A DNA stretch of 64,000 nt from Thiomicrospira pelophila DSM 1534 (GTDB taxonomy: Bacteria > Pseudomonadota > Gammaproteobacteria > Thiomicrospirales > Thiomicrospiraceae): assembly GCF_000711195.1 (NCBI RefSeq), contig NZ_JOMR01000001.1, forward strand, positions 248,001 through 312,000. Reading direction: 5' to 3'. The translations under genes were made by a program, and so were the position numbers. Numbering within the stretch: the stretch's first letter is position 1; the number at the start of each line of letters is the position of its first letter. Positions 1-64,000 of this stretch are shown piece by piece. Below the pieces are notes generated by a model. It searched no databases, was not told the origin of the DNA, and saw only the letters and a list, made by a program, of their open reading frames with translations.

Positions 1-1174
1 CACGGAAGATAACTTCTGGACGAGACACACCAAGCTCAAATCCTTCACGACGCATGTTCTCAATTAACACTGACAAGTGAAGTTCACCACGGCCAGATAC
101 ACGGAATTTGTTTGCATCTTCGGTGTCTTCTACACGCAGTGCTACGTTAGTTAATAACTCTTTGTCCAAGCGTTCACGGATTTGACGTGAAGTAAGAAGT
201 TTCCCGTCCTGACCTACAAACGGTGAGGTGTTAACTTGGAAAGTCATACTTACCGTTGGTTCATCAACGGTCAAAGCCGGTAATGCTTCTGGGTGGTTTG
301 GATCACAAAGGGTATCAGAGATATTTAGCGGGTCTAAACCGCTAAATGCAACGATGTCACCGGCGTGAGCTTCTTCAACATTCACGCGATCAAGGCCGTT
401 AAAACCAAATAACTCAGCCACTTTTGCGTTACGTTTTTTGCCATCTTTATCGACAACTGCTACTGGCATACCGACCTGAACCGCACCACGCTTGATACGA
501 CCCGTGCCGATAACACCTTTATATGTGTCATAAGACAAAGAAATACACTGCAACTGGAAAGGTCCACCCAGATCAACTTCCGGTGGTGAAACCTTGTCAA
601 CGATGGTTTGGAAAACCGGCTGCATGTCACCTGAACGTACATCCGCATCAAAACCAGCATAACCATTAAAACCAGAAGCGAATAGGATTGGGAAATCCAT
701 TTGTTCGTCAGTCGCACCTAAACGGTCAAACAAATCGAAAGTTTGGTCAACAACCCAGTCAGGACGAGCCGCATCGCGGTCAACTTTGTTAACCACAACG
801 ATTGGCTTCAAGCCCTGCTGTAATGCTTTTTGGGTTACAAAACGTGTTTGTGGCATTGGGCCTTCCACCGCGTCTACCAACAATAGAACCGAATCTACCA
901 TCGACAAAATACGCTCTACTTCACCACCGAAGTCGGCGTGACCTGGGGTGTCAACGATGTTGATGCGGTAGTCGTTCCATAGAACAGCGGTGTTTTTTGA
1001 CAGAATCGTGATACCACGTTCTTTTTCCTGATCATTCGAGTCCATCATGCGCTCGCCGTGATCTTTACGGGCGTCCAATGTGCCGGATTGTCTTAAAAGT
1101 TGGTCAACCAATGTGGTTTTGCCGTGGTCAACGTGAGCGATAATTGCGATGTTACGAATATGATCGGTGGTCAT
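1..1174 (-). CDS. typA: Ribosome-associated GTPase TypA/BipA (3' end outside window)
   Basis: Translation factor-family GTPase that binds the ribosome and helps 50S assembly and stress adaptation. Reading leftward from ATG at 1174, the frame is open to the window edge, giving about 391 codons of a family usually near 600. The N-terminus shows G1 AHVDHGKTTL, G3 DTPGHADFGGE and G4 NKVDRDAARPDWV, the last being typical of TypA rather than EF-G or LepA. Domain II follows and the visible part ends near the start of domain III. The C-terminal domain lies beyond position 1. It is the first gene of its unit; the next leftward gene upstream ends at 1359. Confidence 0.95.
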   Translation of the reverse strand, partial: MTTDHIRNIAIIAHVDHGKTTLVDQLLRQSGTLDARKDHGERMMDSNDQEKERGITILSKNTAVLWNDYRINIVDTPGHADFGGEVERILSMVDSVLLLVDAVEGPMPQTRFVTQKALQQGLKPIVVVNKVDRDAARPDWVVDQTFDLFDRLGATDEQMDFPILFASGFNGYAGFDADVRSGDMQPVFQTIVDKVSPPEVDLGGPFQLQCISLSYDTYKGVIGTGRIKRGAVQVGMPVAVVDKDGKKRNAKVAELFGFNGLDRVNVEEAHAGDIVAFSGLDPLNISDTLCDPNHPEALPALTVDEPTVSMTFQVNTSPFVGQDGKLLTSRQIRERLDKELLTNVALRVEDTEDANKFRVSGRGELHLSVLIENMRREGFELGVSRPEVIFR

Positions 1175-1358
1175 GAATAAAGCCTGTAGAAACTAACTAA
1201 AAATAAAGAAGCGGATTATACTGCAAAAATCAAACTCTTTTTTGGCTAAATGCTATGAAAAATCAAATAAATACCGTCGTTATGATTTGGTTTTTAGCTA
1301 AAACGATCGACTTCATTAAAAATCAATCTATAACGCGAAAGATGGTTTTTGCGGCTAT

Positions 1359-2066
1359 TTAAAGCTTTCGACTAATAGATAGTCCAAGTGTCGTAGTTTC
1401 AGTATTGTCATAACCAGCAAACACGCCAAAGCTAATCAGCGGCGAGAGTAGAACGCTCAGTGATGCCTCTACAGATACTTGATCGTCTAATGATTGATAC
1501 TGGCTTTGCTGATAACTGGTTGATGCAGCTAATAACAAGTTGGAGCTAAGTTGATGTCCTAGACCAATCGACGCAGACCCCGTGTTTTGTATATCAGAAC
1601 CAGATACTTTGCCATTAAAGCTGTAGCCTAAGTGGCCAAATACAGAGCTGCTTTGTTTGATAGGCTGAAAGAGTTGCACCTGCAGACCTAGATCATCTTT
1701 TCCTGTGCTAAGGCCTTTATTTGAATCACCGGTGGCCAGTTTATAAATCAGTGCTCCTGTAATGGAGGGGTATTGAATCCATTCATAGCCCAGTCTCAAA
1801 TAGGTGTCACCCAAGCCATTCACGGTTTGACTAACCTGGTTTTGCTCAGTCGTCATTCTATTCCATGAGGTGGAAATACTATATTGCCATGCATCTTGAT
1901 AGGTTGATATGCTGAATGGCACGCTCCAAGATGTGACAGGATTTTGATCGGTTAGGTTATTTTGTCCGTTTAAATAGTAAACACCTGAAGAAATATAGGT
2001 GTTAGCTTGGGCTTGCATAGTGACCAAACTCACAAAAATGAGCAGGCTAATTTTTTGGATAGACAT
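1359..2066 (-). CDS. Putative outer-membrane beta-barrel protein
   Basis: A 235-aa exported protein with a signal peptide of about 21 residues ending MQAQA. The rest is rich in alternating polar and aromatic/aliphatic residues, Gly and Ser, as in beta-barrels. The segment GLGDTYLRLGYEW and the final aromatic/Leu-containing strand resemble the transporter-like outer-membrane proteins grouped with the phenol-degradation MetA family; that link is by eye and weak. No catalytic motif is visible. It is transcribed leftward and separated by 63 bases from the Gln/Met-rich peptide gene upstream, so the two may be co-transcribed. Substrate unknown. Confidence 0.6.
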   Translation of the reverse strand: MSIQKISLLIFVSLVTMQAQANTYISSGVYYLNGQNNLTDQNPVTSWSVPFSISTYQDAWQYSISTSWNRMTTEQNQVSQTVNGLGDTYLRLGYEWIQYPSITGALIYKLATGDSNKGLSTGKDDLGLQVQLFQPIKQSSSVFGHLGYSFNGKVSGSDIQNTGSASIGLGHQLSSNLLLAASTSYQQSQYQSLDDQVSVEASLSVLLSPLISFGVFAGYDNTETTTLGLSISRKL

Positions 2067-2129
2067 AAAAATAATATCCGGTTTGAGGTGGATTTTTGCT
2101 AGCCAAACAGTTTGGCTAGCAAGTGATGG

Positions 2130-2438
2130 TTACTCCGTGGCATCCATTTGATTGGTTTGTTCACGGTTCTGGGTTTGCACGCCTTCACCATCCTCTAATT
2201 GTTCACGGTTCTGCGAGCGTTTCTGCTGCATATTTTGCATGTTTTGTTCTACGCGTTGTTGCATCATATGTCTATTTTGCTCTACCCGCTGCTGCATCAT
2301 CTGCATTTGTTGCTGTGATTGAGGTTGTGAACTACCCACTGGAGTCTGTGGGCCCTGCGGGTTCGCCCCCGGAGCGGCAAAAGCAAATGCACTGACAGAA
2401 AACAAAATAGCGGCTGAAAATAATGGTTGAAGTTTCAT
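2130..2438 (-). CDS. Exported Gln/Met-rich repeat peptide
   Basis: A 102-aa protein with a clear signal peptide (positive start, hydrophobic core, AFAFAA cleavage region). The mature part is low-complexity and carries a tandem repeat built on MMQQRVEQN (two clear copies around residues 46-66), followed by a degenerate QQKRSQNREQ and an acidic tail. High Gln, Met, Asn and Arg and no Cys suggest a disordered or coiled periplasmic peptide; Met-rich periplasmic peptides can bind copper, but nothing here proves that. It is divergent from the DUF6502 gene, and twin palindromes lie between the two starts. Function unknown. Confidence 0.6.
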   Translation of the reverse strand: MKLQPLFSAAILFSVSAFAFAAPGANPQGPQTPVGSSQPQSQQQMQMMQQRVEQNRHMMQQRVEQNMQNMQQKRSQNREQLEDGEGVQTQNREQTNQMDATE

Positions 2439-2464
2439 GGTTAAATCTCCTGAATAATGACTGT

Positions 2465-2481
2465 ATGGGATAATTTCCCAT
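2465..2481. promoter_or_regulatory. Palindromic operator 1 (ATGGGA-N5-TCCCAT)
   Basis: 17-bp inverted repeat, 27 bases upstream of the start of the Gln/Met-rich peptide gene, so over its likely promoter. It is the exact reverse complement of operator 2. The regulator is not identified. Confidence 0.6.
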
Positions 2482-2498
2482 TTCAGTTAAAACTCTAT

Positions 2499-2515
2499 AT
2501 GGGAAATTATCCCAT
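2499..2515. promoter_or_regulatory. Palindromic operator 2 (reverse complement of operator 1)
   Basis: 17-bp ATGGGA-N5-TCCCAT palindrome whose centre is 34 bp from that of operator 1, about three helical turns, so the two sites face the same side of the DNA. It lies where the -35 region of the rightward DUF6502 gene is expected (possible -10 TATCAT at 2532). It may control both divergent genes. Confidence 0.6.
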
Positions 2516-2566
2516 GTCAATCTTATTTTGGTATCATAGTGCAAAATTTATATTGGAACGCTTAAT

Positions 2567-3415
2567 GTGACTCACTCGGAATCTTCAATTTTTATCAAAA
2601 TGGTGCTGTTAGTGTTACGGCCATTGATACGTATGCTGCTTAAGCAAGGGGTGGCTTACCCACTGTTCATTGAACTGGTTAAATCCAGTTATGTCCAGGT
2701 CGCGGAGCAAAGTATTGGTCATGCAAAAACACCGACAGATAGCTTAATTAGCGTACAAACCGGGCTCAATCGTAAAGAGGTCAAACGCCTGAGAAATTTA
2801 GATAACGATCCAGAGTTAAGCGCAAAGTTTAAGCAGGCTGGTATTGGCGCACAAATCGTGTCAATTTGGTTAAGCCAACCGTCCCTACTTGACCCAAAAG
2901 GCCAGCCGAAGCCGTTAGCGAGAGTGGGATTGGAGAGTCAAAATATGTCGTTTGAAGGTTTGGTGCGCTCGGTAACAAAGGATGTGCATCCACGTTCAAT
3001 ATTAGATGATTGGTTGGCACGTGGATTTGCGCGAATAGACGAAAATGATCAAGTGCACCTTACTCAAACCGCGTATGTACCTTCTGAAGATCAAGATGAA
3101 AAACTGTTCTTTGCGCAAAAAAACCTCACCGCGCATTTGAATGCGGTGGCGCATAATCTTGAGAACGAACCTGATCAGCCTGTAATGTTTGAACGCGCGG
3201 TTTATTACAACAAGCTCTCGTCTGAATCAATTGACATCTTGGATGACTGGAGTCGCCAAGCATCCATGAAGCTACTTTCAGAGTTCAACCTTAAAGCCCA
3301 AGCTTTGGCCGAAAATGAGAAACCGTCGGATAAATTGCACGTGGCTCATCTTGGGGTATATTTGTATCGATCAGACATAGATGACCTTGTGCCACCTAAG
3401 GAGGGTCAGTCGTGA
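2567..3415 (+). CDS. DUF6502 family protein, possible DNA-binding regulator
   Basis: A 282-aa soluble protein starting at GTG 2567. The N-terminal part (LRPLIRMLLKQGVAYPLFIE) matches the DUF6502 pattern as I know it. Residues about 60-80 contain SVQTGLNRKEVKRLR, which reads like a helix-turn-helix recognition segment, and a second winged-helix-like stretch is near residues 125-160. A regulator role is inference from this and from the twin operators just upstream. It overlaps the DUF5666 gene by 4 bp (GTGA), so the two are translationally coupled. DUF6502 and DUF5666 genes are often neighbours in gammaproteobacteria, to my knowledge. Confidence 0.75.
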   Translation: MTHSESSIFIKMVLLVLRPLIRMLLKQGVAYPLFIELVKSSYVQVAEQSIGHAKTPTDSLISVQTGLNRKEVKRLRNLDNDPELSAKFKQAGIGAQIVSIWLSQPSLLDPKGQPKPLARVGLESQNMSFEGLVRSVTKDVHPRSILDDWLARGFARIDENDQVHLTQTAYVPSEDQDEKLFFAQKNLTAHLNAVAHNLENEPDQPVMFERAVYYNKLSSESIDILDDWSRQASMKLLSEFNLKAQALAENEKPSDKLHVAHLGVYLYRSDIDDLVPPKEGQS

Positions 3416-4512
3416 TCAATTTGCTAAAACGTCTAGGTTTTGTCAGCTTTTTGCTGGTTTTAATGCTCAACACATCCTGCCAAACCCACCCCAACTCAAT
3501 CGCCAGCTTGACCGTGCCCAGCGCATCGGACGAAAACGATTCGGGCTTTGGTGGAACTGGCTTAATAAATGATAGTGGCTTTGGCGGCACAGGCGTCATA
3601 GGCGTGGTCACCGGATTTGGCAGTATTTGGGTGAATGGCCTACACATTAAATTAGATCAGCAAACCCAAGTATCAAGTCAGACAGAAGCTTTTGATTTAG
3701 ACCAGCTCGAAATTGGCCACCAAGTCAGTGTTAAATTGAGAGACAACTCGGATCTAGCCGAACGAGTAGAAGTGTTTTGGCCGATTCAAGGGCCAATTAA
3801 CCAGGTTGATAAAGACAATCAGACCATCCAAGTGTTGGGTCAGACCATACAGCTTGATCAACACACGCAAGGCTTGGAGCAACTTAAGGTTGGCGAATTT
3901 GTGCGCATCAACAGCTTTGGCGGTTCGAACAACCAGGCCTGGTATGCGACACGCATCGAATCACAACCAGGCCAACAGGCTTATGTGGAAGCGATTTTAA
4001 ACCAAGCGTCAGACCAAAGCTGGACGGTGGCCGGTACAAAACTGGAAACAACTCAGCTACCCCAAAACCCCCAACAAGGACAGCTAGTGCGTTTGCAGTT
4101 TAAAACCGAAAACAAAGTTCCGCGTTTAACAAGTGTTGAGCCGGTTATACGAACTCAAAAGCTCGAATCACAACGCCTAATAATTCAAGGCCAACCTCAA
4201 CGTGTTGGCGATAGCTGGTGGCTAGAAGGGGTTAAGGTTCAAGGGTTGCAACAGACTTCGCCCGCTGGATTACAGTTGTTTGAACTGCAGCAAGATCAGC
4301 AGGGCTGGCAGATTCTAAACCGGATTGAAATGCGCTCATGGCTTAAAGATTGGCCACAAACCATGCGGCAGTCAATAAAGCCGAATCAAGGTTTGCGAGT
4401 AAATGAATTGTTTAAAACACGTCAGCTAAATCATATCGCGCCTAGAGGAATGAAGCCCATGCGCGAGACCAGACCAGCACGCCCACCAGTGACACCATCT
4501 CAAAGGCATTAA
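3412..4512 (+). CDS. DUF5666 domain lipoprotein
   Basis: A 366-aa protein starting at GTG 3412 inside the stop of the DUF6502 gene. The hydrophobic N-terminus ends LNTSC, a loose lipobox with Cys23. Two copies of DSGFGGTG follow (residues about 43-60), then repeated small beta-rich DUF5666 modules (GFGSIWVNGLHIKLD, then units around INQVDKDNQTIQVLGQ), and a Pro/Arg-rich tail. Such proteins are probably envelope-attached beta-fold domains of unknown function. One perfect copy of the dispersed palindrome is embedded in codons for NNQAWY (3932-3943). Confidence 0.75.
   Translation: MINLLKRLGFVSFLLVLMLNTSCQTHPNSIASLTVPSASDENDSGFGGTGLINDSGFGGTGVIGVVTGFGSIWVNGLHIKLDQQTQVSSQTEAFDLDQLEIGHQVSVKLRDNSDLAERVEVFWPIQGPINQVDKDNQTIQVLGQTIQLDQHTQGLEQLKVGEFVRINSFGGSNNQAWYATRIESQPGQQAYVEAILNQASDQSWTVAGTKLETTQLPQNPQQGQLVRLQFKTENKVPRLTSVEPVIRTQKLESQRLIIQGQPQRVGDSWWLEGVKVQGLQQTSPAGLQLFELQQDQQGWQILNRIEMRSWLKDWPQTMRQSIKPNQGLRVNELFKTRQLNHIAPRGMKPMRETRPARPPVTPSQRH
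3932..3943. repeat. Dispersed palindrome ACCAGGCCTGGT, perfect, in DUF5666 gene
   Basis: Exact 12-bp copy, read as N-Q-A-W in the host gene. Confidence 0.9.
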
Positions 4513-4528
4513 CGACAGTCAGGAAACC

Positions 4529-4540
4529 ACCAGGTCTGGT
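4529..4540. repeat. Dispersed palindrome, 1 mismatch (ACCAGGTCTGGT)
   Basis: 17 bases after the DUF5666 stop, in a convergent gap. The flanks extend the symmetry to ACCACC...GGTGGT over 18 bp, broken only at the centre. Confidence 0.8.
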
Positions 4541-4623
4541 GGTCAGGCCTATCAAAGCTTTATTGTTTATAACTCGATTTTGTCTTGTGCGACACACGGT
4601 GTGCTTGTTTTATAACAATTAAG

Positions 4624-5121
4624 CTAGGCCACTGCGTTAGCACCGTCGGTTAAGTATTTTGTTAGGGGCAATTTGGCTTCAAGCTCTTGCTCCTTTACAT
4701 ACATACTGTTAAGAGTTTTTTCGATGAGTGACTGAATGTCGTCGATATTTTTAAGTTCTTCTAAACCTGTAATTTTATTTTTAACAATGCCGGAATACTT
4801 GTGCCCATTAATCTCATAAATATATACCTGCGCCTCCATTACGGTTAAGTCAGAATGGGCATGTATTTGATCGCGCGCCTCAATTATTCGCTTGTGCAGG
4901 TCGTTCATTTCATCAGGTATATGCTCTGTGTCTAGCATCCATTTTTTATTACCGAAGGATACTTTGTAAGGTTTTGAGTATTCGATTAGTGCAAACCTGA
5001 ATGCTGGTCCTACTAATGTGTTACCAGCTTGTTCCTTTATGCTCTTTATTGTTAACCATGCACTATTTAATGCTGCAATACATGATGCAAAGTGAACAAA
5101 CTCTTCTTCTTGTTTTGTCAT
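4624..5121 (-). CDS. Hypothetical protein, possible HEPN/AbiU2-like
   Basis: A 165-aa, mostly helical, soluble protein without a signal peptide. The N-terminal helix EEEFVHFASCIAALNSAW and the central RIIEARDQIHAHSD recall HEPN-type RNase domains, whose catalytic motif is R-x(4-6)-H; here Arg and a downstream His are five residues apart. This assignment is tentative. The gene stands alone between a convergent gap and the permease pair, and its sequence looks more AT-rich than its neighbours, which would fit acquired DNA. No antitoxin-like partner is adjacent. Confidence 0.45.
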   Translation of the reverse strand: MTKQEEEFVHFASCIAALNSAWLTIKSIKEQAGNTLVGPAFRFALIEYSKPYKVSFGNKKWMLDTEHIPDEMNDLHKRIIEARDQIHAHSDLTVMEAQVYIYEINGHKYSGIVKNKITGLEELKNIDDIQSLIEKTLNSMYVKEQELEAKLPLTKYLTDGANAVA

Positions 5122-5160
5122 AAAAACCTATCAGTTAGTATAAGGATCTTTTGGATTATT

Positions 5161-5180
5161 ATAGGGTATTGAAACCCTAT
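5161..5180. promoter_or_regulatory. Inverted repeat ATAGGGT-N6-ACCCTAT
   Basis: 7-bp arms with a 6-base spacer, in the gap between the permease pair and the leftward HEPN-like gene, upstream of the latter. Related ACCCTAT/ATAGGGT words recur at 6211-6220 and 6281-6288. It could be an operator or a short hairpin. Confidence 0.35.
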
Positions 5181-5272
5181 CCCCGTCATCTTGCTGTTTA
5201 AGGCCAGCTCGCAGGGGAAAAACGCTCTTTCCTGTAGTTTGCGCAATCCTCCTAGCCTGACATGAAAAAGCT

Positions 5273-5716
5273 TTATTTTGTAGGATGTTCGTAGTGAATA
5301 TAGGTTTGCAACACGCCATAAGCCATGGTGCCTAATAGTAAGCCAGCAAACGTAAAGATTGCGCCGATTTTGCCTTCGGCCATCATGGCCGGAATGGTGC
5401 CTGGGCAGGCGGCGGTCATGCCCCAGCCGATGCCGAACAACATCGCGCCTAAAATCAAACCTTGCTGATAGGGCTTTTTAACAAAGTCCACTTGTTCGCC
5501 GGTAGCGATGGAATGGACTTGAAATTTTTTGAGTAAGAAAACACCAATCATCGCGACGACGACGGCGGTGACGATGACTTCCATTAACTGAAAATCAATA
5601 AACAAGAACATTTTGGCGTGATAGTCATAGGTGGTGGCACCGGCTCGGCTCATTAAAAAACCAAACAGTCCACCCATAATGAGGGCAAATAGATTTACTT
5701 TTTTCAAGACTTTCAT
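5273..5716 (-). CDS. YeeE/YedE family permease, C-terminal half subunit (PmpB-like)
   Basis: A 147-aa membrane protein with about four transmembrane segments. It matches the second half of the YeeE/YedE (TsuA-like) thiosulfate/sulfur-compound importers: the motif GWGMTAACPGTIPA contains the conserved Cys-Pro of the substrate path. It starts 2 bases after the stop of the first-half gene, so the two halves form one operon and presumably one heterodimeric permease, as in PmpA/PmpB. Substrate is inferred (thiosulfate, sulfite or another sulfur anion) from the family and the sulfur-oxidiser context. Confidence 0.85.
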   Translation of the reverse strand: MKVLKKVNLFALIMGGLFGFLMSRAGATTYDYHAKMFLFIDFQLMEVIVTAVVVAMIGVFLLKKFQVHSIATGEQVDFVKKPYQQGLILGAMLFGIGWGMTAACPGTIPAMMAEGKIGAIFTFAGLLLGTMAYGVLQTYIHYEHPTK

Positions 5717-5718
5717 GA

Positions 5719-6207
5719 TTACAACCCAAATAAAAGGTGAGTGGTAATTAACGCGCTGCCAAAGAACACCACCCCAGCTAATAAGCTAGGAGGGTTAAGC
5801 ATTGCGCCACCCACTAATGCATGACCGGTGGTGCAAGCGCCCGCGAGTCGCGCTCCAAAACCTAATAACATACCGCCAAACACCAACCAGATCGCTTTAG
5901 CGGAATAGGTTTGCGGCAGAATCGCATCATACATACCCATATCAAAACTTAGATGCCAGCTGTCGGCCGAAGTTAGGGCTGAAATTAGTCCGCCAATTGG
6001 AATGCCAATCAAAAACCAAAGTTTTGAGTTGTTAAGGTTGCTGTATTCGCCCATGCGAAAGAACTTGATTTTGCGACAGACTAGCCCGCAAAGATTGCCA
6101 TAGCCAGTTGAACAACCGGCTGGCTTACCTAGTAGCCAAAAGTGACTGATAACGAAAAGACCGATCGCGATACCAGCAATCCAGCCAGCCCAAACTGATA
6201 TTTCCAT
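5719..6207 (-). CDS. YeeE/YedE family permease, N-terminal half subunit (PmpA-like)
   Basis: A 162-aa polytopic membrane protein. GKPAGCSTGYGNLCGLVC near residues 28-45 and GARLAGACTTGHALVGGA near residues 118-135 are the conserved Cys/Gly motifs of the YeeE/YedE fold. It lies directly upstream of the second half (2-base gap). The promoter gap 6208-6333 holds ATAAACCCTATAAG (6211) and ATAGGGTATAAATAA (6281), two mutually inverted words that could bind a sulfur-responsive repressor; this is a guess. Confidence 0.85.
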   Translation of the reverse strand: MEISVWAGWIAGIAIGLFVISHFWLLGKPAGCSTGYGNLCGLVCRKIKFFRMGEYSNLNNSKLWFLIGIPIGGLISALTSADSWHLSFDMGMYDAILPQTYSAKAIWLVFGGMLLGFGARLAGACTTGHALVGGAMLNPPSLLAGVVFFGSALITTHLLFGL

Positions 6208-6307
6208 TTTATAAACCCTATAAGAAACTTTTATGCATATTTTGCCTGAAGTATCAGTAGCTTCAAGCTTAGGTTTTTTTATAGGGTATAAATAAACTTT
6301 ATTAAGG

Positions 6308-6319
6308 ACCGGGCCTGGT
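6308..6319. repeat. Dispersed palindrome, 1 mismatch (ACCGGGCCTGGT)
   Basis: About 14 bases past the stop of the leftward hydrogenase gene. Confidence 0.7.
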
Positions 6320-6333
6320 GATTGATTTTGTCG

Positions 6334-8406
6334 TTAAGTTACTTCTCTAACTAGGCGAGTAATGTAATATTGAGTATCTGAACTTGTTTGTATCGGTTGC
6401 GTTTCGATATGGAAACGACAAAGTTCACCGTTCGGCGTAATCACACTTAAGTCTTCATGGTCAGCTCGCGATGCCATTTTGTGACGTTGATAGTGGGTCG
6501 CATAATGTCTGGCCGGTAAGCGTTGTTCAATCAAGGCTTGAATATTAGAGCGACCTTTAATTTCGCCCAATGGCGAAGCGGTCTGCCAAGTCGCGTCGGG
6601 ATGAAATAAGGCCGCGGCTTCTTGACCGGCACGCCGATCAACACAATCCAGAAAACGCATTAATAAAAGTCGCTTAGAGTGGCGTGACGCATAATGAGTA
6701 TGTAATAAATCATGCGCCTGCTCAGAGCCGGGTTGATTTAACTCGGTCTGATAAAGTGTTTGAATATCCGGGTTTTCATAAGAACGTCTGCGCGGCGAAT
6801 TGGCGTCAATGCTATAAATAGCCTGCATACGTTTTTCTAGGACGAGCGGATCGAGCGATTTTGGCTCGCCTCCGCCACCTAAACAACCACCGACACAAGC
6901 CATGACTTCAATTGCGACAAATTCATCGCGCCAGGTTTCCGAAGCAAACAGCTTTTGAGCACTGGCGATGCCGTTACAAATTGCGACCTTGCCCACGCCA
7001 GGAATATCGGCGGTTTTAACCCCTTGTGCCACGCCGCGCATTTGCTGCCATTCCAGCGGCATATTATCTTGTTGGCCGATAAAATGCGCCGCGGTGCGAA
7101 CCACGGCTTCCATCACGCCGCCCGATGCACCAAATATTTGCGCCGCCCCGGTGCTTTCACCCAATGGATTATCAAACGCGCCATCTTCGGGTAGAGCATT
7201 AAACGCAATGCCTCGGGCTTTAATCATTCGGGCCAATTCGCGTGTGGTTAATACGTGATCAATATCGCCCGATACGCCTGGCCGTTGGGCTTCATCTTTT
7301 TTGGCTGTACAAGGCATCACGCTGACCACATAGGGTTCCGCTTGGCCTTCGGCAAACTCCGCACCAAGCGAGCGTGCAAAAGCGCCACGTTTGGTGAGCG
7401 CGCCGTGCATTTGTTGCGGAGATTTTGTGGTGCTTAAATGGCTTAAAAGGTCGGGTCGATTAATTTCCACCCAGTTCACCCAGCCCGGGCAGCAAGACGT
7501 TAACAGCGGTAAGTTTTGCTGGCTTTTCAAGCGGCCCAAAAACTCTGTGCCTTCTTCCATAATAGTCAAATCCGCCGCAAAGTTGGTATCAAACACATAA
7601 TCAAACCCCAGCTGGCGCAAGGCATTCACCATGCGTCCGGTGCTGATTGTGCCGGGTTTCATGCCAAATTCTTCACTAATCGCCACTCGCGTGGCCGGCG
7701 CAACTTGAACCGCCGACACACGACGGTGATTATCCAAAGTGTGTAATACTTCGTGCCAATGTGGGGTTTCAATCAATGCCCCAACCGGGCATACCAGCGT
7801 GCATTGACCGCAAGAAATACAGTTGGTTTGGGCTAAGGATTGATCAAATACCGTGACCGGAATGCGCCCAGAACCGCCTTCGGCAAATCCAATAATATGT
7901 TGTTGTTGACCTGCATCACCGCAAGCTTCGGCGCATAAGCCACATTCAATACACTTGGAAAGATCGCGCCAAATACTGGGCGAGGTATGATCGGTGAGAT
8001 GATGTTCAGGATGGTCTTCTGAGCCGCGTTCAAGTTTGGGCCAGCGATCTTCTAATTGATACTCACTCACCAATTCTTGAAACTGACAGGAGCCATTGAC
8101 TTCACAGCGAATGCAATCGTTTGGGTGGCGCGCCAGTAGAAACTCAAGATCGGTTTTGCGAAATTCAGTTAACTCCGCCGAATCGGTCACCACCACATCG
8201 CCGTCTTTGACGGGCGTGATACAGGCTGGTTGAGGGCGTTTTTCGCTACTGACATCCACCAAACACATGCGACACACACCATGAGAAGGTAAGCGCGGGT
8301 GATAACAAAGTGTAGGCAGATGCACGCCTGCAGCTTTAGCGGCGTTTAAGAGGGTTGTGCCGTCCTCGACTTCGACCAATTTACTATTTACCGTGACCTT
8401 AAGCAT
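6334..8406 (-). CDS. [FeFe] hydrogenase with C-terminal SnoaL/NTF2-like domain
   Basis: A 690-aa cytoplasmic iron hydrogenase of the M3 (CpI-like) layout. An N-terminal [2Fe-2S] domain has Cys34, 45, 48 and 62. A His-ligated [4Fe-4S] motif follows (HPNDCIRCEVNGSC), then two [4Fe-4S] motifs (CIECGLCAEAC and CISCGQCTLVC). The H-cluster has TSCCPGW (303-309), MPCTAKK (from 364) and MACVGGC (502-508), so the proton-relay Cys305 and ligands Cys306, 366, 504 and 508 are all present. The usual Pro in MACPGGC is Val505. After the normal end near residue 580, about 105 extra residues look like a SnoaL/NTF2 fold (CVDRRAGQEAAALFHPDATW). It either evolves or oxidises H2. No HydE, HydF or HydG maturase gene is in the window. 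Confidence 0.93.
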   Translation of the reverse strand: MLKVTVNSKLVEVEDGTTLLNAAKAAGVHLPTLCYHPRLPSHGVCRMCLVDVSSEKRPQPACITPVKDGDVVVTDSAELTEFRKTDLEFLLARHPNDCIRCEVNGSCQFQELVSEYQLEDRWPKLERGSEDHPEHHLTDHTSPSIWRDLSKCIECGLCAEACGDAGQQQHIIGFAEGGSGRIPVTVFDQSLAQTNCISCGQCTLVCPVGALIETPHWHEVLHTLDNHRRVSAVQVAPATRVAISEEFGMKPGTISTGRMVNALRQLGFDYVFDTNFAADLTIMEEGTEFLGRLKSQQNLPLLTSCCPGWVNWVEINRPDLLSHLSTTKSPQQMHGALTKRGAFARSLGAEFAEGQAEPYVVSVMPCTAKKDEAQRPGVSGDIDHVLTTRELARMIKARGIAFNALPEDGAFDNPLGESTGAAQIFGASGGVMEAVVRTAAHFIGQQDNMPLEWQQMRGVAQGVKTADIPGVGKVAICNGIASAQKLFASETWRDEFVAIEVMACVGGCLGGGGEPKSLDPLVLEKRMQAIYSIDANSPRRRSYENPDIQTLYQTELNQPGSEQAHDLLHTHYASRHSKRLLLMRFLDCVDRRAGQEAAALFHPDATWQTASPLGEIKGRSNIQALIEQRLPARHYATHYQRHKMASRADHEDLSVITPNGELCRFHIETQPIQTSSDTQYYITRLVREVT

Positions 8407-8457
8407 ATCATCCCCTTTCTCAGGATATTCTGATATTGATAACTTAATTTAACAACA

Positions 8458-8469
8458 ACCAGGCCTGGT
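8458..8469. repeat. Dispersed palindrome ACCAGGCCTGGT, perfect, intergenic
   Basis: Extends to a 16-bp perfect palindrome CAACCAGGCCTGGTTG (8456-8471), 51 bases upstream of the hydrogenase start and 79 bases past the acetyltransferase stop. Confidence 0.9.
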
Positions 8470-8548
8470 TGCTAAAAATATTTTAAAACCGATCAATGGG
8501 TCTTAAGTTTCAGGCGTTATCCCTGTGGGCATAAATTGCGTAATTTGT

Positions 8549-9091
8549 TTACCAATATTCAGGTTTGGCAAGGGCGGGAACACAGCTTGGTTTTTCTCTA
8601 ATGTGGGGAATAGCCTTGTTGGTTAAGGATTGCACTAACCAACCTTGTGGATAGGTGAGTTTTAGCGGGGCAGGAATTTGTTGTTCGCTAATCGTTTGAA
8701 AACCGACTTTGCTGTAATAGTTTGGATCACCATAGGTGAATACGAGTTCAATGCCGTTCTGCTTTAATTTTTGTAAACCAAATTGAATCAATTGTTGACC
8801 AATACGTTGGCCTTGAAACTCAGTGGTGACGGCTACCGGAGCAAGTATAAAAGCTTGTAAGCCATGTGCAAAAAACAAACGTGAACAAATAATACAGCCA
8901 ATAATGTTGTTATCTTCCTTGGCCAAAAAACAAAATACGTCCTGTTCAGGTGTTTGTGTCAGCAGTTCAAACGCTAAAAAACCAATCCGTTTCCCTTCCT
9001 CAGCCCCTTCAGAATCGCTAAAGGTTCTTGTGACCATCGCTTGAATTTCAGGGATATCATTTGGTGAGTGGCTTAAGATTTGGAGTGGCAT
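8549..9091 (-). CDS. GNAT family N-acetyltransferase (YhbS-like)
   Basis: A 180-aa GNAT protein. The acetyl-CoA loop is seen as VTTEFQGQRIGQQLIQFGL near residues 88-106, followed by the typical FTYGDPNYYSKVGF strand-helix near residue 120. The whole pattern matches YhbS-type acetyltransferases, which include small-molecule and protein acetylators of largely unknown substrate. It is transcribed in the same direction as the hydrogenase, 142 bases apart, with a palindrome copy between them, so co-transcription is uncertain. Confidence 0.85.
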   Translation of the reverse strand: MPLQILSHSPNDIPEIQAMVTRTFSDSEGAEEGKRIGFLAFELLTQTPEQDVFCFLAKEDNNIIGCIICSRLFFAHGLQAFILAPVAVTTEFQGQRIGQQLIQFGLQKLKQNGIELVFTYGDPNYYSKVGFQTISEQQIPAPLKLTYPQGWLVQSLTNKAIPHIREKPSCVPALAKPEYW

Positions 9092-9218
9092 TGTCTTTTC
9101 TCACTTTTTTGTGTGGAGTGACCAATATTTATCTGTAGCGTTTTCACTAGGAGTCTAAAAGGCACTAAGCCTGGTAGCTCTTAGATTAAGCGCAATATTA
9201 ATATGCTTTGATGTGTTG

Positions 9219-10265
9219 TTACTTGATGTTTTTAACAGATTTAATTAGTTTACTGAGCTGTTTGGATTGTACCCTTTTCTCAGCTTCGGTTGCGGTATTG
9301 CAAGCTTGCTCTTTCATTAACTTTTGATAGTTTATCAAGCGTCGTTCATCGATTTTTCCAGATTGAATCGCGGCCAGAACGGCACAACCTGGTTCGGATT
9401 TGTGCTGACAGTCCGAGAACCGGCATTGCATCGCTAAATCCGAAATATCCGTAAATGTTTGGTCTACGCCCTTTTTACAGTCAACAAGTTGCAACTCCCT
9501 CATACCCGGTGTGTCTAAGAGCAGTACACCAGAAGATGTTAAGTGAATTGAACGAGAGGTGGTCGTATGACGTCCTCGACTATCAGCTTCTCGAATAAAG
9601 TGCGTTTCTTGTATCTGACCTCCTAGCAGGGTGTTCACCAGCGTTGACTTGCCGACTCCAGATGAGCCCAAAAAGGCCAGTGTATGCCCTGGTGATAACC
9701 AATGATTTAAGCTTTGCAGTGAAGCTGGATCATGCGCATTCACGGCAAACACCGGAAGCATGCTGTCTAATGCCTGAACTGCGTCTAAAAATGTCTCGGC
9801 AGATTCGCATAAATCAGCTTTTGTGAGTAGAACAATCGGTTCAACCCCCGCCTCATGAGTCAGTGCTAAATAACGTTCTATACGGTTTAAATTAAAGTCA
9901 TCGTTCAATGAGCTGACAATTAAAACCGTATCCACATTAGCGGAAATCAATTGACGATAAACTCTTGTTCCCGCTGCTTTTCGAGAAAATAAAGACATTC
10001 TGTCTAACAAACGGATAAATCGATGGTCGGAATCAATTAAAACCCAGTCGCCAACAGCTAAATCGGGAATGGCTTTTGTGATGGCAATGGAACATGATCC
10101 ATCTGCGGTTAATAGAAAAATATTAGAACGCTCAACTCCAAACACTCGCGCTGGAGTTGAGTTTTCTAACTCATCAAGTGAGAGTTGATGTTGGAAAAAG
10201 GGTTTCCAGCCTAATTGATCTAGAGAATAGTATTGCATCACAAGTTCCATAGCGCCTACGGACAC
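9219..10265 (-). CDS. rsgA: Ribosome small-subunit biogenesis GTPase RsgA
   Basis: A circularly permuted GTPase that checks late 30S assembly. An OB-fold N-terminus is followed by G4 LTKADL, G1 GSSGVGKST and G3 DTPGMREL in that permuted order, then the C-terminal zinc motif CRFSDCQHKSEPGC. The 348-aa length is normal. The open frame begins with GTG at 10265; in-frame ATG codons at 10250 and 10238 are equally possible starts, the last giving MQYYSLDQLGW. Upstream is the 494-bp non-coding stretch, which probably carries its promoter. Confidence 0.92.
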   Translation of the reverse strand: MSVGAMELVMQYYSLDQLGWKPFFQHQLSLDELENSTPARVFGVERSNIFLLTADGSCSIAITKAIPDLAVGDWVLIDSDHRFIRLLDRMSLFSRKAAGTRVYRQLISANVDTVLIVSSLNDDFNLNRIERYLALTHEAGVEPIVLLTKADLCESAETFLDAVQALDSMLPVFAVNAHDPASLQSLNHWLSPGHTLAFLGSSGVGKSTLVNTLLGGQIQETHFIREADSRGRHTTTSRSIHLTSSGVLLLDTPGMRELQLVDCKKGVDQTFTDISDLAMQCRFSDCQHKSEPGCAVLAAIQSGKIDERRLINYQKLMKEQACNTATEAEKRVQSKQLSKLIKSVKNIK

Positions 10266-10759
10266 ACATTATAAAGCTGGGTTGCCCGGGTACAATTACC
10301 AGTTTGGGTTTAGAAAATTTACAATAGCACTAGTCGGGGGCTATTAGAAGGCATCCTCTATATCTTTCCGTGTCACAAATATGAAATTTAATAAAATGAT
10401 AACCAGTAAGTCCTGAAAACAACATTAGATAATATCAACACCGTAAGACTAAAACGAACTTTACATGAAGCGTTGTTATATGGTCGCGAATGAAACGGTG
10501 GTTGTATGAATGTTCGTAGGAAAGGCTAAAGTGCGGTTAGCCAACATGAAAAATGCACCTTGGTTGTAAGAATCAATGATGTAGAATACCGCGTCGATTT
10601 AAGCTTGGTTTAATTTGAGAAAGGCGCATACTACTTAGACCGAATAGTTTTAAGTTTTTTTCGTTCGTTTAAGAAATTGTCACATGGCTTTTATAAACAT
10701 TTTATAAAATGTGACTTATCACGCATAAATGCGCTGTTATTGACTTAATAAGGCTTGAG
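10266..10759. other. 494-bp non-coding divergent region
   Basis: No convincing gene. One open stretch (about 10531-10605, ending NDVEYRVDLSLV then stop) has no start codon and may be a decayed fragment. Near the cyclase start there is an inverted repeat with arms GTCACAT (10679) and ATGTGAC (10709), and the word TTTTATAAA occurs twice between the arms. Promoters for rsgA (leftward) and the cyclase (rightward) must lie here. Confidence 0.5.
10679..10715. promoter_or_regulatory. Inverted repeat upstream of adenylate cyclase
   Basis: GTCACAT and ATGTGAC arms, 23 bases apart, enclosing two TTTTATAAA words. The right arm continues into TGTGACTTATCACG, which resembles a CRP-type site but with a 4-base instead of a 6-base spacer. 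It ends 44 bases before the cyclase start. Confidence 0.4.
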
Positions 10760-12247
10760 ATGCTAAACAAACATAAATTAAAACAAACACTACATCAGTT
10801 CAAGTCGATAGACTGGGCGGGAGTCTATCGACATCTGCTTCGTCAAGGGGGTTTGAAGCTTAAGATTATCGGCGGTATGGTGCTGGTGGTTTTTTTTGCT
10901 GTGGGTTTGTTAAGTCATTTTTTGACTGGATTGCTTGAGCGTTCATTAACCGAGAAAGCCTACGAAGTTGGACAGATGGCAGTCGCCAGGATTGCTGATG
11001 CTTCATTTAACGCGATTGTTGAAAGAACGTATGCCAACCGTGTAAACCTATTAGAAATGCTTAAAGAAACTAAAGAAGCCCAAATGGAAGGGTTTTTGGA
11101 CATCTCTATTTATGTCTATGAACGCAATCAAGAGCAACCCAGTTTTAATTATTTCGCTGGATTCGCTGAACAACATGATGCGTTACAGGATACTCATTTA
11201 ATTAGCCAAATTTTAGCCAGTCAAGATCGCCAAGTTTTACGTGACTCTGTGGCTTATCACGAGGATGGCCATGCGGCCCAGGCTATCCGCTTTGTGAGGC
11301 CGGTTATATTCAGTGTGGGCGAGCAAAAGCATGTGGTCGGTGCGGTGGTTCTTCATTATGACCAGGAGGCGATCCTAGGTCCGGTTCGCCATGCCGCCCA
11401 AATTTCCAGCTTGATCACCATGGCTATTTTGGCTTTATCGATTGTGCTGGCCTGGTGGTTCTCATTACGTTTAACACGACCGATTTTACGCGTTTCCCAA
11501 GCCGCTAAAGATGTAGCTGAAGGTGATTTGGATACGAAACTCGACATCAACACCAACGATGAAATTGAGGGCTTGGCTGAAGAGTTTAATAAGATGGTGA
11601 AAGGGTTAAGGGAGCATCAACGGATGAGCAAGTTTGTATCCGGCTCCGCTATGACCCAGATTCAGGATGATTCCGCTCAGGTGACACTGGGTGGGCGTTA
11701 CCGAACTCAAACGCTGTTGTTTAGTGATATTCGTGGCTTTACCGCCCTAAGCGAGCATCGTGCCCCGGAAGAGGTAGTCGAGATTATTAATCATTATTTA
11801 GATTTGCAGGCTATGATTATTCGTGAACACGGCGGTGACATAGATAAGTTTGTCGGTGATGAAATTATGGCGACTTTTGAAGGAGACGGCGACTTGCAAC
11901 GCGCACTTGAAGCCGGCGTAGCAATTCAACAAGCCATTGCACAAGAAAACATCGTGCGCGCTAAGGCGAAACAAGTGACGGTGAATGTGGGGGTCGGCAT
12001 TAACCGTGGTGAAGTGATCGTGGGCAATATGGGATCAAACGATCGGATGGACTTTACCAGTATCGGGGCGTCTGTCAATTTAGCGGCCAGGTTGTGCTCT
12101 GAAGCCACGCCGGGCGAAGTGTTAATCCAACAATCGCTATTTGTTGAATCGGCCAGTAACTTAAGTGTGAATTCTGAGCGTTCTATTAAAGTTAAAGGGT
12201 TTAGTCAACCATTGACCGTGGTTGCAATTCAAAAGGGTGACTTATGA
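10760..12247 (+). CDS. Membrane class III adenylate cyclase with HAMP domain
   Basis: A 495-aa receptor-type cyclase. A transmembrane segment lies near residues 36-58 and a second near 218-240, bounding an extracytoplasmic sensor region. A HAMP linker follows (RLTRPILRVSQAAKDVAEGD) and then the catalytic domain. Metal-binding Asp are in FSDIRGFT (about residue 322) and KFVGDEIMATF. The Lys before FVGD and the Asp of MDFTSIG are the pair that selects ATP, so cAMP is the expected product, and NLAARL carries the transition-state Asn/Arg. Its stop overlaps the start of the next gene by 4 bp (ATGA). Confidence 0.9.
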   Translation: MLNKHKLKQTLHQFKSIDWAGVYRHLLRQGGLKLKIIGGMVLVVFFAVGLLSHFLTGLLERSLTEKAYEVGQMAVARIADASFNAIVERTYANRVNLLEMLKETKEAQMEGFLDISIYVYERNQEQPSFNYFAGFAEQHDALQDTHLISQILASQDRQVLRDSVAYHEDGHAAQAIRFVRPVIFSVGEQKHVVGAVVLHYDQEAILGPVRHAAQISSLITMAILALSIVLAWWFSLRLTRPILRVSQAAKDVAEGDLDTKLDINTNDEIEGLAEEFNKMVKGLREHQRMSKFVSGSAMTQIQDDSAQVTLGGRYRTQTLLFSDIRGFTALSEHRAPEEVVEIINHYLDLQAMIIREHGGDIDKFVGDEIMATFEGDGDLQRALEAGVAIQQAIAQENIVRAKAKQVTVNVGVGINRGEVIVGNMGSNDRMDFTSIGASVNLAARLCSEATPGEVLIQQSLFVESASNLSVNSERSIKVKGFSQPLTVVAIQKGDL

Positions 12248-13482
12248 ATAATAAGTGGATTATTTATCTTGCTACGGTGACGCTGCTGTTATCCGGTTGT
12301 GCGCCGGTGTTTAAGGCCTTAAGTCCAGAACAAAAACTCGATCTTTACGAACGTGTGATTGAAGAAGCGCAAGAGCATCGAGAGCGTGCGTTGTTTTTCG
12401 AGCAGCAAGGTTTTCTAGCGAAAGCGCAAGAAGAGTATGAAAAAGGTTTATTTTTTGGTGATATAGCGGGCATAGATACGGCGCGAGTTGACAACTTGAA
12501 AAAGCAAATTGAAGCTGAACGCAAAGCCATTTATGCCCGTGCTAAACGCGCTTTGCAACAAGAAAAAGAGCAGGTTGCATTGGTTGAGTTTAACCAGCTT
12601 TTAAAGATTGATCCCTACTACGAAGATGCACAACAACAATATGATTTGTTGTTGAAAAACCCCAAAAATGCCGCGCTATTGACCCAAAAAACGGCCGAGT
12701 TAAACCAATTACTCAGTCAGAGTCAGCCGTTAAGAAAAGAACGTCGTCAGCTAGATCAAAAGGTTAAAGAGGTTTTAAATCTGCGACATGATCATCGACA
12801 GGCGTTTGCCTACTTAATGGAACAGTATGAGCAAAATCTCCAAGAAAAAAATATTGGCCTGGTTCATCTTCGACAAGGTAGAGAAGCCTTTGCACAAAAC
12901 AACTTGAAAGCCGCAGAAGTCGAGTTTAAGAAAGCGCAAAAATTTAGCGTGACAGAAAGAAAAGCAACGCGAGGTTTGGTTCAGTTGCAAAAGCGCAAAG
13001 ATGCGATTTACCTAACCGCGCTGGCTAAAAACGCACTAGCGGCTAATCAACTGCCAAAAGCCGAAGGTTATCTTAAAAGAGCCTTGGCGGCAGAGAGTCG
13101 TTATCAACCCGCCAAAAACCTATTGGCTGATTTACGCAAACAACGTAGTGAAGCCAATGCGCAGGTCAAATTAACGCAAGGTCGGCAGTTTTTAAATGAA
13201 GGACTTTATGTTAAGGCTCTTGAAGAAGCGGAAAGCATTTTGCAAAGCGACCCCACATATGGTGATGCATTATCGCTTAAAGCGGATGTGGAACAGGCCA
13301 TCAAAGCGAATACGGCTAGGCTGTTAAAAGAGGGTGAGTTGTATTTTGATCAAAACCGTTTTGATGAGGCGATCGAGCGTTTTGAAACGGTGTTAATGGT
13401 CGAGCCAGATAACAATGTTTGTAAAACCTATCTTGTCCGCATTAACAAACGCCGTGAAACTATAGAGATGTTAAGCCGCTAA
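12244..13482 (+). CDS. TPR-repeat lipoprotein
   Basis: A 412-aa lipoprotein with lipobox LLSGC (Cys19). The rest is helical with tetratricopeptide-like repeats: clear units are at AQEEYEKGLFFGD, VALVEFNQLLKIDPYY, KAAEVEFKKAQKFS, ALEEAESILQSDPTYGDAL and FDEAIERFETVLMVEPDN, with a coiled-coil-like middle. Such proteins usually act as scaffolds at the envelope. Translational coupling to the adenylate cyclase (ATGA overlap) suggests it assembles with, or passes signals to, the cyclase sensor domain. No enzyme motif is visible. Confidence 0.8.
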   Translation: MNNKWIIYLATVTLLLSGCAPVFKALSPEQKLDLYERVIEEAQEHRERALFFEQQGFLAKAQEEYEKGLFFGDIAGIDTARVDNLKKQIEAERKAIYARAKRALQQEKEQVALVEFNQLLKIDPYYEDAQQQYDLLLKNPKNAALLTQKTAELNQLLSQSQPLRKERRQLDQKVKEVLNLRHDHRQAFAYLMEQYEQNLQEKNIGLVHLRQGREAFAQNNLKAAEVEFKKAQKFSVTERKATRGLVQLQKRKDAIYLTALAKNALAANQLPKAEGYLKRALAAESRYQPAKNLLADLRKQRSEANAQVKLTQGRQFLNEGLYVKALEEAESILQSDPTYGDALSLKADVEQAIKANTARLLKEGELYFDQNRFDEAIERFETVLMVEPDNNVCKTYLVRINKRRETIEMLSR

Positions 13483-13519
13483 GAGGTTTGTTTTTACAAA
13501 TATGGCTTAACATCTGACC

Positions 13520-13531
13520 ACCAGGCCTGGT
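13520..13531. repeat. Dispersed palindrome ACCAGGCCTGGT, perfect, intergenic
   Basis: In the convergent gap between the TPR lipoprotein (37 bases past its stop) and metH. Confidence 0.9.
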
Positions 13532-13532
13532 T

Positions 13533-13564
13533 TTGCAGCTCGGATTTAATAATCCGAACTGCAA
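13533..13564. terminator. Hairpin between convergent genes
   Basis: Arms TTGCAG...CGGATT and AATCCG...CTGCAA form two stacked 6-bp stems around a TAAT loop, with a 2x2 internal loop. There is no long T run, so it may be a bidirectional but weak terminator. Confidence 0.5.
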
Positions 13565-13582
13565 GTTAAGCAAGGGTGATGA

Positions 13583-16500
13583 CTAGTTTGCAAAGTCTTC
13601 AGGATCGTAGCCAAGGTTGGGGGCGAGCCATTTTTCGGCTTCTTGGATCGTCCAGTTTTTGCGTTTGGCATAGTCTTCGGCTTGGTCACGGCCGATTGAG
13701 CCGACACCGAAGTATTTACTTTCCGGGTGCGCAAAATACCAGCCAGATACCGCTGCGGTTGGGGTCATAGCGTAGCTCGAAGTGAGCTCCAAGCCGATCT
13801 CACTATCCGGTTTTAGCAGTGACCAAAGTGTACCTTTTTCGGTGTGCTCTGGGTTGGCCGGATAACCTGGGGCCGGGCGAATACCGCGATATTTTTCTTT
13901 AATCATTTCTTCGTTTGTAAGCTGTTCATCCGCGGCATAACCCCAGAATTCTTTACGCACCTTTTCGTGCATGTATTCTGCCAAGGCTTCGGCTAAACGG
14001 TCAGCCAAGGCTTTCAGCATAATGGCTTGATAGTCATCATGCGCGGCCTCAAAACGCGCAATGTGTTCATCAATCCCAATACCGGCGGTAACCGCAAATG
14101 CGCCAATATAATCTTCAAGCACCAGGCCTGGTTGTTGTTTGTTGGCTTTGGGGGCGATGTAATCACTTAAGCACTGGTTGTACTGGCCCGCTTTTTTATC
14201 CGCTTGTTGACGCAAATTGTGCAGACGCGTCAGCACTTCTTCTCGGCTATCGTCTTTATAAAGTTCAATGTCATCTACTACCGAATTGGCTGGGTAAAAG
14301 CCGATCACAGCACGTGCGGTTAACCATTTTTCTTTAATAATGGTTTGCAGCATGGTTTTAGCATCGGCAAACACTTTGCGAGCTTCTTCGCCCACCAGTT
14401 TGTCGTCTAAAATTCGCGGGTACAAACCATGTAAATCCCAAGACTGGAAAAACGGTGACCAATCTAGTCGATCTAACAATTCCGTTAATGGAATGTCGTC
14501 AAATACTTTGGTGCCCAAAAAGCTAGGTTTAGGTGGGACGTAGTTTGTCCAATCAACTGGGATCGGGTTTTCGCGTGCCTTGTTTAAAGGCGTTCGTTTA
14601 ACTTGCTTAGAACGCGCTTTACGTTCTTCACGCAGCTGCTCATACTCAGCACGAATTTTAGCGGCATAATCGACTTTAAGATCATTCGAAATCAAGCTTT
14701 GCGCTACGCCAACCGCGCGCGAGGCATCTTTTACATAGACTACTGGATGATCATATTGTGGTTCGATTTTAACGGCGGTATGGGCTTTCGATGTGGTGGC
14801 CCCACCGATCAACAAGGGCAAATTCATGCCACGGCGCTGCATTTCTTTAGCGACATTCACCATTTCTTCTAGTGACGGCGTGATCAGGCCAGATAAGCCG
14901 ATCACATTGGCGTTTTCTTTAATGGCGGTGTCGAGAATTTTTTCGGTCGGGACCATCACGCCCAGGTCAATCACGTCAAAGTTATTACACTGCAACACCA
15001 CGCCCACAATGTTTTTACCTATGTCATGGACGTCGCCTTTTACAGTCGCCATCACAATTTTGCCTTTGGCTTGACCACTGGCTTTTTCGGCTTCTAAGTA
15101 AGGTTGTAAATAGGCCACTGCGCGCTTCATGACGCGCGCCGATTTTACGACTTGAGGCAAGAACATTTTGCCCGCACCAAACAAGTCGCCTACCACGTTC
15201 ATGCCGTCCATTAACGGGCCTTCGATGACCTGTAATGGCGAGCCTAATGTGGTTCGAGCTTCTTCGGTATCATCTTCAATATAGTCAGTGATACCTTTAA
15301 CGAGCGAGTGTTCCAAACGCTTTTCAACGCTGGCTTCGCGCCAACGAATGTCGGATTCTTTTGATTGAACCGAGCCATCGCCACGGAATTTTTCGGCCAC
15401 CTCAAGCAAACGATCGGCGGCACCGGAGTCCTTGTTCAACACCACATCTTCCACGGCTTGCTTTAATTCTGGATCTAGATCGTCGTATACCGCCATTTGC
15501 GCGGCATTCACAATCCCCATATCCATGCCTTTTTGGATGGCGTAATAGAGGAATACCGAATGAATCGCTTCACGCACCGGGTTGTTACCACGGAAAGAGA
15601 AAGACACGTTGGAGACGCCGCCGGAAATCAGCGCGTGTGGTAGGTTTTTCTTAATCCAATCGACCGCATTGATGAAGTCCATCGCGTAGTTATTGTGTTC
15701 TTCAATGCCGGTCGCAATCGCGAAAATATTCGGGTCAAAAATAATGTCTTCCGGTGGGAAACCGTTGGCCACCAATAAGTCGTAAGAGCGTTTACAAATT
15801 TCTTTTTTGCGCTCAAAGGTGTCGGCTTGACCGTCTTCATCAAACGCCATCACAATCGTGGCTGCACCGTAACGCTGGATCATTTTAGCTTGGGCGAGGA
15901 AATTTTCTTCGCCTTCTTTTAGTGAGATCGAGTTAACAATGCCTTTGCCTTGAATGCACTTTAAACCGGCTTCAATCGCTTCCCATTTGGAGGAGTCAAT
16001 CATAATCGGCACGCGCGCGGCATCGGGTTCACCCGCCATCATATTTAAAAAACGTGTCATACAGGCTTTAGCATTCAACATGCCTTCGTCCATATTCACG
16101 TCAATAATTTGCGCGCCATCGTTGACTTGTTTTACCGCAATTTCGACGGCTTGCTCGTAGTTATCTTCAATAATCAAACGCTTAAATAAGGCCGACCCCG
16201 TCACGTTATTACGTTCGCCCACGTTTACAAATAAGCTGGTCTCGCCAATATTCATCGGCTCTAAGCCGGACAAACGACATTCGATTTTAGGCGTAGGAAT
16301 GTTACGAGGTGCAAACGCGAGCGCCGCTTTTGCCATCGCGGCGACATGATCCGGCGTGGTGCCACAGCAACCGCCGATAATATTCAACCACCCGCGTTCG
16401 GCCCAAGTTTTTACTTCGGCCGCCATTTGTTCGGGAGTTTCGTCATATTCGCCAAACTCATTCGGTAAGCCCGCATTGGGGTGAACCGATACATGGGTTT

Positions 16501-17302
16501 CACAAATGCGACTGAGTTCTTCCACATAAGGGCGTAATTCTTCCGGCCCTAACGCACAGTTTAAACCGATGCTTAAAGGTTTGGCGTGACGAATTGCGTT
16601 ATAAAAGGCTTCGGTGGTTTGGCCAGATAAGGTACGGCCAGAGGCGTCAGTAATCGTGCCAGAAATCATAATTGGCACTTCTTCGCCCAGCGTATCTTCG
16701 ACTTGTTTGACCGCAAATATGGCGGCTTTGGCGTTTAGCGTATCGAAAATGGTTTCGATCAAAATCACATCTGCGCCACCGTCTAATAAAGCTTGGGTGG
16801 CTTGCACATAAGCTTCTACCAATTCATCGAAATGCGTGTTGCGAAAGCCTGGATCGTTTACATCTGGTGAGATCGAAGCCGTGCGGTTTGTTGGGCCGAG
16901 CACCCCGGCAACAAAACGAGGTTTACCGTCTTCGTTTTGCGCGATCTCACAAGCTTCGCGCGCGACCTGAGCCGCGTGCAAGTTGATGTCACGTACCTGC
17001 GATTCCATATCGTAATCGGCTTGCGCAATCGTAGTGGCATTAAACGAATTGGTTTCCAGCAAGTCGACACCTTGGCGCAAAAAGCTTAAATGAATATCGC
17101 GAATTAACTGCGGCTGGGTTAGCACCAGAATATCGTTATTGCCTTTAATATCCATGTGATAATCAGCAAAACGCGCTCCACGGAAGTCGTCTTCGGACAA
17201 TTGCAGGTTTTGAATCATCGTCCCCATCGCCCCGTCTAACACGACTACGCGCTCCGTTAGCAGGCTTTTAAGTTGGGCAATGCGTTCTAATCGAGGACTC
17301 AT
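13583..17302 (-). CDS. metH: Cobalamin-dependent methionine synthase
   Basis: A 1239-aa modular enzyme that transfers methyl from 5-methyl-THF through cobalamin to homocysteine. In order: the homocysteine domain with zinc ligands (GLNCALGP and [10 protein letters not shown]), the pterin-binding domain, the cap and B12 domains with the cobalt-ligating DVHDIGKN (near residue 760), and the SAM-dependent reactivation domain ([19 protein letters not shown]). Length is normal for the family. GGAAGT precedes the ATG at 17302. A perfect dispersed palindrome lies in the linker before the activation domain (14121-14132). No cobalamin riboswitch is evident upstream. Confidence 0.97.
14121..14132. repeat. 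Dispersed palindrome ACCAGGCCTGGT, perfect, in metH
   Basis: Exact copy; read on the coding strand as Q-P-G-L-V. Confidence 0.9.
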
Positions 17303-17450
17303 AATAGACTTCCGTTTATGCGTTTAAATCAAAGTGGCTTATTTTAACTCAATTCCGACCTAAACGCCTGGTTAAAGACGGCGAATGACCGCTTGCTGAA
17401 ACCGCGTGATGTTTGTAATATAACCAAAATCAAATATAGGAGAAAAGACC

Positions 17451-17759
17451 ATGAGTAGCGTTGTAAGAGGCAATCGACCATTACGATTTTTCGCGATTAT
17501 GATGGTGGTGTTAGTTATTGTGGCGCATTTTTTAGGCCAAATTGATTTAACCCAAAACTGGATTTTTTGGATTGCGTTAGCCATGGCTGCGAATGCGATT
17601 CAGGCAAGTTTTAGCGGTTTTTGCCCAATGTTTAAAAATGCGCGTGGTGAATGTGTTGCCTGTGGCGTGGTGTGTGATACACCCAAAGACAACAAAAACT
17701 CAGAAGAATCTCCCAAGCGGTTAAAAGATCCTTCGACTTGGCACAGGATGACTGGCTAA
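17451..17759 (+). CDS. DUF2892-like small inner-membrane protein
   Basis: A 102-aa protein with two transmembrane helices (residues about 12-29 and 35-54) followed by a cytoplasmic Cys-rich tail, SGFCPMFKNARGECVACGVVC. The pattern of two helices then CP-x(n)-C matches the DUF2892 membrane module of YgaP-type proteins, here without a rhodanese domain. A strong ribosome site, AGGAGAAAAG, precedes ATG 17451. It is divergent from metH. Possible role in sulfur trafficking or redox; not established. Confidence 0.7.
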   Translation: MSSVVRGNRPLRFFAIMMVVLVIVAHFLGQIDLTQNWIFWIALAMAANAIQASFSGFCPMFKNARGECVACGVVCDTPKDNKNSEESPKRLKDPSTWHRMTG

Positions 17760-17770
17760 AAAATAAAGTT

Positions 17771-18532
17771 CTATTGAGCTGTCCAGCCACCATCCATAAT
17801 TAAAGGCTGGCCATTCATAAAGCCCGCGTGATCAGAACACAGCCACATAATCGCCGAGGCAATTTCTTCTGGCGAACCTAATCGACCAATCGGCGTGCCT
17901 GCATTTAAAGCTTCTTCCATCTTAGGGTCTTTCTCAAATACGCCTGCCACCATTGGGGTTTTAATCACACCCGGACACACGGCGTTAATGCGCACACCTT
18001 GTTTAGCGTATTCAAGCGCGGCGGTTTTGGTGAGCTGGATCACGCCGCCTTTCGATGCGCAATAAGCGGGCACATTCTGAAACCCAACTACACCGGCAAT
18101 TGACGAGATATTCACAATGCAACCGCTGCCTTGTTTAACCATCTGCGGGATTTGGTTTTTCATGCACAGCCACACACCTTTCAAATTGATATCAATCACT
18201 CGATCCCAATTTTGCTCGGTGCAATCGGCGGTCGGCGCGCGATCACCATCAATGCCCGCGTTATTAATCGCAAAATCCAAACGCTGATAAGTGCTCAGCG
18301 TGTGTGCGATCATGTTTTCGATTTGTTTAGAATCGGACACATCGGTTTTAACAAACATCGCTTCTGCGCCCATTTTCTTGAGTTCCGCAACCGCTTGTTC
18401 ACCTTTTTGCACCTGCACATCAGCAATCACAACCTTAGCGCCCTGCTTAGCAAACGCCTGTGCGGTAGCAAACCCAATCCCAGAACTTGCGCCCGTAATC
18501 ACGGCCACTTTATCGGTATATTCTGTAGACAT
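17771..18532 (-). CDS. Short-chain dehydrogenase/reductase (SDR)
   Basis: A 253-aa classical SDR. It has the cofactor motif TGASSGIG, Asp at the end of strand 2 (VVIADV) favouring NAD(H), NNAG, the catalytic Ser of NISS and the YCASK Tyr/Lys pair, and ends PLIMDGGWTAQ. The start is placed at ATG 18532 because AAGGAGG sits just upstream; the frame remains open to 18601, but that extension lacks a ribosome site and family resemblance. Substrate cannot be told from sequence. It is convergent with the DUF2892-like gene, only 11 bases apart. Confidence 0.88.
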   Translation of the reverse strand: MSTEYTDKVAVITGASSGIGFATAQAFAKQGAKVVIADVQVQKGEQAVAELKKMGAEAMFVKTDVSDSKQIENMIAHTLSTYQRLDFAINNAGIDGDRAPTADCTEQNWDRVIDINLKGVWLCMKNQIPQMVKQGSGCIVNISSIAGVVGFQNVPAYCASKGGVIQLTKTAALEYAKQGVRINAVCPGVIKTPMVAGVFEKDPKMEEALNAGTPIGRLGSPEEIASAIMWLCSDHAGFMNGQPLIMDGGWTAQ

Positions 18533-18731
18533 AAAACCTCCTTCGTAGATAAAGACCCCCGAAGTGAATGGTATAAACGCACTATCAATCCACCAAACCA
18601 ACAGGGCATACTATTGATATTACTCTTTAAAAGAGTGAGTTCAAATTATTTAGGCTAATGAATATGTTTTAATTAAGTCACGGTTGATTCGGACTATTAG
18701 TACAAACCCAGTAATAAATAGGAGACGCGTT

Positions 18732-18908
18732 ATGCCATATAAATCCATTAGCGATCTGCCAAAAGAACAAGTTAAAAATTATACCGCGCACCAGAAAAAA
18801 GCATTTCTTAAAGCCTTCAATAATGCGTATAAGGAATATGAGCACGACGAAAGCAAGGCGTTTGCTGTCGCTCACCACGCAGCCCAACAAGCAAGTGAAA
18901 AATCATAA
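18732..18908 (+). CDS. ChaB-like small protein
   Basis: A 58-aa protein beginning MPYKSISDLPKEQ, the characteristic opening of ChaB proteins, followed by KAFLKAFNNAYKEYEHDESKAFAVAHHAA. It is shorter than E. coli ChaB (about 76 aa) but shares the helical core. The start is at 18732 with TAGGAGA upstream; the frame is open further upstream but unlikely to be translated. ChaB was linked to cation transport regulation in E. coli, with no firm biochemical role. The dispersed palindrome follows 7 bases after the stop. Confidence 0.75.
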   Translation: MPYKSISDLPKEQVKNYTAHQKKAFLKAFNNAYKEYEHDESKAFAVAHHAAQQASEKS

Positions 18909-18915
18909 TTAAACA

Positions 18916-18927
18916 ACCAGGCCTGGT
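18916..18927. repeat. Dispersed palindrome ACCAGGCCTGGT, perfect, intergenic
   Basis: Seven bases after the chaB-like stop codon. Confidence 0.9.
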
Positions 18928-19009
18928 GTTATTCAAGGTAAAGAAAATTGAGCCTAAGATGAAGGTTTTGAATACGTAATTTATAAAATACGGGAGCTTA
19001 TTCGCTTTT

Positions 19010-19201
19010 ATGCAACTGATCGTTACCAAAGAAGTGCAGTGTCCTTACTGTGGCGAGACCATCGAAGCCGTTATTGACTGCTCCATTCCGCAACAAGACT
19101 ATATTGAAGACTGTGAGGTCTGTTGCCGCCCTATTAATTTTAATGTGACCGTTGATCATGAGGGCGAAGCTTACGTTGTTGTATCACATGAAAACGAATA
19201 G
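19010..19201 (+). CDS. CPXCG-motif cysteine-rich protein
   Basis: A 63-aa protein with two Cys pairs, CPYCGE near residue 11 and DCEVCCRP near residue 36, expected to form a single zinc knuckle. It matches the widely conserved CPXCG family of unknown function, common in gammaproteobacteria. It starts at ATG 19010 and ends just before the convergent dbpA gene. Confidence 0.8.
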   Translation: MQLIVTKEVQCPYCGETIEAVIDCSIPQQDYIEDCEVCCRPINFNVTVDHEGEAYVVVSHENE

Positions 19202-19238
19202 AAAAATCCGTTCTCTTGTGATGATTCTGACGTTTGGA

Positions 19239-20630
19239 TTAGCTTGTTAAAATCCGGGCGCGGAAGTTTTTGCCTTTTAGTTTTCCGGCGCTGATTTGTT
19301 TGAGCGCGAGTTTGGCGATTTTGCGGTCTACGGCGACGTATGCGCGTATGTCGGCGATTTTGATTTTGCCGATTTGTTCGCCTGTTAACTGTTGATTGGC
19401 GGTTAACGCACCCAAAATATCACCTGGGCGAAGCTTTTGTTTTTTGCCACCGTCAATTTGGATGGTGATCATATTGGCTTGCAGCGGGGGTTGCTTTAAA
19501 ACGCTTAAATCCGGCAGCGGTTCGGCGACAATTTCTTGATCTAAATATTCCGCTAACACGGCAACCTTATAGCTTTCTTTGTCGCTAATTAAACTGGCGG
19601 CGACACCTTTGCTTCCGGCTCGGCCGGTGCGCCCGATACGGTGAACATGCACTTCGGGATCGTGTGCTAGGTGAAAGTTAATCACGGCGTCTAAGGCTTC
19701 AATATCCAAACCGCGCGCGGCCACATCGGTGGCGACCAATACGGCGATGCTTTTGTTGGCAAACTGAATTAGGGTTTGATCGCGGTCGCGTTGTTCTAAA
19801 TCGCCATGTAACGCTTGCGCGCTAAAGCCAACTTGTAATAAGGAATCCGCCACCATTTGCGCGTCTTTTTTAGTGTTACAAAACACCACACTCGACTCTG
19901 GACGATTTTTTAACAACAACAATCGCAACGCAGTCAGACGTTGTTCAGGTGTGTCAACTTGATAAAAATGCTGCGCGATGCTGGCATGGTCGTGTTGCGA
20001 TTGCACTTGAATCCGCACCGGCGTTTGCATGATGCGTTCGCTGATTTTCTCAATTTGGCTAGGAAAGGTCGCGCTAAACAATAGGGTTTGGCGCGGGGTT
20101 GGTAGTTGTTCACAAATCGCATCTAACGATGGTTGAAAACCCATATCCAGCATACGGTCGGCTTCGTCTAATACCAGGATTTTTAACTCGTCCATTTTGA
20201 GCGTTTGTTTGCGTAAATGTTCTTCAATTCGCCCCGGCGTGCCCACAATAATATGCGCGCCTTGCTGCAACGAGCTTAACTGCGCGCCAATAGATTGACC
20301 GCCGCACAAGGTCAGCACTTTTATATTGCTTAAACGGCGCGCTAGGCGACGGATTTCTTCTGCCACCTGGTCGGCGAGTTCGCGAGTTGGGCATAGCACC
20401 AACGCTTGCACTTGAAAGCTTTTAGGGTCGAGCGCTTGTAATAAACCCAAGCCAAAAGCGGCGGTTTTTCCCGAGCCGGTTTTGCCCTGCGCAATCACAT
20501 CTTGCCCCGCCAAAATCGGGGGTAAGCTTTGTGTCTGAATTTCGGTAAGCTGGTGATAGCCCAAGCTATCCAGGTTGCTGAGTAGGTCGGGGTGTAAATC
20601 GAGAGTTGAAAACGCAGGTGTGGCAGTCAA
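19239..20630 (-). CDS. dbpA: ATP-dependent RNA helicase DbpA
   Basis: A 463-aa DEAD-box helicase acting on 23S rRNA helix 92 during 50S assembly. It has the Q motif, Walker A (GKTGSGKTAAF), LDEADRMLDMGF, SAT, VATDVAARGLD and HRIGRTGRAG. The C-terminal 70 residues (KKQKLRPGDILGAL through LKGKNFRARIL) form the DbpA RNA-binding domain that separates it from other DEAD-box proteins. The length is typical. It is monocistronic by spacing. Confidence 0.93.
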   Translation of the reverse strand: MTATPAFSTLDLHPDLLSNLDSLGYHQLTEIQTQSLPPILAGQDVIAQGKTGSGKTAAFGLGLLQALDPKSFQVQALVLCPTRELADQVAEEIRRLARRLSNIKVLTLCGGQSIGAQLSSLQQGAHIIVGTPGRIEEHLRKQTLKMDELKILVLDEADRMLDMGFQPSLDAICEQLPTPRQTLLFSATFPSQIEKISERIMQTPVRIQVQSQHDHASIAQHFYQVDTPEQRLTALRLLLLKNRPESSVVFCNTKKDAQMVADSLLQVGFSAQALHGDLEQRDRDQTLIQFANKSIAVLVATDVAARGLDIEALDAVINFHLAHDPEVHVHRIGRTGRAGSKGVAASLISDKESYKVAVLAEYLDQEIVAEPLPDLSVLKQPPLQANMITIQIDGGKKQKLRPGDILGALTANQQLTGEQIGKIKIADIRAYVAVDRKIAKLALKQISAGKLKGKNFRARILTS

Positions 20631-20756
20631 GGTTGTGTCCTTATGGCTTGGAGCGCGTGCACTAAGCAGATTGAGTTGAATGGGCGTATTGTAAGGGTTT
20701 TGCAGGCGGGCGTTTGATTTTATTGGGGTTTTTGTGAAGTGAGAGGTTAATTAAGT

Positions 20757-20768
20757 GCCAGGCCTGGT
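20757..20768. repeat. Dispersed palindrome, 1 mismatch (GCCAGGCCTGGT)
   Basis: Part of a 20-bp near-copy (20753-20772) of the long palindrome found at 30679 and 47234 (two differences). About 80 bases past the stop of the leftward beta-propeller gene. Confidence 0.85.
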
Positions 20769-20848
20769 GCTTTAAACCCTCCAACAAAACACCGAAAGCG
20801 GCGTGTTGATTGAAGGGTGTTGAATAAACGCTTTAATTTAAACCGATT

Positions 20849-21745
20849 TTACAGCGGTAAAATCAATACCTTGTCTTCGTTAAACAACGGAATCAGCAAA
20901 CGGTTACGTTTGGTGTCGACATCCATATCTGCTGGTGAGTTTAAGAACTCAGCAATGGTATCGTAGCCACCATCTTTAAAGACTTCAATCGACGAGCTTT
21001 CCCAGCTCGACATAGCGATGCTACCATCCGGTAATTTTACAAGGCCGTCTAATCTTGCACCGAAGGGTTGAGGCATTTCTGTGATGTCGCCCTTGTTATC
21101 AATTTTGATGATTCTAGCCGAGCTGAAAAACACCACGTAAAGATCGCCGTTTTCATAAATAATGCCGTTTGGCTGGCCCATTTTAGGGTCTTTCAAAATC
21201 GTCTCGACCTGGCCATTTTCTGAAACTTTAAAAATCGCATCCGTACCAGACGACTCAAACCCAGGTTTCATGCCGGTATCCGTTACATAGACATGATTGC
21301 CATCGCCGGCGTCAATCCCATTTAAGAAGCTGCTGCCCTTAACATCAATGGTCGAGAGTTGCTTACCACTTGGCAGTTCAAACACTTGGATTTGTGTAAT
21401 GTCAGCCACAAACAGTTTATTGCCAATAATCGTCATGCCTTTGGGGGCGTGTAACTGAACCTTGTCGCTGGCGCCATCAATCCATTTAAGGTCAATTACT
21501 TCGCCTTCCGGGCTGAGTTTAGAGATAAAACCATTGTCGTCAGCTTCGAACGGACTGCCATTGATGTTGGAAACTAAATAGACATCTTTATCCGCATAAT
21601 ACTCAACCGATTCAGGTGTCGAAAAACCGACATCGCTGACCATGATTTGAGCGTTGTCCTGATTCGCTATCGCGCCCAAAGACCAAGAGGCCGCCAATAA
21701 AACGAACAGACTTTTTGTAAAGCTTTGAGTGAACTTCATAATCAA
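20849..21745 (-). CDS. Periplasmic SMP-30/NHL-like beta-propeller protein
   Basis: A 298-aa exported protein with a signal peptide ending near GAIANQ. The body shows repeated beta-propeller blades typical of SMP-30/gluconolactonase or NHL proteins: ESVEYYADKDVYLVSN, APKGMTIIGNKLFVAD, NGIDAGDGNHVYVTDT, PNGIIYENGDLYVVF and LDGLVKLPDGSIAMSS. Metal-coordinating Glu, Asn and Asp at blade starts are plausible, so a lactonase activity is possible, but such folds are also used for binding only. It has its own promoter region and no functional partner nearby. Confidence 0.75.
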   Translation of the reverse strand: MIMKFTQSFTKSLFVLLAASWSLGAIANQDNAQIMVSDVGFSTPESVEYYADKDVYLVSNINGSPFEADDNGFISKLSPEGEVIDLKWIDGASDKVQLHAPKGMTIIGNKLFVADITQIQVFELPSGKQLSTIDVKGSSFLNGIDAGDGNHVYVTDTGMKPGFESSGTDAIFKVSENGQVETILKDPKMGQPNGIIYENGDLYVVFFSSARIIKIDNKGDITEMPQPFGARLDGLVKLPDGSIAMSSWESSSIEVFKDGGYDTIAEFLNSPADMDVDTKRNRLLIPLFNEDKVLILPL

Positions 21746-22007
21746 CTCCTAAGAGATTAATGGTGTTATGTGTCCCGGAACGCGAAGCTGTCACAAACAG
21801 CCGATTGCACCGATCTAAGATAAATATGCTAGCACGGCGATAGGGCAAAATAATTCAAAATTAAAGGTTAAATCATGTTTTAACAAGAAAAACTGGGGGA
21901 ATAAGTTTTGCAGACTCATTTGTCTTGCTCTGGTTTCATGCTTGACGTTATGATTAAGGGGTTGAAAAACACGAACTAAGGTTTCATTTTAATAAGGAGT
22001 TAGCAGT

Positions 22008-22244
22008 ATGCCTCTAGGACACCACGACCTGGCACATGAGTTTCCAGAATTTAAAGAACGCATTCACGAACTAAAAATGAACGATGCGCATTTTAAAAAG
22101 CTATTTGAAGAATATGATCAAGCGACCACTAAGATCGAAGCTTTGGAAAAGCAGGAATCCCCTGTGGCTGACGAAACAATGGAAGACCTGAAAAAGCAAC
22201 GCCTAGTGTTGAAAGATCAGCTATATGCCATGCTAAAAGGCTAA
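22008..22244 (+). CDS. YdcH family small coiled-coil protein (DUF465)
   Basis: A 78-aa soluble helical protein. The opening LGHHDLAHEFPEFKERIHEL and the following helix MNDAHFKKLFEEYDQA match the YdcH/DUF465 family. The function is unknown; members are often abundant and linked to stress. A strong ribosome site, AAGGAG, precedes ATG 22008, and a rho-independent terminator follows, so it is a single-gene unit. Confidence 0.88.
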   Translation: MPLGHHDLAHEFPEFKERIHELKMNDAHFKKLFEEYDQATTKIEALEKQESPVADETMEDLKKQRLVLKDQLYAMLKG

Positions 22245-22263
22245 AACCTTCCAGCGACGCTTA

Positions 22264-22292
22264 AAAAGCCCGCCTTAGTTGCGGGTTTTTTT
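22264..22292 (+). terminator. Rho-independent terminator after ydcH-like gene
   Basis: CCCGC (22269) and GCGGG (22281) arms around a 7-base loop, followed by seven T residues. Confidence 0.85.
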
Positions 22293-22384
22293 GGCGCTAC
22301 TGTCGCTAATATTGACGCAATAGTGGCATTGTTTAATCAGAATAAATAACTTGATTTATGTACGAAAAAACAAATAAAACAGTC

Positions 22385-22396
22385 ACCAGACCTGGT
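22385..22396. repeat. Dispersed palindrome, 1 mismatch (ACCAGACCTGGT)
   Basis: Directly after the recQ stop, in a convergent gap. Confidence 0.8.
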
Positions 22397-22397
22397 G

Positions 22398-24200
22398 CTA
22401 TTGGGCGCGGATTCTGGTTAGGAAGACTTCGCCGTAGCGTTCTAGTTTGGCTTGGCCGACGCCGCTGACTTCTAAAAACTCGTCTTCGGTTTGGGGGCGT
22501 TTTTGTGCCATGTCCAACAAACTAATATCCCCAAACACCACATAAGCCGGTACATTCTGCTCCTCGGCGAGTTGTTTGCGCAGGTCGCGTAGGTCTTCAA
22601 ACAGTTTTTGGTCGGCGGGGTTTAGTGCATTGGCGCGATCGTTTTTGGCGCGTTTAGCGGGCGCTTCTTTTTTGGGCATCGCAAGTTGAATCGGTTGCTG
22701 ACCTTTTAGCAGCGAGCCGGATAGCTCGGTGAGTTTGAGCACCGAGTAATGTTGCAAGTCTTGAAACAGGTAACCCAGATGGATCAGTTGGCGAATAATG
22801 CTGTTCCATTGGTGTGCGCTTAGGTCTTTGCCTATGCCGTAGGTGCTGAGTTGGTCGTGTTGGAATTGTCGAATGCGTTCGTTGTCGAGCCCGCGTAATA
22901 CGTCGATCACGTGTTTAACACCAAAACCTTGATTAAGGCGGTACACGCAAGACAGCGCTTTTTGCGCGGCTTCGGTGGCGTCAAATAATTCGGGTGGGTT
23001 TAAACATACATCGCAATTGCCGCAGGGTTGGGTATTGGATTCGCCAAAGTAGTTAAGCAATACATTGCGCCGACAAGTTTGGGCTTCGGCAAAACTCACC
23101 ATACTATTGAGCTTGAAGGTTTCAAGGCGGCGTTGGTCTTCGTTGCTGACGTTTTCGACAAATTGGCGCGCGGTGCTGACGTCTTGCATGCCAAATAACA
23201 GCAGGGCTTGAGATGGCAAGCCGTCGCGTCCGGCGCGGCCCGTTTCTTGATAGTAGCCTTCGATGTTTTTAGGCACATCATAATGCACCACAAACCGCAC
23301 ATTGGGTTTGTCGATGCCCATGCCAAACGCGACGGTGGCGACCACAATATCCACTTGATCGTGCAGAAAATCATGATGCACTTGATGGCGTGTTTTCGCG
23401 TTTAAACCGGCATGATATGCGCCCACCGAAAAACCTTCGGCGGCGAGTTTGTTGGCGATGTCGTCCACGCGTTTGCGGCTTAAAGCGTAGATAATGCCGG
23501 CTTCGCCTTTTTGTTGTTTTAGAAAGCCCAACAGTTGGTTAAACGGCTGCTGTTTTTCCATTACGTTGTAGCGAATGTTGGGGCGATCAAAGCTGCCTAA
23601 GTGAATTTTTGGGTCGTGAAATTGAAGCTGTTGCAGAATGTCGGCTTGAGTGGTTTGGTCGGCGGTGGCGGTTAAGGCGATAAACGGAACATTCGTAAAT
23701 CGTTGGCGTAATGAGCCGATTTGACTGTATTCTGGCCGAAATTGGTGACCCCATTGTGATACGCAATGAGCTTCGTCGATGGCAAATATTGCAATCGGTA
23801 TGCGTTGCAGTTGGGCTAAAAACCCGTTCATTAATAAACGTTCGGGGGAGACATACAGCAATTCGAGTTCGCCATTGTGGAGCTGTCGAATCACTTGTTC
23901 GGCCGTTTCTGGGTCTTGGCTGGAGTTAAGCATTTGCGCGGCCACGCCATTGGCTTGCAAGGCGGCGACCTGATCTTGCATGAGTGCGATTAAGGGCGAA
24001 ACCACAATTGCGGTGCCGGGGCGCAAAAACGCCGGTACTTGGTAACACAAGGATTTGCCGCCGCCGGTGGGCATCAGCACAAAGTTGTCGCGGCCTTCGA
24101 CTAAATCACAAATAATGTCGAGTTGTTGGGGGCGAAATTGGCGATAGCCAAAGACGCGCTTGAGCACTTCAAGCGCTTGAGTTTCGATAGATTCACGCAT
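22398..24200 (-). CDS. recQ: ATP-dependent DNA helicase RecQ
   Basis: A 600-aa 3'-5' helicase of recombination and fork repair. It has Walker A PTGGGKSLCYQ, the DEAH box (DEAHCVSQWGHQFRPEY), helicase-C motifs (YYQETGRAGRDG), the RecQ zinc site (CRRNVLLNYFGE...CGNCDVC), a winged-helix region and a C-terminal HRDC domain (QKRPQTEDEFLEVSGVG). The length is normal. Its start overlaps the ubiC stop by 8 bases, forming a recG-ubiC-recQ unit transcribed leftward. Confidence 0.96.
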   Translation of the reverse strand: MRESIETQALEVLKRVFGYRQFRPQQLDIICDLVEGRDNFVLMPTGGGKSLCYQVPAFLRPGTAIVVSPLIALMQDQVAALQANGVAAQMLNSSQDPETAEQVIRQLHNGELELLYVSPERLLMNGFLAQLQRIPIAIFAIDEAHCVSQWGHQFRPEYSQIGSLRQRFTNVPFIALTATADQTTQADILQQLQFHDPKIHLGSFDRPNIRYNVMEKQQPFNQLLGFLKQQKGEAGIIYALSRKRVDDIANKLAAEGFSVGAYHAGLNAKTRHQVHHDFLHDQVDIVVATVAFGMGIDKPNVRFVVHYDVPKNIEGYYQETGRAGRDGLPSQALLLFGMQDVSTARQFVENVSNEDQRRLETFKLNSMVSFAEAQTCRRNVLLNYFGESNTQPCGNCDVCLNPPELFDATEAAQKALSCVYRLNQGFGVKHVIDVLRGLDNERIRQFQHDQLSTYGIGKDLSAHQWNSIIRQLIHLGYLFQDLQHYSVLKLTELSGSLLKGQQPIQLAMPKKEAPAKRAKNDRANALNPADQKLFEDLRDLRKQLAEEQNVPAYVVFGDISLLDMAQKRPQTEDEFLEVSGVGQAKLERYGEVFLTRIRAQ

Positions 24201-24711
24201 AAGTCGGCCAGTTTACAAATACTTCGGTCAGCAGTAAAGGCGCGTGGTCTTGTTCGAAGCTGCAACGGCGCGCGAATTTTTGCGGCGCGTTGATTTGTGG
24301 CCAATCGGCTTGGCAAAATTCAAATTCACTGCGGTTGAGGTCGGTTCGGCTAAACAGGATTTCCCCCAGCGGTTGATCGCCTAGTTGTTTTAACGACCAC
24401 CAAGGATTCTGCTGATCGAAATGTGGAATGACGCTTCGTGCGTAAACAATCGGTTGGTTTTGGCCGATTAAACAAACCGTACGCAACCAGACCTGGTGGT
24501 GTGGCGCCAGGTTTAAACGCTGGGCTTCGTCGAGCAAAGGCGTGGCGTAACCTTCGAAAATGAGTTCGACCTGAAAATCCTCACAGCGTGCGCGCAGTTT
24601 TTGCGTGAGCGAGGTTTTATCCAACAACCAGGCCTGGTAGTTAGGTTCGCGCGTAAGGCGCTGGATAAATCTCGAGGTTATCCAATTTTTAGGTAAACGT
24701 GGATTAGGCAT
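24193..24711 (-). CDS. ubiC: Chorismate lyase
   Basis: A 172-aa enzyme that converts chorismate to 4-hydroxybenzoate and pyruvate, the first committed step of ubiquinone synthesis. The family pattern shows as HHQVWLRTVCLIG, PIVYARSVIP and, towards the C-terminus, LGEILFSR with the conserved active-site Glu. It overlaps recG (8 bases) and recQ (8 bases). It contains two palindrome copies 140 bases apart, the densest pair in the window. No ubiA is adjacent. Confidence 0.88.
   Translation of the reverse strand: MPNPRLPKNWITSRFIQRLTREPNYQAWLLDKTSLTQKLRARCEDFQVELIFEGYATPLLDEAQRLNLAPHHQVWLRTVCLIGQNQPIVYARSVIPHFDQQNPWWSLKQLGDQPLGEILFSRTDLNRSEFEFCQADWPQINAPQKFARRCSFEQDHAPLLLTEVFVNWPTYA
24486..24497. 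repeat. Dispersed palindrome, 1 mismatch (ACCAGACCTGGT), in ubiC
   Basis: Read on the coding strand as H-Q-V-W. Confidence 0.8.
24627..24638. repeat. Dispersed palindrome ACCAGGCCTGGT, perfect, in ubiC
   Basis: Exact copy; read on the coding strand as Y-Q-A-W. Confidence 0.9.
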
Positions 24712-26788
24712 GTTTGTATTCTACTTTGGTTCCGATCCAGCGTTGTTGTAATAAGTTGATGCGTTCAGGGTCGCTTGCAGCCAAACGCAGTAAATCGTGC
24801 GCGGCCGTTTGTGCCGGTTCAATCCAGGCTTGGTCGCGCTGGATATCGGCAATGCGTAATTGCAACCCACCGGTTTGGCGTGTGCCGAGCACTTCGCCCG
24901 GGCCGCGAATGCGTAAATCTTCTTCGGCAATTAAAAAGCCATCGTTGGTTTCACGCATAATTTGCAAACGCGCTTTGGCGGTGGCGGAAAGCGGGGCTTG
25001 GTAAAGCAAAACACAGTGACTTTTTTTCGCGCCACGCCCCACCCGACCACGTAATTGGTGAAGTTGCGCTAGCCCGAGACGTTCGGCATTTTCAATAATC
25101 ATTAAGCTGGCATTGGGCACGTTTACGCCCACTTCGATTACGGTGGTGGCGACTAATAAATCAAGATGGTGGTCGCTAAACTGCTGCATGATACTTTGTT
25201 TTTCGGCGCTTTTTAAACGTCCGTGAATCAAACCGACCCGCATATCCGGCCAAAGTTGTTTGAATTCATCGTAGGTGGTTTGCGCGGCTTGCGCGTCTAA
25301 GGCTTCGGATTCATCAATCAGCGGACAAACCCAATAGGCTTGCACGCCTTGCTGGCATTGGTGGTACAAATGCGCCATGACTTCTTGACGTTTGTGGTTG
25401 TTGAGTACCGCGGTATCAATTGGTTGGCGACCGGGTGGCAGCTCGTCAATCACCGAAATATCCAAGTCACCATAAGCGGTCATCGCAAGGGTGCGTGGAA
25501 TCGGCGTGGCGGTCATGGTGAGTTGGTGCGGCGCAAAGTCTTTGGTCTCGCTTTGGGCTTTTTGGTTTAGGGATAAACGTTGGTGAACCCCGAATCGGTG
25601 TTGTTCATCAATAATGACCAAGCCGAGTTGATTAAATTGCACCGACTCTTGAAACAGGGCGTGTGTACCGACGGCGATTTTAGCTTGCCCTTGTGTGATC
25701 TTTTCCAGCATATCGCGTTTTTCGGCGGTTTTTAAGCGTCCGTTTAACCAAGCGACTTCGATCCCTAGCGGTTCTAACCATTCACAAAAATGGTTGCGGT
25801 GCTGTTCGGCCAGAATTTCAGTGGGCGCCATAATCGCGACTTGATAACCGGCATCGGCGGCTTGTAACGCGGCTAAGGCGGCGACAATGGTTTTGCCCGA
25901 ACCCACATCACCCTGAATTAAACGTTGCATCGGATGATCGCGACTTAAATCCTGCTGAATCTGTTGCCAAACCCGCTGTTGCGCGCCAGTTAAGCTGAAA
26001 GGTAACTGAGCCAATAAACGCTGAGCGCTTGGGCTGTCGCCAAACTGCGGCGCGTAACGGCGTTCCTGTTGTTGACGCATTAAAAACAGGCTGACTTGTT
26101 GGGTCACCAGTTCTTCAACAATTAAACGCTGTTGCGCCGGGTGCTCAAAACGTTTGATTTGACCCAAGTCATCATCTGGTTGCGGTTGGTGCAAGGTTAA
26201 TAAGGCTTGATTGATGGCTGGCAGTTGTCGAGTTTTAAGCCAATCCAAATCTAAACCTTCGGCGAGCGGATATTGTTTGAGCAGGGTAATGGCTTGTTTA
26301 ATGAGTTTGACCAAACTCGCTTGTCCTAGGCCTTCAGTAGTGGGGTAAACCGGGGTTAAAGTGTCATCTAGCGCAGGCGGCGTATGGGTAAAAATTTGAT
26401 ATTGGGGATGCACCATTTCCAGACCATTTGGTCCAGAACGTAATTCGGCAAAAGCGCGCACAAATTCACCGCGTTTAAATTGGCGGGCTTGACTGGGATG
26501 AAAATGGAAAAACCGCAAACCAATCGAATGACCGCTGGTATCCCGTGCTTGCACCATTAAAGTGGGGCGACGTCCGGGGGTTAGGCGTTGCGAGGTAATT
26601 TCGGCTTCGATTTGAATTTCTTGGCCAATAATCGCTTCGTCTAGCGAGGTGAGTTTGGTTTTGTCTTGATAACGTAACGGCAGGTGAAACAGTAAATCCT
26701 GCACGACCCGCAAACCGAGTTTTTCGAGTTTCTCAGCTTGTTTGTCACCTACCCCTTTGAGGCTGGTGACATGCATTTGCTCTAGCAT
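24704..26788 (-). CDS. recG: ATP-dependent DNA helicase RecG
   Basis: A 694-aa branch-migration helicase that remodels stalled forks and R-loops. An N-terminal wedge/OB domain is followed by Walker A GDVGSGKTIVA, DEQHRFGVHQR, TATPIPRTL and the helicase-C motif LHQLRGRVGRG, and the C-terminal RecG signature (GPGEVLGTRQTG). The length is normal. It is the first gene of the recG-ubiC-recQ unit, 24 bases downstream of ridA, so ridA may be co-transcribed. Confidence 0.96.
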   Translation of the reverse strand: MLEQMHVTSLKGVGDKQAEKLEKLGLRVVQDLLFHLPLRYQDKTKLTSLDEAIIGQEIQIEAEITSQRLTPGRRPTLMVQARDTSGHSIGLRFFHFHPSQARQFKRGEFVRAFAELRSGPNGLEMVHPQYQIFTHTPPALDDTLTPVYPTTEGLGQASLVKLIKQAITLLKQYPLAEGLDLDWLKTRQLPAINQALLTLHQPQPDDDLGQIKRFEHPAQQRLIVEELVTQQVSLFLMRQQQERRYAPQFGDSPSAQRLLAQLPFSLTGAQQRVWQQIQQDLSRDHPMQRLIQGDVGSGKTIVAALAALQAADAGYQVAIMAPTEILAEQHRNHFCEWLEPLGIEVAWLNGRLKTAEKRDMLEKITQGQAKIAVGTHALFQESVQFNQLGLVIIDEQHRFGVHQRLSLNQKAQSETKDFAPHQLTMTATPIPRTLAMTAYGDLDISVIDELPPGRQPIDTAVLNNHKRQEVMAHLYHQCQQGVQAYWVCPLIDESEALDAQAAQTTYDEFKQLWPDMRVGLIHGRLKSAEKQSIMQQFSDHHLDLLVATTVIEVGVNVPNASLMIIENAERLGLAQLHQLRGRVGRGAKKSHCVLLYQAPLSATAKARLQIMRETNDGFLIAEEDLRIRGPGEVLGTRQTGGLQLRIADIQRDQAWIEPAQTAAHDLLRLAASDPERINLLQQRWIGTKVEYKHA

Positions 26789-26812
26789 AATCAGGCCGTG
26801 AAACGCAGAGGT

Positions 26813-27199
26813 TTAGTAATGCGACAGCGCCATCACGCCATCCATTTCAACATCGGTATCTTTCGGCAATTGCTTAACTGCGACCGCGGCACGTGCTGGG
26901 TAAGGTTGTTCAAAATATTGCGCCATAATGTCGTTAACGGTCGCGAAATGCGCCATATCGGTTAAGAAAATGTTTAATTTTGCAATATCTTGTAGTGATC
27001 CGCCCGCCGCCTCGCAGACCGCACTTAGGTTTTTAAATACCTGGTGGATACGTTCGCTAATATCGCCTTCGGCCAGTTGCATGGTTTCCGGGATTAAAGC
27101 AATCTGGCCCGACAAATACACGGTGTCACCTACGCGCACGGCTTGTGAATAAGTGCCGATTGCGGCAGGAGCATTGGGTGTTGAGATGATTTCACGCAT
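26813..27199 (-). CDS. ridA: RidA family reactive-intermediate deaminase
   Basis: A 128-aa protein of the RidA/YjgF family, which hydrolyses reactive enamine/imine intermediates made by PLP enzymes such as threonine dehydratase. The family features [20 protein letters not shown] and the C-terminal [22 protein letters not shown] are present, including the Arg (PAR) that binds the substrate carboxylate. It lies 51 bases downstream of spoT, an arrangement common in gammaproteobacteria. Confidence 0.93.
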
Positions 27200-27250
27200 G
27201 ATAGTTTCCTTTAAATTGGAATATTAAACGGGTTAGGTTTTCCTAGTTTA

Positions 27251-29392
27251 CTAGGTAAATACGCGTTGTGCCTTTTCAATAATCGGAATGCGGCGCAAGT
27301 GACGTAATAGCTCGTTTAGATGATCGCGATTGCGCACCAGTATGACAAAGTTCATCACGCTATAGGTTTCGTCTTTATCTTCAGAACGTACACGTTCGAT
27401 ATCGGTTTTGGTATTGGCGATCTCAGAGGCGATTAAGGCCAAGGCGCCACGCTGATTTTTAGTTTCAACTTGGATTTCGACCGCAAACAATTCTTGACTA
27501 TTTGGATCCCAGTCGACATCCAACCATTTATCGGGCTGGTTTTGGAAGTGTTTGACGTTTTTACAGTCGTGGCGGTGAATCACCAAACCTTTGCCTGTAG
27601 AAATAAAGCCGATAATTTCATCGCCTGGAATCGGGTGGCAGCATTGGGCGTAGTTGACGACCAAGCCTTCGGTACCGGAAATCGCAAGTGGTTGATGCTG
27701 GCCTTTTTCGCTAATAATATGGTCGTCTTTGCCGAGCAGATTGTCGTGAATTTGTTTAGAAACTAAGCCGGCCATGCGCTGACCCAAACCAATCTCTTCT
27801 AATAACTGATCCCAATTTTCTAAGTTCAAGTCCTGTACGAGTTTCGCAATCAATTCTTCACTTAAACCGGAATAGGCCATGTTGTGAATTCGCATGGCTT
27901 TGGTTAACAGGCGTTGCCCTAAGTCGGTGGCGGATTGAGAATGCTGATTTTTTAGGAAATGACGAATTTGTGAGCGCGCTTTGGCCGTGGTGACAAAGTT
28001 AAGCCAAGTTGGGTTGGGCTGGATTTCTTTGGACTTAATAATCTCGACGGTTTGACCACTTTCCAACACGCTACGCAAGGGCACAAGCTGGCGGTCAATG
28101 CGACAACCCACACAAGCATGCCCCAAATTAGTATGCACGGCATAAGCAAAATCAACGGCGGTCGCGTTTTTGGGCAGCGTTATAATTTCGCCCTGTGGTG
28201 TAAACACGTAAATCACATCTGGGAACAAGTCGATTTTGACGTTCTCTAAAAAGTCGAGTGAGTTCCCGGCGCTTTGCTGAATTTCGAGCAGGTTACGCAC
28301 CCACTCTTGCGCACGTACATCGACCGGTGACGGATTCGATTCGTTGGCATTGGCTTCTTTATAATGCCAGTGGGCGGCGATGCCGTGCTCAGATACCTTG
28401 TGCATGACTTCACTGCGAATTTGAACTTCAATATGCACACCATATGGTCCAAACAGCAAGGTATGTAAGGATTGGTAGCCGTTTGGTTTGGGGATGGCAA
28501 TATAGTCTTTAAACTTGCCCGGCAGCGGTTTGTATAAAGAATGCACCAAGCCGAGCGCACGGTAACAATCGTCGACGGTTTCGACTATGACGCGGAAGGC
28601 GAAAATATCTAACACTTCTTCAAACGATAGGCGTTTTTTGCGCATTTTTTTATACAGACTGAATAAATGTTTTTCGCGCCCGATTACTTCGGCTTTAAAG
28701 CCTTCTTGTTTCAAACGAGTTTGCAGGGCTTCGGTGATTTGTTCGACCACTTCTTTACGATTGCCGCGTGCTTTTTTGACGGCTTTTTCGAGCGCGCTGA
28801 AACGTAACGGATACATGGCCCTAAAGCCCAGATCTTCAAGCTCTATACGGAAGGAGTTAATGCCTAATCTGGCGGCGATGGGGGCGTAAATATCTAAAGT
28901 TTCGCGGGCAATTCGACGCTGTTTGTCCGGACGCATGACACCGAGTGTTCGCATGTTGTGCAAACGGTCTGCGAGCTTAATTAAAATCACGCGGATGTCG
29001 CGCGACATAGCGAGCATCATTTTACGGAAGTTTTCGGCTTGCGCTTCTTGTGGGGTATCGAAGGCGAGTTTGCCGAGCTTGGTGACACCGTCAATCATTT
29101 CAGCGACACGTTCGCCAAAACGGTCGATAATATCTTGTTTGGTGTAGGGGGTATCTTCGATGACATCGTGCAAAATAGCGGCGATGAGACTTTCGTGATC
29201 GAGTTGGATTTCAGCGAGAATTTCGGCGACCGCGACGGGGTGCCAAATATAAGCCCCACCCGCCTTGCGGGTTTGGCCTGCGTGCGCTAGGGCCCCAAAC
29301 TCAAAAGCGGCTTGGATTTGTTGAATTTGCTCGGCGTTTAGATAGCGCTCTGCTTTTTCAATTAAGCCTTCTAATGAGTTAGGTGTGGGCAT
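27251..29392 (-). CDS. spoT: Bifunctional (p)ppGpp synthetase/hydrolase SpoT
   Basis: A 713-aa long RSH enzyme governing the stringent response. The HD hydrolase domain is intact (KAGGAYIWHPVAVAEIL with its metal His and LHDVIEDTPY), as is the synthetase domain (FAFRVIVETVDDCYRALG, FKDYIAIPKPNGYQSLHT). TGS (DVIYVFTPQGEIITLPKNAT), a Cys-containing helical/zinc-finger region (NYAQCCHPIPGD) and a C-terminal ACT domain follow. The HD residues point to SpoT rather than RelA. It is followed by ridA and preceded by rpoZ, the conserved gammaproteobacterial order. Confidence 0.95.
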   Translation of the reverse strand: MPTPNSLEGLIEKAERYLNAEQIQQIQAAFEFGALAHAGQTRKAGGAYIWHPVAVAEILAEIQLDHESLIAAILHDVIEDTPYTKQDIIDRFGERVAEMIDGVTKLGKLAFDTPQEAQAENFRKMMLAMSRDIRVILIKLADRLHNMRTLGVMRPDKQRRIARETLDIYAPIAARLGINSFRIELEDLGFRAMYPLRFSALEKAVKKARGNRKEVVEQITEALQTRLKQEGFKAEVIGREKHLFSLYKKMRKKRLSFEEVLDIFAFRVIVETVDDCYRALGLVHSLYKPLPGKFKDYIAIPKPNGYQSLHTLLFGPYGVHIEVQIRSEVMHKVSEHGIAAHWHYKEANANESNPSPVDVRAQEWVRNLLEIQQSAGNSLDFLENVKIDLFPDVIYVFTPQGEIITLPKNATAVDFAYAVHTNLGHACVGCRIDRQLVPLRSVLESGQTVEIIKSKEIQPNPTWLNFVTTAKARSQIRHFLKNQHSQSATDLGQRLLTKAMRIHNMAYSGLSEELIAKLVQDLNLENWDQLLEEIGLGQRMAGLVSKQIHDNLLGKDDHIISEKGQHQPLAISGTEGLVVNYAQCCHPIPGDEIIGFISTGKGLVIHRHDCKNVKHFQNQPDKWLDVDWDPNSQELFAVEIQVETKNQRGALALIASEIANTKTDIERVRSEDKDETYSVMNFVILVRNRDHLNELLRHLRRIPIIEKAQRVFT

Positions 29393-29407
29393 AGCGACAC
29401 CTAAAGC

Positions 29408-29632
29408 TTATTGGAAAAACGGTGGGGTATCTGGGTCAGCTAGAATAGTTTGTGGGTCAACAAGCTGTTCAGCGAGTTCACGCAAAGCCACAACAGTTGG
29501 CTTGTCATTTTCCCAAGCTAAAGTTGGTTCTGCACCATTCCCAAGTTGACGGGCGCGCTTAGAAGCGACCAGTACCAATTCAAAACGATTTTCAACATGC
29601 AATAAGCAATCTTCAACGGTTACGCGTGCCAT
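29408..29632 (-). CDS. rpoZ: RNA polymerase omega subunit
   Basis: A 74-aa omega subunit: [20 protein letters not shown] followed by KRARQL is the standard family pattern. It promotes assembly of RNA polymerase and contributes to ppGpp binding. It sits just upstream of spoT (15 bases), as is usual. gmk, its frequent upstream partner, is absent; instead mscS is divergent. Confidence 0.95.
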
Positions 29633-29799
29633 GAGGCTACCTCTAAAATTAGTTCATTTTCAGAAAGCCAGAGCAGCTTTCCCAAAGAGTTTTAATCTGT
29701 GATCAACCATTCTACAATATTCGGCGCATTATAAATAGTGGCGTTATACGTCAAGCCGTTGTTAGAATGCAATTTTAGATTAACAATAAAGAGTGCATC

Positions 29800-30672
29800 A
29801 TGTTTGAAAACCTAATGAATAAGCTTGATTTGGTTGAACTCACCCAGAGCTATTTAATACCTTGGGGCATTAATATCGCGATTGCATTTATCATCTTTTT
29901 TGTGGGTCGCATTGTAATTAGTGTGATTCATAAAGTGTTAGGTAAGGTGTTAACACGTTTTCAAGTCAAGGTGATTTTGGTTGAGTTTACTCAGCAAGTG
30001 ATGCGCTCCTTGTTATTTGTGCTGCTGATTATTGCGGTATTAAGTCAGCTAGGATTTGATACGACGTCACTCGTTGCAGTATTGGCGGCGGGCAGTTTGG
30101 CGGTCGGTTTGGCGTTAAAAGATTCGTTACAAAACTTCGCTGCTGGGGTGATGTTGATTATTCTGCAGCCCTTTAAAGAGGAAGACTTTGTTGAGGTCGC
30201 TGGGCACATGGGGATGGTTGAAAAGGTGATGTTGTTTAGCACGCTATTACGCACCCCCGATAATCGTGAAATTACGATTCCAAACGGCCAGATTTACGCC
30301 GAACCGTTAGTTAACTATTCAGCCCGTGATACGCGTCGTTTAGATTTGATTTTTGGCATTGACTACAACAGCGACCTGCGTAAAGCTAAGCAAATTCTGC
30401 AGGACATTGTGGCAGCTGATGAACGGGTTTTAAAAGAGCCGGAGTCTTTGGTGGTGGTGTCGGAATTAGCCGATAGCAGTGTCAACTTTACCGTGCGTGC
30501 TTGGGTGAGTACGGATGATTATTGGCCGCTGAAGTTTGAGTTATTAGAGCGGGTGAAATTAGCATTTGATGATCAAGGAATTGAAATTCCTTTCCCACAG
30601 ATGTCGTTGCATTTTCAGCAAGACATCGCGCAAATGATGGCAGCTAAACCCGAAATGAAAGAAACCGTTTGA
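29800..30672 (+). CDS. mscS: Small-conductance mechanosensitive channel (MscS family)
   Basis: A 290-aa MscS-type channel that releases solutes on hypo-osmotic shock. It has three transmembrane helices in the first 125 residues, the pore-lining TM3 motif with Gly/Ala packing (VAVLAAGSLAVGLALKDSLQNFAAGVM), then the beta domain (LQPFKEEDFVEVAGHMGMVEK) and a cytoplasmic cage. The length matches the compact MscS class. The long palindrome follows 6 bases after its stop. Confidence 0.92.
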   Translation: MFENLMNKLDLVELTQSYLIPWGINIAIAFIIFFVGRIVISVIHKVLGKVLTRFQVKVILVEFTQQVMRSLLFVLLIIAVLSQLGFDTTSLVAVLAAGSLAVGLALKDSLQNFAAGVMLIILQPFKEEDFVEVAGHMGMVEKVMLFSTLLRTPDNREITIPNGQIYAEPLVNYSARDTRRLDLIFGIDYNSDLRKAKQILQDIVAADERVLKEPESLVVVSELADSSVNFTVRAWVSTDDYWPLKFELLERVKLAFDDQGIEIPFPQMSLHFQQDIAQMMAAKPEMKETV

Positions 30673-30678
30673 TAGATG

Positions 30679-30698
30679 AAGCACCAGGCCTGGTGCTT
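30679..30698. repeat. 20-bp perfect palindrome AAGCACCAGGCCTGGTGCTT
   Basis: Contains the 12-bp core at 30683-30694. Identical to the copy at 47234. It lies 6 bases after the mscS stop and is followed by an AT-rich TATATTTT tract, so as RNA it could fold with a GGCC loop and help termination. Confidence 0.9.
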
Positions 30699-30757
30699 AT
30701 ATTTTAAGCGGGTGCTTGGTTTATCAAGGGTCGGCTTTTTAGTTTTTAGGCGGACAA

Positions 30758-30997
30758 TTAGAGTTCGGTTTGAAAGTTGGGTTGGTCGAGCGAGTCAATA
30801 TAAAGCTGTTCGACTTGTGCCCGCGCCCAAGGTGTTTTGCGCAAAAACTTGAGGCTGGATTTAACGGACGGATCATTGTTGAAGCACTTGATATTAATCA
30901 AATTTCCCAGGCCAATCCAGCCGTAATAATCGACCAAACGCAAAATGATTTGTTCAAGTGTCACGCCATGTAAAGGATTATTGGGTTGAGTATTCAT
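30758..30997 (-). CDS. VF530 family protein (DUF2132)
   Basis: A 79-aa small protein matching the VF530/DUF2132 family: [20 protein letters not shown], then [26 protein letters not shown]. Structures of the family show a compact helical fold that binds DNA; the physiological role is not established. Its start overlaps the yaeQ stop by 4 bp (ATGA), so the two are coupled. Confidence 0.88.
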
Positions 30998-31548
30998 GTG
31001 TTTTGCTCTTGAAGTCTTGACCAGTGAAGTTCGCAGTCACCGAGCTCTGCCGCAACATAGGCAGAATCACCGCTTAAGCTGATGGAAAAGGCCATATTAC
31101 GTTGGGCGAGCTTAGCGAGGGCTTGGATTTCTGACCAGTCAAATTGAATAATATCGACCTTGAGGGGTTGAAGTTTGGTTTGGTTTTGCGACCACCAAAC
31201 CTCCGATTTGGAGTTAAAAGTATAGACTTTAGCGACTTGCGCTAAGCGGCTGGCTTTTTTGATGCGCTCGAGACTCGGTTCGCCTAGGTCAATCCAAAGC
31301 ATGAGCTGGTCGTCTAAAGTTTTAGCCCAGAGGTCAGGCTCATCTACTGCACTTAAGCCCTTGGTAAACTCCAGCTTTGTATTTTGATCCGCTTCAATGT
31401 TTAGGCAATAAACCAATACGCGTGTCATCATGCGTTCAATATTTTCGGATGGGTGTTGCGCAACCGTTAGGTTTAGAGTCTGGTAAAGGTGGCGATTCAT
31501 GTCAGAAAGTGAAATGCTGAATTTATAGATGGTTGGTTTTAATGCCAC
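30994..31548 (-). CDS. yaeQ: YaeQ family protein
   Basis: A 184-aa protein with the YaeQ pattern: [21 protein letters not shown], then [14 protein letters not shown]-type segment [20 protein letters not shown] and the [12 protein letters not shown] block. YaeQ has a PD-(D/E)xK nuclease-like fold with unclear activity; it was once linked to RfaH-type transcription anti-termination, a claim not well supported. It is the first gene of a two-gene leftward unit with VF530. Confidence 0.9.
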
Positions 31549-31694
31549 GCTGGGTTCCTGATCTTTTGCTAATGCGGCCTAGTATAGCAAACCGTGATTT
31601 GCTCAGTGGCTTTAACCCGGCTTGTTTTTAAAACCTTGTATGCTCATTTATAATGCCAGCATAACTTAAAATTAATTCGGACTTAGGGGTAAAT

Positions 31695-32225
31695 ATGGCA
31701 ATTAGAAAATACAAAGGCATCGCGCCAACAATGGCTGATTCGGCTTGGGTTGATCTATCAGCTCAAGTGATTGGGCATTGCGAGTTGGCTGAAGATGTTG
31801 GAATTTGGCCGTGTGCGGTGCTGCGTGGCGACGTGAACGATATTAAAATCGGTGCACGCTCAAACATTCAAGACGGCGCAGTGGTGCATACCACGCATGA
31901 ATCGGATCGTAGCCAAGGCTCAAAGACGGTTGTAGGTTGTGATGTCACGGTGGGTCATAACGCGGTGTTACACGGTTGCATTATTGAAGATGAGTGCCTG
32001 ATTGGTATGGGGGCGGTCGTGTTAGATAATGCGGTAGTACAAAAGCATGTATTGGTGGGCGCAAACAGTTTAGTACCACCGGGTAAGCTGTTGGAAAGCG
32101 GGTATTTGTATGTGGGCTCGCCAGTCAAACAAGCGCGCCTGCTTACCGATGAAGAAAAAGCGTTTTTTAAATATTCAGCGCAACACTACGTCAAACTCAA
32201 AAACGACTTTGCGGCCGAGGATTGA
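31695..32225 (+). CDS. Gamma-carbonic anhydrase family protein (YrdA-like)
   Basis: A 176-aa left-handed beta-helix protein with hexapeptide repeats. Three zinc-ligand His are visible in the expected order (GAVVHTTH, TVGHNAVLHGC). CO2/bicarbonate interconversion is possible, and would suit an autotroph, but many YrdA-like homologues have no measured activity. It is divergent from yaeQ and convergent with aroE. Confidence 0.88.
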   Translation: MAIRKYKGIAPTMADSAWVDLSAQVIGHCELAEDVGIWPCAVLRGDVNDIKIGARSNIQDGAVVHTTHESDRSQGSKTVVGCDVTVGHNAVLHGCIIEDECLIGMGAVVLDNAVVQKHVLVGANSLVPPGKLLESGYLYVGSPVKQARLLTDEEKAFFKYSAQHYVKLKNDFAAED

Positions 32226-32304
32226 TTTAACCACTGAGTCACAAAGGCTCTAGCCCTTTCCCACTGTGAAGGAATCTCATTGTCTTCGTGACTCGGTGCT
32301 GTCT

Positions 32305-34558
<2,254 letters not shown>

Positions 34559-35917
34559 ATGACAGATAAAATAGTAGAAAAGGTTGCGATTCAAACTGAA
34601 GAATCTCGCAACCAGGGCCGTCGCGCGTTCCTTAAGGGCGGCGCAGCGGTAGCGGGTGGCGTAATGTTTACACAAGCCGCTTCAGCTTCATCAGACTTAA
34701 AGTTTGACGCAAAAAAAGCGGTCGCGCCTTATGCCGGTCGTGATGAAATTACCGATACTTTAGCCGATCCAATGTCTCGTAAGTCATTAGGTTGGGGTGT
34801 ACGTCAGTACCCATATGGTATGCCATCTCCGTTCGAAAAAGAAGTTCAGCGTCGTACGCTAGAGTGGCTAACGCCTGACTCTATGGCGTCGATCACCATG
34901 ACTCCGCTGCAAAGCTTGCACGGCATGATCACACCAAACGGTCTTCACTTCGAACGTTACCATGGTGGTGGTATCAACATTAACCCTGATGACCACCGTT
35001 TGGTTATTCACGGTTTGGTTGAGCGTCCTTTGATCTTCACTATGGATGACCTAAAGCGTTTCCCTTCTGAATCACGTATTTTGTTCGCAGAGTGTCCAGC
35101 TAACGGCGCGATGGAGTGGAAAGGTGTTCAGTTGAACTCTGTACAGTGGACTCACGGTATGATGTCTTGTGTTGAGTGGACAGGTGTTCGTCTATCTACC
35201 CTATTGAAAGAAGCCGGTATCAAGCCAGAAGGTAAGTGGTTGATCCCTGAAGGTGCAGACGCATCTGGTATGGCTCGTTCAGTACCAGTCGATCTAGCAA
35301 TGGACGATTGTATGATTGCTTATGCTCAAAACGGTGAAGCTCTACGCCCAGAGCAAGGTTACCCAATTCGTTTGGTTGTACCTGGTTGTGAAGCGAACAT
35401 GTGGGTTAAACACCTACGTCGTATCCAAGTTTCTAACGTGCCGTTACAGCACCGTGAAGAAACCTCTAAGTACACTGAATTAATGCCTGATGGTACGGTT
35501 CAGAACATGTCTTGGTACATGGAAGCGAACTCAGTAATTACTTACCCATCTCCAGACTTCAAAATGCAAGGTCCAGGTCGTTATGTAGCGAAAGGGATTG
35601 CATGGTCAGGTCGTGGTAAAGTTGATCACGTTGACATTACCTTTGATGGTGGCCGTAACTGGCATGAAGCTAAGTTAACTTCTGCGGTATTGCCAAAAGC
35701 TTGGACTCGTTTTGAACTTGAGTTCGACTGGGATGGTAGTGAGTTGTTGATGATGAGCCGTACAACGGATGAAACCGGTTATGTACAGCCAAATATGCCA
35801 CAAATGCGTGAAATTGAAGGGACAAACAACGTTTACCACCGTACCGCGATGGTAACTTGGAAAATCCACGCGCACAACAGTGAATTCGGAGGCATGATTG
35901 AAAATGTTCAATTCTAA
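34559..35917 (+). CDS. soxC: Sulfane dehydrogenase molybdenum subunit SoxC
   Basis: A 452-aa periplasmic molybdopterin protein of the sulfite oxidase family. The Tat signal is RRAFLKGGAAVAGG (residues about 21-34). The molybdenum ligand is Cys179 in AECPANGAMEW, and the SoxC hallmark THGMMSCVEWTG follows. A C-terminal dimerisation domain is present. With SoxD it oxidises SoxY-bound sulfane sulfur, yielding six electrons. The start at 34559 is chosen for its AAGGAG; an upstream in-frame ATG at 34508 lacks one. Codons favour GGT, CGT and AAC, suggesting high expression. No soxXYZAB is in the window. Confidence 0.93.
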   Translation: MTDKIVEKVAIQTEESRNQGRRAFLKGGAAVAGGVMFTQAASASSDLKFDAKKAVAPYAGRDEITDTLADPMSRKSLGWGVRQYPYGMPSPFEKEVQRRTLEWLTPDSMASITMTPLQSLHGMITPNGLHFERYHGGGININPDDHRLVIHGLVERPLIFTMDDLKRFPSESRILFAECPANGAMEWKGVQLNSVQWTHGMMSCVEWTGVRLSTLLKEAGIKPEGKWLIPEGADASGMARSVPVDLAMDDCMIAYAQNGEALRPEQGYPIRLVVPGCEANMWVKHLRRIQVSNVPLQHREETSKYTELMPDGTVQNMSWYMEANSVITYPSPDFKMQGPGRYVAKGIAWSGRGKVDHVDITFDGGRNWHEAKLTSAVLPKAWTRFELEFDWDGSELLMMSRTTDETGYVQPNMPQMREIEGTNNVYHRTAMVTWKIHAHNSEFGGMIENVQF

Positions 35918-36935
35918 GAAAACGCTAATTGCATCGGCTGTAACGGGTGCTATGATCGCTTCAGGCGTGGCTTTTGCAATGTCGGGCAAGCCATCTGAAG
36001 ATTGGAAAAAAACCATTGAAGCTAACGACGGTAAATACTTAGATGGCGCCGTTGTTAAAGCCATTTTGGGTGAAGATGACCGTGCACGTTTAGTTGCTAA
36101 GTTTGATCCAAGCAACCCTTACTCGTTTGAAGTAGATGACGCCATCGACGGTGGTGCGCACGGTAACATGCAGTGTAAAGTACCTGAAGCTTTTGTTGAC
36201 GTTCACGCAAGTGCAAACGAAAACTATTATGCTGATACTAAGTTCACCGCATATGGTTACGGTACGCCAATTGCTGAATCAGCGATGTCAAAGTGGAGCA
36301 TCCACGTAGACGCGGACGGTAATGGTTTACCACCACTAGATGTAGGCATGGAAGTGTTGAAAGGTGGCGATATGTACATCCAGTTCTGTGCGACTTGTCA
36401 CGGTGAGTTTGGTGAAGGTGCGAAAGGTTACTTACCACTTTCAGAAGGTAACCAGTTACCTTTAACAACCTCTGATATTACTGCTCCAGCACCGGTTAAG
36501 ACCGTAGGTAACTACTGGCCTTATGCCACGACTTTATTTGATTATAACCGTCGTGCCATGCCTTTCTGGACACCTAACCTATCTGCAATCGGTGATGCCG
36601 GTTACATGGGTATCACAGGTTATATTCTGCAAATGAACCGTATCCCACTTGATGATGAAGGGACTCAGATCGAAGACGATACGTTCTTTAATGCAGAAAC
36701 TTTATTGAAAGCAAACAAGTACATGCGTAACGCAGGTAACTTCTTCTGTGATCACCGTCCGGTAATCGCAAACGAACGTTGCATGAAAGATTGCCCTGAC
36801 TACATGGTTGGTGATGGTACAGGCGATACGTCTAACTACCGTACTGCGAATCGTCTACCAGACGGCACGCCACAGTACAACATTGGACAACGTATTGGTG
36901 TAGACGCTCCTGGCGTTGGTCACCACGGCTTCTAA
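35904..36935 (+). CDS. soxD: SoxD, c-type cytochrome subunit of sulfane dehydrogenase
   Basis: A 343-aa periplasmic cytochrome with a signal peptide (IASAVTGAMIASGVAFA). One heme motif is present, CATCH at residues 162-166, followed by the SoxD block TVGNYWPYATTLFDYNRRAMPFW. Many SoxD proteins carry two hemes; here there is only one CxxCH, and the N-terminal 130 residues lack any. Extra Cys (QCKVPEA, FFCDHRP, ERCMKDCPD) may form disulfides. The start is ATG 35904; TTG 35898 is also possible, since GGAGG lies at 35888. It overlaps the soxC end and shares its biased codon use. A strong terminator follows. Confidence 0.88.
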   Translation: MFNSKKTLIASAVTGAMIASGVAFAMSGKPSEDWKKTIEANDGKYLDGAVVKAILGEDDRARLVAKFDPSNPYSFEVDDAIDGGAHGNMQCKVPEAFVDVHASANENYYADTKFTAYGYGTPIAESAMSKWSIHVDADGNGLPPLDVGMEVLKGGDMYIQFCATCHGEFGEGAKGYLPLSEGNQLPLTTSDITAPAPVKTVGNYWPYATTLFDYNRRAMPFWTPNLSAIGDAGYMGITGYILQMNRIPLDDEGTQIEDDTFFNAETLLKANKYMRNAGNFFCDHRPVIANERCMKDCPDYMVGDGTGDTSNYRTANRLPDGTPQYNIGQRIGVDAPGVGHHGF

Positions 36936-36969
36936 GTTGTATTAATCAACCTACAGCCTCTCTAGCACT

Positions 36970-36997
36970 AAAGCCCGCTTTTTAGCGGGCTTTTTTA
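36970..36997 (+). terminator. Rho-independent terminator after soxCD
   Basis: AAAGCCCGC and GCGGGCTTT arms around a TTTTTA loop, followed by a T run (36991-36996). Confidence 0.92.
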
Positions 36998-37099
36998 TTG
37001 CCAATCTCTTCCTCATTTTCTTTGTCAGGTCAATCTGACTTCTTTGATCTCACCTTGTGGTAAAATCAGCCCAACTTTTTAAACGTTGGAATCGATTTT

Positions 37100-38041
37100 A
37101 TGTCTGTTTACACCCTAATAGACTCGGCGGATTTAAGCCTTTTTTTACAGGACTATGATTTGGGCGAATTGGTGCATTTTGAAGGCATCAGTGCAGGCAT
37201 TGAAAATACCAACTATTTTGTCGATACCACTAAGGGTCGATTTGTTCTTACCATTTTTGAACACCACACGCCGGACGAGCTAGGGTATTTTCTTAATATC
37301 ATGGCGTTTATGGCGGAACATGAAATTCCTACCGCGCATCCGATGCCTGATAAACAAGGTGAGTACCTTAAAACGCTCGCGAATAAACCGGCGGCTTTAG
37401 TCGAACGTTTAACCGGACGAACGCTTGAACAACCTGACTTGGTGCATTGTGAAGTAATGGCATATAACCTCGCCAAGTTTCATAGCGCGGGTCGAGACTT
37501 TGGTTTTTATCGTGCGAATGATCGTGGATTGGATTGGGCGCGTGACTTGGTGTCCGAAATTCAACATTTAATGGCTTCAGAAGACCAGGTATTAGTGGGG
37601 AGTGAGTTGGCTTTTCAAGAATCGATCGACTGGGCGCATTTGCCTCAAAGTGTGATTCATGCTGATTTATTTACTGATAACGCGATGTTTGATGGCGAAA
37701 AATTAACCGGCATTATCGACTTGTATTACGCTTGCCACGGCGCATGTTTATATGATTTGGCGGTGATGGTAAATGATTGGTGTCGTCAATCTGATCACAG
37801 TTTGAATGAAGCCAAGTTACAAGCCAGTCTGCAAACTTATCAATTAGAACGTAAATTGACGGACGGTGAGCACCAAGCCTGGTCGGCCGCTTTGCGAATG
37901 GCGGCTCTCAGGTTTTGGTTATCACGCTTAAAAGACCAGCTGATCCCTCGTGAAGGTGAAATTACCATGATTAAAGACCCGCAGGTTTTTAAGGATCTAT
38001 TAATTTGGCATCGTAAAACAAAACATCTTAAAGCGGTTTAA
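37100..38041 (+). CDS. thrB: Homoserine kinase (ThrB, APH-fold type)
   Basis: A 313-aa kinase of the aminoglycoside phosphotransferase fold, the ThrB type used by many proteobacteria. It shows GISAGIENTNYFVDT, the catalytic loop VIHADLFTDNAMF with its Asp and Asn, and IIDLYYACHGACLYDLA with the metal-binding Asp. It phosphorylates homoserine in threonine synthesis. Its last 14 bases overlap tail-to-tail with the hybrid kinase gene on the other strand. A one-mismatch palindrome is at 37872. Confidence 0.93.
   Translation: MSVYTLIDSADLSLFLQDYDLGELVHFEGISAGIENTNYFVDTTKGRFVLTIFEHHTPDELGYFLNIMAFMAEHEIPTAHPMPDKQGEYLKTLANKPAALVERLTGRTLEQPDLVHCEVMAYNLAKFHSAGRDFGFYRANDRGLDWARDLVSEIQHLMASEDQVLVGSELAFQESIDWAHLPQSVIHADLFTDNAMFDGEKLTGIIDLYYACHGACLYDLAVMVNDWCRQSDHSLNEAKLQASLQTYQLERKLTDGEHQAWSAALRMAALRFWLSRLKDQLIPREGEITMIKDPQVFKDLLIWHRKTKHLKAV
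37872..37883. repeat. Dispersed palindrome, 1 mismatch (ACCAAGCCTGGT), in thrB
   Basis: Read as H-Q-A-W. Confidence 0.75.
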
Positions 38042-41000
38042 CGATTTGGTAAGCCGTTGTATAGTCCAGCGTTAACAATGCTTGCTTTAGTCTTGTAATT
38101 GATGACTCATCTGCGTGCTTACTCGCCCAAGTTAGTAAACACGACACTTCTTCTTTATTTAATAAGTCGCCCTGCTCTAATTTCAGTATAAGATCGACAG
38201 GTTCATGCTGACATTTAGCCGAAGTTTCGACATCCTCAGACTCAACGTTTAAGGACTCTAGCCATTGATTTAAACTGTTATAAACAATGTTTAGACTTTC
38301 AAAAAACTTATATTTAGCTTGTTCAATACTTTCAGGGTTCTCTGAGCTTTTTAGAACATGCTCTAGTTGATCAGCGGCGTTAAAAAGATTCATCGCGGCT
38401 AAATTACCACTGACGCCTTTGATCGCATGTAATCGGTTTAAATCCAATCCCAATTCATTTTCGAGAACAGGTTTATCCTTTTTAAGTTGGGCCGCAAAAT
38501 CAACTAATAAATCTTTATAAAGTTCGTCACCGATTTTCAAACGCTTTAGACCTAAAACCAAATCGAAGCCTTCAAGGTTTTTGGGCAAGGCCGATTGGGT
38601 ATTAGCACTGTGTGAAGATTGAGTTAAAACGGGCTCTTCAGAATTAAAAATTTGCAAATGACCGAGCCAGCGGACTAAAGAGGCATAAAGTGTTTGCACT
38701 TCAATTGGTTTGCTTAGATGATCATTCATCCCCGCAGCAAGGGCTTTGTTACGATCCTCAACCAATGCGGCAGCCGTCAGTGCGATAATTGGGATGTCTG
38801 GGTTGTCTTTACGTATTTCCATACTGGCTTGATAGCCGCTCTTGATAGGCATTTGCAAATCCATAAATATGGCATCGAATTTTTCTGATTGTTCAGCTTC
38901 AACGGCGGCTTGACCATTTTCCACAATGCTTACTTTCAGACCGGCTTTTTGTAAAAGTTGTGAGGCGACCATTTGATTGATTTGATTATCTTCGGCTAGT
39001 AAGACATGGCCAGCGAACTTTAGGTTTAACCAGGCCTGATTGTGTAGATTAAAGTGATGAGCAACCGTTTGTCCTTGAGTGTTTTTTTCAAAGTTGAGTG
39101 TAAAAATAAAACAAGCTCCATGTTCAGGCTGGCTTTCGATATATAACCGGTTACCTCCCATAGCTTTCACCAAGCGCTGGCAAATGACGAGACCAAGGCC
39201 CGTTCCTCCGTATTGACGTGTAGTTGAACTGTCAGCTTGGGCAAAGGGTTTAAATAGTTTATCGATTTGCTGCTCAGATAAACCAATGCCAGTGTCACAT
39301 ACACGAAACTGAATCTGCACGCTTTGATCATCGTCTTGGGTCATTTTTGCGGTTAGACGAACTTCTCCTTTAGGAGTAAATTTAATGGCGTTACTTGTCA
39401 GATTCGTCAGAATTTGCATTAAGCGAAGGTCGTCACCAAATAGGGTTTTGGGTAGTCTTGGATCAATATCAATTAAAAATGCCAGTCCTTTTTTATGCGC
39501 AGATTGCTGGAATAAAGTCGTAAGATGATCAAAAGTATCCTTCAAATAGAAGGCTTGAGGTGAAAGCTCAAGCTTGCCAGCTTCGATTTTCGAATAATCA
39601 AGAATGTCGTTGATTACTGATAATAGCAAGTGTGATGATTGGCTGATCTTGTTTAGATAATCGGTTTGTTGGATATCAAGATCCGTGTCACGCATTAACT
39701 CACTAAGTCCAATAACGGCATTAAGTGGTGTGAGGATTTCATGGCTCATGTTGGCCAGAAAATCAGACTTGGCGTGGTTTGCTTTTTCAGCTTTGTCTTT
39801 GGCAATTCTCAATTCATCTGAAATACTTTGCTCACGAGATATGTCCATAAACGTGGTGACAGATCCTTGCAATTTTCCTTCATTAACTAGGGGTTGGCTG
39901 ACCACCTTTACGGTTAAAATTTGATCGTCTTTAGTTTTAAACTCAACCGCACCTTCGTAGATTTTTTGTTGAAACACGCAAGCTTGGATTGAACATTCAT
40001 CCGGGTCATTTGTTTCGTTTGTAGGGTGTTGATGGAATAAATCATGTGCATTCTTACCTAACAATTCAGCTTCTGTGTAGCCAAGCATTTGCATGCCTTT
40101 GCGGTTGATATGACTGATTGCGCCATATTGATCCAATACATAGAGGCCTTCACCCATGGTGTCGTAAATGGTTTTTAAAAACTGGCGTTCTTGTTGATGT
40201 TGCGTTTTACGACGCAACCAAAGAATAACAAACAGGCCAAAAAGCCCGGTTGTTAAGGTGCTGATTAATAAAGAAGTATGGAAATTATCTTCGGCCATCA
40301 AAAGCTCAGGTGCCTGACGATAACCGACAAGGTAACCTGAAAGTTGATCTAGTGTGTCATGTATCGGAGTTAAGGTTACACTTTGGGGTTTGCCATCCAA
40401 AAAGAAAGCCAAACTGCCTTCTTCTTTAGTATTTAGCCAGTGTTGGACTTTATGATTGGTTTTTAAATATCCATTCAGTCGAATTTCATCGGGGGTGAAA
40501 GCGGGCGGAGAATCATTAAGTTCGCTATGACGATCCTCTACATAAAAATTTGGATTGACCGTCCAGCGGCTATAAAGATGACGTTGACTATCAAAAAGTT
40601 TGCTCATTAGGTCGTTTTCGGCGATTACCATGCGAAAATTTCGATTTGGTAATAATTCACTTGCCTCTAATCGAATTTTTTCGAACGGCATGCTGAGTTC
40701 GACGCTGCCTAAGTGTTGGTTCTGATCGTCAATAATCGGGAATACATGACGAAATCCAGATACCACTCGTCCAGTCTCAAACCCAAAGTAGGGTTGTTTA
40801 TTTTGATTTGCCCAACGAATAGAGGGTCTGATTTCAGTTAAGTCATCTCCCCATTTTTCTATACGATGGAAGCGGATAAAGCTGTGATTATCGGGGGTGT
40901 GAAAATGAAATTGACGCACACCCCGCTTGCTAAGATATTCGTATATCGGGCTTAGATATTGAATTAAGGCTTCACGTGCTTGTTGTGTTTGTTTGGGGTT

Positions 41001-41246
41001 TTGAGCCTGTTTTAATAAAGTCCAAACTTGGGGGCGGTTAACCAACTGATCGTAGTAGGTTTGAATGGTGTAGTCGTAGGTATTTATGGCCGCTTGCCAT
41101 GCGACTTTTTGGGTTGATGTGCGCTCCATGAGTCGACTTTCCATAGCGGTATCGGTTCGTTGTTTCAAATAGGCATAAGCTAATAGCCAAATTGTAATCA
41201 ACCCAACAATCACCAACCAATAGATGCGGTTATTTTTATTAAACAT
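38028..41246 (-). CDS. Membrane hybrid histidine kinase (sensor-PAS-HisKA-HATPase-REC-HPt)
   Basis: A 1072-aa sensor kinase. One transmembrane helix lies at residues 8-26 and another near 330-348, enclosing a roughly 300-residue periplasmic sensor. A PAS domain follows ([18 protein letters not shown]), then HisKA with His502, HATPase, a receiver ([10 protein letters not shown], phospho-Asp in FMDLQMP) and a C-terminal HPt ([13 protein letters not shown]). The H-box reads SHEILTPLN: Leu505 stands where Arg is nearly universal. Its C-terminal half is clearly homologous to that of the divergent kinase at 41394. Signal unknown. Confidence 0.92.
39029..39040. repeat. Dispersed palindrome, 1 mismatch (ACCAGGCCTGAT)
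   Basis: In the hybrid kinase gene; coding strand reads N-Q-A-W. Confidence 0.7.
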
Positions 41247-41393
41247 GTTTAAGCCTTATCAATAACTGGTTTCCATTTTAGCGGATAAAGCGTCATTATT
41301 GGATGCTAAAAGCATGCAAGATGTATAAAATGAATAATATAGTCTGAGCACCGGCTTGGTGATTACAGATGTGTCGGCCTTTAAGGAGTTATT

Positions 41394-44300
41394 GTGTTTT
41401 TCCCAAAACTATTACAAGTCGCCACGCGAGACGTGGTAACTATAGATGATAATCAAACGATTCAAGACGCTGTGCACTTAATGCATGAGCATAACATCCG
41501 TGATGTAGTTGTTAATGGGAAAACTGGCTTGCGCATTTTAACCACTCGAGAGTTAATTGAATTCCAAGTCTTAGGGGTTGCATTTTCAACCCCGCTTAAC
41601 CAAGTTGAGTTGAATAACGTACCTCAGATGTCGCCGGACGCTAGCGTGATAGATGGTTTGGCGGCCCTTAAAGATCATCCTGATGAACATTTATGCCTTA
41701 TAAATGAGCATGGTTTATGCGGTATTGTTAGTTATTCTGATTTAGCGTCCTGCCTAGATCCGCAACATTTAGCACAGACCAGGTCAATTGGTGAACTGGT
41801 ACGTATGGTGCGTGTCATCCGTGTTTCGCCGAAAGATACACTGGAATCGGCTTTTTTAGAGATGAATCGAGTTAAGCAAGCGGCTGCGATTGTGGTTGAC
41901 GAACGAGCTCACCCGATTGGCATTATCACGCAAAGTGACATCATTAATTTGTTAGATCACGAATGGCAAGCAGGCAAACCTGTTGAAGAAGCCATGACTT
42001 CTCCATTAATTACGTTTGATGAGTCCATGACCTTGCAAGAGGCGCTGAGCATGAGTCGTAAAAATCGCATCAAGCGTTTGGTGGTGGTTGATGAGAGTGA
42101 CCGCATTTCAGGCATTGTGCATCAAAAAGACCTGGTGGCTCTGGTTTATCAAGATTGGAGTGATCTTTTACACCAGCAAAAACGCCAACTGAAAACCGAA
42201 CGTGACTTGTTTGCCGGTGGTCCAGTATCGGTGATTGTTTGGCGAGCCGAACCGGGTTGGCCCGTCGAATTTGTGTCTGATAATATTCGAAACTTAATTG
42301 GCTACAGCGCTAACGAGCTGACTGATCCGAATTTTAGGTTTGCCGATATTGTCCATCCGGAAGATCTCGCACAGGTTTCTAAAGAAGTGAGTCAATTTAC
42401 TTCAGAACACCGGATTGGTTGGGAGCAACACTATAGGGTATTAGATAGCGAAGGGCAAACTCATTGGCTTTATGACTATACGCGGGCCGAATACGATGAT
42501 AACGGCCACTTTCTCAAGTCTTATGGTTACCTTCTTGATCAAACCGAGTCGGTCAATATTCGAAAATCATTGGAGCAAACGGAAGAGCGGTTGGAATCCA
42601 TAATTAGCCAAAGCAAACAAATAATATGGGAAATAGATATTAACGGCCTGTATACATTTATTAGCCCAGCTGTTACTCAAGTACTGGGTTATGAGCCGCA
42701 AGAGTTGATTAACAAAGTTCACTATTACGAATTGCACCCAGAAGTCAGCCGAGAAAAATTTAAAAAAGATACGTTCAAATTATTGGTTCGTGGCGCATCG
42801 GTTAACGACTTAGAAAATCAAGTAACAGCTAAGAATGGTGAACTGTTTTGGTTTAGCACCAGCGGTCAGCCATTATTTAACAGCAAACACCAGGTCGTTG
42901 GCTATCGTGGCGTGTATATAGATGTAACCGATCGCAAAATGGTCGAACAAGAAATTGCAAACAGTGAAAAACGTTGGCGATCGGTTCTAGATGGAACAGA
43001 TCAAGGGGTTTGGGACTGGGACGCCCAAACCAACAGGGTATACTTTTCTGATAAGTGGAAAAGTATGCTCGGGTACGAATCTAACGAAATCAGTGATAGT
43101 TTGGATGAATGGTCATCTAGGGTCCATCCGGAGGATATGCCCAGTGTTGAATCGGATTTACAAGCGCACTTTAGAGGTGAAACCGACTTTTATGAGAATG
43201 TCCATCGAGTGCAAACCAAGGCCAGCGGCTATAAGTGGATTTTAGACCGTGGCCGAGTGCTAGAACGTGATGAAGCCGGTCAGCCATTGCGAGTTGTCGG
43301 CACGCATACGGATGTATCAAATCAACGCGAACAAAAAGAGCGGCTGAATGGTATTGCCGAAAACGTGCCGGGTATGATTTATCAATTTGTGATTCATTCT
43401 GATGGCCGAATGGCTTTCCCTTACACCAGCCAAGGGATTGAAGGCATTTATGGTGTTAAGCCCAGCGATGTTAAAAAGGATGCGTCAGTCGTATTAAATT
43501 TAATTCACCCTGATGATATAAAGCAGGTGACCGATAGCATGATGTTTTCGGCTGAAAACTTATCGGTGTGGCGCTGTGAATATCGAGTGATTTTACCTAA
43601 GGGTGAAATTTGGGTGTCGGGTCAGGCTACACCTGTCCGTCAGGAAGACGGGGCCGTCCTTTGGCATGGCTATATCCATGATGTGACTGAACAGAAAAAA
43701 ACTGAACAGGCTTTATATAGTAACCAAGCGCGTCTGAATAAAGCACAGCAGGTCGCCAAAATGGGGAGCTGGGAACTCGACCTTATAAGTGGCCGATTGG
43801 AGTGGTCGGACGAAGTTTTCCGAATTTTCGAACTTGCACCGCAATCTTTCGTGCCAAGCTATGAAAAGTTTATGCAGATGATTCACCCAGATGACCGTGA
43901 TATAGTCGAAAAATCCTATCAAAAATCGATCCAAGATAAGAGTCCCTATGATATTGATCACCGCCTTCAAATGCCCGACGGTCGAGTTAAGTGGGTAAGA
44001 GAAATGGCTGAAAACGAGTTTAATCAGCAAGGTGAGTTAATTAAGTCACATGGTACAGTACAAGATATAACCGAACAGGTTGAGATTAAACAAAAGTTAC
44101 AAGCCAGTGAGTCTCAATATCAAGACTTGGTTGAAAGTCACCCTTATATGATTAACCGTTTTTTTCCTGATACCACGATGACGTTTGTTAATACCGCAAT
44201 GGCCGAATATTTTGGGTTCTCAGTAGAAAAACTGATCGGCCAACAGTGGATAAATATGTTATCTGAAAATGACAGACTATCCAATCTTCGGGCCTTGGAG

Positions 44301-46322
44301 TGTTGCAGTGCAGAGAATCCAACTATCGCTTTTGTCAATGAAGTTAAGCGTTTTGATGGACAGTTACGCTCTGTTAAATGGGTTAACCGTGCCTTTTTTG
44401 ACCAGCAAGGTCGGTTATCTCACTTTCAATCGGTTGGGGTTGATATAACCGATCAACTTCAAGCAGAAGCGGCTATCAAGCAAGCGCAGAAAACGGCGGA
44501 ATTAGCGAATCAAGCAAAGTCAGAGTTTCTGGCTAATATGAGCCACGAAATTCGAACACCGATGAATGCGATTTTGGGTTTGAGCGAACTGGCGTTGCAA
44601 GGAGAGCTGCCAAGTAAAGCGCGTTCACAAATGAGTAAAATCTTTCAGTCCGGTCGATCCCTACTAGGTATTATCAATGACATACTCGATTTTTCAAAAA
44701 TCGAATCCGGTCGTTTGACTATTGAGAATCAAGGCTTTTATTTTGATGTTCTACTTGATCACTTAGCTAGCTTGTTCAGCGACGAAGCCGCACGTAAACA
44801 GCTCAAGCTGGTCTGGCAAATAGAACCGGATTTGGCAAAGATTTATCGTGGTGACGAGCTGCGGCTACGCCAAACCTTAACCAATTTGATTGGTAATGCG
44901 ATTAAGTTCACTGACCAGGGTGAAGTTCGCCTAGTTGTAAAACACCAAATACCCGATAATACAAATAACCACCAGGCCTGGTTAAGATTTGAAGTTCATG
45001 ATACTGGCTTGGGTATTAGCGAACATAACCAGCAGAAGCTATTTCAGCCATTTAGCCAAGCGGATACGACCATTACACGCCAATACGGTGGCACTGGCTT
45101 AGGTTTGGTCATTAGTCAACGTTTGGTTAAGGCGATGGGTGGTGCCGGTATCGAAGTCAGTAGTCAGTTAGGACAAGGCAGTTGTTTTTGCTTCAGTTTG
45201 CCGCTTGGCTTGTGCGATGAACAAGACCTTAAAGAGCTAAAGGACAGAGATCACCGACTTTCTATGAGTCAACAAAGCCTGACCGGTGATGTATTGTTGG
45301 TAGAAGATAATCCGATTAACCAAGAAATTGCTCAGGAAATGTTGATGCAGATGGGCTTGAATGTTCAAACGGTGTCGGATGGTGCAGAGGCGGTTAATCA
45401 GGCCAAACACCAAACGTTTGATGCGATTCTAATGGATATTCAAATGCCCGTTATGGACGGCTATCAAGCCACGCGCGCAATTCGAGAGTTCAATGCTGAT
45501 GTGCCCATAATTGCGCTGACAGCCGCGGCGATGGTTGAAGATAAACATAAAGCCTTAGCCGCGGGTATGAACGCCCACCTAGGTAAGCCGATTGAGTCGA
45601 TTCAGCTCTACCATGTTCTAAGTCAGTGGCTTAAAGATGTCCCCAGTTTGATCCAAACTGAGAATATAATCGATGATCAGTACGAAAACTTACCGAGCTT
45701 GAGCGGTTTTGATTTACAAAAAGGTCTTACTCAATTACAAGGGAATCAAACACTTTTTGAAAGGTTGTTAAACAAGTTTTCGGCACAGCTTAATGGTCAG
45801 TTCAAACCATTACCGGATTTGCTCAAGCAATTAACAAAGTCAGATGAAGAGTCGGTTTGGGTTGAAGCGCAAACGCTATCTCACGCCTTAAAGGGTGTAA
45901 GCGGCAATTTAGGAGCCTTTCATTTGGCGGATTTAACGTCGCATATTGACCAGCTACTTAAACAGCGTCAGTCTGTATCCGTGCGAACCATTAAGGCTTT
46001 GGAAACCGCGATGCGAGATGCTCGTATGCAAATTGAAGCCAGCTTCCCTCAACAAACGGTTAAGCAAATCGACGATTCTGATAAAGTAGCGCTCAACGCC
46101 GATGAACTGAACTTGAAAGTAAATCAATTAAAAGAAGTAATTAATAATAGTGAATATATCGATCTATTGCAGTTAGAAAGTTTATTCGACGGATTGCCCT
46201 ACGCGGCTCAAGCTCATAAAGCTGACCTGGTGAGTGCGATCGAATTATTTGATTATGAACAAGCGGCACAGTTAATTTCGCAATTGATTGATAGCCTAAA
46301 GCTCAATGCAACAACGGAGTAA
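41394..46322 (+). CDS. Soluble hybrid histidine kinase (4 CBS, 6 PAS, HisKA, HATPase, REC, HPt)
   Basis: A 1642-aa kinase starting at GTG 41394 (AAGGAG at 41383). Residues 1-255 hold four CBS motifs in two pairs, a module that usually senses adenine nucleotides. About six PAS domains follow (residues about 275-1020), with HPEDL-, HPEDM- and HPDD-type ends. The core is a canonical HisKA (SHEIRTPMNAILG, His1051), HATPase, a receiver (Asp1348 in LMDIQMP) and an HPt (His1497 in SHALKGVSGNLGA). No transmembrane segment is evident, so it probably reads cytoplasmic energy or redox state. It is followed 10 bases later by a response-regulator diguanylate cyclase, its likely partner. Confidence 0.93.
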   Translation: MFFPKLLQVATRDVVTIDDNQTIQDAVHLMHEHNIRDVVVNGKTGLRILTTRELIEFQVLGVAFSTPLNQVELNNVPQMSPDASVIDGLAALKDHPDEHLCLINEHGLCGIVSYSDLASCLDPQHLAQTRSIGELVRMVRVIRVSPKDTLESAFLEMNRVKQAAAIVVDERAHPIGIITQSDIINLLDHEWQAGKPVEEAMTSPLITFDESMTLQEALSMSRKNRIKRLVVVDESDRISGIVHQKDLVALVYQDWSDLLHQQKRQLKTERDLFAGGPVSVIVWRAEPGWPVEFVSDNIRNLIGYSANELTDPNFRFADIVHPEDLAQVSKEVSQFTSEHRIGWEQHYRVLDSEGQTHWLYDYTRAEYDDNGHFLKSYGYLLDQTESVNIRKSLEQTEERLESIISQSKQIIWEIDINGLYTFISPAVTQVLGYEPQELINKVHYYELHPEVSREKFKKDTFKLLVRGASVNDLENQVTAKNGELFWFSTSGQPLFNSKHQVVGYRGVYIDVTDRKMVEQEIANSEKRWRSVLDGTDQGVWDWDAQTNRVYFSDKWKSMLGYESNEISDSLDEWSSRVHPEDMPSVESDLQAHFRGETDFYENVHRVQTKASGYKWILDRGRVLERDEAGQPLRVVGTHTDVSNQREQKERLNGIAENVPGMIYQFVIHSDGRMAFPYTSQGIEGIYGVKPSDVKKDASVVLNLIHPDDIKQVTDSMMFSAENLSVWRCEYRVILPKGEIWVSGQATPVRQEDGAVLWHGYIHDVTEQKKTEQALYSNQARLNKAQQVAKMGSWELDLISGRLEWSDEVFRIFELAPQSFVPSYEKFMQMIHPDDRDIVEKSYQKSIQDKSPYDIDHRLQMPDGRVKWVREMAENEFNQQGELIKSHGTVQDITEQVEIKQKLQASESQYQDLVESHPYMINRFFPDTTMTFVNTAMAEYFGFSVEKLIGQQWINMLSENDRLSNLRALECCSAENPTIAFVNEVKRFDGQLRSVKWVNRAFFDQQGRLSHFQSVGVDITDQLQAEAAIKQAQKTAELANQAKSEFLANMSHEIRTPMNAILGLSELALQGELPSKARSQMSKIFQSGRSLLGIINDILDFSKIESGRLTIENQGFYFDVLLDHLASLFSDEAARKQLKLVWQIEPDLAKIYRGDELRLRQTLTNLIGNAIKFTDQGEVRLVVKHQIPDNTNNHQAWLRFEVHDTGLGISEHNQQKLFQPFSQADTTITRQYGGTGLGLVISQRLVKAMGGAGIEVSSQLGQGSCFCFSLPLGLCDEQDLKELKDRDHRLSMSQQSLTGDVLLVEDNPINQEIAQEMLMQMGLNVQTVSDGAEAVNQAKHQTFDAILMDIQMPVMDGYQATRAIREFNADVPIIALTAAAMVEDKHKALAAGMNAHLGKPIESIQLYHVLSQWLKDVPSLIQTENIIDDQYENLPSLSGFDLQKGLTQLQGNQTLFERLLNKFSAQLNGQFKPLPDLLKQLTKSDEESVWVEAQTLSHALKGVSGNLGAFHLADLTSHIDQLLKQRQSVSVRTIKALETAMRDARMQIEASFPQQTVKQIDDSDKVALNADELNLKVNQLKEVINNSEYIDLLQLESLFDGLPYAAQAHKADLVSAIELFDYEQAAQLISQLIDSLKLNATTE
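44971..44982. repeat. Dispersed palindrome ACCAGGCCTGGT, perfect, in hybrid kinase gene
   Basis: Exact copy within the HATPase-coding region, read as H-Q-A-W. Confidence 0.9.
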
Positions 46323-46332
46323 CCAGTAACCA

Positions 46333-47235
46333 ATGAGCCGCGAGAACAATGCTGTTTTAATTGTTGACGATATTTCATCTAACATCCAAGTTTTAGCCAA
46401 TGCCCTGCAAACGGACTATCGCATAAAAGTTGCGACCAATGGGCAACGGGCATTAGAGATTTGTCGTTCCGAGTCACCACCAGACTTGATATTGCTCGAT
46501 ATTATGATGCCTGAGATGGATGGGTATGAAGTTTGTCGAGAGTTAAAGTCGGATACCGAAACCAGTTCGATCCCTATCATTTTCGTAACGGCTTTAAGTG
46601 AAGCCACGGATGAAGAAAAAGGACTCAACTTGGGTGCGGCTGACTATATTACTAAGCCATTTCATCTACCTATTGTGAAAGCTCGCGTACGTAATCACTT
46701 GAATCTGAAGTTAAAAACGGACTTATTGGAAGAAATGTCACACGTGGACGGTCTTACACATATTGCGAATCGCCGTCATTTTGATGAAATGATGAAAAAA
46801 GAAGCACGTCGTGTGACTCGGATTTCACAGCCGCTGTCTTTGATTATGCTGGATATCGATTATTTTAAAAACTTTAACGACAATTATGGGCATGGGCTGG
46901 GTGATGAGTGTTTGATCCAAGTGGCTAAAGCAATGCGTGGAATTATTCAGCGTCCGAGTGATTTATTGGCGCGATATGGGGGCGAAGAGTTTGCGGTCAT
47001 CCTGCCAGAAACGCCGTTAGAAGGTGCCTTAAAAGTTGCACAAGCCCTACGTGAAACGATTGAAAACCTCGCTTTCCCGCATGCCTATTCGAAGGTGGCT
47101 GACCATGTTACGATCAGTCTAGGAGTCGCATCTAACGAGCGTGATCAAAAAATATCGGTCGAAAACTTACTAAAACAGGCCGATCAGGCCCTCTATAAAG
47201 CCAAAAAAGCCGGCCGTAACCAAGTAGCACATTAA
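46333..47235 (+). CDS. Response regulator with GGDEF domain (diguanylate cyclase)
   Basis: A 300-aa two-domain protein. The N-terminal receiver has VDDISSNIQVL and phospho-Asp in LLDIMMPEMDGYE. The C-terminal cyclase domain carries an active GGEEF (from about residue 216) and an inhibitory I-site RPSD five residues before it, so c-di-GMP synthesis with product feedback is expected. It is 10 bases downstream of the CBS/PAS hybrid kinase, the arrangement of a phosphorelay ending in c-di-GMP. The long palindrome begins at its very end. Confidence 0.93.
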   Translation: MSRENNAVLIVDDISSNIQVLANALQTDYRIKVATNGQRALEICRSESPPDLILLDIMMPEMDGYEVCRELKSDTETSSIPIIFVTALSEATDEEKGLNLGAADYITKPFHLPIVKARVRNHLNLKLKTDLLEEMSHVDGLTHIANRRHFDEMMKKEARRVTRISQPLSLIMLDIDYFKNFNDNYGHGLGDECLIQVAKAMRGIIQRPSDLLARYGGEEFAVILPETPLEGALKVAQALRETIENLAFPHAYSKVADHVTISLGVASNERDQKISVENLLKQADQALYKAKKAGRNQVAH

Positions 47236-47253
47236 GCACCAGGCCTGGTGCTT
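47234..47253. repeat. 20-bp perfect palindrome AAGCACCAGGCCTGGTGCTT
   Basis: Identical to the copy at 30679; the 12-bp core is 47238-47249. The first two bases belong to the TAA stop of the diguanylate cyclase gene; icd starts 69 bases after it. Confidence 0.92.
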
Positions 47254-47289
47254 TAAGCTTGGGCGCAAAACGAGTTTCGGTTAGAATAA

Positions 47290-49557
<2,268 letters not shown>

Positions 49558-49590
49558 GCTGTGAAAACAGATTAAATAAAGAGGTGACAG

Positions 49591-51231
49591 ATGGCGATAT
49601 CGGAATTTGCGGGTCAAGTGGCGCCGTTTGAGTTGTTAGAAAATATTCCCAAATTAATGGTGGATTATTATGCGCTTAAACCAGATGTGTCTAATCCAGC
49701 TCAAGCGGTAGGCTTTGGCACGTCGGGTCATCGCGGCTGTGCTAGTTCGGCCAGTTTTAATGACGATCACATTGCGGCTATTTGCCAAGCCTTGGTTGAA
49801 TATCGCGCGCAAGCTGGCATTAATGGGCCGATTTTTATCGGCATGGATACGCATGCCTTATCTGAAGCGGCTCATACAACCGCGATTGAAGTATTTGTCG
49901 CCAATCACCTCGATATTATTATTCAAGGTCGCGGGCGTTATACGCCGACGCCGGTGATTTCGCATGCGATTATCCGCTTTAACCGAGGCCGAAGTAGTGG
50001 GCTGGCAGACGGCGTGGTGATTACACCATCGCATAACCCGCCGCAAGATGGCGGTTTTAAATACAACCTAGCCAACGGTGGTCCGGCGGATACGGATGTC
50101 ACCAATTGGATTCAACAGCGCGCAAATCAAATTTTATTGCAAGGTGGGCGCGATATTCGTCGCACGAGTCTGAATTTAGCGCTCGCCTCTGGCCGGGTGA
50201 AGTCTAACGATTTGATTAAGTCTTATGTTGATAGTTTGACCGATGTAGTGGATATGTCGGCGATTGCCGATTCGGGTCTTAAAATTGGTGTGGATCCAAT
50301 GGGCGGTGCGGGTGTCGATTTTTGGCAACCAATCGCAGAAACGTATCATTTGAATCTTGAGGTTGTGAACTCAAAGGTCGATGCTACGTTTGGCTTTATG
50401 AGTGTAGATAAAGACGGCAGAATCCGCATGGATTGTTCGTCACCCTACGCAATGGCGGGTTTGATTAAACTGAAAGATCGGTTTGATATTGCATTTGGTA
50501 ACGATCCAGACGCAGATCGACATGGCATTGTCACACCAACCGGCGGTTTGATGAACCCGAATCACTATTTGGCGGTGGCGATTCAGTATTTATTTACCCA
50601 TCGTCCAAACTGGTCGGCTCAGGCTGGAGTCGGTAAAACTTTGGTGTCGAGTTCAATGATTGATCGGGTCGCACAAAGCATCGGTCGAACATTGATTGAA
50701 GTGCCGGTCGGCTTTAAGTGGTTTGTACCAGGCTTGGTGGAAGGTTCATTGGGTTTTGGTGGCGAAGAATCAGCCGGAGCGTCGTTTCTGGATAAACAAG
50801 GCCTGACCTGGAGCACGGATAAAGACGGCTTGATTATGAACCTACTGGCGGCTGAAATAACGGCTGCAACCGGGCAAGACCCGTCTCAACACTATCAAAA
50901 GCTTACCCAGCAATTTGGAGCTCCGATTTATACTCGGATTGATGCACCAGCTAATCGCGAGCAAAAAACCAAGTTAAGCCAGTTAAATGCCGATCAAGTG
51001 GCCGCTACTCAGTTAGCGGGCGAGCCGATTACAGCAAAATTAACGCATGCCCCTGGAAATGGAGCGGCGATTGGTGGCCTAAAAGTCACCACCGAAAACG
51101 GTTGGTTTGCGGCTCGGCCTTCTGGCACCGAAGATGTTTATAAGATTTATGCCGAATCGTTTAAAGATGAGGCTCACCTTAAGCAAATTTTGCAGGAAGC
51201 TCAGCAACTAGTGGATGCGGTTTTGGTGTAG
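49591..51231 (+). CDS. pgm: Phosphoglucomutase (alpha-D-glucose phosphate-specific)
   Basis: A 546-aa phosphohexomutase interconverting glucose-1-phosphate and glucose-6-phosphate for glycogen and sugar-nucleotide supply. It has the phosphoserine loop [15 protein letters not shown], the metal loop DPDADRHG, the sugar-binding [10 protein letters not shown] and the phosphate-binding [12 protein letters not shown]. The length and the start GTSGHRG segment match Pgm of E. coli type. It is 33 bases downstream of icd and may be co-transcribed with it. Confidence 0.96.
50727..50738. repeat. Dispersed palindrome, 1 mismatch (ACCAGGCTTGGT), in pgm
   Basis: Read as V-P-G-L-V. Confidence 0.5.
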
Positions 51232-51242
51232 AGTTAAGTTGC

Positions 51243-51272
51243 ACTTGCGCTCGTGTGTCAGAGGGCGCAAGT
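51243..51272. terminator. Hairpin between convergent pgm and flavin reductase genes
   Basis: ACTTGCGC and GCGCAAGT, perfect 8-bp arms around a 14-base loop, with a short T run 7 bases later. A possible bidirectional terminator. Confidence 0.45.
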
Positions 51273-51283
51273 ACAAACGGTTT

Positions 51284-51976
51284 TTAATGAATGTAGCGTA
51301 ACGTTGGCAGACCCGCGTTAATTAAATCTGTTTCAGCGGTTTGCACCATCGCCCAGGCACCACATAAATAAACGGTCGCTTGGCTTAAGTCAGGGTTTTG
51401 TTGAATCGCAACCTCATGTACAAACCCCTTTTCGCCACTCCAAGCTGGATCGTTTTCAGATAACACCGGAATGTAGGTGAGTTGTGTATCTTGCGCCGCC
51501 AAGGTTAACAGGCTGTCGTGAATGTAAAACTCTTCAATGCGACGAGCGCCCCAATAAAGTTTGGTGGGCTGGCTTAATCCTTGTTTTAAGCGCTGTTCTA
51601 GCAAGGCTTTGATTGGCGCAATTCCTGTTCCGCCAGCAATGTAAATATTCAAATCCGTTTCGTGTTGTAACTTCATTTGCGGCTTAGGGCCGTCAGCCCA
51701 CAAAGTATCCCCAGCTTGCACTTTAAATAAGCGTTGCATCCATTCAGTTTGATCTAGGTTACGTACATGCAACTCTAATAAACCATTATCTTGCGGCGCA
51801 TTGGCGATTGAAAAAGGTTTGGTTTCAGCTTGATCTAAGCCGAGCATTAAATAGTCGCCAGCCTGATAACTAAAAATGCTGCTGGGTTCTAAGAAAAGCT
51901 GCATGATGTTTGAAGTCAGGTGATTAACGCGCTGAACCTTCAATGTATGCATGTTGTTTACCGTATTGGTTGTCAT
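51284..51976 (-). CDS. NAD(P)H-flavin reductase / ferredoxin-reductase-like protein
   Basis: A 230-aa FNR-fold protein. The flavin-binding part has KPFSIANAP (the RxYS-type motif), and the nucleotide-binding part has IYIAGGTGIAPIKALLEQ and VYLCGAWAMV. No [2Fe-2S] domain is attached. It resembles Fre-type NAD(P)H:flavin reductases and the reductase part of oxygenase systems; the electron acceptor cannot be told. It starts 18 bases after the xthA stop, so the two are probably one leftward unit. Confidence 0.85.
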   Translation of the reverse strand: MTTNTVNNMHTLKVQRVNHLTSNIMQLFLEPSSIFSYQAGDYLMLGLDQAETKPFSIANAPQDNGLLELHVRNLDQTEWMQRLFKVQAGDTLWADGPKPQMKLQHETDLNIYIAGGTGIAPIKALLEQRLKQGLSQPTKLYWGARRIEEFYIHDSLLTLAAQDTQLTYIPVLSENDPAWSGEKGFVHEVAIQQNPDLSQATVYLCGAWAMVQTAETDLINAGLPTLRYIH

Positions 51977-51994
51977 AAAATTATAAGCTGCTTT

Positions 51995-52816
51995 TTAAAG
52001 TTTAAAATCGGTCCAAACGGGCGCGTGGTCAGAAGGCTTTTCCATGCCTCTTACGTCATAAGCAATGTCGGAGTCGGTAACCAGTTCATTTGCTGATTTG
52101 GTCGCCAATAATGTATCAATTCTTAAGCCGCGTTTGGGTTCATCATCAAAGCCTTTCGAACGATAATCAAACCAGCTGAATACGTCATTGCGATCTGGGT
52201 GGACTTTACGATAGGTGTCATATAAACCCCAGTCTAGCAGCTTTTGCCACATTTCGCGTTCCTCGGGTAAAAAGCTGGTTTTGCCAGTTTTAAGCCAGCG
52301 CAAACGATTGGCTTCACCAATACCAATGTCGATATCTTGGGGCGAAATATTAAAGTCACCCATCAACACCAGCTTTTGCTCCGGTTGACACTCATTATTT
52401 AAATAGGCCATCAAGTCGGCATAAAAAGCTTGTTTAGCTGGGAACTTAATCGGATGTTCGCGGTTTTCGCCTTGTGGAAAATAGCCGTTTAGTACACGTA
52501 TGGTTTCACCACTTGGCGTTACAAAGTCACCAATGATCATGCGGCGCTGTGCATCATCTAAGTCGGTCGTCCAGCCTTTTTGGAGTTTGGTTAGTTGCAA
52601 CTCTGGCTTATAAAGTAATGCCACACCATAATGAGTTTTTTGACCTGAAAACTCGGCTTTGTAACCTAGGCTTTCAATGTCGGCCAATGGGAATTCGTGA
52701 TCTTGTACTTTGGTTTCTTGCAGGCCGATAATATCGGGTTGATAGCGTTCAACCAATGTTTTCAATTGATGTTGGCGCATACGTACGCTATTGACGTTAA
52801 ATGACACAATCTTCAT
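51995..52816 (-). CDS. xthA: Exodeoxyribonuclease III
   Basis: A 273-aa AP endonuclease/3'-5' exonuclease of base-excision repair. It has KIVSFNVNSVRMR, LQETKVQD with the metal-binding Glu, LNGYFPQG, LMGDFNISPQDIDIG with the catalytic Asp/Asn pair, and SDHAPV with the catalytic His. The length is normal. It is divergent from purU. Confidence 0.95.
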   Translation of the reverse strand: MKIVSFNVNSVRMRQHQLKTLVERYQPDIIGLQETKVQDHEFPLADIESLGYKAEFSGQKTHYGVALLYKPELQLTKLQKGWTTDLDDAQRRMIIGDFVTPSGETIRVLNGYFPQGENREHPIKFPAKQAFYADLMAYLNNECQPEQKLVLMGDFNISPQDIDIGIGEANRLRWLKTGKTSFLPEEREMWQKLLDWGLYDTYRKVHPDRNDVFSWFDYRSKGFDDEPKRGLRIDTLLATKSANELVTDSDIAYDVRGMEKPSDHAPVWTDFKL

Positions 52817-52925
52817 TCACACAACCTTGCTTTGCCCTAAAAGATCGCAAATTATACCATAGCCAAATATCCTGACTGGGCTCGGATTTGGTATCATAAG
52901 CCTTTTGCTTAGCTAGGATAACAAC

Positions 52926-53783
52926 ATGAACCGAGTCTACCGTTTGGTGATTTCTTGCCCCGATCAGGTTGGTATTGTCGCTAGAGTTGCGACCTTTATT
53001 GCTGAACAAGGGGGCACGATTGTCGAAGCCAATCATCATACCGATGCGGGTAATGGTTGGTTTTTTATGCGCCATGAAATTTTAGCCAGCTCATTGCCAG
53101 ACGGGCTTGAGGTTTTTAAGGCTAAGTTTAAGCCGATTGCCGATCATTTTAATATGACTTGGTTTATGACGGATTCAGAACAACCTAAGAAAATCGCCTT
53201 GTTTGCGAGCAAAGAGTCGCATTGTCTGGCGGACTTGATGTATCGCTGGCACGAAAAGGATTTACCGGGTGAGATTGTATGTGTGATTGCCAACCACGAA
53301 GATTTGCGCTCAATGGTCGAGTGGTATCAAATTCCATTTCATTATGTCCCTGTCACGCCAGAGACCAAAGCCCTGGCCTTTGCAGAGTCTGAGCGTTTAG
53401 CCGCGTATTATGAAGCGGATGTGGTGGTGTTAGCGCGCTATATGCAGATTTTACCGCCGCAAATGTGTCGTGATTATGCTGGTAAAGTGATTAATATTCA
53501 TCACAGTTTTTTACCGTCTTTTGTGGGGGCGAAACCTTATCATCAGGCTTATGAGCGCGGCGTTAAATTGATTGGTGCGACCTGCCATTATGTGACTGAA
53601 GAATTGGATGCCGGCCCGATTATTGAGCAAGATGTGATTCGCGTATCACACGCGCACAGTATTGAAGAAATGCGTCGCCAAGGGCGTGATGTCGAAAAAA
53701 CTGCATTAGCGCGTGGATTACGTTTTCACTTAGAAGATCGTGTGATTATCCATGGTAATAAAACCGTGGTATTTTCAAATTAA
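52926..53783 (+). CDS. purU: Formyltetrahydrofolate deformylase
   Basis: A 285-aa enzyme hydrolysing 10-formyl-THF to THF and formate, balancing one-carbon pools. An N-terminal ACT domain (RLVISCPDQVGIVARVATFI) is followed by the formyltransferase-like catalytic domain with the conserved INIHHSFLPSFVGAKPYHQA and the later ATCHYVTEELDAGPIIEQ carrying the catalytic Asp. The ACT domain separates it from PurN. The length is typical. Confidence 0.96.
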   Translation: MNRVYRLVISCPDQVGIVARVATFIAEQGGTIVEANHHTDAGNGWFFMRHEILASSLPDGLEVFKAKFKPIADHFNMTWFMTDSEQPKKIALFASKESHCLADLMYRWHEKDLPGEIVCVIANHEDLRSMVEWYQIPFHYVPVTPETKALAFAESERLAAYYEADVVVLARYMQILPPQMCRDYAGKVINIHHSFLPSFVGAKPYHQAYERGVKLIGATCHYVTEELDAGPIIEQDVIRVSHAHSIEEMRRQGRDVEKTALARGLRFHLEDRVIIHGNKTVVFSN

Positions 53784-53817
53784 TCCGTGATTACTCAAGT
53801 CGATCTTATTGCGTGAT

Positions 53818-55899
53818 TTAAAACGACTTAGCTTGATAGCGCGTTAGAGTTTGACGAAGGATCGTCTCAACCGCACTTCTTCCAGCCAGCTTGTGCTGGT
53901 GTGCAATCGTTTGCCAATCGCGCTTTCGTATGATTTTATCAAGCCAAACTGATTGAACCTGCTCGGACTGGGTTAACAGGCAGCGCGGGTTATTCAGCGC
54001 CCATTGCCAAAGCTGTTGGCTCACTGCTTCATATGGCGCGTGTTCGTTCAAATAAGCATTCAGTTGGACTGAAAGCGTTTCGTGATTGATGGCTGGATTC
54101 TCGGTGAGCAGATTCCAGATTAAGCTGGCTGGCAATTGATTGTATAGTTCAATCAGGTTGTGAGGCAGCTGCGTCTGGAACAACTGCTGGCCTGTGTCGA
54201 GCAACTCGTTTGCAGGGTGGCTATAAAGCATCACTAAATTATGCGTTCCACTGGCTTTATCACGTTTGGCACCAAGGTGAACGGACTCAAAGCCCTGTTT
54301 ACGCCAGAAATGATAGAGGTCTTGGGTGACCCCAAAACTCGTACTGATAAATTCAGCTTGCGAGCTTTGTTGCCAATGTAGAACAAGCTGGCTTCCAATG
54401 CCTAAGTTTTGAACTTGCGGGTGAACCGCTAGTCGCATAGCACGTTCGCTACTTAGATTTAATAAGTCGTCTTGTGCGCTGAAGCGGCGTAAAAGCTGTG
54501 GAACCAAATGGCCTTTAACTCGTCGATTGGGTTCAATATTGGGCAAATGACCTTCGTTACAAATTAACAGCACCCCGACTAACTGAGGGTTGGTGACGAC
54601 TGGTAAATACGCCAGTTGCAGCTGCAAGTCAGGCGCGGATAACCAGTGCTGTAAATCGGCAGGAGACGTTTGGTAATGTGCTTCAACTAGTAAACTAAAA
54701 ACTTGGCTTAATTCGTCGGTTGAGAGTTGATTGGGTGCGCGTGTTCGAATGTCGATGGTTAAGTGTTGTGGGTCTAGGTTATCCGTGCTGGAGAGTTTAT
54801 TTAACTCGATATCCAGTAATAAAGCTTGGTTGATGGCTTTTTCGAGGGGGTCATTTGTATTCCAGCGTATCGGTTGGCTTAAACGAGTTTGATGCCAGCC
54901 GGGAAAGTGCTGGTTTAAAAATGGCTTAAACTTCAAACTAAATCCGCGCCCAGAACCTTCATAGCCATGTTGTGTAGTGGCCATAACCACTCTTGGATAG
55001 AGTTGTACCAACTGTTCTAATACTGGTATAGGTAAATGTGCCGCTTCATCCAGCATTAATACATCGGTTTCAATAGGGTGCTGAATTAATTCACCAGGGG
55101 CTTTAAAGGCGAGGGTTTGGTTTTGAGTCTTAAGTCCGCTTTTTGTATAGTCTGCTCCCAGCACTTGCGCGGCGCGTTTAAATGCTAACTCACATTGAGC
55201 AAAGCGCGCTGTACAGATCACGATGTGTTGCTTGCCTTGCTGTAAAAGTCGAGCCGCCGACTCGCCTAATAAGGTGGTTTTACCACGACCTCTAGCGGCT
55301 TCGATTATTAATGGGCGTTTTCGATGTCCGAACGCGACTTGCTTAATAGCCACCAAAGCTTGTTGTTGATCGTTACTCAAACCATTGAGTGGCGGATGGT
55401 TTAGTGGCTGGTCGATTTTTAAGCCTGGATTTAGCGGTTCGTCTTGCATAATCCAAACGCCGTGTGACTTTAAACTTGTGTATAAATGATCATTAAACTG
55501 GCACCAGGCCTGGTGGTAGGTATGAGGGTGACTCATAAAACGCTGGTTAGCTGGGTTGGGTTGATGTAGCCAGTCATCTATGGGGGGAATTAACAACCAT
55601 AAGACTCCACCAGCTTGGATCATGCCCGCCGCAATACCCAAGGCGTCCGCATCAATACCAGATTCAGCACAAAAGATGGCGCTGGGTATTTCTTGACCGA
55701 GTTGATTTTGTAATTTGTCGACAACTTGAAAGTTAGGCAGTAGGCTAGTTTCGCCAAACCATAATCCGGGTTGGGTTTCGAGTTTTTGGAGTTGATTTAA
55801 ACGCCAAGATAGATCGCCACTTAGAACGACCAGTTGACGATGGCGCACTTGAGTTAAGTGCGCTTTAAGGGAAGCAATGAGAGGATTAGCGGACGGCAA
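53818..55899 (-). CDS. tmcA: tRNA(Met) cytidine acetyltransferase TmcA
   Basis: A 693-aa RNA-modifying enzyme that makes ac4C34 in elongator tRNA-Met. Domains in order: an N-terminal DUF1726-like region, an RNA-helicase-like ATPase with Walker A EAARGRGKTTLLGE (near residue 200) and MLDEAAHLPI, a GNAT domain with VHPQVQNLGIGSQLV, and a C-terminal tRNA-binding region. The length is close to the E. coli enzyme (about 670). A perfect palindrome sits in codons for YHQAWC (55503-55514). Confidence 0.94.
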   Translation of the reverse strand: MPSANPLIASLKAHLTQVRHRQLVVLSGDLSWRLNQLQKLETQPGLWFGETSLLPNFQVVDKLQNQLGQEIPSAIFCAESGIDADALGIAAGMIQAGGVLWLLIPPIDDWLHQPNPANQRFMSHPHTYHQAWCQFNDHLYTSLKSHGVWIMQDEPLNPGLKIDQPLNHPPLNGLSNDQQQALVAIKQVAFGHRKRPLIIEAARGRGKTTLLGESAARLLQQGKQHIVICTARFAQCELAFKRAAQVLGADYTKSGLKTQNQTLAFKAPGELIQHPIETDVLMLDEAAHLPIPVLEQLVQLYPRVVMATTQHGYEGSGRGFSLKFKPFLNQHFPGWHQTRLSQPIRWNTNDPLEKAINQALLLDIELNKLSSTDNLDPQHLTIDIRTRAPNQLSTDELSQVFSLLVEAHYQTSPADLQHWLSAPDLQLQLAYLPVVTNPQLVGVLLICNEGHLPNIEPNRRVKGHLVPQLLRRFSAQDDLLNLSSERAMRLAVHPQVQNLGIGSQLVLHWQQSSQAEFISTSFGVTQDLYHFWRKQGFESVHLGAKRDKASGTHNLVMLYSHPANELLDTGQQLFQTQLPHNLIELYNQLPASLIWNLLTENPAINHETLSVQLNAYLNEHAPYEAVSQQLWQWALNNPRCLLTQSEQVQSVWLDKIIRKRDWQTIAHQHKLAGRSAVETILRQTLTRYQAKSF
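55503..55514. repeat. Dispersed palindrome ACCAGGCCTGGT, perfect, in tmcA
   Basis: Exact copy; read on the coding strand as H-Q-A-W. Confidence 0.9.
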
Positions 55900-55929
55900 C
55901 GATTTTGACTGAGTTAGTCGTTAGTAAAC

Positions 55930-56658
55930 TTAAAAAACAAGTGTAACGCCTGCAAAATAACCGTCAATTTTCATGTCCACATCAATGTCCCCTATATCAT
56001 CGGTTTTAAGCTGTTGGTTTCGGTAACCCGCTTCAATGCCGAGCTTTAATCCAAAGCTGGTAATGTCATAACGTGCCTTTAGAGTGGTGTCATTGTAAAT
56101 AGACCCCAACGTTTTAATGTCAGCACTAAAGTTTAAAGGTAAACCCGGAATGTCTGCTTGGGCTGCTAAGTAGCCAACCGGTACAGTCCCATCTAAGTCA
56201 GTGGTTTCTCGGTTATTGCTGCTGTCTGAAATGGTCAAGTCACCCGTAAACTGTTTAGCACCAAATCCATAGTTAAGGCTAACAACGGGTAGCGGGATGC
56301 CCCAGTAGAGCAAAACGTCAACTTGATTCAAGTTTAGATCTGTCTCGCTATCCGCGGTAAAGGTTGCACCTTGAAACGTGACGCTTTGACTACCGTTGCC
56401 GCTGCTGCTAACTTGAGTAGACTCTAAGCGAATATTTGGGATCAAAGGCAGGGGATGATTAAAATAAGCCCATACATAATTATTGTTACTGGCATCTAAA
56501 CCAGTGTCTTTTTCAACATCAAACTCATTATTATTGGTTGTAACTGTACCAACTGGACCTGACGTCCAGATCCCAGTTCCTAAGCCAGCACCTAATATGT
56601 CAGCTTGTGCGTGAGTTGAAGCTAATAAAATTGTTAAGGTTAAGGCATATTTTTTCAT
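55930..56658 (-). CDS. TIGR04219-type outer-membrane beta-barrel protein
   Basis: A 242-aa exported barrel protein with a signal peptide ending THAQA. The mature start DILGAGLGTGIW, the PLPLIPNIRLESTQVS block and the internal NLNQVDVLLYWGIPLPV match the TIGR04219 family of predicted outer-membrane proteins; the C-terminus ends in an alternating strand with terminal Phe (GVTLVF), as needed for barrel insertion. Function unknown. Confidence 0.82.
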   Translation of the reverse strand: MKKYALTLTILLASTHAQADILGAGLGTGIWTSGPVGTVTTNNNEFDVEKDTGLDASNNNYVWAYFNHPLPLIPNIRLESTQVSSSGNGSQSVTFQGATFTADSETDLNLNQVDVLLYWGIPLPVVSLNYGFGAKQFTGDLTISDSSNNRETTDLDGTVPVGYLAAQADIPGLPLNFSADIKTLGSIYNDTTLKARYDITSFGLKLGIEAGYRNQQLKTDDIGDIDVDMKIDGYFAGVTLVF

Positions 56659-56804
56659 GATTCATCCACCATTTTGGTTGTTGTATTTTATTATAACGCA
56701 AACTTATTCAATACAAAACAGAAAAAGATAATTAGAATTTTAATGAGCTATAAAAAAGAATTTATCGAACTTTATCAGGCCTGTTTTTTAGTAGAGTTCA
56801 GATC

Positions 56805-58661
56805 ATGACTGTGACATTCAATGTTTTAAAATCACTTGGTTTAGCTAGTCAAATTGAGCAGTCCGAAAGGGTTTCAATTGCAGAAATAGGTGTGTCAGAT
56901 TTCCAACTTTTTTTTGAGTTGATGAATTTATGGCGGGCTAAGACAAAATCGGCCGCAAAATTGCATTATGTAATATTTGATGAACGGCTCAACTCAAAGT
57001 TTATGTTGGAGCGATTAAAGTCATTAAGGCCGAAGGCTGCACCGAATGCATTATGGGAGGAATGGCTTAGCAAGCGCCCAACTGTTTTACCTGGCTGGCA
57101 ACAGATAAGTTTGCTAGATGGACGTGTGCAGCTGAGTATATATTTTGGCGACCTATTGCAGGGTGTTACCGATTTGGATATAAAAATTGATAGCTGGATT
57201 TTATGGCCGCAAAAAAGGTTAGATAAGACTGTATGCACAACCAGTGAGTTTGTTAATCAGATACGTCGTCAAAGTAAACTAAGCACGCATTTAGTTAGTG
57301 TTTACCAGGATGACGATGCACTTCGTATGTATGAAAAATTAGGGTTTGGCATTCTCATTAATCACCCGGAAAATGGGTTGCTCCTGCAGATTAATGGTGC
57401 CCGTCGTTTCACCACTAAAACGCCTTGGTTTGATCGCCCAGCGGCTTTTAAAGAACCAGCTCATGCAATAGTAGTTGGTGCCGGTTTGGCGGGGGCAAGT
57501 GTCGCTTACGAGCTGGCCGAGGCCGGTTGGGCAGTAACGGTATTGGAAGCTAAAGATAAAGCCTCTGATGGGGCGTCAGGAAATTTGGCGGGGGCGCTTC
57601 ACCCATTAGTTACCGCAGACTGGAATTTACGAAGTCAATGGTACTGGCAAGGTTTTCAGGCAACCTTGGGACGAGTTAAACCGTGGCTAGAGGCAAATAA
57701 AATAAAGGGTAATTTGAACGGTCTTGTGCACTTGGCCGTGGATGAAAAAAACCATAAACGTATGCAAGAAGCCATGGGTCGAGTTGGTTTTCCGGCTGAT
57801 TTTGCATACTGGGTAGAGGCGGATGAAGCCAGTAAATTATTGGGTGGAACCGTAACTCAGCCTGGTTTATTTTTTCCTCAAGCCGGCTGGTTAAATCCGC
57901 CTTCAATTGTGGCGGCGTGTTTAGATCACCCAAAAATTAAAGTGTTTTATGAGCAAAATGTAGAGATGCTAACTCAAAACACAGAGTCATCAAGTCAGAA
58001 AACTCATTGGACGTTACATACAAAAAGCCAGGTTTGGCAAGCCGATGCGGTGGTGCTGGCGGAGGGAGCTATACCGACAGTGATGAATGGTTTGCCCATC
58101 AGACCTTTAAAAGGACAGGTTACTAACTTGAATCAAGACCACCAGGTCTGGTCGCTGAAGAGAGCCGTTAGTCATTTAGGTTATTCGGCGCCATCTCCCA
58201 GTGGTATGGCTGTGACAGGCGCAACCTTTGAAGCGCCCAGTTTGGATCCGACTGTGAGCTTGCAACGTCATCAGCTTAATTTAGATTCAGTGGCCAACAG
58301 TTTGCCAGACTGGTTAGAGGCACAACCAGAAGACTTAAGTGGGCGGGTTGGATTTCGGCCAACCACGCCGGATCACTTACCTATTATTGGAGGGTTACCT
58401 GATACAGACTGGTTGGCATCGGCCTACTTAAACCAATCGCATAAACAGGCAATGTTTAAGTACCCGTCCCAGCGTTATCAGGCGGGTTTATATGTGACAA
58501 ATGGTCATGGTGCACGCGGCTTAATGTCGGTTTTTTTGGCGGCGAAACTCATTTGTGCCGATATGATGGGGGAGCCCGCACCGATCGTACCATCGCTTTA
58601 TGCGGCCACACACCCGGCTCGATTTAAGATACGCGAATGGCGACGACAAGGGCCGGCATGA
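56805..58661 (+). CDS. mnmC: MnmC-like protein: FAD oxidase domain with degenerate methyltransferase domain
   Basis: A 618-aa protein with the two-domain layout of MnmC, which completes mnm5s2U34 in tRNA. The C-terminal oxidoreductase is intact: VVGAGLAGASVAYELAEAG with EAKD (FAD), DGASGNLAGALHP, and GFRPTTPDHLPIIGG. The N-terminal domain (residues about 1-200) has the outline but not the motifs of the methyltransferase: the SAM loop expected as GFGTGLNF reads GVSDFQLF, and the catalytic DGFAP-x-NPxMW segment reads SWILWPQKRLDKTVC. It therefore probably keeps only the step converting cmnm5 to nm5. Confidence 0.85.
   Translation: MTVTFNVLKSLGLASQIEQSERVSIAEIGVSDFQLFFELMNLWRAKTKSAAKLHYVIFDERLNSKFMLERLKSLRPKAAPNALWEEWLSKRPTVLPGWQQISLLDGRVQLSIYFGDLLQGVTDLDIKIDSWILWPQKRLDKTVCTTSEFVNQIRRQSKLSTHLVSVYQDDDALRMYEKLGFGILINHPENGLLLQINGARRFTTKTPWFDRPAAFKEPAHAIVVGAGLAGASVAYELAEAGWAVTVLEAKDKASDGASGNLAGALHPLVTADWNLRSQWYWQGFQATLGRVKPWLEANKIKGNLNGLVHLAVDEKNHKRMQEAMGRVGFPADFAYWVEADEASKLLGGTVTQPGLFFPQAGWLNPPSIVAACLDHPKIKVFYEQNVEMLTQNTESSSQKTHWTLHTKSQVWQADAVVLAEGAIPTVMNGLPIRPLKGQVTNLNQDHQVWSLKRAVSHLGYSAPSPSGMAVTGATFEAPSLDPTVSLQRHQLNLDSVANSLPDWLEAQPEDLSGRVGFRPTTPDHLPIIGGLPDTDWLASAYLNQSHKQAMFKYPSQRYQAGLYVTNGHGARGLMSVFLAAKLICADMMGEPAPIVPSLYAATHPARFKIREWRRQGPA
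58141..58152. repeat. Dispersed palindrome, 1 mismatch (ACCAGGTCTGGT), in mnmC
   Basis: Read as H-Q-V-W. Confidence 0.75.
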
Positions 58662-58752
58662 TTGATCAAAAGGAAAGGCCGAATTTTATGTTAAAATTTA
58701 GCTAATTCTTATATAAAGAGACCAAAATGGAGAAGGCTCCAAGGAGGAGATC

Positions 58753-59253
58753 ATGAGACATTGGACTATTCTAGCCGCTTTAGCTTTGTTAGTCGGATGT
58801 GCGCAGAAGCCCGTTCAAGAAGTTGAACCTGTAGACTTTAATGAAGGAACCGGTTTAACCTTAATTGAGTTTGATGGCTTAGCACCAGGCCTGGTATCCG
58901 AGATGCTTGAGTTCAACTGGCTTTCCAATTTTGAACAGCGTCACGCTAACCAACCGACGCTCATGATCGGCGAAATTGAAAATAATACAGGTGAGATTTT
59001 AGCGCGTACCGACTTTATTCGCACTCTTGAAAGACGCTTACTTGAGTCTGGAAAAGTGAATTTAGTTCATGATAATAAAAATGAAGCAGACTTTATATTA
59101 TCGGGTAGAATTCAACTCGATATTGAACGTACGGAGTTGCGCCGGGTCGCAAATTATGAATTGCACTGGCAGCTTGAGAACACCCATACGCAAAAACAAG
59201 TCTGGTCGGCGATCAATCGGTTGCAAAAAGTGCAGGAAAAACAGATTCCATAA
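58753..59253 (+). CDS. LpoB-like penicillin-binding protein activator lipoprotein
   Basis: A 166-aa lipoprotein with lipobox LLVGC (Cys16). The core PTLMIGEIENNTGEILAR followed by FIRTLERRLLESGKVNLV, then FILSGRI and NYELHWQLEN, is the LpoB fold pattern (outer-membrane activator of PBP1b). It may activate a peptidoglycan synthase from the outer membrane, but related FlgO/LpoB-fold proteins have other jobs. GGAGG precedes ATG 58753. A 59-aa membrane protein gene follows closely. A perfect palindrome lies in codons for APGLV. Confidence 0.75.
   Translation: MRHWTILAALALLVGCAQKPVQEVEPVDFNEGTGLTLIEFDGLAPGLVSEMLEFNWLSNFEQRHANQPTLMIGEIENNTGEILARTDFIRTLERRLLESGKVNLVHDNKNEADFILSGRIQLDIERTELRRVANYELHWQLENTHTQKQVWSAINRLQKVQEKQIP
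58884..58895. repeat. Dispersed palindrome ACCAGGCCTGGT, perfect, in LpoB-like gene
   Basis: Exact copy with extended left arm AGC; read as A-P-G-L-V. Confidence 0.9.
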
Positions 59254-59282
59254 AGAACTGATTTCTCAGGAGAGCCCTACTT

Positions 59283-59462
59283 ATGTTTGGACGCTTATTT
59301 ACACTGCTCATTATATTGGCGGTGTTATCTCTAGCTGTGATGTTTAATTGGTTCGATGCTCGCGAATGGGTCTCGGCCGGGCTAGAGTGGATTCAAACCA
59401 TGTTTGAATCCTTATCAAAAACGGGTGACCGTTTACAAAGTTCATTTGAATCAACGCATTAA
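59283..59462 (+). CDS. Small single-span membrane protein (59 aa)
   Basis: ATG 59283 preceded by CAGGAGAG at good spacing; stop TAA at 59460-59462. The product begins MFGRLFTLLIILAVLSLAVM, one transmembrane helix, and continues with an amphipathic tail (DAREWVSAGLEWIQTM, SLSKTGDRLQSSF). It lies between the LpoB-like and YfaZ genes, each within 30 bases, all rightward, so it probably belongs to a three-gene envelope operon. I do not recognise a family. Reality is supported by the ribosome site, spacing and membrane-like composition. Confidence 0.65.
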   Translation: MFGRLFTLLIILAVLSLAVMFNWFDAREWVSAGLEWIQTMFESLSKTGDRLQSSFESTH

Positions 59463-59477
59463 AGGTTACATAAAAAT

Positions 59478-60050
59478 ATGAAAAATATGGTCAAAGCGGC
59501 AGCCTTAAGTTTGGCGTGTTTAATCACAACTTCAGTGAGTGCAAATCAAGTTGGTCTGAGTGTTAAGCTCGCAGATGAAAGTGCGCGTATCGGCATGTTG
59601 AGTGAAACAGAGTGGATGCAAGAAATTTATCGTTTTGAAGCCGGTTTTGAGTACAACGAAAATAAAGATTATCTAGTGGATACTTCTATTCTATACACGA
59701 ATAAAGGCACTTTTGATCCAAACTTAGATGTCGGTTTTCGAGCGAAAGCCGCTTTAGCCACGTTGGATGAAATGAACGAGACCACTTACGGCGCAATGTT
59801 GGGTATCTATGCACGTTATTGGTTGCCGACCCCGGTTCCATCTGCCTTGGTGGGGGAGTACTTGAATAGTCCACAAATAATTACTTTTGGTGATGGTGAG
59901 TCCTTAGAAGAGTATTCACTAAGAGGTCAAATTCAGCTCCTTAGAAACTTAAATGGTTTTGTTGGTTACCGTTATTTCTCAATTAAGAGCGAGGTTGCCG
60001 AGTACGATATGGAAGATGGCTGGCACGTAGGAGTTGAATTATCCTTCTAG
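59478..60050 (+). CDS. YfaZ family outer-membrane protein
   Basis: A 190-aa exported beta-barrel protein with a signal peptide ending SVSANQ. The block YRFEAGFEYNENKDYLVDTS, the central LGIYARYW and the ending FVGYRYFSIK...WHVGVELSF match YfaZ proteins as I know them. The terminal Phe fits outer-membrane insertion. It is 15 bases downstream of the 59-aa membrane protein. Function unknown. Confidence 0.78.
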   Translation: MKNMVKAAALSLACLITTSVSANQVGLSVKLADESARIGMLSETEWMQEIYRFEAGFEYNENKDYLVDTSILYTNKGTFDPNLDVGFRAKAALATLDEMNETTYGAMLGIYARYWLPTPVPSALVGEYLNSPQIITFGDGESLEEYSLRGQIQLLRNLNGFVGYRYFSIKSEVAEYDMEDGWHVGVELSF

Positions 60051-60111
60051 GGCGTTTTCAATTAGCATTAAATAAACGCATTGTAATTTAGAGCAGTTTG
60101 ATAGGAACAGC

Positions 60112-61431
60112 ATGACTAGCATGTATAAAATGTCGTCGCTAAGTCGGCGCAAGTTTTTGGTAGGAGGTGCGACCGCATTAGCCGTCGCATCTGGATTGCA
60201 CTCGATTAATGCTAAGGCATTAGAATCCTCTGCACGGATCGTGATTGTTGGAAGTGGCGCGGCTGGAATAAGTATCGCCAATCGGTTAGCTCGCGCCCTT
60301 AAAAATTCCAAAATTACGATTGTTGATCGTAAAGAAACACATTATTACTGGCCTGGCCTTACATTAGTAGCGACCGGTGCTTGGCCTAAAAGTGATGTAT
60401 TGGATCGCAATAGTCGGTTTATTCCTGGTCAGATCGATTGGGTCAAGGAAATGGTAATCAACTTCGATCCTGAATCTAAGCACGTTGAAACCGATACAGG
60501 TCGTCATATTCCGTATGATTATTTGGTGGTGGCCTCCGGCGTAGAATATAACTACCGCGCCATTGAAGGCTTGGACATTGAAGCGTTTGGCCAAAATGGT
60601 TTAGCCAGTGTATATCATAGTCCAGATGTGGCGGCGTTAAGTTGGGATGCAATTAAAAAGTATTCGGAACAAGGTGGTGAAGGCATCTTTACTTTGCCAA
60701 GCACTCCAATTCGTTGTGCTGGTGCGCCGCTAAAAATGGCTTTTTTGACAATTGATCGCTTAAAGCAAAACGGTGGGTTTGATCAGGCTAATTTGAATTT
60801 CTATTCTGCAACGAACAACCTATTCGGCTTACCTTGGTTCAACGAGTTTATTATAGATCGTTATAAAGAAAATGGTATGCAGGTTGGTTTGCAAACCGAG
60901 TTGACGGCTGTAGATATTGGAGCGCGTAAAGCGACCTTTAAAAAGGCCGGCGGTACAAGCTTTAAACAAGGTTATGACTTGTTGCATGTTGTACCACCTA
61001 TGCGCGCGCCTTCATCTGTGCGTTATTCGGACTTGGCTTGGCCAGAAGATAGTCCTATGTCGGGCTGGTTGGCTGTCGATAAAGACACATTGCAGCACGT
61101 AAAATACCCAAATGTGTTTGGGTGCGGTGATGTAAATGGCACACCGCGCGGAAAAACCGCTGCTACCGTAAAAATGTCAGTTCCTATCGTGGTTGAAAAT
61201 CTACTGGCCGTAATTGGAGGCAATCAGCCAACGGCTAAATTTAATGGCTATACGTCTTGTCCATTATTGACTAAGTTTGGGGCCGCGATGTTGATTGAAT
61301 TTGATTATGATGGGAAATTGGTTCCAACCTACCCGTTTATTGACCCTTATAAAGAGTCTTGGTTAGCGTGGGTGATGAAAGAACAATTACTTAAGCCAAC
61401 CTATCTTCAAATGTTGAAGGGTAATGTTTAA
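60112..61431 (+). CDS. Tat-exported FAD oxidoreductase, sulfide dehydrogenase (FccB/SQR-like)
   Basis: A 439-aa flavoprotein with Tat motif SRRKFLVGG (residues about 11-19). It has the FAD motif VIVGSGAAGISIANRL, YDYLVVASG and a second FAD block VFGCGDVNGTPRGKTAATVK. Cys202 (PIRCAGAP) and Cys383 (TSCPLL) sit where the catalytic disulfide of flavocytochrome c sulfide dehydrogenase or SQR lies; Cys338 is in GCGDV. It probably oxidises sulfide or a related sulfur substrate in the periplasm. Instead of a cytochrome subunit, a 120-aa membrane protein begins at the very next base after its stop. Confidence 0.85.
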   Translation: MTSMYKMSSLSRRKFLVGGATALAVASGLHSINAKALESSARIVIVGSGAAGISIANRLARALKNSKITIVDRKETHYYWPGLTLVATGAWPKSDVLDRNSRFIPGQIDWVKEMVINFDPESKHVETDTGRHIPYDYLVVASGVEYNYRAIEGLDIEAFGQNGLASVYHSPDVAALSWDAIKKYSEQGGEGIFTLPSTPIRCAGAPLKMAFLTIDRLKQNGGFDQANLNFYSATNNLFGLPWFNEFIIDRYKENGMQVGLQTELTAVDIGARKATFKKAGGTSFKQGYDLLHVVPPMRAPSSVRYSDLAWPEDSPMSGWLAVDKDTLQHVKYPNVFGCGDVNGTPRGKTAATVKMSVPIVVENLLAVIGGNQPTAKFNGYTSCPLLTKFGAAMLIEFDYDGKLVPTYPFIDPYKESWLAWVMKEQLLKPTYLQMLKGNV

Positions 61432-61794
61432 ATGAGTGAATTAAACTTAACTTTTTTTATGTTGCTGGGTTATGCTCAAGCACACTGGTTAGTAATCAGT
61501 TTGTACATCATTGGTGGCACAATCTTAAATTATGCGGCTTGGACACAAAAAGGAAAAACACGGTTTTTTCAACCAGTTTTTATTGAGCAAGCCTTAATCG
61601 GCTTAGCTGGCTTATTCGCTTTTCTGTTCTTAACGATTCCGTGGATGACCGGTTCGAGCCTGTTTTTATTGGGTTATTGGGCAGATTGGGTTTTATTATT
61701 TGTTATGGCTCTGGGCTACAGTATCGCTTCGCTAGCCTGGAGTTATCCTTTGATCCGACTTTACCATGTGCTTAAGCCGGTTGAAGCTAAGTAG
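61432..61794 (+). CDS. Four-helix membrane protein paired with the sulfide dehydrogenase
   Basis: A 120-aa protein with about four transmembrane helices (residues 5-30, 48-64, 72-90 and 88-110 roughly), of unknown family. TAA of the flavoprotein is directly followed by its ATG, so translation is coupled. It contains aromatic-rich YWADWVLLF and a short charged loop TQKGKTRFFQP. It could anchor the exported flavoprotein or pass electrons to quinone, but no heme-ligand pattern is certain. Confidence 0.7.
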   Translation: MSELNLTFFMLLGYAQAHWLVISLYIIGGTILNYAAWTQKGKTRFFQPVFIEQALIGLAGLFAFLFLTIPWMTGSSLFLLGYWADWVLLFVMALGYSIASLAWSYPLIRLYHVLKPVEAK

Positions 61795-61877
61795 CTCTTT
61801 AAACGTTTTATCGATATGGAAGCCCTAGCCTATATTTCCTGTCAAGGTGCCAGGTCTTATATTTTGTAGGACTCGAT

Positions 61878-64000
61878 TTAAGTGGATGAAACTTGTTTCT
61901 TAAAGAGGTCAACCGGCACGGGTCGACTGAATAAATAACCCTGGAAGAGCTCACATTCATAGCTTCGCAAAATATCAAACTGTTCTTGATCCTCGACCCC
62001 TTCGGCAATTACGCTCATATTAAACTTCTGTCCGAGTGACATAATGGCTTGTACCATTACGGCATCCATTTGATCGTGTACTAAATCGTGAATAAAGGAT
62101 TGGTCGATCTTGATTTGCGATAGTGGAAGTTGCTTTAAATAAGCAAGTGATGAATAACCCGTTCCAAAATCATCCATTGAAAATTGTATACCTAATAAGC
62201 GTAGCGCTTTCATTTTTGATATGGAGTCTTCCCGATGGCTTAATAGTACGCTTTCAGTGAGTTCGAGTTTTAACATGATTGGGTTGATTTGATATTGTGT
62301 CACTAGCCGCTGTATTTGATCGACAAACAGAGGATGACGCAGTTGATTCGCGCTGATGTTGACAGCCAATTGAATTAAACAAAGTTTCGGGTCAAGCCGC
62401 CATTCAGCTAGCTGTTTACAGGCGGTTTCTAGTACCCAGTTGCCTAAATTTAAAATTAGCCCCGTTTCTTCCGCGAGAGGGATAAACAGACTTGGTGGAA
62501 CAAAGCCTCGCTGAGGATGTTGCCAGCGAAGTAAAGCTTCTGCTCCTAAAATACGACGCTGTGCATCCACTTGCGGTTGATAGTAAAGCTCTAATTGTTC
62601 TTGCTCGATTGCTTTTCTCAAGTCTTGCTCTAAACTGGCACGTTCATCCAACTCGGTTTGCATATCTGGATCAAACAATCGTACTTCGTTACGACCAGAG
62701 GCTTTGGCTTGGTACATCGCCATATCAGACCACTTAAGCAGATCTTCTAGTGATTTATCGTGATCCTGAAAAACTGTTAATCCCATACTGCTGCTGATGG
62801 AATACTCAATTTTATCGGTGTCGTTATCGATCTCAATAAAATACACTTGCCCAAGCGATTCACGAATTTTTTCAGCAACTTGTTTGGCTTGCTGAGCGGC
62901 TTTCATCGCTTGCGAATCTAACTCAGTAAGTAGAATAACAAACTCATCACCACCAAACCGAGCAACGGTATCACCACTTCGAACACACGCTTGAATTCGT
63001 TTAGCAACGTCTATGAGCAATCGGTCACCTATATGGTGACCATAACTATCATTCAGAACCTTAAAATGATCTAAGTCTAGAAATAATAGGGCCGCATGAA
63101 ATTGACGACGGTCAGTTTGTGCCATGACCGTTTCAAGTCGGTCGATTAGCAATCGTCTATTAGGTAGGTTAGTTAATGGGTCAAAAAAAGCCAGGTTTTG
63201 TATTTGTTGTTCGGCTAAACGTCGTTCAGTTATATCCTGCACAACCGCAACAAAGTTACGAATTTGATGTTGTTGATCTTTCACGGGGGTAATGGTGACT
63301 TCTTCATAATATAGGTCACCATTTTTATGAGTTTGTTGAAGCACTCCGTGCCAAACCTGCCCTTCTCGCACAACCTGTTGAATTTGTTCGTAGAGGGCTT
63401 TGTCATGGTCACTAACATCATCCGGATGATAAAGCAGTTTCCCCTTAATTTCGTTGCCACTATAACCTGTAAGTTGGCTATAGGCTTTATTAGCCCAAAT
63501 GATCACCCCTTTATGATCCGTGATAGCAATAGCATTGGCCGCATAGTTTAAAGCGGTGTCGTGTAATTTAAGACGTTCTTCAAACTGAACCCGGGATGTA
63601 CTGTCGTGAATGATCGAAAACAATCGTGTTTGGCCATTAATTTGTACGGGAGAAGAATGTACATCCACATAACGCAGTTTGCCATTAGAGAGTTTATGCG
63701 TAAACACAAAGTAATTACGTTGTTGCAACGCGGCTAAAGTACGTTCTTTAGCTAGCTCTTGCTCGCTAAGGATGTTAATTTGACTGAGATTCATATGTCT
63801 CAGTTGTTCAATTTTATAGCCATAAAAATCAGCCGCAGCTTGATTAGTATCAATGATTTCACCCGTTGGCGGGTCAATTAAAAGCATGGGGGAAGCGTGT
63901 TTTTCAAACATTTGTCGAAAGCGCTGCTCGCTTTCAAGTAAGTCATGTGTTCGACGTTCGACTAGGGTTTCTAAGTTTTGATTGACTGACAGGAGTTCAT
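61878..64000 (-). CDS. PAS-PAS-GGDEF-EAL signalling protein (5' end outside window)
   Basis: The frame is open to the right edge: upstream of the internal Met at 63911 the codons continue (ETLVERRTHDLLESEQRFRQ), a typical linker, so the true start lies beyond 64000. Two PAS domains are visible (SPMLLIDPPTGEIIDTNQAA and AITDHKGVIIWANKAYSQL), then GGDEF with an intact FGGDEFVIL, then EAL with EALLRWQHP, DDFGTGYSSL and KIDQSFI. Both c-di-GMP synthesis and hydrolysis are possible; which dominates cannot be judged. A membrane sensor may lie in the missing N-terminus. Confidence 0.92.
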   Translation of the reverse strand, partial: ELLSVNQNLETLVERRTHDLLESEQRFRQMFEKHASPMLLIDPPTGEIIDTNQAAADFYGYKIEQLRHMNLSQINILSEQELAKERTLAALQQRNYFVFTHKLSNGKLRYVDVHSSPVQINGQTRLFSIIHDSTSRVQFEERLKLHDTALNYAANAIAITDHKGVIIWANKAYSQLTGYSGNEIKGKLLYHPDDVSDHDKALYEQIQQVVREGQVWHGVLQQTHKNGDLYYEEVTITPVKDQQHQIRNFVAVVQDITERRLAEQQIQNLAFFDPLTNLPNRRLLIDRLETVMAQTDRRQFHAALLFLDLDHFKVLNDSYGHHIGDRLLIDVAKRIQACVRSGDTVARFGGDEFVILLTELDSQAMKAAQQAKQVAEKIRESLGQVYFIEIDNDTDKIEYSISSSMGLTVFQDHDKSLEDLLKWSDMAMYQAKASGRNEVRLFDPDMQTELDERASLEQDLRKAIEQEQLELYYQPQVDAQRRILGAEALLRWQHPQRGFVPPSLFIPLAEETGLILNLGNWVLETACKQLAEWRLDPKLCLIQLAVNISANQLRHPLFVDQIQRLVTQYQINPIMLKLELTESVLLSHREDSISKMKALRLLGIQFSMDDFGTGYSSLAYLKQLPLSQIKIDQSFIHDLVHDQMDAVMVQAIMSLGQKFNMSVIAEGVEDQEQFDILRSYECELFQGYLFSRPVPVDLFKKQVSST

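Follow-up and report, generated by a model that had tools for sequence, protein, structure and literature searches.

Which protein reads the two mirror-image palindromes that lie between the genes for a Gln/Met-rich exported peptide and a DUF6502 protein in Thiomicrospira pelophila, and what does it control through them? The first-pass annotation had described two exact 17-mers with centres 34 bp apart in a 128-bp divergent gap, and both are present as described in the window (the whole 64,000-nucleotide stretch analysed; Table 1). ATGGGATAATTTCCCAT and ATGGGAAATTATCCCAT are reverse complements of each other, and both lie within the gap at 2439-2566, bounded by the peptide start at 2438 on the minus strand and the GTG start codon of DUF6502 at 2567 on the plus strand.

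Two exact palindromes in a divergent gap

The two copies of ATGGGA-N5-TCCCAT are the only exact ones in the 2,108,215-bp genome, and 100 dinucleotide shuffles of the window produced none. The observation consists of these two exact sites, with no wider cloud of degenerate ones: allowing two mismatches gave no enrichment across the genome (31 matching places, the reversed control having 43), and one mismatch gave a single place, inside a gene that we take to be flgL-like. A wider regulon in this genome was therefore rejected. Putative operator 1 (2465-2481) is identical in genome G058, and G057 keeps it with an altered spacer; when the three genus gaps are aligned, the dyads and an adjoining GTCAA stand out against G057, G058 being too close for contrast.

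Pfam bears out the family names DUF6502 (82.1 bits against a cut-off of 27) and DUF5666 assigned at first pass. Homologues of the peptide were tagged in G058, G057 and G013, and, of the 25 DUF6502 loci mapped in the family, 12 (the present one among them) encode a homologue of the barrel-like protein whose gene lies downstream of the peptide. The DUF5666 protein has GFGGTG repeats and, in its AlphaFold model (pLDDT 74), all-beta domains behind a signal-like helix; its lipobox-like Cys23 is kept in at least 90% of 38 aligned sequences. In DUF5666 proteins of loci L094-L173 the exported amino end carries GIGGTG or GFGGTG motifs, and many of 25 sequences have several of them. A fold search with the DUF5666 model returned no match at E 0.001, and the DDB1 entries that topped it were taken as repeat-beta artefacts (TM ~0.1, rmsd ~18); a local Foldseek match to PilY2 reached E 0.011, with an rmsd of 1.4 over 65 columns. 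A weak CusF match (E 0.027, below cut-off) is only a hint at metal. We know of no role for DUF5666. Adjoining the cassette, at 5273-8406 on the minus strand, lie genes that, judging from their translations, presumably encode a YeeE/YedE-like pair and an iron-only hydrogenase-like protein. The sections available of a study of A. ferrooxidans contain a single mention of a DUF5666 gene, as an entry in a table of genes (PMC10714799).

Table 1. Features of the locus, in window coordinates, and tandem 44-aa peptide arrays, in coordinates of the loci named.
Feature	Coordinates	Strand	Remarks
Outer-membrane-barrel-like protein, 235 aa	1359..2066	-	Weak PF10082 match, E 0.0023, below cut-off; downstream of the peptide gene
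Gln/Met-rich exported peptide, 102 aa	2130..2438	-	Signal-peptide-like start, read by eye
Putative operator 1	2465..2481	.	ATGGGATAATTTCCCAT; 17-bp dyad, N5 spacer; exact match
Predicted sigma-70-like promoter, peptide side	2492..2520	-	TTGACA (2520-2515), 17 bp, TAGAGT (2497-2492)
Putative operator 2	2499..2515	.	ATGGGAAATTATCCCAT; 17-bp dyad; exact match
Possible extended -10 of the DUF6502 promoter	2529..2537	+	TGgTATCAT, by eye
DUF6502 protein, 282 aa, proposed autoregulator	2567..3415	+	PF20112, E 3.9e-23; AlphaFold pLDDT 89.5
DUF5666 protein, 366 aa, probable lipoprotein	3412..4512	+	PF18914, E 2.5e-15; overlaps the DUF6502 stop
44-aa peptide array, L083	2340-2678
44-aa peptide array, L084	2300-3013
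44-aa peptide array, L087	1755-2260
44-aa peptide array, L088	1271-1792
44-aa peptide array, L068	3528-3843

The site recurs with DUF6502

DUF6502 is present in 38 of the 62 genomes of the family. Within the genus, the exact palindrome is found in all three genomes with DUF6502 and in none of the six without it (Fisher p 0.012, a value that, like the other Fisher p values given here, ignores kinship), and each of the two DUF6502-bearing relatives carries it twice, 33 and 32 bp apart. Seven exact sites in the 62 genomes compare with three for the reversed control; six lie at DUF6502 and one inside an ORF. The latter, the single match in G027 within an ORF of L069, looks like chance.

Other genera have variants in the same layout, namely ATGTAA-N5-TTACAT, hybrids such as ATGTAA-N5-TCCCAT, and TTGGGA-N6-TCCCAA. 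We collected DUF6502 genes from named genomes as well, where 415 relatives were found and the best 80 loci taken, and made the set distinct at the helix-turn-helix (HTH) region, dropping genes without G[LVIM]xRx[EDQ][VIA]. Near the start (-330 to +40 bp), 73 of the resulting 134 genes have a site and 33 have at least two, against a mean of 0.90 genes (maximum 3) in shuffles and 5 of 134 for a 370-bp intragenic stretch; the half-site rule was learned from these loci, so the count of 73 is no blind test, whereas the shuffle and inside-gene controls are blind. Thus a check proposed at first pass, a search for the palindrome at other DUF6502 genes, turned it up in both remaining genomes of the genus that have DUF6502 and, in variant form, far beyond the genus. 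Some rows of the wider locus set are redundant: L187 is the present locus, L094 and L035 are the same place, as are L095 and L023, and L142 and L185 look alike.

For the other 61 of the 134 genes, the rule used finds no site within this near range. About 15 of them have a site of a stricter type up to 1.8 kb upstream, a range without a shuffle control. The site is ~1.1 kb upstream of DUF6502 in Pseudomonas loci, and five Methylococcales-type loci have the variant GTGGTAAnnnTTACCAC. No site was found in a group of five genes (L040, L043, L044, L046 and L047) or in the most divergent DUF6502 members (L189-L193, L196 and L197).

At the scale of the phylum, 21 of 398 sampled genomes encode DUF6502, the family also occurs in named alpha-, beta- and gammaproteobacterial records, and the site takes the form RTGGGA-N5-TCCCAY. 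This pattern is found in 15 of the 21 genomes with DUF6502 and in 96 of the 377 others (p 3e-5), with a reversed control that equals or exceeds the pattern count in many phylum genomes. Six AT-rich-spacer sites in DUF6502-free genomes (L198-L203) look like chance: all but L200, which lies between ORFs, fall within a predicted ORF, and none of the six loci has a tagged DUF6502 or DUF5666 gene. The second site of G204 (L204) likewise has neither gene beside it and looks like chance. One further locus, L149, comes from a metagenome-assembled genome titled Klebsiella pneumoniae; its DUF6502 gene groups with uncultured Gammaproteobacteria, and the organism label is probably wrong.

DUF6502 and DUF5666 form the constant part of these loci. 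They were tagged as adjacent in 23 of 25 mapped family loci, the ORF caller having dropped the DUF6502 frame in the other two; of the family genomes, 37 have both genes, 1 has DUF6502 alone, 3 have DUF5666 alone and 21 have neither (p 2e-12). In the wider set, 75 of 106 rows show the adjacency (profile cut-off E 1e-4, allowed gap -60 to 400, rows at contig ends counted). At L074 and L076-L079, where the neighbours are unrelated, the site stands directly at the DUF6502 start. The site tracks the DUF6502-DUF5666 pair rather than the neighbours, which change between genera.

Such a distribution bears on the rival idea that some unrelated regulator, with its gene elsewhere, binds the palindromes and has DUF6502 as just one of its targets. 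The many DUF6502 genes without a near site would be in keeping with a regulator of that kind. Yet the sites are gone where DUF6502 is absent, both in the genus and, for ATGTAA-N5-TTACAT, in the family (see below), and within the constant pair DUF6502 alone has an HTH-like model.

Spacer length follows the DUF6502 clade

A tree of the 134 DUF6502 proteins contains a 15-gene clade with support 100, of which 12 genes have N6 sites; two of the other three (L003 and L004) have CGGGA-type N6 dyads, and L006 is one letter off the rule. Counting sites up to 1.8 kb upstream, the remaining 119 genes comprise 75 with N5 sites, one with a doubtful N6 site (L126) and 43 with none. This match of spacer and clade is one deep split and thus a single evolutionary observation. 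Genomes G022, G024 and G028 each hold one gene per clade, and every paralogue has its own operator type. Clade-matched operator types side by side in one genome are hard to reconcile with a third-party regulator.

The residue after G-[LVI] in the presumptive recognition helix also differs between the two groups. Thirteen of the 15 N6-clade genes have Ser, Thr or Ala there, and L003 and L004 have Asn; among the other 119 genes the residue is His in 110, and in T. pelophila's own genus it is Asn. This residue was rejected as the sole cause of spacer choice, as L038 has Ser together with N5 sites.

Variant sites lead to a small set of exported proteins

The variant ATGTAA-N5-TTACAT occurs 44 times in 18 family genomes, against 9 sites for the reversed control, and those genomes make up 18 of the 38 with DUF6502 and 0 of the 24 without it (p 2e-5, kinship ignored). 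Four gene types account for 38 of the 44 sites: 19 lie at the DUF6502 cassette, at most 3 kb upstream of the DUF6502 gene, 5 at standalone DUF2202 genes (PF09968), 7 at genes for exported Gln-rich peptides and 7 at tandemly arrayed genes for 44-aa exported peptides. One Thiomicrorhabdus-like genome, the source of L083, L089, L090 and L039, has all four types together. Six sites lie elsewhere, two of them in a ruvB-tolQ-like gap, two beside a membrane-protein gene (G042 and G050) and two in G031. The apparent ruvB-tolQ gaps, at L210 and L214 (G026 and G033), are named on our assumption as to the flanking genes; if these sites are real, they would link the Tol system to the regulon.

DUF2202 proteins are ferritin-like, with weak matches to Ferritin_2 and Rubrerythrin. 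Genes for exported DUF2202 proteins stand behind the same operator at L086, L089, L091, L218 and L219 and at the operon heads of L059, L062, L063 and L069; some stand alone and others open the DUF6502 cassette. The 44-aa arrays follow single or twin ATGTAA-N5-TTACAT sites in five DUF6502-carrying genomes. Their peptides have a predicted mature amino end of His-His (cleavage placed by eye), which one L087 copy extends to His-His-Asn. The arrays of L083, L084 and L088 lie near genes that we take to encode ABC-F ATPase-like or CN-hydrolase proteins (the latter with a profile match, PF00795), kinds of gene that flank DUF6502-DUF5666 in L082.

For TTGGGA-N6-TCCCAA we found 18 sites, fewer than the 21 of the reversed control, and the support from this form therefore lies in location, not number. 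Eight sites are at DUF6502 and six head DUF5666 genes (L053-L058); the location count leaves out four (the second site of G015, and those of G023, G029 and G042), which have G or C in the spacer. The DUF5666 genes of L056-L058 clearly have no adjacent DUF6502 and are clean targets in trans. In L053 a DUF6502 gene follows DUF5666, and L054 (G038) and L055 (G039) run off the contig end, with no DUF6502 found in either genome; at L055 and L056 the ORF caller placed the gene start at or before the site.

The presence of sites before some DUF5666 and DUF2202 genes that have no DUF6502 next to them would again suit an unrelated regulator. Weighed against the loss of sites from genomes without DUF6502 (none of six in the genus for the exact form, none of 24 in the family for ATGTAA-N5-TTACAT) and against the paralogue-specific operators, we consider this explanation improbable.

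Promoter geometry and a proposed mechanism

The predicted promoter on the peptide side has 10 of 12 consensus matches; the scan of the region returned two promoter-like sites against 1.4 expected, which is weak alone. Both G057 and G058 retain its GTCAA, which adjoins the operator. The possible extended -10 on the DUF6502 side was not picked up by the scan; it is kept in G058 and not clearly in G057. The spacer of the predicted minus-strand promoter is filled by operator 2, which also lies over the -35 zone of the possible promoter on the plus strand; operator 1 comes shortly after the point where the peptide transcript is expected to start.

At 22 of 107 N5 sites GTCAA comes directly after the site in the DUF6502 direction, and at none does it do so on the other side (counted after being noticed), as if the operator had a divergent promoter's -35 (TTGAC) built in. 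In most N6-clade loci with TTGGGA-N6-TCCCAA, the dyad itself contains a TATAAT, immediately ahead of the DUF6502 start codon. Twin sites are mostly spaced by 28-44, 52-55, 62-66 or 88-93 bp, and once by 138 bp, values that are roughly helical.

The same geometry helps to judge whether the dyads act as RNA hairpins, in an attenuator or terminator, instead of as DNA operators. The segment 2497-2517 with its T-rich tail did scan as terminator-like (one found against 0.1 expected). However, operator 2 lies upstream of both predicted transcription starts (by scan and by eye), the N6-clade site contains a -10-like element and would thus not be fully transcribed, and hybrids such as ATGTAA-N5-TCCCAT (L017, L020 and L048) break the pairing and keep both half-sites. 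RNA hairpins are, in our judgement, extremely improbable.

We find it very likely that DUF6502 is a DNA-binding one-component regulator and that the two palindromes are its operators. Genomic evidence is what gives us this confidence; the fold of the protein, discussed below, is not its footing. A DUF6502 dimer would read the half-sites RTGGGA and TCCCAY with a helix that carries G-[LVI]-x-R-K-[ED]-V-K-R. Of the two sites, operator 2 falls within the spacer of the predicted peptide promoter and on the -35 zone of the possible DUF6502 promoter; operator 1, some three helical turns off, is just past the expected peptide start. From these positions relative to the promoters, bound protein would shut both the peptide-porin and the DUF6502-DUF5666 units, and release by an envelope-related signal would switch the two divergent units on together. 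We infer the dimer state, the repression and the binding by DUF6502; given binding, autorepression is probably the mode. Joint control of the peptide and the DUF6502-DUF5666 pair, an idea of the first-pass annotation, fits both the predicted promoter geometry and the trans targets.

DUF6502 might instead bind to activate the divergent units or act on them as a dual regulator; this variant of the binding hypothesis overlaps with our preferred reading, and we regard it as rather unlikely. Twin sites at roughly helical spacings would suit an activator too, and a 17-bp site in the -35/-10 spacer resembles MerR-type control, in which the regulator's site lies in that spacer. Repression is better suited by the N6-clade site over a -10-like element and by operator 1 downstream of the expected peptide start.

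As an autorepressor, DUF6502 would most likely govern a small envelope regulon, perhaps a metal-handling one. The metal idea comes from the target types alone, which include ferritin-like DUF2202 proteins, Met/Gln-rich peptides and peptides with a predicted His-His amino end; as the signal or theme of the regulon, metal is our best guess, and a tentative one.

The DUF6502 fold

The AlphaFold model of DUF6502 has an HTH-like part at about residues 28-79 and a winged-helix-like part at about 88-168. Residues 28-79 locally match the HTHs of sigma region 4, a TetR-type regulator and Fis, and residues 88-168 match the winged helices of MarR, IclR and MntR types (both Z 5-5.8, rmsd mostly 2-3.5); some of these family names are our own assignment. 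The model thus points to HTH-like and winged-helix-like parts, at Z values below 6 that can reflect a common arrangement. The HTH-like segment noticed at first pass falls within the first of these parts, where its support amounts to a moderate local Z. Foldseek found no significant match for the model in the PDB (best E 0.24, cut-off E 0.001), a PDB sequence search found no DUF6502 relative at E up to 10, no NCBIfam family scored over its cut-off, and Pfam names only DUF6502.

Among the structural matches listed, the top five, which are also the only ones to span nearly the full length, are all HetR entries (Z 6.3-7.3, rmsd 9-11.6), with 206-223 residues aligned and a best Z of 7.3 at rmsd 11.6, where Z below 8 may mean a common arrangement. 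The HetR fold comprises a DNA-binding domain, a flap and a hood in an intertwined dimer. An overall HetR-like architecture of DUF6502 is no more than suggested by this model comparison. Homology to HetR by sequence is unsupported: profile-profile alignment with HHalign gave a probability of 0.1 on a scale of 100, with a HetR profile of two sequences only. The HetR family was not among 25 of the 27 Pfam families listed for 69 DUF6502 members.

Significance and relation to known systems

At first pass, the regulator and operator of this system had been called undefined, and we found no description of a DUF6502 operator or regulon in the literature searched. Our search retrieved no paper naming DUF6502 or DUF2202, and four naming DUF5666; for the motifs, such searches cannot prove absence. 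A palindrome-binding autoregulator is a known kind of system, and what appears new, within the limits of the search, is the description of the DUF6502 operator and regulon. If our reading holds, DUF6502 goes from a family without a function to a transcription-factor family with a stated operator, RTGGGA-N5-TCCCAY, or TTGGGA-N6-TCCCAA in one clade. Used as a search string, this operator would bring DUF5666, DUF2202 and the Gln/Met-rich and tandem 44-aa exported peptides into one regulon, and the function of these orphan gene types would become testable. The match between spacer length and DUF6502 clade would pose a clean specificity problem.

Among known systems, the exported all-beta domain string of DUF5666 is like PilY2-like proteins in its local match, and it differs from them by its lipobox-like cysteine and GIGGTG repeats. 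The MarR, IclR and TetR types of autorepressor resemble DUF6502 in the local domain matches and in having the operator in their own promoter; unlike them, DUF6502 has two DNA-binding-like parts in one 282-aa chain.

HetR offers the broader parallel. In the portions available of two papers, HetR is described as a dimer on a G-tract palindrome with an N-terminal HTH, and as binding both its own promoter and that of patS, a peptide gene (PMC4649674, PMC4192349); its recognition rule is given as GGG-N5-CCC (PMC4192349). DUF6502 may be like HetR, as portrayed there, in its near full-length structural match, its N-terminal HTH, a G-tract palindrome and sites at its own promoter and that of a peptide gene. 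We also considered that DUF6502 could be a proteobacterial HetR counterpart, controlling exported peptides and fed back on by one of them, perhaps as a metal-peptide complex, with the tandem 44-aa peptides (predicted His-His end) or the Gln/Met-rich ones as candidates. The metal status of the envelope would then be linked to a regulon of secreted peptides; we regard this reading as very improbable. The two differ in lineage and gene context and, on the HetR rule as given in that portion of the literature, in the operator itself, which in the same notation is GGG-N7-CCC for DUF6502 and GGG-N8-CCC for its N6 clade.

Follow-up and report, generated by a model that had tools for sequence, protein, structure and literature searches.

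Gene and domain layout

The gene described here lies at positions 6334..8406 (−) of the window, by which we mean the whole 64,000-nucleotide stretch of Thiomicrospira pelophila DSM 1534 DNA that was analysed, and its open reading frame runs without interruption through 690 codons to encode a 690-aa [FeFe]-hydrogenase-like protein with a C-terminal SnoaL domain. The parts of this protein, all encoded on the same (−) strand, are arranged as follows: The N-terminal [2Fe-2S] ferredoxin-like domain (Fer2_4; residues 2–76, 8179..8403) was located by a Pfam-type profile and by alignment, and its ligands Cys34, 45, 48 and 62 are kept in 46 of the 46 homologues that cover it. It is followed by a NuoG-type His/Cys [4Fe-4S] region (residues 83–120, 8047..8160) with conserved His94, Cys98, Cys101 and Cys107, and by two ferredoxin-type [4Fe-4S] clusters (residues 150–211, 7774..7959) whose ligands, Cys152, 155, 158 and 162 and Cys196, 199, 202 and 206, are invariant. 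The H-domain (Fe_hyd_lg_C, 275 bits; residues 232–512, 6871..7713) carries the TSCCP, MPCxxKK and MACxGGC motifs with the four cysteine ligands, and its H-cluster ligands, relay and proton path are invariant. The Fe_hyd_SSU profile match (residues 522–575, 6682..6843), the normal C-terminal end of a hydrogenase core, stops at residue 575, and the SnoaL/NTF2-like domain, recognised by profile, model and fold search, takes up residues 577–690 plus the stop codon (6334..6678).

Residues 1–576 align end to end with HydA chains of solved structure (8a6t_A, E 3e-144; CpI 4xdc_A, E 5e-107), which bears out the M3-type catalytic core proposed in the sequence-only reading, and the H-cluster ligands it had named, C306, C366, C504 and C508, fall on CpI C300, C355, C499 and C503 in the alignment. 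The TIGR02512 match (434 bits, cut-off 406) makes the protein a group A [FeFe]-hydrogenase by sequence, and the best NCBIfam model, NF040763, scores 669 bits, under its cut-off of 765. The layout of the window protein, an M3-type [FeFe]-hydrogenase core (1–576) followed by a SnoaL/NTF2 domain (577–690), is confirmed.

The C-terminal domain

A SnoaL/NTF2 tail fused in frame after the hydrogenase core had also been proposed, with its start at position 6660; the in-frame extension stands, and the start lies about six residues earlier, at 6678. Residues 577–690 match SnoaL_4 (PF13577) with 33.4 bits against a cut-off of 24, and among 47 homologous tails 45 match SnoaL_4 and 46 match SnoaL_2. A phmmer search of the tail sequence against the PDB gave no significant match. 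AlphaFold, given 47 homologues, models the tail with a pLDDT of 93.2 and a pTM of 0.86, values that rule out a disordered tail, and in the PDB the model finds ketosteroid isomerases (Foldseek E 3.7e-5, probability 1.00; VIA-align Z up to 12.8), so that structure prediction and fold search return the ordered, cone-shaped alpha+beta SnoaL/NTF2 fold that had been anticipated. In its FeS region the model of the whole protein has low confidence (pLDDT 30–45).

Judged from the alignment, the tail is not an isomerase of the ketosteroid isomerase (KSI) type, because two of the three KSI catalytic residues are replaced (Tyr16 and Asp40 by Phe/Leu and Ala; Asp103 could not be placed). The domain may bind a ligand or serve in dimerisation, since its fold is compatible with either, and it might regulate or localise the enzyme, as the sequence-only reading suggested. 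Its foreignness to the standard [FeFe] classes holds among those named classes that could be checked.

Distribution, phylogeny and selection

Among 84,980 species genomes scanned, 50 loci were found, 48 of which encode fusion-type proteins, and the tail is present wherever the 3′ end of the gene is available. The sequence-only reading had treated the fusion as a one-off; it proved instead to be a conserved and widespread arrangement, with about 48 proteins in Gamma-, Beta-, Alpha- and Zetaproteobacteria. A sequencing frameshift that joined two genes is ruled out, because the identical in-frame fusion recurs in about 48 other genomes. The hosts include Thiomicrospira, Thiomicrorhabdus, Hydrogenovibrio, Gallionella, Nitrosomonas and Mariprofundus, as well as Janthinobacterium, Pseudoduganella, Aquabacterium, Salipiger, Brevundimonas and Phenylobacterium, and most of these genera are respiratory aerobes or microaerophiles. 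The sole two non-fusion loci (L048 and L049) encode a core only, with 46% identity. The window protein is 93% identical to that of another Thiomicrospira (L043). The gene is patchy within the window's family (11 of the 35 related genomes searched), and of 398 genomes sampled across the phylum, 4 have a member of the H-domain family, which is of the fusion type in three. No relatives were found on viral contigs, and searches of plasmids found canonical HydA only and no fusion.

In the tree, 44 fusion proteins form a single clade with support of 100/100 on a stem of 2.34 substitutions per site; the position of this clade among the distant outgroups is uncertain owing to long branches. The dN/dS ratio is 0.04–0.19 for the core, and for the tail it is 0.14–0.51 in eight of nine pairs, the ninth being a very close pair whose value of 0.88 has few changes behind it. 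Both core and tail are under purifying selection. These data bear on the idea that the gene is a decaying relic of an anaerobic hydrogenase, for which one might cite the patchy occurrence within genus and family and one degenerate paralogue in Aquabacterium; low dN/dS and an active site (below) that is invariant across the alpha, beta, gamma and zeta classes refute it, and we regard it as scarcely credible. The paralogue, a shortened second HydA-SnoaL copy in Aquabacterium sp. CECT 9606 (L051:7848-9380), lies on the same contig as the intact gene (L036:8001-10085) and has lost FeS and H-domain segments through in-frame deletions. Layout and selection show the SnoaL-tailed group A HydA proteins to be a distinct, maintained clade in oxygen-respiring proteobacteria. 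Our literature search found no paper that joins [FeFe]-hydrogenase with SnoaL, and as far as that search reached the HydA-SnoaL class is undescribed.

Absence of the H-cluster maturases

The above measurements establish a maintained hydrogenase-like protein, but do its hosts encode the means to build its cofactor? The [2Fe] subcluster of the H-cluster requires HydE, HydF and HydG (PMC6212873). The host genome is a single contig of 2.1 Mb and is 100% complete, and in it HydE and HydG gave no match at E ≤ 0.001, and HydF gave GTPase cross-matches only (best 89 bits against a cut-off of 325). Beyond it, no HydG exceeded the cut-off in any of the 47 other fusion genomes, no HydE did so in the 48 fusion genomes searched, and the HydF-specific domain HydF_tetramer was found in none of 48, the window's own genome included. 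The comparison genomes are mostly MAGs or lack a stated completeness, so that each MAG absence is weak singly, and the absences are strong only when taken together with the 12 fusion genomes, the window's included, that are at least 99% complete. The plain [FeFe]-hydrogenase identity originally assigned to the protein does not hold up in this respect, since the H-cluster maturases are not encoded. The two tail-less loci, which are in KSB1-type MAGs (L048 and L049, HydA at 8001-9713 in each), have TSCSP in place of TSCCP, and their genomes likewise have no HydE, HydF or HydG over the cut-off.

Could an ordinary HydEFG set be present and have been overlooked, being divergent or unassembled? The many incomplete MAGs among the comparison genomes would allow this; the window's own genome, however, is complete in one contig without matches, the absence is repeated in about 48 genomes, and the searches recovered canonical sets where these exist (T. 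maritima in all controls, and HydE with 298 bits on the HydA contig of G381, a gammaproteobacterial genome with a canonical HydA) and even E. coli cross-matches. This reading is largely refuted, and we consider it very improbable. Nor is the [NiFe]-type Fe-CO/CN assembly pathway indicated as a substitute: HypD, its scaffold, is absent from 45 of 49 fusion genomes, the T. pelophila genome among them. This genome has neither HydE nor HydG, even as a cross-match, nor HypD, and therefore no known Fe-CO/CN chemistry.

Conservation of the active site

The active site is nonetheless intact. C306, C366, C504 and C508 are invariant across the fusion proteins, as are the pocket residues K369 (the lysine beside cyanide), M364, M502 and F425 and all ligands of the [2Fe-2S] and [4Fe-4S] clusters of the accessory wire, and the proton path (C305, E285, S325, E288 and R292) is invariant in 49 of 49. 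In all, 23 of 24 pocket and path positions are invariant, as against 211 of 576 core columns. An active site that is tighter than average is expected of any enzyme; the point of the invariance is that there is no relaxation in genomes that lack the maturases. Fixed differences from canonical enzymes occur at CpI positions V233, N487 and Q509, which have become T, W and E, respectively, the last of these turning GGGQP into GGGEP.

Such conservation bears on a second explanation, that this is a genuine [FeFe]-hydrogenase that receives its [2Fe] subcluster by a HydEFG-independent route and evolves or senses H2 at low oxygen. The residues that an active group A enzyme uses for catalysis, the proton path and the electron wire are all retained, as this explanation would have it, and the absence of HydE, HydG and HypD from the window's own genome and the lack of H2 uptake by three strains (PMC4744846) count against it. 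We keep it as a tentative but serious possibility, because the invariance of contacts that serve only the di-iron site is otherwise hard to explain.

Gene neighbourhood

No conserved neighbour or operon partner was found across the 50 loci. NuoE/NuoF-like subunits, the mark of HydABC enzymes of groups A3 and A6, adjoin canonical A6 genes in the comparison loci; none is adjacent in the window and they are no conserved neighbour in the 50 loci. Downstream of HydA on the same strand, window positions 5273-6207 hold two half-size YeeE/YedE-type (Sulf_transp) genes, a pair that is kept at three Thiomicrospira loci (the window, L029 and L043) and absent at loci outside the genus. Elsewhere in the window, a DUF5666 lipoprotein-like gene (3412-4509) overlaps the end of a DUF6502 gene (2567-3415).

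Individual loci have more suggestive neighbours. A pyruvate:ferredoxin oxidoreductase lies beside the gene at L044, and 2-oxoacid:ferredoxin oxidoreductase subunits do so at L015 and L030; Hsp20 and a Crp-type regulator are near it at L042, phasin and Usp at L028, arginine deiminase at L040, and a phosphoribosyltransferase-esterase protein and PhaC at L039. In general character these low-oxygen or stress neighbourhoods resemble the low-oxygen-activated locus of Burkholderia. The oxidoreductases and the Hsp20, Crp-type, Usp, phasin and arginine deiminase genes speak for a working hydrogenase with a cofactor assembled by another route, and the genome-wide counts speak against it, since POR genes occur in 22 of 49 fusion genomes and in 121 of 299 Pseudomonadota genomes, which is no enrichment, and the host genome has none. 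Ferredoxin-fed fermentation as a general rule was rejected on the same counts, and we retain the low-oxygen/stress context as a lead only, because the genome-level test did not support the POR link. L015 (2745-7964, Gallionellaceae) and L030 (8528-13619, Oxalobacteraceae) have a common cassette, on opposite sides of the HydA-SnoaL gene, that consists of a GltD-like FAD/FeS protein, 2-oxoacid:ferredoxin oxidoreductase alpha and beta subunits and a CBS protein.

Among 199 neighbouring genes, E1-E2 ATPase occurs five times and erythromycin esterase, CBS and POR_N three times each, and none of these is among the 25 families listed for 242 control genes. Low-oxygen persistence islands were not accepted on this basis, as the family comparison is exploratory, with contig ends as control regions and only the 25 top families compared. 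FNR-type boxes with at most one mismatch occur in 3 of 45 upstream regions against 0.4 in shuffles, which is a weak excess; they lie upstream of HydA at L038, L030 and L044 (at −214, −171 and −133, respectively; 0–1 mismatches).

The lack of a conserved metabolic partner gene would also suit a redox or gas sensor, in which the H-domain senses and the SnoaL domain relays the signal as PAS does in HydS of groups C and D, and PAS-HydS is a precedent for an H-domain with an accessory domain of sensory type (PMC8924675). SnoaL, however, has no established role in signalling, the proton-relay Cys missing from sensory HydS is invariant in the fusion proteins, and no kinase, phosphatase or regulator is a conserved neighbour, so we think a sensor unlikely.

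Function of the fusion protein

We favour the following explanation, to which we assign a probability of about one half (0.52): the fusion proteins form a HydA lineage that is maintained, with an active site that HydEFG does not load, and are probably repurposed Fe-S redox enzymes with a ligand-binding or dimerising SnoaL domain. A repurposed Fe-S oxidoreductase is favoured because the maturases are missing, T. chilensis and others consumed no H2, and Rhodospirillum rubrum provides a precedent (both below). Ordinary Fe-S assembly would supply the [4Fe-4S]H cubane and the accessory clusters, and the protein would carry no HydEFG-built [2Fe] subcluster. It would act as a soluble Fe-S oxidoreductase in which the NuoG-like wire leads electrons into or out of what was once the di-iron pocket. 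This pocket may now be occupied by another small ligand or cofactor, and the SnoaL domain might dimerise the enzyme or bind or position a small molecule beside the H-domain. Despite the hydrogenase look and wiring, H2 turnover by the known way is probably not to be expected in these hosts.

Four points count against this explanation. Over the 50 loci no conserved gene neighbour points to a substrate or partner, the H2 tests cited below measured uptake under a single set of conditions, the comparison genomes are in large part MAGs, and C305, K369, M364, M502 and F425, which make di-iron or proton-relay contacts only, are kept beyond what a cubane alone would need; their retention suggests something H-cluster-like in the pocket. 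A bolder reading, which we find doubtful, is that a lineage of aerobic proteobacteria dispenses with HydE, HydF, HydG and Hyp and still makes a catalytic H-cluster, or a di-iron cofactor that resembles one, with the SnoaL domain built into a loading, protection or substrate step. Databases enter the fusion proteins under group A1 of the [FeFe]-hydrogenases and predict H2 metabolism on that basis. Should the hosts be unable to make the H-cluster, such predictions fail throughout a whole set of proteobacteria; should they be able to, a highly unusual cofactor is assembled by an undiscovered route in organisms that live with oxygen, and such a route would bear directly on oxygen-tolerant H2 catalysts.

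Comparison with known systems

The NADH-dependent A6 or electron-bifurcating HydA1 (8a6t) is like residues 1–576 end to end and in its cluster-binding motifs, and the fusion proteins differ from it in having no HydB/HydC neighbours, a SnoaL tail, no maturases in the genome and a separate long-stem clade. CpI of Clostridium pasteurianum (group A1, M3 architecture) is similar in its N-terminal FeS domains, H-domain, H-cluster ligands and proton path; the fusion clade differs in T, W and E at CpI V233, N487 and Q509 and in the extra C-terminal domain, and CpI hosts encode HydEFG. Ketosteroid isomerase, SnoaL and NTF2-like proteins have the fold of the tail (Z about 12), which differs from them in its fusion to HydA and in the replaced KSI Tyr16 and Asp40.

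The group A1 [FeFe] entries of Thiomicrospira and relatives in the scheme of Greening et al. are very probably identical to the fusion clade, as T. chilensis DSM 12352 is our locus L050 and its 690-aa fusion is confirmed. HydDB assigns A1 by default where a downstream partner domain is absent (PMC5037454), and in the literature searched we found no discussion of the tail or the missing maturases of these Thiomicrospira-type entries. T. chilensis, T. kuenenii and T. pelophila, all listed as A1 carriers, consumed no H2 in a study that measured uptake, not evolution, under a single set of conditions (PMC4744846). The HydA of R. rubrum resembles the fusion proteins in being a HydA without HydEFG, and has been termed probably inactive or of another role (PMC4967309).
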